A stretch of DNA of 20,305 nucleotides, from positions 1-20,305 of the IMG/VR virus record IMGVR_UViG_3300042301_004044. One strand, written 5' to 3'. The DNA is from a virus. Below are positions 1 to 20,305 of this stretch, piece by piece (the first letter of the stretch is position 1; every line of letters begins with the position of its first letter). A program made the position numbers and the translations under genes. A model generated the notes under the pieces. It did not search any database and was not told the origin of the DNA. It saw only the letters and a program-made list of their open reading frames with translations.

Positions 1-654
1 TATTTCGTTAATAGTGCATGGTTTAACCAGCATATCCGGGAATAATTTAACCAAAGTTTTTTCACCTAAACCTTCAATTCCACTAATATTATCTGAACTA
101 TCTCCGGTGAGAATCTTACAAAGTAATACATTATAATGTGGTATCTGAACTTTATTTATGGTAATCATATCACCCTGTTTAAAGTATTGTTTTGCGTTTG
201 GCGAGTAAATGGTTACCTTATCCGAAATAAGTTGTGTAAGGTCTTTATCTGATGAAAAAATGGTAATCTCTTCATTAGTTGCTCTCAGACAATAATAAGC
301 AATCAAGTCATCCGCCTCATTATTAATCATCTCAACTTGTCTAACAAAGACTTCCTCAAGATATTCTTTAATACGAGCGTTTTGTTGTAGATATGATTCG
401 TACTTAAACTCATTCATATCTTGTTTTCTATTTCCTTTATATTGTGGATAAAGTTCTTTCCGAGTGGATGAACTATGTTCGGCATCCCAGAACACAACTA
501 CCTTATCGTAGTTATGTTCCTCAAGGAATTTCCGAATTGTATTTATAAAGTGGTAAATAGCCCCTAAGTGACTTCCGTCACTATAGAGGTCTTTTACTCC
601 GTGGAATCCAATCTTCATTAAGTTGGACCCATCTACTAATAATGTTTTAATCAC
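1..654 (-). CDS. rnh: 5'-3' exonuclease / flap endonuclease, T4 RNase H type (partial, C-terminus off window)
   Basis: The first 218 residues of a FEN1/PIN-type nuclease, which in T4 removes RNA primers and 5' flaps during lagging-strand synthesis. Visible signatures in order: the first metal-binding Asp in LLVDGSN (D8), FWD (D57) followed by the basic arch-like segment STRKELYPQYKGNRK (residues 63-77), the acidic pair region NEADD (112-116), SSDKD (134-138), and the helix-three-turn-helix DNA-binding motif starting GDSSDNISGIEGLGEKT (184-200). The start is GTG at 654-652. An in-frame TAA lies at 666-664, and the next ATG (residue 12) would remove D8, so GTG is the only start that keeps the active site. 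It begins 27 bases after the uvsX stop and is probably cotranscribed with it. No Shine-Dalgarno is seen. The gene runs off the left edge; the T4 protein is about 305 residues, so roughly a third is missing. Family assignment is firm; substrate preference is inferred. Confidence 0.93.
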   Translation of the reverse strand, partial: MIKTLLVDGSNLMKIGFHGVKDLYSDGSHLGAIYHFINTIRKFLEEHNYDKVVVFWDAEHSSSTRKELYPQYKGNRKQDMNEFKYESYLQQNARIKEYLEEVFVRQVEMINNEADDLIAYYCLRATNEEITIFSSDKDLTQLISDKVTIYSPNAKQYFKQGDMITINKVQIPHYNVLLCKILTGDSSDNISGIEGLGEKTLVKLFPDMLVKPCTINEI

Positions 655-681
655 ATTGGTGATTTAGAGGTGAATAATATT

Positions 682-1692
682 TTAAAATTCTCTTTCTTCT
701 TTTTCTTCTTTTAGGTCGAAGTCACCATCAGTTCCGATGATATCCTTCCAATATTCTGCGTATTCTTTTTTATATTTTTCAATATTAATTTTTTCTTCCG
801 CACTATCTTTACCCGCAATGAATCCGTGTGGTGTTACAATAATTTTTCCATCATCATAACCTAATCCGTTGATGTGATTCTTCATTACCGAAACTTTTGT
901 TCTTGAAGCAAACTTAATAGTTCGTTTATCTTTAGTTGCAGTAATCTTAGTTGTTCCAGCGCCTTTTTGGTTACCAAATAAATAAACCAATGATGAGTTT
1001 AACCAAATCGCCTCTCCACCTTTAGCTTTAATCTTCGGTTGTCCAAAAGGATTATCCGGTAATTCAACCCATGGTTGATTAACAATAATCAAAGTGTTTT
1101 CGTATTTTGAATCAGACTTACGAGAACCCGAAATTCTTTGGTTAATACCCATTCCAATCTTATCTGCTAATGCGGATGCATTGTGTTGTTTACCACCTTT
1201 ACCTTCATAAGTCATTTTACAAGGTACAGAACCTACTGAATCCCACATAAAACATAAACTATAATCTAAGTTTCCTTTTTCTTGTTCGTCTAATAAATTA
1301 TTAATGTAATCAGTAATTTGTTCGATATAATTAAAGTTATTATTAAAGATGTAAAATCCATCCCAATCTAATTCACCTGTTTCTTCATCAACAACTTCCT
1401 GACAATCAAACCCCATTAACTTAGCGTGTTCAAACGACCATTTTTGTTCGGTAATAATAAAGACAGGTAAAATACCTTTTTTTTGTGCATCAACAGCAGT
1501 TTTTACAAGTGCTGTTGTTTTACCCGTATCCGAGTGACCCAAGAACATATTAAGATGTCCAATCGCAGGTCCGGGTAATCCAACCGCATCCAAGAAGTCC
1601 GGACCTAAGTCAAAAAATCTTTGTGGTTTGTATTTTGCCGATACCGAGAATTTATCTTTAATTGATTTGAAATCGTTTTTCTTAATCGCCAT
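682..1692 (-). CDS. uvsX: UvsX/RecA-like recombinase
   Basis: A 336-residue RecA-superfamily ATPase. It would form filaments on ssDNA and carry out strand exchange in recombination-dependent replication and repair. The Walker A loop is GHSDTGKTT (52-60). A Glu at the end of the next strand (E82 in FIITEQKW) fits the catalytic glutamate. Walker B is LCFMWD (146-151), followed by SVGSVP. LIIVNQPW (201-208) and KAKGGEAIWLNSS (222-234) match the region leading into RecA/UvsX loop L2. The C-terminus is acidic (DGDFDLKEEKEEREF), as in UvsX and RecA, where such tails modulate DNA binding. It is somewhat shorter than T4 UvsX (about 390 residues). The ATG lies inside the end of the upstream 98-aa gene (11-nt overlap), which suggests translational coupling, and the leader is A-rich without a Shine-Dalgarno. 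Neighbours (gp32-like SSB, RNase H) support the role. A bacterial RecA is less likely given the short length and phage context. Confidence 0.93.
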   Translation of the reverse strand: MAIKKNDFKSIKDKFSVSAKYKPQRFFDLGPDFLDAVGLPGPAIGHLNMFLGHSDTGKTTALVKTAVDAQKKGILPVFIITEQKWSFEHAKLMGFDCQEVVDEETGELDWDGFYIFNNNFNYIEQITDYINNLLDEQEKGNLDYSLCFMWDSVGSVPCKMTYEGKGGKQHNASALADKIGMGINQRISGSRKSDSKYENTLIIVNQPWVELPDNPFGQPKIKAKGGEAIWLNSSLVYLFGNQKGAGTTKITATKDKRTIKFASRTKVSVMKNHINGLGYDDGKIIVTPHGFIAGKDSAEEKINIEKYKKEYAEYWKDIIGTDGDFDLKEEKEEREF

Positions 1693-1978
1693 TTTCTATT
1701 TTTTTTATGTGTGGTAATTTGTTTGTTTTATTTCTATTGTATTTTGAAGAATCTTCACCATATAGTACATCAATTTCTTCTTCATGAAAAGTAATCAATC
1801 GACTACTGATTACACCTTCTTCATTAGCCCCTTCGTCCAACATTCCAAATAAAACACTATCACCAATTTCTTTACTTCTCCCTGAGAAGTATGTTTTATC
1901 TTTTAGTTGACTTAGAATTTCATAAGACAACATTTTATTGTCCCTTAATTGTAAATCAATTTCTTCTTTAAATGTCAT
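1682..1978 (-). CDS. Unknown 98-aa acidic protein between ssb and uvsX
   Basis: A small acidic protein that I do not recognise. The N-terminal half looks helical (EEIDLQLRDNKMLSYEILSQL, residues 5-25); the rest mixes short hydrophobic strands with acidic clusters (HEEEIDVLYGED). There is no signal peptide, membrane segment or Cys pair. Coding is supported by its tight fit: it starts just after the hairpin downstream of ssb, and its last 11 bases overlap the uvsX start, the same overlap size as at 11642-11652. Lying between the ssDNA-binding protein and the recombinase, it could be a recombination mediator or accessory factor (the role UvsY plays in T4). That is inference from position only; I see no convincing UvsY sequence signature. 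The start ATG at 1978 lacks a Shine-Dalgarno, like its neighbours. Confidence 0.75.
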   Translation of the reverse strand: MTFKEEIDLQLRDNKMLSYEILSQLKDKTYFSGRSKEIGDSVLFGMLDEGANEEGVISSRLITFHEEEIDVLYGEDSSKYNRNKTNKLPHIKKIENGD

Positions 1979-1990
1979 ATGATAATATTA

Positions 1991-2029
1991 TAAAACTTGG
2001 ACACTTAGTTAGACAAAATGTCCAAGTTT
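1991..2029 (-). terminator. Hairpin/terminator between ssb and the 98-aa gene
   Basis: Perfect 11-bp inverted repeat: AAACTTGGACA (1993-2003) pairs with TGTCCAAGTTT (2019-2029), with a 15-nt loop. On the minus strand the stem is followed by TTTTATAAT, a modest U-tract. It begins 12 bases after the ssb stop and ends just before the next start. It probably ends most ssb transcripts while letting some read through to uvsX and rnh, which would give more SSB than recombinase. It could also protect the ssb mRNA 3' end. Confidence 0.7.
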
Positions 2030-2041
2030 GATTGTTTTATT

Positions 2042-2896
2042 TTAGAAAGGTAAATCCTCGTCCGGGAAGTCGTTTGCTTGAGGGTCAACCGGTGCTGAAC
2101 TTTGAGATTTTCCACCACCAAATGATTCCGTATTAACTGAATCACTTTCGTAAGCGTATCCACCTTTTTCCGAATCCCATCTTGGTGTTTCTCCACGAGC
2201 AATTGCCTCAAGATATTCAACAGGTTTTTTAGAATAAACATCTAACCAAGTTAATTCGTCAGTAATCCAAGCGTTTGCTTGAGCCGGGTCAGTATGTACC
2301 GGACCTTGGTCTTCGTACATAATTGTAGATACTGCAGTATATTCTTTACCATTTGGAGCCTTTGTTTTATTTAATTCAATGATTAAATCTCTACCGATAT
2401 TAGCATCAGTAATATCTCCTTTGTTTCTCCAAATTGGAATGATTTTATCTAAGATACCATCATTTTTGTAGTTGTGTTTGAATCTCCAAAATTTTGGTCC
2501 GTCTTCTTCCTTATCTCTATCTATAACTTTTACGATATAGAATTTACGAGAACGATACTGAGCAGCCAATTGTTTGTCTGATTCTTTTCCGGTTGAGATT
2601 AACTCTTCATAAACCTCATTTAAAGGTGAACGTTCGTTATCGTTTTTTCCCGGGTCATAAAATTTTTGCCATTGTCCTCCTACTTGTATCTCATGATACC
2701 AAGCCTCTTTAAATGGTGATGAACCATCGCTTGTAGGTAAGATTCTAACTCTTCTTTGTCCAGATTGCTCCTTATCACTTAAGATAAGTGCAAAATATTT
2801 TTTCATTCTTTCGTCTTGCGACATTTTCCCTTGGGCCCCGCCCCCTGATTGTTTTGAATTTTCGTACTGTGCCAATACGGCGTCTAATGAACTCAT
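2042..2896 (-). CDS. 32: gp32-like single-stranded DNA-binding protein
   Basis: A 284-residue protein with the layout of T4 gp32. It has a short basic/polar N-terminal arm, a core opening with RRVRILPT (48-55) as in gp32 cores, an aromatic/basic core (WYHEI 66-70, QWQKFYDPG 75-83, SRKFYIVKVIDRD 116-128, FWRFKH 136-141), a Gly/Ser-rich linker (about 255-272) and an acidic C-terminal tail. It would coat ssDNA and recruit replication and recombination partners. Two oddities stand out. The protein has no cysteine at all: where gp32 has its zinc CPxC, this protein reads SPLN (90-93), so the zinc site appears lost. The tail ends NDFPDEDLPF, very close to the host-type SSB tip (E. coli ends DFDDDIPF) and unlike gp32. 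The start ATG is 2896; a promoter and terminator lie just upstream. Family call is from pattern resemblance and context, not an alignment. Confidence 0.85.
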   Translation of the reverse strand: MSSLDAVLAQYENSKQSGGGAQGKMSQDERMKKYFALILSDKEQSGQRRVRILPTSDGSSPFKEAWYHEIQVGGQWQKFYDPGKNDNERSPLNEVYEELISTGKESDKQLAAQYRSRKFYIVKVIDRDKEEDGPKFWRFKHNYKNDGILDKIIPIWRNKGDITDANIGRDLIIELNKTKAPNGKEYTAVSTIMYEDQGPVHTDPAQANAWITDELTWLDVYSKKPVEYLEAIARGETPRWDSEKGGYAYESDSVNTESFGGGKSQSSAPVDPQANDFPDEDLPF

Positions 2897-2928
2897 GTGT
2901 TATAAAATTAAATTGTTAAATTGTCCTT

Positions 2929-2960
2929 TAAATATAGGTGATAAAATTAATGAAGTCAAA
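2929..2960 (-). promoter_or_regulatory. Candidate promoter for the ssb-uvsX-rnh block
   Basis: On the minus strand TTTG (2960-2957) is followed after 20 nt by TATATTTA (2936-2929), matching the Bacteroidota housekeeping pattern TTTG / 19-21 nt / TAnnTTTG except for the last base. The same bases also read as TTGACT, 17 nt, TATATT, a good sigma-70-type promoter. It lies directly after the U-tract of the terminator closing the structural block and ahead of the ssb start at 2896, leaving a leader of roughly 25-30 nt. The TATTTATA motif found at tail-gene junctions is absent here, so this block may be transcribed earlier or by unmodified host polymerase. Confidence 0.6.
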
Positions 2961-2961
2961 T

Positions 2962-2998
2962 AAAAAAAGGTGTCCGTTAAGACACCTTTGAATTTTTT
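2962..2998 (-). terminator. Strong bidirectional intrinsic terminator
   Basis: A 9-bp perfect stem, AAAGGTGTC (2966-2974) with GACACCTTT (2981-2989), and a 6-nt loop. On the minus strand it runs into seven T residues (complement of 2962-2968). On the plus strand six T residues follow at 2993-2998. It sits immediately after the stop of the 232-aa gene and separates the structural block from the ssb promoter. The plus-strand arm has no plus-strand gene to serve in this window. Confidence 0.85.
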
Positions 2999-2999
2999 A

Positions 3000-3698
3000 T
3001 TATCGTTTGAATGATGTTTTGTATTCATCTTCTTGAGAACCAGGTTGGAATGAATTTTTAATATCATTTACATTAATATCTTCAACTTCGTCTGAAGTTA
3101 AAACATAATCATTTTTTCCTGTTTTCTCCATCTCTTCTTGTTTGTCATCGAAGAATTGTGAAAGTTTTTGGTTAAATGGATATGAATCGTAACTTCTCAA
3201 CTCTAATTTTTCTTGAGGAGTTTTTTCACGATACTTCTCAATTTTATTTTCAAGTGAGTTTAATTTGTTCATAACATTATCCATCTCACCCAATTTAGCT
3301 TCTAAGTTAGACAATTGGTTAAACAAGTTTTCAAAATATTCTTCTTGTTTTGTTTCAATATTTTTTTGAGAATTAACTAAGTCAGTTATTTCAAGTTCTT
3401 CAGATTCTTCACCTTCAGTACTTGTTTCTTCTGATTGTCCCTCATCGTCAATTTTTTCAACGTCAGGGTCATTAGCAACATCAATTGGTTGTGGTGCCCC
3501 GTCTCCCGGTGCTGGTGGTGGTACTGCCTCAGAAGGTGCCGGTGCCGGTGGAACTTCTCCTCCCGCAGGTGGTGGTGGCGTTAACGCCTCTAACCCCGCT
3601 GTTGGGTCTTCAGGAACTTCCGCCTCTTGTTCCATAATATACTTGTTGATATTATGATATCTTGCAATTTCTTGTATTAATTTCTTGTCTAAAGCCAT
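3000..3698 (-). CDS. Unknown 232-aa protein: Pro/Ala-rich linker, acidic segment, coiled coil
   Basis: I do not recognise the family. The parts are clear: a short helical N-terminus (LIQEIARYHNINKYIMEQ, 7-24), a Pro/Ala/Gly-rich flexible stretch (about 28-72, including PPPPAGG and PAPAPSEAVPPPAP), a very acidic segment (73-105) and a likely coiled coil (about 107-160) with regular Leu/Ile/Asn spacing. A charged C-terminal region ends KTSFKR. There is no Cys, signal peptide or membrane span. The Pro-rich stretch is encoded by DNA visibly richer in G+C (about 3480-3600) than its surroundings, as Pro/Ala/Gly codons require. It is the last gene of the structural block, five bases after the 74-aa gene and just ahead of the terminator. 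A virion, scaffold or assembly role is plausible from position, but nothing in the sequence proves it. Confidence 0.8.
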   Translation of the reverse strand: MALDKKLIQEIARYHNINKYIMEQEAEVPEDPTAGLEALTPPPPAGGEVPPAPAPSEAVPPPAPGDGAPQPIDVANDPDVEKIDDEGQSEETSTEGEESEELEITDLVNSQKNIETKQEEYFENLFNQLSNLEAKLGEMDNVMNKLNSLENKIEKYREKTPQEKLELRSYDSYPFNQKLSQFFDDKQEEMEKTGKNDYVLTSDEVEDINVNDIKNSFQPGSQEDEYKTSFKR

Positions 3699-3703
3699 TT
3701 CGA

Positions 3704-3928
3704 TTATCCGTTTAATAATTGTTTAATTCCTCCTGCCGTTTCAACTCTAACTTTTCTATTAATAGTTGTTTGGTGTCCGGCTCTTTCAATAAGACCATCT
3801 CTTTCTCTGATTGTATAACAATCCCCTGTGTCTAAATCACAAACTTGTTGTGTTCCGTCACCGTTATCTGTTTGAGAAACTCTAGTTGATTTCCCAAGAT
3901 AGTTGTCTAATGCTGATTTTATGTTCAT
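3704..3928 (-). CDS. Unknown 74-aa protein
   Basis: A small protein of unknown function. The N-terminus looks helical (MNIKSALDNYLGK), followed by a short beta-like middle with two cysteines in CDLDTGDC (C30, C37) and a basic C-terminal part (NRKVRVETAGGIKQLLNG). The Asp/Gly-rich loop between the cysteines could form a turn, but two cysteines alone do not support a zinc site. It starts 32 bases after the stop of the 2563-aa gene, with a TATTTATA motif between them, and ends five bases before the 232-aa gene, so the two are probably cotranscribed late genes. Coding is supported by tight packing and by the same leader type as other late genes (A/T-rich, no Shine-Dalgarno). Confidence 0.75.
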   Translation of the reverse strand: MNIKSALDNYLGKSTRVSQTDNGDGTQQVCDLDTGDCYTIRERDGLIERAGHQTTINRKVRVETAGGIKQLLNG

Positions 3929-3942
3929 AAAATTGTTTTTAT

Positions 3943-3950
3943 TATAAATA
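3943..3950 (-). promoter_or_regulatory. Junction motif TATTTATA upstream of the 74-aa gene
   Basis: The minus strand reads TATTTATAATAAAAAC here, ending 14 nt before the ATG at 3928. The same 8-mer lies at 17034-17041 (also 14 nt from its ATG), 18891-18898 and 19858-19865. It is a candidate late promoter or mRNA-processing/translation element. Its complement, TATAAATA, is exactly the T4 late -10 sequence, but would then point against the genes. Confidence 0.4.
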
Positions 3951-3960
3951 TATCGTTATG

Positions 3961-6900
3961 TTATAAAGTGAAAACGTCACTTACTATAGTTTGAACTAAA
4001 ACTTCACCACCAATCGGAGATGTATTACCATACGGTTTATATTGTACTTGTAATCTAAAATTCCCCAATTTATTAATATTAATTAAATTAGTATAATTAG
4101 TCGCAACACTTCCACTACCACCATAATTTGCAATTTCATATGTTTCAGCGTATAAAACTCTATTATTAATAGCTTTTCGTTCGTCAAATGGTTCTTGAGT
4201 TGTTAATTGATATGTAATATATCCTCCATCCGGTTTTTTAATATTATAATAACTCCAACCACTTCCTTGTAACTCAGTGGACTCACCTATTTTAACGAAA
4301 GCAATTTGTTGAGGTGGGAATGTTGGTAATGTTTGACTAGTTGGAACATTGTCAACAGGAACTTGAGATTGATTTGGTAATGTATACCAAACTCTGAACG
4401 GAAATTGTTGTACCACGGGTTGTTCTTGTCCTTTATACGCTTTAAGAACAAACACAATATCAATCTGTGTTTTACCTTCAATTTTAGGGATATTAGTTAT
4501 AAAATAAGATTCAACTTCAGTTAAGTTAATATTAAACTGATTATTTGATACTTGCCCTCCAACACCTATCACACTTTGTGAAATATATTTTCGAGTAACT
4601 TTACCGTTAACTTCCTCTAATTCATATACTACATATTTCATGTCAGGATTAGGTGATAATACCCATCCAGTTTCCTGTGGATTTATCTTAACATTTAATG
4701 ATTGAGTTTTACTATCGTTCAACTGAACCGCGGTACCAATCATAGTAATATTACCCACAGTCTGAGGATTAGTATTTACAGTCTCAGTTTGAGGTGCGTT
4801 TGCAGTTTGATTTTGTGGATTTTGATAACCACCCGGTGATGCTGCAGATGACGCAGTGATTGATGGGTCAAATGTATAATCATTTGTACTTGTTACGGTA
4901 CCATTAGGGGTTACAATAACAATCTTACCTTTATTAACTACAGTACCCGTTCCAATTATTGGTGTGTTAAACCTTAATGTTGTATTATTAAACACCGTGA
5001 ATCCTGTTGCAGGAACACTAACTCCATTAACTGTAACTGAGGTGGCACCATTAAAACTAACTCCATTAACTTGAACTATAGTTCCAGTATTACCTGATAA
5101 AGGAGAGAATGATGTAATAGTTGGTGGAGGACATGCTAATTGTGAGGTAACCGCTGCAGTATTTGGAACACCATTTGTAGTACCTTCACTCTCAACTTTA
5201 TTAATTATATTTTTTAAATCCTCAACAATCGCTTTAGTTGCAACACCGACACTAAGTGCCGAGGTTAACGCTTTATCAAATGTTTCTTTAGTTTCAGTAT
5301 ATTCTTTAGTATGTGAATCATAAGTAGATTCACTAACATTTTTAACCGGCCAATAACAAGCATAATACTTAACAAGACCCAACTCTAATACTTGTGGAAC
5401 TCTTTCCTGTAATCTAGCAGTCATAAACGACACAAATGTATCAATCGATGCAAAATTAGCAACAGGTGTTGTTCCTTTAGTTGAAGGATTTGGATTAAGA
5501 TTTACACAAGAATATGTACTAAGGAACGTATCATCAATCTGACCGTAATCAACATTTAATGGAGCCGTTGCAAAGTTATTATTCCAACCATTAAACACAC
5601 CTAATTTACTATTACTATCTTTTTGGAAAGTTCTAAGATAAGCAATACAATAAATAATTGTTGCCAACTCAGGGTTATTTGGCATAACTCGTTTAAGAAC
5701 ATCCGCAAATTCTTTTTCAGTCATTTTGGTAAGAACTGCATTAGTTGCCTGATATTTTTTAGATAAATAAATTGGAAGTACCTGACTTTCACATTCATTT
5801 GGAGCACCTTTTGTATTATTTGCAGATTGAACTGTATTATTTGTTTTATTAGATTCGGTTGAAGCACTTAATACATTAATTTTATCTTGTTTAATTTTAA
5901 GAAGTGATTCAATTTTTGTTAATAAATTTTGATTAATACTTTGAATAAAACTATCAATTGCGGGTAAATCGTATACTCCTTGTCTAATTCCTTGAAATGA
6001 TGTTTGAAACTGTCCCGGTTGGATACTATGTTCAACTTGTTGTATCATATACGGTCCATTAAACATTGGGACGTGTCTTAAATTAAAATACATTGTTGGT
6101 TGTAATAAGGCATTCCCTAAACAGACAACAGAACATTTGTAACTTCTTTGTTTATAAAGATTATACAAACTTGCATTTTGTGTTGAAACATTTTTACCTG
6201 ATGCTTGTTCAGATATATTTATCTGTGTTGCAATTGATTCTGAAGTTGCAGTACCATTATCCTGAGAAACAGAGAATGAGTAAAACACATTTTGATTTCT
6301 TGTCCCAATATCAACTGTAAATCCAACACATTTATTTGAAACCCCCCAATCTTTTTTACCAACTTGATTTTCAATCAAAGGATTTTCAGAGGCACGACTC
6401 ATATTAAAACCGTCATCTCTAAACCTAAAATTACCTTTTGGTAATTCTAAATATTGAGATGGTTTTCCAACATAAAAACAAACCATTTTAGAACTTGATT
6501 TTCTGTAATCAACATCTAAAAATGTTCCCCATAAACTATTAGCAAACTCTAATGACCCTTCGGCTTTATTTGGTATTGTTGTACCATCAACATCCTGAAC
6601 ATTATAAAAATTAATATATGCCGGTAGATTCATCACAGTGAAATTATTTTTAATCAATAATCCACTGATGAATGTATAAACACTCATAGTTTCGTTTAAA
6701 GATTTTTGACTAAACATACTTCTCATATCAAAAATATCCAATAAGATAGTATCACCAATATTTCTTGACGCTCTATCTAAGAATAGAATATCTTCAAACA
6801 GTGTTTTAGTTTTATAATCCCCTCCAGCAATCCATTTATCATTTAGAGCTTTAAATACTTCATAGTTTTCAACTTTACTTTGTTGTCCATCAATTACAGT

Positions 6901-9900
6901 TTGAATTGTTTTTTCAGGTAATTGTTGTTGGTCCGGTAAATCCCTTCTAACACCATCTAAAACAAGATTTAAAAAATTATCTTGTAACACACTTTCGTTG
7001 GTTAAATACTGATTAATTTGTGCCTGAAATTGAGCAACGGTAGTAGTTGGATTCTTTAATTTTTGAGTAGCATACATTTTAATAATTGGTGCCAATAACA
7101 CAACATTATCAACTGAGAATAAAATATTATTATCAATAAAGAAATCTGTAATATATGAACCCGTGCTACTATATCTAACGTTATTTATTGTTGAAAACCC
7201 AACTTCAGTTTCAAGGGTAATCCAAGCATTTGGATTTAACGATTGAGACTGACTAAGACTTAAAGTACTAGTTCTGGTTGGTAATGTATTTTTAACATAT
7301 GGTTGGAATTGAATTGGGTCAACAACTTTTTGCACATTATTATGTGAAAGATATGAATCAAAAATTCTTCTTCTATAATTTGACGGATTACCATATCTAA
7401 ATAAAACATCATAATTCATGAAATCTTTAATACCCGCTTGGAAAACATTATATTGACTACCAATCGCGTTATTAAAATATTCTGAGTCCAAAACATTTTT
7501 TCCCGGGGCAGCTATTGTCATTAAATTTCTAAATAATGATTGGAAATTTCTAAATGTAGCATTAACTTGAACTACCGATGTTTCAAATTGTGAAACTTCA
7601 GCACCTGTTGAACTATTTGTAATAGGTTTACTAAAATTTAAAAACTCCTGTTCAAACGAATCTAATATTTTTTTCTCAAAAACTGAAAATATTTCTTCAA
7701 TTTTGGTATAGTTATCCCCATTCAAAAAGTATAATGGAGATTGTGTTTCACCACTATTAATTAAATTAATGTAAGAATCCGGTTGGGGGTAGGCAATTTG
7801 ATTACTATCAAAATATCCATAGTTAGGTGCGGACCATAAAGTTCTAACCGAACCATTATAAACACTAGGGTTTGATGTTAAATCAACTTTTGTAATATCA
7901 TCAGTTGTTAAATTACTAATACAAGCAATTACAGATTGATTTAAAGTATTACCAAACGATGGAACTACAAAATAGTCGGTACCCTTAGTATTATTAACAG
8001 GATTACAATTAACCTCAGGATAATAATTACTACTACTAAGTAAAACCGAATATGTCTTAACGTTTAACTCTTTTCCGTTTTGATTAGCATTTATATTAGA
8101 TTGTTTAAAGTTGAACAACTTCATTCCTCCATCAACACTTTTTTGAATTTCAGCGTTAGTGTAATCATCATACAATTCAAACCCATTATAAAAAACATTA
8201 AAATCATTAATCACTTTAGGATAAAATCCAATATTCATATTTGCAGTAATCGATGTCTCTTCTTGTAACGTTATTGAAACAGGGTCACTATTATATTTAA
8301 ACTGATAGTTTTGAGTATTTGAACTCAAAATAGGACTATAATTTGTTGTGTAATCAAAGTTAGTCCAAGCAGTTGTTAAAATATCAACGTTAGATTCTTT
8401 GTATTTTTTATAACGATGCCAAATTGAACCATACTTTAATATCCAAGCATAAGGCAATTTATGAATCGCACCAAATTTTTTCAAACAAGACGAAATGTAA
8501 TCTAATTCGTCAACAAAAGTACCCGTATTAGTTTTATATCTTTCTCTTAAAGTCGCTAATGGTAATGAATTTAAGAAAAGATAAGCCGATTGAACATATG
8601 GATATGGGTCACTTCTTCTATTATTTTGAACACCATTTATTATTGAATTAACAAAATAAGGTGTATTCAACATAGAAGTTGTTGTTTTAAATGGTAACTG
8701 ATTTGTTGGTGTTGTAAAATCACAATACCCCTCAGTTGCAATAAAATTTTTAGGTTCTCGACTCTTGTAATAATCAACAAACCCATAAGGATTTAATAAA
8801 TTAAATTGTACCGCAACTAATGACGGATTTTCATTTTGATAAAATGAAAAATTTGTAACCGGTCTATTGGTCGTAAAATTATAAACATCATTAAAATTTG
8901 AAATAATTTTTCTTGGTTCAAATATTTTTAAAGTTTTCTTTGTATTGTACACTTCATTACCCACCGATTTATTACTTGAACTTAAATTAGTTAAACACCA
9001 CGTAGGGTCTGTATAAGGTAATGTATCCACAACCAATGGTTCATTTGAAGCGTTTGTTAATAATTTCTCAAGTGCTAACGATTTAGTACTTACTTGAGGT
9101 ATTTTTCCAATGTCAGATGTAGATAAAATACTATATGAATTATCCACCAAATTCCTAATATATGGTGTAACAAAGAAATCACGAATGTAATCTTGATACG
9201 CCCTACCAGTACCATTATTCGAAATTGTACTTAGAAACTCAGGATATGAATTTGCCTTTAAATTATAATTTTTAAGTTTTAATGTTAAGTATGGAGAACT
9301 TATTCCAAGTCCTTTTACAATATTATTAACCTCGGCTTCAACATTTAATTTAATTAACTCATCAATCTGATTAGAATTAGCTCTAACTAACCCTGAATAG
9401 TGTGAAGTTAAAAATTGTCTCTCCCAAATTTCATAAAAGAATTTTACCTCTTCTTTATTAACATAAGGTAATCCGGCTGACGGAAATTCAATTGCATTGA
9501 TATTAATTCTATTTGTATCTCTTTCATTATCTAATGGTGGAGGTGCGATTGGTACACTGAATTTTTGAGTAATACCTTTCATATACTCCTCAACAAATTC
9601 AACTTCAGGCCATTTGTCAAACAGATACCCTTGAGTTAAATCAACAACCGTTGGGTCTGCAATATATTTTAATTGGAATCTACCCTTCTTATCTTCCGGT
9701 GTTTCAACAAAGAATAAAGGCCATGGGTAAACCGGTTCTTTAGCGTTTGCTAGTCCTTGATTTGATTCTTGAGCACTTGTAGATATTTCAAAATTTTGTC
9801 TTGTTTCAGAACTTTGAGCAGAAGATGGATTGTCCATAATTGCTTGTTTTCTAACAGGGTCATATTTAACATTCCAAGCATTTGTATGTACATCATCTAA

Positions 9901-11652
9901 TAAACGAATAAATGCCTCGGCAGATGCCATTACAACAGCAATCATATTTCTAACGGTAGGTTTAAACCCTAACCCCGTTGAGGTATCTTCAATTTTTCTC
10001 AATAATTCCGCAGAAATTAATGATTCATATTCTGATAATTTTTTATTTGCATTAGTTTCAAGTAATGAAATTTGACTATCAAATCTATTATTACCTTCAA
10101 ATATAAAATAATTAGTATTTACAACTTCCGGTGTTTTTGTCCCATTAACATCTTTTAACTCAACAACCGGAATACTATTTTGATATATTTGTTCTTTTAG
10201 TAATTTAATATCGTCGTCTGTTGGAGTCTGTTTACCTGTTTGAACCTTAACCGTCTCTTTCCAATTAATAGCACCATCAGCAAGTGGGCTAATAATAAAA
10301 TTATCATATTTAATTGGGTTTGGGATTGGAGACTCTCCATTACTACCTAACGTTGCGTTTTCAGATAAAGCTTTGTTAAATTTAGTAACATAAGTTTTTA
10401 ATAATTCAATTGCGTCATTTTTCGCTTTTGTCTCTAATTTTTTGAAAACGTAAACTCTCTCATTTGTATTATTTAGTATAATTGGTTTTGGGTCAAGATA
10501 AGTATTAAACCAAGAAACATTTGCACCTCTAACCGAAGAAAAATATTGTTTTAAAATTTCTTTATAAGTTCGGATATTTGATAATGGTTCAACTTTGGCT
10601 TTAGGAAACGAATTCATTATATTATTCTCAAACGTACTTAACTTAGTCATTAATTGAAATACCGTTAATTCAGGTAAATCAGGTGCAATTAATCCTTTAG
10701 ATTTATATTCACTATAAACCTCCGCAATTTTTTGATAACCTCTTTCTGAAACTATTTGAGTTGTGATTTCATCACCACTTTGTGAATTATTTTTAGAAAT
10801 AACACCTTGAGCACTTGATTGAGATTCCGCAGCCTTATTAGATTCTTGAGTACCTCCCGGAGTTGTTGAAACATTAAAAGTTTGTCCATACATATGAGGA
10901 ACTGCCAATAAATGTCCCATTGAGATTTCATTAAGGACATTAAACTTATAACCTTTAAACTTTAAACTAACTTGATAATTTCCACTAAATGTGTTAAATG
11001 TTGCGTGAAAAGTTTCTAAATTTAACTGATATCTAATTGCTTGCCCATAAAACCCTTTTAACGTCAAATAAAATGGTGGATATGGTAAATTAAAAAATGC
11101 TGCGTATGGTGAATTATTACCCAATTGAAATAACGCTTTTCCTTGTACATCTTCTAACGTCATACTAACTGAAGGTACAAAAGATGAATTAGTAGTAACA
11201 TTAATTGATGTAATTCCTAATAAACCATTATCAAAAACATCTTTTAAATTTGCAGGAGAACTAATAATATAAGGAGTATCACCGTTTTTTGGGACTACTG
11301 CCTTTTCCATCATTTGATTATCACCTTTGAATTTTGTCGTATTTTCACCAGTTAACTCATCATAATAACCCACACCCAAAAATGAATCTTTGGTTGGTTT
11401 TAAGAAATTCATCTTAGCAACAGAGATTGTTCTTATTCTATCCTCCGGACTTCCACCTACCGCAAGTTTAGTTCTTGGAAGAACTTCCGCCTCCAAATTC
11501 GCGTACATAACTAAACTCTCATGGTCTATTAATCTTTCCTGTATTTTACCAGCAGAGTCAATTGTTTTGTTAGGGTCTACAACAATAATATTATTGTAAT
11601 CAAACTCTACTAATATATCTCCGTTGTTGTCTGCTCTTAAGTTACCTGCCAT
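3961..11652 (-). CDS. Giant (2563-aa) baseplate hub / tail protein with IPT/TIG domain
   Basis: The largest gene of the window, part of the tail tip. Residues about 145-245 are beta-rich and aromatic (YPPFYLTLKGFYG at 191-203), as in hub barrel domains. Around 1863-1887 the motif FNGPYMIQQVEHSIQPGQF followed by TSFQGIR resembles the closing barrel segment of gp27/gpD-type hubs. A helical stretch follows (about 1900-1930). Residues about 1975-2110 form a compact segment including FNGWNNNFAT that loosely recalls glucosaminidase/lysozyme-like folds but lacks an obvious catalytic Glu. Residues about 2175-2263 are a clear IPT/TIG domain (PPPTITSFSPLSGNTGT, then VTVNGVSV, VTPNGTVTS and YTF). The last 300 residues look like two more beta-sandwich modules. 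The rest is Asn/Ser/Thr/Tyr-rich. Its ATG overlaps the gp53-like gene by 11 nt. Hub identity is inferred from motifs and neighbours; the TIG call is firm. A receptor-binding role for the C-terminus is possible. Confidence 0.8.
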   Translation of the reverse strand: MAGNLRADNNGDILVEFDYNNIIVVDPNKTIDSAGKIQERLIDHESLVMYANLEAEVLPRTKLAVGGSPEDRIRTISVAKMNFLKPTKDSFLGVGYYDELTGENTTKFKGDNQMMEKAVVPKNGDTPYIISSPANLKDVFDNGLLGITSINVTTNSSFVPSVSMTLEDVQGKALFQLGNNSPYAAFFNLPYPPFYLTLKGFYGQAIRYQLNLETFHATFNTFSGNYQVSLKFKGYKFNVLNEISMGHLLAVPHMYGQTFNVSTTPGGTQESNKAAESQSSAQGVISKNNSQSGDEITTQIVSERGYQKIAEVYSEYKSKGLIAPDLPELTVFQLMTKLSTFENNIMNSFPKAKVEPLSNIRTYKEILKQYFSSVRGANVSWFNTYLDPKPIILNNTNERVYVFKKLETKAKNDAIELLKTYVTKFNKALSENATLGSNGESPIPNPIKYDNFIISPLADGAINWKETVKVQTGKQTPTDDDIKLLKEQIYQNSIPVVELKDVNGTKTPEVVNTNYFIFEGNNRFDSQISLLETNANKKLSEYESLISAELLRKIEDTSTGLGFKPTVRNMIAVVMASAEAFIRLLDDVHTNAWNVKYDPVRKQAIMDNPSSAQSSETRQNFEISTSAQESNQGLANAKEPVYPWPLFFVETPEDKKGRFQLKYIADPTVVDLTQGYLFDKWPEVEFVEEYMKGITQKFSVPIAPPPLDNERDTNRININAIEFPSAGLPYVNKEEVKFFYEIWERQFLTSHYSGLVRANSNQIDELIKLNVEAEVNNIVKGLGISSPYLTLKLKNYNLKANSYPEFLSTISNNGTGRAYQDYIRDFFVTPYIRNLVDNSYSILSTSDIGKIPQVSTKSLALEKLLTNASNEPLVVDTLPYTDPTWCLTNLSSSNKSVGNEVYNTKKTLKIFEPRKIISNFNDVYNFTTNRPVTNFSFYQNENPSLVAVQFNLLNPYGFVDYYKSREPKNFIATEGYCDFTTPTNQLPFKTTTSMLNTPYFVNSIINGVQNNRRSDPYPYVQSAYLFLNSLPLATLRERYKTNTGTFVDELDYISSCLKKFGAIHKLPYAWILKYGSIWHRYKKYKESNVDILTTAWTNFDYTTNYSPILSSNTQNYQFKYNSDPVSITLQEETSITANMNIGFYPKVINDFNVFYNGFELYDDYTNAEIQKSVDGGMKLFNFKQSNINANQNGKELNVKTYSVLLSSSNYYPEVNCNPVNNTKGTDYFVVPSFGNTLNQSVIACISNLTTDDITKVDLTSNPSVYNGSVRTLWSAPNYGYFDSNQIAYPQPDSYINLINSGETQSPLYFLNGDNYTKIEEIFSVFEKKILDSFEQEFLNFSKPITNSSTGAEVSQFETSVVQVNATFRNFQSLFRNLMTIAAPGKNVLDSEYFNNAIGSQYNVFQAGIKDFMNYDVLFRYGNPSNYRRRIFDSYLSHNNVQKVVDPIQFQPYVKNTLPTRTSTLSLSQSQSLNPNAWITLETEVGFSTINNVRYSSTGSYITDFFIDNNILFSVDNVVLLAPIIKMYATQKLKNPTTTVAQFQAQINQYLTNESVLQDNFLNLVLDGVRRDLPDQQQLPEKTIQTVIDGQQSKVENYEVFKALNDKWIAGGDYKTKTLFEDILFLDRASRNIGDTILLDIFDMRSMFSQKSLNETMSVYTFISGLLIKNNFTVMNLPAYINFYNVQDVDGTTIPNKAEGSLEFANSLWGTFLDVDYRKSSSKMVCFYVGKPSQYLELPKGNFRFRDDGFNMSRASENPLIENQVGKKDWGVSNKCVGFTVDIGTRNQNVFYSFSVSQDNGTATSESIATQINISEQASGKNVSTQNASLYNLYKQRSYKCSVVCLGNALLQPTMYFNLRHVPMFNGPYMIQQVEHSIQPGQFQTSFQGIRQGVYDLPAIDSFIQSINQNLLTKIESLLKIKQDKINVLSASTESNKTNNTVQSANNTKGAPNECESQVLPIYLSKKYQATNAVLTKMTEKEFADVLKRVMPNNPELATIIYCIAYLRTFQKDSNSKLGVFNGWNNNFATAPLNVDYGQIDDTFLSTYSCVNLNPNPSTKGTTPVANFASIDTFVSFMTARLQERVPQVLELGLVKYYACYWPVKNVSESTYDSHTKEYTETKETFDKALTSALSVGVATKAIVEDLKNIINKVESEGTTNGVPNTAAVTSQLACPPPTITSFSPLSGNTGTIVQVNGVSFNGATSVTVNGVSVPATGFTVFNNTTLRFNTPIIGTGTVVNKGKIVIVTPNGTVTSTNDYTFDPSITASSAASPGGYQNPQNQTANAPQTETVNTNPQTVGNITMIGTAVQLNDSKTQSLNVKINPQETGWVLSPNPDMKYVVYELEEVNGKVTRKYISQSVIGVGGQVSNNQFNINLTEVESYFITNIPKIEGKTQIDIVFVLKAYKGQEQPVVQQFPFRVWYTLPNQSQVPVDNVPTSQTLPTFPPQQIAFVKIGESTELQGSGWSYYNIKKPDGGYITYQLTTQEPFDERKAINNRVLYAETYEIANYGGSGSVATNYTNLININKLGNFRLQVQYKPYGNTSPIGGEVLVQTIVSDVFTL

Positions 11653-11965
11653 AATAATAAAAATGATTTTCTACTGCTCCCTTGTAGTCCTGTAATGAAG
11701 GTAGTAATGGAAATGGTATAATCAATACCGCACCATCATATATGGTATTTTCTAACCCCCCATATTGAGGATTAGCCTGAAGTATTAACCACCCAAAATA
11801 TGGTGAGTCATAATAATCCTGAGATACTTTATCCAATCGACTTCTGCCCACTTTATAAATAAATGCCTTATCCGTAGGTTTTTGAGGTAACTGCACGTAA
11901 GGTACAACGGTTTGTTCACCGTTAATTAGAAATTCACTATACCTATTCCAATATTGAAATGCCAT
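11642..11965 (-). CDS. 53: gp53-like baseplate wedge protein with LysM-type fold
   Basis: A 107-residue protein. Residues about 35-85 carry a LysM-like pattern: IYKVGRSRLDKVSQDYYDSP, then WLILQANP and, after a Gly-containing loop, GAVLIIPFPL, where LysM domains end in L.IP. T4 gp53 and related small tail proteins (P2 gpX type) use this fold in the baseplate; in virions it mostly serves as a structural clamp around the hub rather than a free peptidoglycan binder. It is about half the length of T4 gp53, so this is the LysM core with a short N-terminal arm. It is embedded between the two giant tail genes: its ATG shares a base with the upstream stop (TAATG), and its own end overlaps the 2563-aa gene by 11 nt. 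This favours coupled translation and matched amounts of the three proteins. Confidence 0.8.
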   Translation of the reverse strand: MAFQYWNRYSEFLINGEQTVVPYVQLPQKPTDKAFIYKVGRSRLDKVSQDYYDSPYFGWLILQANPQYGGLENTIYDGAVLIIPFPLLPSLQDYKGAVENHFYYYGR

Positions 11966-14900
11966 TAATTAAGTTTTACTTTTGATATGTATGCCCCTGC
12001 TGAAACTCCGTCTTCAGAGTTCCATCTATTATTATCTGTGTTTCTATTTGTTGTATCCGCCAATGATGATATCATAGTTTTTTGTGATTTTTTAGAATTA
12101 TCACTAGCATTAGTTTCTGTTGTATATGTTAACACCCTTGTTTTTTTATCAAATGGTGTATATTTTAAATAATTTTTCAATTTATTTTTTTCAACATCAT
12201 CAACAAACGCCTTTGTAATATTATTTTCATTAACAAATAATGGTCTTGTTTGTGTAACCCAATAATTATCAAATTTAGATTCAACATCATCAAAACCACC
12301 ACTTAATAAACCACTATTATTAATAATATTACCAATCATCGCAGTTTTAAATGTTTCATATTTTTTAGTATCAACAACATCGTCAGAAACTACCATATAA
12401 ACTCTTCTAAAAATATTATCTTCAAATTGAGTATTTTTACTAAATGGTTTAAACACATTTTCAACCGTTATTGTACTATCAACAGATTTACCTTTAGTAT
12501 CTGTTTCAAAAACTAAAACACCTTTATACGTTAACTTATCTGAAGGATTAATAAATTCAGTCTCGCTCCAAATAAGAGCATTAAATTCTTGAATACCATC
12601 GTATATTTTTCTAATGTCGTTATCAAGTTCCATTAGCGTATTAGATGCCCCTGTAGATGTTGTATGAACATCAGATGTCCCACTAGTAACATATACTTTA
12701 ACCGGACCTGATTTTGCTTGATATCCATCAGTACCAGTTGTATAACTTGTAGAACCATTAAAAATCATTATATTAGCTCTTCCAATTGTTTGAATATATG
12801 TTTGTTCTGCAGTTGTAATATCTTGAGTTATTTTTGTAATTGCGTTTTGAAATGAAGCCCTTTTGTTCTTAACTAAATTCTTATAATTTTCTTTTAATTG
12901 ACGAATCACTTTTGGTGAAAAATTACATACAGTTGATGACATGAATTTAATAAAACCTTCATCACCACTTTGAATGTTTGATTCTAACTCACCAAAAATA
13001 GTGTCAAATCTTTTTTCAACATTACTTGGTTTCCCAAATAAAACTGATTTGGTTGGACTAACTCCAAAACTACCTTGTGTGTAAGAACGTTCTAACATCC
13101 ATTGTTGTCTAACCGCATTATTATATTGATTAACACTTTCTTTTGTTTTGTTAACAACCGTTTGGAAATATGTTTGAGTTTCATTGACAAACTTAACCAT
13201 AAAGTCAGAATAACTAAGAGTTCCTGTTTCAGTATTTCCTGATATAACATTTGTTAACGTAACACCAATTGTACTATTATTGTTTTGACCATTCTCAACC
13301 GCGGCTTGATTAATTGCCGGTGCCTGAGGAGGAGATGCCATCGCTAAAAATTCTTTATCTAAAACTTTTAAGAAATCTTCCTGTGCTGTAACATCCGCTC
13401 TATCATCCCAAATTTCAGTATTAGCATAATAATTAAATGTTAACGCATTTTGTAATTTATCAATAGATTCTTTTAATCCACTACCACCAACAAATTTAAA
13501 TGATAAAGTTACGTTTGCAATCATTGGTTGAATACCAATACCTTCAGGGTTAATATCTAATGATTCATATGCAAGACTTAATGATTCAGGTATAATTTTT
13601 GTATTATAAAAATCCCCAATACGTAATACTAATACCGGAGGTGCACCAAATGATGTATTCGTTGCATTATTGTATTGTAATTGTTGTTTACCTGCAATGT
13701 CTTTAATCGTTGGAATTGTATCTCCCGGTCTCATACATTGTTGTAAAAATGTAAGACGAGAGTTTAATCCTTCAGGTGTTGTTGAATGGAATGCCGGTTG
13801 AAAGAATTTCAACTTATCTCTAAGGTTATCATAAACCATAGGTGTCTCAGCTTTGATGGTCTCAAAGTAATCACATTCAGATAATAAAGCTCTTAAAACA
13901 CGTTTAGTAATATTATCCCTTGGTTTATATTCTTGTGACACAACTTCTTCTGTTACTGTTTTTAATACTTTATTTTCCTCAACAATTGTCGTGTATTGTG
14001 CCGGAGGTGTAGTCGTTGGTTGTTTGATTGTTGGTAAAATTGTTTTAACATAACCCCGTCTACAAGCCATCGCGTTTGTTGTCGTAATATCATTAGCACC
14101 AACTTGAGTATCCCCTCCAACAGCATTACTATCATTATCAGAACAATTTACATTTGTACCAATTTTATAAGTTTTAGTTACTGCATCAAATTGTAAAACT
14201 TGAGCATTTTCACCGTATACAGTTGTTGCTTTAAGTAATAATTTTTGTTTTGATAAAAATGGTTTTAACACATCACTTTCTTCAAAAAATTTGATAATAG
14301 AGGCAATTCTTCTTTTAGCCAACTCAACATTATATGATTGAGTCGCAGGTGCAGAACAACTAGCGTCGATAGTAACTGTTATAGTACCATCACTATCTTT
14401 ATATTGTGTTAATTGTTTTGCTAAATCATTAACAAATTCTTTCGCCAAATTATAGTTTGGAATAACTACCGAATCAAAAAACACGTTAGTTTGTTGAGCG
14501 TTTGGTCTAGTATTGTAATATTGCCTATTAGTAGCACTAGTATATCTTGTAAACTCTGTTGTATAATTTGGTATCGCCTCATTTTTTTTAGGAAAATCAT
14601 TTCCAAAATAAAACCCTAATTGTTCGTATTTTTTAAAATCAACGTTAGTGTTTCCTCCACCACCTTCTTGGGATACGTTAACATCCGCACCTGTTGGTGA
14701 ATTAACACCAGTCTGAACAGTTTTTTTAATATACTCAGTTTGTTCTTTAGTCGTTTCTTTTGATGAAATTGCTTCTTGTAAGAGATACAAATCATTTGGA
14801 TTAACCGTGTAGTATTTTTTTGCTAATTCATATAAATCATATTTTCTACAACCGGCAAAGAATGATTCTAAAATACTATCAACTCTAACTTTATTAGTTT

Positions 14901-17019
14901 CATTACTTAATATTTTATTAACAACAACATTTAACGCAGATGGATGGTCAACAACTATCTTCCACGTTAAACTACCTGAACGAGATGTACTTTTATATGT
15001 GTAAATAGGTTCCGGTCTACCAAGAAATTCACTTGGTTGCCAATTCGCTTGAGTTTGTTCAGTAAAAGTTAATCCATAAGGTGCAAACCACATAACTCTA
15101 CCTCCATTAGGACCTCTTTCACATATTGCTAAATCCGCAACTGAAAATCCCGGGGTACTTGAAGTTCTCCAAGCCAAGTTTTCCAATGAAAACATATATT
15201 TTTTGGCATACCCATTATTCATACCACCAATAAGGTTGGTCGAATCTTGTCCTCCTTCTTGTTTGTTTGGTGCGATGTTTAAGTTATAGGTATTATCAAA
15301 TACCGAATCAGAAAATCTTCTACCAGATGTTGTAATACCATCTACTTTTTGTAAATCATTATATTGTAGGTATGGTACATCTTTTGCAAAAATACGACAA
15401 TACTCTGTTCCAACTTCTTGCCCCACAGCACCAACATATCGGTAAACCTGAGAACCTTTAGTTATTTCTTTATATCCATCGTGGAAAACTTTACTAACTT
15501 GGTCTATTGCATTACCTACGTGTTGTAATCTTCGACCTCCTTGAGGTTGACTATTAATCAATCTCTGAGTGTCATCTAAAATAGAACCTCCCTTAAAAGT
15601 CCTGTTTGTTGATTCAGTTGTGTTATATGATGAAGGTTTAAAGTCTTCATCCTCATCTGTAACAACACCACCTAAACCAACTTTTTTTCCGGCATTATCT
15701 TTATACTTTGGAGAAACCCAAGTAAAACCACCTTCAATACCACCACCATTAGAATATGTAGGACCATTAGCTCCTAATCTAACATCTTGACTTGGTCCCT
15801 CATATAATTGAGCTAACTCTTGTGGTCCATATACCGGTGATTGTTGTTCTTTACCAAATTGGTCAACAGGTAAATCACCTCCCGGAGAAAATATTCTTGA
15901 CGGGTCAGAATTTCTTGAACCAACATAAAAATTACTGTTATCCGATAATGTCCCGGTTAACGCACCAGCAAGTCTATCAAATATACCTCTTTCAAAATTT
16001 GGTTTGTATCTGTTATAATCAATGTTTTTAAACAAACGTGATTTTTGACCCGCACCTGTATTGTTATAAAAAATTTGTGACCCAGTTTGACCCGCACCTA
16101 ATAATTGATTAAAAAAGTTTCCAACAGTTGTTCCGGCAATTGCGTTTGTAACTTGTTGAATCGTTGTAGGTTGACCCGGATTAATCATTGGGTCAAAATA
16201 AGACCCCGGAATTAAACTTATAGGTAAAATACTACCACCTAATCTAAGTGCAAAATCCGCAGCTGCGGTTATTGGATTTGCGGGTACCGTTATTTGCCAG
16301 TTCGGTTCTAATATTGGAACTTGTCCTGATATTATATTAATTAAATCAGTACCACTTGTTACATTTAAAATGTTGGCTTGTCCTATCGTCTCTAATCTTA
16401 TTCGAGCCGCAATTCTTTCTTGGAATTCATTTCTAAGTGTTTGTGCACCTAAACGAGCAATATATGAATCCTGACTTAGATTACCATTACTACCGGTTGG
16501 GTTAGTTGATAATAAGATTGATAATGGAGAATACGATGATGCAACGATTGGCCCTGGATATGGTTGTCCATTACCTTGTCTATCTTGGTCAGGCCTAACT
16601 GTTTCTAAACTTGAAAATGATTCTGCAGAGTCAAACACATTTAAACCATCAGCATACGCATTTAATGGTCTCCATAATCTTACCGCGTCATAACCCTCAT
16701 CAACAATATGAGCATCTTGTTGACCTGGTCCATATTCACCTTGATTAGAAATACTATTAGTTAATCCATTTGGGTCAGGAACTTGTTGATACCCACCCTC
16801 ATTACCGTACCTATTTAAAGGATATAGTTGATTTGCTAATGATGGAACATCAATAAGTTGGTCAGGACTATCAATAACCGATAAATCTGACTGAATATGT
16901 TCATACGGAACTTGTACAGAAGGTCTACTTGGAGATTTAGCATAAGGTACTAAATTCCTTGTTATTAATTTTTTTCTGAAACCATCCGAATTTACGTAAT
17001 CTAATGGACTATTTGACAT
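11965..17019 (-). CDS. Giant (1684-aa) baseplate/tail protein with OmpA-like segment
   Basis: A large tail structural protein. Residues 1-560 are Gly/Asn/Gln/Pro-rich and probably extended. Around 640-700 a beta-rich segment (GRVMWFAPYGLTF, then GRPEPIYTY, RSGSLTWKIVVDHPS) resembles tube-like barrels of tail-tube initiator and baseplate proteins. Around 845-940 lies an OmpA-like pattern: FFDSVVIPNYNLAKEFVNDL, then TVTIDAS and YNVELAKRRIASIIKFF (R903/R904 in the OmpA LSxRRA position). A second beta-rich segment with RIGDFYNTKIIPESLSLAYE (1133 on), FKFVGGSGL and ALTFNYYANTEIWDDRADV follows. The C-terminal 450 residues are largely helical. No signal peptide or membrane span is seen. It lies between the tape measure and gp53-like genes, where T4 has the tube-initiator genes 48 and 54, so an enlarged counterpart is a fair guess. 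Structural role likely; exact position inferred. Confidence 0.78.
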   Translation of the reverse strand: MSNSPLDYVNSDGFRKKLITRNLVPYAKSPSRPSVQVPYEHIQSDLSVIDSPDQLIDVPSLANQLYPLNRYGNEGGYQQVPDPNGLTNSISNQGEYGPGQQDAHIVDEGYDAVRLWRPLNAYADGLNVFDSAESFSSLETVRPDQDRQGNGQPYPGPIVASSYSPLSILLSTNPTGSNGNLSQDSYIARLGAQTLRNEFQERIAARIRLETIGQANILNVTSGTDLINIISGQVPILEPNWQITVPANPITAAADFALRLGGSILPISLIPGSYFDPMINPGQPTTIQQVTNAIAGTTVGNFFNQLLGAGQTGSQIFYNNTGAGQKSRLFKNIDYNRYKPNFERGIFDRLAGALTGTLSDNSNFYVGSRNSDPSRIFSPGGDLPVDQFGKEQQSPVYGPQELAQLYEGPSQDVRLGANGPTYSNGGGIEGGFTWVSPKYKDNAGKKVGLGGVVTDEDEDFKPSSYNTTESTNRTFKGGSILDDTQRLINSQPQGGRRLQHVGNAIDQVSKVFHDGYKEITKGSQVYRYVGAVGQEVGTEYCRIFAKDVPYLQYNDLQKVDGITTSGRRFSDSVFDNTYNLNIAPNKQEGGQDSTNLIGGMNNGYAKKYMFSLENLAWRTSSTPGFSVADLAICERGPNGGRVMWFAPYGLTFTEQTQANWQPSEFLGRPEPIYTYKSTSRSGSLTWKIVVDHPSALNVVVNKILSNETNKVRVDSILESFFAGCRKYDLYELAKKYYTVNPNDLYLLQEAISSKETTKEQTEYIKKTVQTGVNSPTGADVNVSQEGGGGNTNVDFKKYEQLGFYFGNDFPKKNEAIPNYTTEFTRYTSATNRQYYNTRPNAQQTNVFFDSVVIPNYNLAKEFVNDLAKQLTQYKDSDGTITVTIDASCSAPATQSYNVELAKRRIASIIKFFEESDVLKPFLSKQKLLLKATTVYGENAQVLQFDAVTKTYKIGTNVNCSDNDSNAVGGDTQVGANDITTTNAMACRRGYVKTILPTIKQPTTTPPAQYTTIVEENKVLKTVTEEVVSQEYKPRDNITKRVLRALLSECDYFETIKAETPMVYDNLRDKLKFFQPAFHSTTPEGLNSRLTFLQQCMRPGDTIPTIKDIAGKQQLQYNNATNTSFGAPPVLVLRIGDFYNTKIIPESLSLAYESLDINPEGIGIQPMIANVTLSFKFVGGSGLKESIDKLQNALTFNYYANTEIWDDRADVTAQEDFLKVLDKEFLAMASPPQAPAINQAAVENGQNNNSTIGVTLTNVISGNTETGTLSYSDFMVKFVNETQTYFQTVVNKTKESVNQYNNAVRQQWMLERSYTQGSFGVSPTKSVLFGKPSNVEKRFDTIFGELESNIQSGDEGFIKFMSSTVCNFSPKVIRQLKENYKNLVKNKRASFQNAITKITQDITTAEQTYIQTIGRANIMIFNGSTSYTTGTDGYQAKSGPVKVYVTSGTSDVHTTSTGASNTLMELDNDIRKIYDGIQEFNALIWSETEFINPSDKLTYKGVLVFETDTKGKSVDSTITVENVFKPFSKNTQFEDNIFRRVYMVVSDDVVDTKKYETFKTAMIGNIINNSGLLSGGFDDVESKFDNYWVTQTRPLFVNENNITKAFVDDVEKNKLKNYLKYTPFDKKTRVLTYTTETNASDNSKKSQKTMISSLADTTNRNTDNNRWNSEDGVSAGAYISKVKLN

Positions 17020-17033
17020 TTACGATTTTTTAT

Positions 17034-17041
17034 TATAAATA
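17034..17041 (-). promoter_or_regulatory. Junction motif TATTTATA upstream of the 1684-aa gene
   Basis: The minus strand reads CTATTTATAATAAAAAATCG between the tape-measure stop (17047) and the ATG at 17019. The 8-mer ends 14 nt before the start codon, the same spacing as at 3943-3950, and both copies share the extended core TATTTATAATAAAAA. Candidate late promoter or leader element. Confidence 0.4.
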
Positions 17042-17046
17042 GATTA

Positions 17047-18870
17047 TTAATAAGTTTTTGATTGAGGTTCTTTTAAGTTATCCGGAGTTGTTAATCTAAT
17101 AATGTAGTCTTTAAATCTAGAGTCGTTAAATACAGAATCAATAAATTGTTTTCCTTGTTCCGTACTCATACCGGTAGGTGTTTGAATATCAACTGTTATT
17201 TTACCACCAACATCAACAGTTCCTTTAGTTGTTTGAGTTGTTACATTATTTTGAGTGTTTTGTAATGTTTCCATTTTATTTCCAACAGACGAACTTAATG
17301 GTGCAGATGAAGTAGATGTTTTACCTCCGTAAGATTCAACCACTTTGTTAACACCACTTTTAAATGCAATCTCCCCACTTGTTTGATTTGTTAGTTTTGC
17401 TGCAATATTTTCACCAACCTCTTTTAATACCTCAGTAAATCTTTTTTGAGATGCGTCTAAAGTAGTTCCAAGACCATTTAACCCAGTTGATAATACATCA
17501 GTGAGAGGTTTGTTACCCTCTTTTAAATCTTTAGCAACATTACCTAAAGTTGTTAATACTCCTTCACTTAAATCTCTAAAATCTTTCGCTTTAAATGCAT
17601 CTGAAGTTTCACCAAGAACTGTCTTAGCGGCTCTTTGAGCACCCGCAATCCCTTTTGTTACTTGTTTTGGACTTGTTATTCCTTGAACAAATGCCTCTCT
17701 TAAACCTCCAACGGCCGCTAAAGTGGCTTTATCAATATCTAATTGTGCAAATGCAATCTCCTCAAGAGTTTTAGGTCCGGTTTTTTGTTGTTCTATTAAT
17801 TTATCAAATTCAGGTTGTGTTAATTCCGCTAATTCTTTTTTGGTACCATCCTCTAATTTTACCATGTACTTACCATCTTGCATTGTCGCAATATTTGCCA
17901 AATATTGTTTGTCCTCTTCACTTCCAATTGTAAGACCTGCCTGATTAATTGCTGATAGTCTTTCATCTAACTCAGCGGCAGCAAGACCCATTTTACTTAA
18001 AGTCCCTCTCGCAATTCCCGCTTGGTCTTCCATCTCTCTCAAGGTTAAAACACCTTGAGGATTAATTTTAAACGTTTTTGTCTCTTCGTCAAAGTAGGTA
18101 AATTGTTTTGCAACCTTAGCTAAACTATCTTGTAACCCTGAAGGGTCATTAATTGATTGATTCATTAATTGGAATGGGTCCACTAAATCCCCTGAAGCAA
18201 CACCTAATCTTTGAAATGCAGAAGCAACTTCAATTGCTTTATCAGGACTAAATAACGAATCCGCAAAATTTAAGGTTGCACTCATATCCACTCTTAACAT
18301 TGAAGCCTTTGCCGCCATTTTTGCCATACCTTCAACTCCTCCTTGGAATTGGTATCGATTCATTTGGTCCATATTTTTAGCAACATCACTCATAACCGCT
18401 TTGGTGTTACCACCAATACTTCGAATATAATTAACGGACCCTTCTAATTGTTTCCCCATTTGTTCAAGACCAACACCAACATCTAAAAATGAATTAGTTA
18501 AGCTTTCTGCTGAACCACCTACAACTTCCACCGCTGCGTAAAGTTTTTCAACATCTTCGGTATTTGCAATAATATTACGTCTTGATGCATTGGCAATTTC
18601 AATCATTGTTTTTTGAACATCAGCAGTAGTACCCCCTAAACGAGTAATTCTTGGCACCGCATCAGATACCGCACCCATCAATTCGGATAATCGTTCTTGT
18701 CCTTGACCAAAAGTTTTATTAATCTCTACAGAAGTTCTGTAACTATTCTCAATAGCTTTTGTTAAGACTTGCCAATCAACTGTCGCCTCTTTTGCAAGTT
18801 TCTGTGCAAATGATAAATCTGGAGTAGTACTTGGAGTTGAACTAGGATTAGTATTAGGTGTTGTTGCCAT
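17047..18870 (-). CDS. Tail tape-measure protein (gp29-like)
   Basis: A 607-residue, largely alpha-helical protein following the tube and chaperone genes, the standard place for the tape measure that sets tail length and lies inside the tube. A short Thr/Pro/Ser-rich N-terminus (1-18) leads into long helices rich in Ala, Glu, Lys and Gln (AQKLAKEATVDWQVLTKAI; EVASAFQRLG). The C-terminal part has an Asn/Gln/Thr/Ser-rich linker (about 510-550) and a small ordered end (DVGGKITVDIQTPTG, then FIDSVFNDSRFKDYI). Length is close to T4 gp29 (590 residues). At about 0.15 nm per residue it predicts a tail near 90 nm, which is inference. No peptidase motif and no clear membrane segment are seen. The start ATG is 20 nt after a TATTTATA motif and follows a hairpin, so it may have its own late promoter. 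Confidence 0.82.
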   Translation of the reverse strand: MATTPNTNPSSTPSTTPDLSFAQKLAKEATVDWQVLTKAIENSYRTSVEINKTFGQGQERLSELMGAVSDAVPRITRLGGTTADVQKTMIEIANASRRNIIANTEDVEKLYAAVEVVGGSAESLTNSFLDVGVGLEQMGKQLEGSVNYIRSIGGNTKAVMSDVAKNMDQMNRYQFQGGVEGMAKMAAKASMLRVDMSATLNFADSLFSPDKAIEVASAFQRLGVASGDLVDPFQLMNQSINDPSGLQDSLAKVAKQFTYFDEETKTFKINPQGVLTLREMEDQAGIARGTLSKMGLAAAELDERLSAINQAGLTIGSEEDKQYLANIATMQDGKYMVKLEDGTKKELAELTQPEFDKLIEQQKTGPKTLEEIAFAQLDIDKATLAAVGGLREAFVQGITSPKQVTKGIAGAQRAAKTVLGETSDAFKAKDFRDLSEGVLTTLGNVAKDLKEGNKPLTDVLSTGLNGLGTTLDASQKRFTEVLKEVGENIAAKLTNQTSGEIAFKSGVNKVVESYGGKTSTSSAPLSSSVGNKMETLQNTQNNVTTQTTKGTVDVGGKITVDIQTPTGMSTEQGKQFIDSVFNDSRFKDYIIRLTTPDNLKEPQSKTY

Positions 18871-18890
18871 AAATTAAAATAATATATTAC

Positions 18891-18898
18891 TATAAATA
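18891..18898 (-). promoter_or_regulatory. Junction motif TATTTATA upstream of the tape-measure gene
   Basis: The minus strand reads TTTTGTATTTATAGTAATAT directly after the hairpin at 18901-18924; the motif ends 20 nt before the ATG at 18870. It is the same 8-mer as at three other late-gene junctions. Lying just past a terminator-like hairpin, it would be well placed to restart transcription for the tape measure. Confidence 0.4.
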
Positions 18899-18900
18899 CA

Positions 18901-18924
18901 AAAGGACTGAGTTTTCAGTCCTTT
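18901..18924 (-). terminator. Hairpin after the chaperone/59-aa genes
   Basis: Perfect 10-bp stem AAAGGACTGA (18901-18910) with TCAGTCCTTT (18915-18924) and a 4-nt loop. On the minus strand the stem runs into TTTTGTATTTATAG, an imperfect U-tract, so termination may be partial. The TGA stop of the 59-aa ORF (18917-18915) lies inside the stem, so ribosomes finishing that ORF would open the hairpin. The arrangement could link translation of the small ORF to read-through into the tape-measure gene. Confidence 0.65.
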
Positions 18925-19094
18925 GAGTTATCTTCAATCCACTTATCTAATAAATATTTCCTAACAAATAGTGGCATTGCTTGAAAATCTTGATAAGTTA
19001 TGTTCATTAATTTGTTCAAATAGTAGAATTCATCTATCTGTCCTTTTCTATAATCAGAAGAAAGGACGAAAAAAGTCAACCCCAAATCCGACAT
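18915..19094 (-). CDS. 59-aa ORF overlapping the chaperone gene; possible second tail-assembly protein or frameshift extension
   Basis: An open frame of 59 codons (ATG 19094-19092 to TGA 18917-18915), offset from the 247-aa chaperone frame and overlapping its last 41 bases. The peptide looks like a real protein: YRKGQIDEFYYLNKLMNITY, then QDFQAMPLFVRKYLLDKWIE. The pattern of a helical, aromatic segment followed by MP..VRKYLL resembles small proteins found right after gp26-like genes in T4-type phages. Three readings are possible. It may start at ATG 19094, at the internal ATG 19007 (30 aa), or be reached from the chaperone frame by a +1 or -2 shift on the T6 run at 19069-19074, giving a fusion of about 293-294 residues. 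The last would match the short/long chaperone pairs of many tailed phages. Coding is likely because it fills the only otherwise empty space between the chaperone and tape measure; the expression mode is unknown. Confidence 0.68.
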   Translation of the reverse strand: MSDLGLTFFVLSSDYRKGQIDEFYYLNKLMNITYQDFQAMPLFVRKYLLDKWIEDNSKD

Positions 19095-19797
19095 TAACTG
19101 TCATCTTTTCTCCTGATGGGGTAATTACAACTCTACTTAAATCTAATCTTGGTTCATTATCATTCATAAATTTTCTTATGAATTTTGAATCCAAAATTGG
19201 CATTTGTTCGACAAATTTAGCTATTTCTGCTTTATCAGTAGTTCCATTTACTTCTATAATCTCTTTTTGTAATCTCCAAGTAATTTTTGGAACTACTCTC
19301 CCTTTAGGATATGATTCTTCCAACTTACTTATTTCTAAAACTTCCCCATAAGTTAATGGTCTTAATTTAACTGTTACCTGTGATTTAGGTAATTGAGCAA
19401 TAAATGTTCCGTCCTCATTTGGTGTTTGACCATTAATAACATTCAATTCATCTAAAGGAACTGTTGTTTGAAATGGTTTTTTTGTTGAAGGGTCGATTAA
19501 ATTTAAATTAATTTCCGGTCCAAAACCAGTGTTTCTTAAAAATATTAAAACGGCTTCAACATCACCTTCTAACATATCCTCAACCTTAAGGTCCGGTTCA
19601 TAGATTTTACTTCTCAATAGTGTTGTGGTCATATCATTTCCACCCCCCATTAAAATGTTTTCATCATTAGCTGTTAGATATCCTACCTTAATAGATTTCT
19701 TTTTGTTTTTATAAAATATTCCTCCCGATGGTAGTGGTACTACATCGTGTGGTAACGTAAAATTTTGTTGTCCGTATTCGATTTCTTGATTTTCCAT
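19054..19797 (-). CDS. gp26-like baseplate-hub / tail assembly chaperone
   Basis: A 247-residue protein resembling T4 baseplate-hub assembly proteins (gp26/gp51 type), which occupy the tail-assembly-chaperone slot between tube and tape measure. Signatures: an N-terminal LPSGGIFYKN (22-31) followed by a basic strand and LTANDENIL (41-49), matching the 'LPS.G..Y ... dE.iL' opening of this group. A helical segment DVEAVLIFLRNTGFG (79-93) follows, then a beta segment with KLRPLTYGEVLEI (144-156), a long helical part (170-215) and a closing strand SGEKMTVNVGFGVDFFRPFF (228-247). It would bind tape-measure or hub proteins before assembly and is not expected in the mature virion. The start ATG is three bases after the U-tract of the upstream terminator, an unusually tight fit. 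The last codons contain the T6 run where a frameshift into the 59-aa frame is conceivable. Family call moderately firm; partner inferred. Confidence 0.75.
   Translation of the reverse strand: MENQEIEYGQQNFTLPHDVVPLPSGGIFYKNKKKSIKVGYLTANDENILMGGGNDMTTTLLRSKIYEPDLKVEDMLEGDVEAVLIFLRNTGFGPEINLNLIDPSTKKPFQTTVPLDELNVINGQTPNEDGTFIAQLPKSQVTVKLRPLTYGEVLEISKLEESYPKGRVVPKITWRLQKEIIEVNGTTDKAEIAKFVEQMPILDSKFIRKFMNDNEPRLDLSRVVITPSGEKMTVNVGFGVDFFRPFF
19069..19074 (-). other. Possible slippery run (T6) at the chaperone 3' end
   Basis: Six consecutive T on the minus strand, read as Phe-Phe (codons 242-243) in the chaperone frame and lying within the 41-nt overlap with the 59-aa frame. A P-site Phe-tRNA on TTT would keep full pairing after a +1 or -2 slip, and either shift enters the 59-aa frame. 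No stimulatory structure was identified apart from the hairpin at 18901-18924, which is about 145 nt downstream and probably too far. Confidence 0.35.
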
Positions 19798-19800
19798 ATA

Positions 19801-19835
19801 AAAAAATAACCGTAAAGTTTATGTCTTTACGGTTA
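19801..19835 (-). terminator. Intrinsic terminator between tail tube and chaperone
   Basis: Perfect 11-bp stem TAACCGTAAAG (19807-19817) with CTTTACGGTTA (19825-19835) and a 7-nt loop. On the minus strand it is followed by six T (19806-19801), giving a textbook terminator. It ends transcripts of the tube gene, which is needed in many copies. The U-tract ends three bases before the chaperone ATG (19797), so chaperone mRNA must come from read-through or carry this hairpin in its leader. Confidence 0.85.
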
Positions 19836-19857
19836 AATATAATTAATATTGATTTTT

Positions 19858-19865
19858 TATAAATA
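19858..19865 (-). promoter_or_regulatory. Junction motif TATTTATA after the tail-tube stop
   Basis: The minus strand reads AGTATTTATAAAAAATC three bases after the tube stop codon. If this is a promoter, its transcript would start upstream of the terminator at 19801-19835 and pass through it before the chaperone start (60 nt from motif to ATG). That makes this the copy least easily explained as a simple promoter. Confidence 0.35.
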
Positions 19866-19868
19866 CTA

Positions 19869-20305
19869 TTAGTAAACTAACACACATCTGTCCATTCTTA
19901 ATGATACACTAATATCTGCAAGACCATCAGTACTATACCCTAACGAACCAAAATCAACACTAGTTAAGAATGTTCCGTATAGAATCCATTTTTCAACAAC
20001 AACTCCTGTTGGGTCTAACATTTCTAAGTCTATGTCTTTTTTATAACCAGCGGCGTATCCCATACGTCCTGTAACAGATTCAGCGTGTAAACGAACCCAC
20101 TCCATAAGAGCCTGTGCCGCAGACGGTCCAATTGGGTCTCTAAATTTAACAGGTATTTCATCCCAATTAAATCTACCTGCAACATAAGTTGAGGTATTTA
20201 AAAATTGAATCTCTGTTGAAGCAATTTTAATTTTAGGTCTCGCAGTACTTTCTACAAACCATTCGTTAATCCCTAAGCTTGATGGAAACCTTAGTATGAA
20301 TCGAT
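19869..20305 (-). CDS. 19: Tail tube protein, gp19-like (partial, N-terminus off window)
   Basis: The C-terminal 144 residues of a T4 gp19-type tube protein, which stacks in hexameric rings to form the DNA channel of the tail. The first whole codon is at 20303-20301, with no start before the edge. The reading runs RFILRFPSSLGINEWFVEST, then YVAGRFNWDEIPVKFRDPIG, and from 20105 MEWVRLHAESVTGRMGYAAG. The later part GYKKDIDLEMLDPTGVVVEK, then WILYGTF, and DISVSLRMDRCVLVY at the end match the gp19 pattern of LDPTG.V.E.W.L.G.F and a last strand of alternating hydrophobics with D.C.L.Y. The internal ATG at 20105 is not the start, because conserved tube sequence continues upstream of it. T4 gp19 has 163 residues, so only about 15-25 are probably missing. 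A strong terminator follows the stop. A sheath gene would be expected upstream, outside the window. Confidence 0.9.
   Translation of the reverse strand, partial: RFILRFPSSLGINEWFVESTARPKIKIASTEIQFLNTSTYVAGRFNWDEIPVKFRDPIGPSAAQALMEWVRLHAESVTGRMGYAAGYKKDIDLEMLDPTGVVVEKWILYGTFLTSVDFGSLGYSTDGLADISVSLRMDRCVLVY

Follow-up and report, generated by a model that had tools for sequence, protein, structure and literature searches.

Tail assembly chaperones of the virus studied here very probably come in two forms, of 247 and 293 amino acids, both produced from one message, the longer of which would arise when ribosomes slip +1 at UUU_C close to the end of the chaperone gene. The locus lies in a window of 20,305 nucleotides, meaning the whole stretch of DNA that was analysed, and is encoded on its minus strand, as are all features described below. 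An earlier note, made from the letters of this DNA alone, had suggested a programmed frameshift at this place, and the suggestion holds as the best reading of a conserved second frame, the lack of any generally usable start for it and a conserved site, to which the recurrence of the same domain in the -1 frame of other relatives is added. We infer that the shift takes place, and likewise how often it does so, at which codon, and what each of the two forms does.

The short chaperone (TAC-N or gpG-like, 247 aa) is encoded at 19054..19797, ends in VDFFRPFF and is closed by the stop TGA at 19054..19056. Profile searches match it to PF12322 (T4_baseplate) with 29.8 bits, above the cut-off of 24.5, and to phrog_150 (baseplate hub) with 47.8 bits (E 2.5e-12). 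T4 gp26 and gp51 both match the same profiles, so that the protein is, as judged from sequence, a chaperone of the T4 gp26/gp51 family, in agreement with the gp26-like identity given to it before. The gene is situated between a gp19-like tail tube gene, truncated by the end of the window (19869..20303; phrog_4542, E 5.2e-23), and a likely tape measure gene at 17047..18870. The latter is named by position and by the annotation of relatives' records, a tape measure gene being annotated at the corresponding place in phages immuto, SP-15 and LIS04; profile searches with it gave no match better than E 0.019. Two very large tail-region proteins are also encoded, at 3961-11652 (2563 aa) and 11965-17019 (1684 aa), and profile searches with the 1684-aa protein gave nothing convincing in the way of families beyond a weakly matching OmpA-like stretch (E 0.1).

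Across the end of the chaperone gene runs a second frame, offset by +1, which spans 59 codons (19094..18915) when counted from ATG 19094. It overlaps the chaperone gene by 41 nt from this ATG and by 47 nt over the whole open frame, and the two share a run of six T at 19069-19074, while the other overlapping genes of the window have overlaps of 1 and 11 nt. These measurements agree with those of the earlier note, as does the need for a +1 or -2 shift to enter the second frame. The long overlap is real but, taken as a sign of function, lies within chance, since 16% of random window positions and frames, real genes included, are equally open; the case rests on conservation in relatives. The part of the second frame that would be added to the chaperone, a T-like domain of 50 codons (VLSSDYRK...NSKD) and its stop, occupies 18915..19067. 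Public records of immuto and SP-15 annotate a fragment that begins inside this extension, and that of LIS04 leaves it unannotated (L165 3324-3434; L169 3264-3383; L168 3208-3439); the present reading corrects these annotations, in which the extension is missing or shortened.

Close relatives were collected in a first scan limited to the best 80 loci (74-100% identity) and a further scan that brought the number to 159 loci, six of which were left out. Among the matches listed there are 61 distinct junctions of the window family, and in all 61 the chaperone frame keeps TTT CGY CCT TTC TTC TRA, with TGA or TAA as its stop, while the +1 frame stays open and reads F(V/A)LSS(D/N)YR(K/R) before entering a domain that carries the motif MPxFxRKYLL. 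Selection was measured on 50 representatives below 97% identity, drawn from 72 distinct full-length sequences among the matches listed, and the counts out of 50 below refer to these. Over the 14 codons preceding ATG 19007, pN/pS is 0.106 in the +1 frame, and each of the two remaining frames gives a far higher value (1.04 and 1.42); the chaperone gene gives 0.222. Such values indicate strong purifying selection on the +1 frame upstream of ATG 19007 in the window lineage; the second frame therefore rises above chance, and the codons between the chaperone stop and ATG 19007 would therefore be translated. Synonymous conservation over the last eight chaperone codons ranks 6th of 240 gene windows, which is raised, with other windows higher still.

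The rival that the earlier note had named is an independent start at ATG 19094 or 19007, to which a TTG can be added as a third candidate; the extension would then be a small gene in its own right. Some observations would suit this rival, as every one of the 50 representatives has ATG 19094 (19092..19094), and upstream in the open frame an ATG and/or TTG occurs in 46 of them. However, ATG 19094 straddles AAT GTN, an Asn-Val codon pair of the chaperone that it simply accompanies, is lost in one further relative (L106), and is separated from the domain by a stop that closes the frame in 5/50, and it was rejected as a general start. In 4/50 the open stretch up to the chaperone stop holds no ATG, GTG or TTG. 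ATG 19007 (19005..19007) was likewise rejected, the position being ATG in just 29 representatives (TTG in 13, TTA in 6 and CTG in 2) with strong amino-acid constraint already upstream of it. A conserved and usable start, the mark of an independent overlapping gene, was not found for this frame; what is seen is the arrangement of a G/GT locus, a conserved out-of-frame extension that lacks such a start. Re-initiation driven by a Shine-Dalgarno sequence is unlikely too, because a Shine-Dalgarno-like motif precedes none of the 10 window genes. Initiation at a start of its own is, on all the counts given here and below, quite improbable.

The same question was taken to the wider family. Among phage records read by eye, the domain follows at +1 in LR756508, Mel-JY01, immuto, SagM-GXN1, LIS04 and SP-15 and at -1 in LR756511, Atu_ph07, PA5oct, RAS14, Sf-FS3, RL38J1, IC12 and Cygsa01, with T TTT TTN in every one of the -1 records except Cygsa01. 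With these records and the window as seeds, a profile of the extension was built and run on 372 loci among the matches listed, leaving out seven loci without a chaperone-frame stop, 132 duplicate junctions, one locus whose contig ends at the stop (L074) and three without a profile match. These three (L269, L273 and L282) have a +1 frame open past the stop and stayed unmatched on rescoring. In the 229 distinct junctions kept, the domain lies at +1 in 162 and at -1 in 67, and 64 of the latter carry the heptamer T TTT TTN in frame. When the junctions were rescored with an enlarged profile, the frame came out identical for 229/229; 14 of the rows had themselves supplied profile seeds, and the extension match was weaker than E 0.01 in 10 rows, or 5 after rescoring. 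A later set of 111 loci (10 left out, 13 duplicates) yielded 88 distinct junctions among the matches listed, one of them a repeat from the first survey, with 20 at +1, 66 at -1, one unclear and one unmatched; T TTT TTN is present in 65 of the 66, and 14 of 100 matched loci scored weaker than E 0.01. No ATG, GTG or TTG leads into the domain at 50 of the 229 junctions listed and at 31 of the 87 matched junctions of the later set, which counts further against a start of its own. Since each scan returned the best 80 loci at most, the samples lean towards near relatives and the frequencies are not those of nature; 1275 phage records match T4 gp26, and frames were read in the few that were fetched. 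A tblastn search of phage records with the small domain gave a chance-level match alone (E 0.7), and a first scan of genome contigs with A1 gave no relative.

Cyanophage-type loci offer some support for internal initiation: 57 of the 59 distinct junctions listed have an ATG close to the stop, and one record annotates the small frame as a gene of its own; because of that ATG, both routes are possible there. Eleven distinct cyanophage-type junctions of the later set (L469-L484) are unlike the 57 in having T TTT TTC and no ATG, GTG or TTG for the small frame. A few loci depart from the general picture. L223 sits within the +1 clade yet reads -1, perhaps through an error of assembly; in the later set L443 has no match and L485 carries the domain in the chaperone frame beyond a stop. 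For L223 and L485 the departure would be either genuine or a product of assembly. A quick tree of 86 rows requires at least three changes of the label for shift direction, one of which is a single contig, and T4 gp26 and gp51, like the window family, attach on long branches. A single clade for all +1 rows was not rejected on this tree (p-AU 0.174), and the number of direction changes is therefore uncertain.

The proposed shift site, TTT TTT C, is placed at 19068..19074, where the second TTT and the CCT that follows the Arg codon are found in all 50 representatives. The earlier note had proposed checking whether the T6 run and the frame offset are conserved in homologues: it is not the six-T run that is kept but, in most, UUU followed by C or U, and the +1 offset, constant in the window family, gives way to -1 in other relatives. 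Among the 162 +1 junctions listed, 77 have TTT_C, 74 TTT_T, 5 CTT_T, 3 TTT_A and 1 TTC_A, with two lacking such a site, so that UUU_Y or CUU_U stands at 156. A shift of -2 on the T run, the direction known from phage Mu, would reach the same frame, and the six T of the window permit re-pairing two bases back. It fits poorly with the family, because 20 of 160 aligned +1 sites listed lack six T, among them the GAT TTC TTT CGY of some window relatives and the TTT CTT TGG of immuto-type phages; at TTC TTT CGY and TTT CTT TGG re-pairing at -2 fails and at +1 (UUU_C to UUC, CUU_U to UUU) it works, and +1 is therefore preferred. The choice left between +1 and -2 is in this way settled towards +1, with a -2 shift being highly improbable. 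Slippage of RNA polymerase on the same run, adding or dropping bases, would also need the six T that the window has, and suffers from the same sites, the run being short and interrupted in some relatives of identical geometry; it is hardly credible as the source of the longer protein.

For a +1 shift by the ribosome, the preferred model puts the slip at a putative position, on the second UUU while CGT occupies the A site. Slipping at some other codon of the overlap, for instance CCU_U or the stop (UUC_UGA), is unlikely. It could draw on CCT TTC TTC being invariant in 50/50 and on the TGA or TAA stop of the window-family junctions, but such invariance is expected here because of double coding; moreover, distant +1 relatives mostly keep UUU_Y while the downstream sequence varies (TGG CCT AAG TAA, CAC GCC CGA...), and UUC to UCU re-pairs badly. 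Codon usage gives a divided answer as to a slow A site. CGT makes up 25 of the 208 Arg codons of the window and CGC none, despite which CGC occupies the Arg codon of the site in 21/50 representatives; the slow-codon argument cuts both ways, because GTC, the codon of the +1 frame, is rare as well, at 11 of 445 Val codons.

Features of the RNA around the locus were also considered. A GGG glycine codon at 19081-19083 and the following G (19080..19083) form a candidate stimulator, GGG being found in all 50 representatives although it accounts for 14% of Gly codons in the window, and four different codons being used for the Gly two codons before it. Alignment folding of 27 sequences pairs GGG with the CGYCCT that surrounds the site, in a stem where no base pair has both partners changed; GGG could pair in this way or act as a stimulator. 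Beyond this stem and a far hairpin, the folding of these 27 sequences revealed no convincing stimulatory structure. The hairpin after the extension (18901..18924), whose 5' arm contains the extension's stop, shows double changes in the same alignment, from G-C to A-U in 8/27 sequences and from A-U to G-C in 1/27, and where the stop alternates between TGA and TAA the 3' arm changes to match, in 8/27. Lying between the extension and the tape measure gene, it is probably a terminator or an RNA-stabilising hairpin. A second strong hairpin with a T tail is located between the tube and chaperone genes, at 19807-19835.

The fusion was modelled with AlphaFold2 at a mean pLDDT of 90.8, in which the extension is predicted to form three helices (247-264, 268-273 and 276-290) behind a weaker linker at the shift site. 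Plain Foldseek against the PDB returned no match with E <= 0.001, and searching solved structures by sequence, once with T4 gp51 and once with the window family, brought nothing useful. Among 980 re-aligned PDB chains the best two were YqbN (3klu; Z 5.8, rmsd 3.5, 84 aligned), which we take to be of the tail assembly chaperone class, and 2ob9, by its title the tail assembly chaperone of HK97 (Z 5.0, rmsd 4.8, 94 aligned), where a Z below 8 can be coincidental and a Z of 5-6 can reflect a common arrangement.

According to the mechanism proposed, most ribosomes would read to the TGA and release the 247-aa short form. In some, with the arginine codon CGT waiting in the A site, the Phe-tRNA on the second UUU in the P site would re-pair on UUC, and reading would continue in the +1 frame for 50 codons to give the 293-aa long form with its added three-helix domain. 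In lambda the G part binds the tape measure and the T part the tube subunit (PMC5009743). By analogy, the short form would act as gpG does and coat the tape measure protein, the extra domain of the long form would recruit the tail tube subunit in the manner of gpGT, and neither form would be present in the virion. The host of the window virus is likely to belong to the Bacteroidota. All 12 usable loci from binned genomes among the matches listed read +1, and 6 of the 14 listed are labelled Winogradskyella, Flavobacteriales or Sphingobacteriales, all of them Bacteroidota, a labelling to be taken with caution since the binning of phage contigs is unsafe; phage immuto, a +1 relative, infects Flavobacterium, and the 10 window genes lack Shine-Dalgarno-like motifs.

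T4 itself shares with the window a protein family, that of gp26, gp51 and the window gene, gp51 having an added C-terminus. The last 49 aa of gp51 match phrog_634 (7.9e-8), and the small frame of cyanophages falls in the same family (4.7e-25) at overlapping profile positions. No PHROG match was obtained with the window extension alone, and its fusion to the chaperone raises the phrog_150 score from 47.8 to 53.6 bits. When T4 pieces were scored against a profile built from 180 extensions, the gp51 tail came out best (4e-5); the next non-gp51 piece reached 0.061, and the best of 200 shuffles 0.23. T4 gene 26 ends in GAG TTC TTT GAG TTA CTA TAA, with gene 25 directly after it. T4 thus differs from the window in having two separate genes, short and long, rather than one gene and an out-of-frame extension, and judging by these comparisons it appears to use them in place of a shift.

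Parts of this are already in print. T4 is the stated exception to the G/GT scheme in PMC5009743; some T4-like phages are described as having a short gene and a longer fusion gene (PMC10274946, citing Vladimirov et al., 2022), poly-T signals for -1 shifting are reported in T4-like phages (PMC12846349, citing the same work), and another mechanism for T4-like phages is proposed in the title of Vladimirov et al. (2022). We infer that the short and long genes meant there, as relayed by these citing texts, are 26 and 51. The tie between the T4-like group and the lambda scheme that the earlier note had anticipated is accordingly new in part only: short and long genes and -1 poly-T signals precede it in print. 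In the literature searched, which included few subscription papers, gp26/gp51-type chaperones were nowhere described as using a +1 shift.

On balance the evidence leans, by a little, towards frameshifting being the ancestral and still widespread route to the long chaperone across the gp26/gp51 family, with the two-gene state of T4 derived. The direction would have changed within one orthologous gene, from one to the other of -1 on U UUU UUN and +1 on UUU_YRN, the fusion staying the same, and the +1 clade, which includes some phages infecting Bacteroidota, would shift at a sense-codon UUU_Y site with neither Shine-Dalgarno help nor a stop in the A site. If true, the departure from the G/GT scheme is confined to the branch of T4 itself, while +1 shifting supplies the long chaperone in a large set of phages. 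Both directions in one gene family would then amount to a natural experiment on the evolution of slippery sites, and a +1 site as simple and conserved as this one would be useful material for studies of mechanism.

Among known systems, the window resembles in layout lambda gpG/gpGT and the wider G/GT class, with which it shares a locus between tube and tape measure genes and a short form with an out-of-frame extension; the HK97 tail assembly chaperone is also among the two top structural matches of the fusion. The likeness is one of layout, and the signals differ, a -1 heptamer in lambda and +1 at UUU_C here. With its +1 frame the window falls outside the lambda-type class, which shifts -1 on X XXY YYZ, and other members of the same protein family fall within it. 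For Vandenendeviridae and Andersonviridae, PMC12846349 describes TAC-N/TAC-NC made by a -1 shift at GTTTTT. As in the window, their chaperone gene has a poly-T site at its end, and the extension is one that records omit or call a separate gene; they differ in the -1 direction and in belonging to other phage families. SPP1 is a known case of +1 shifting. Listeria phage PSA is reported to have a +1 shift in structural proteins, and the haloarchaeal myovirus HSTV-2 a 'very likely +1' shift (PMC5009743). All three share with the window the +1 direction in phage structural or tail genes, but in other protein families, the site of the window being a Phe UUU with a sense codon after it. Systems of this kind are known; what appears to be new is the +1 class, the site it uses and a switch of direction inside a single family.
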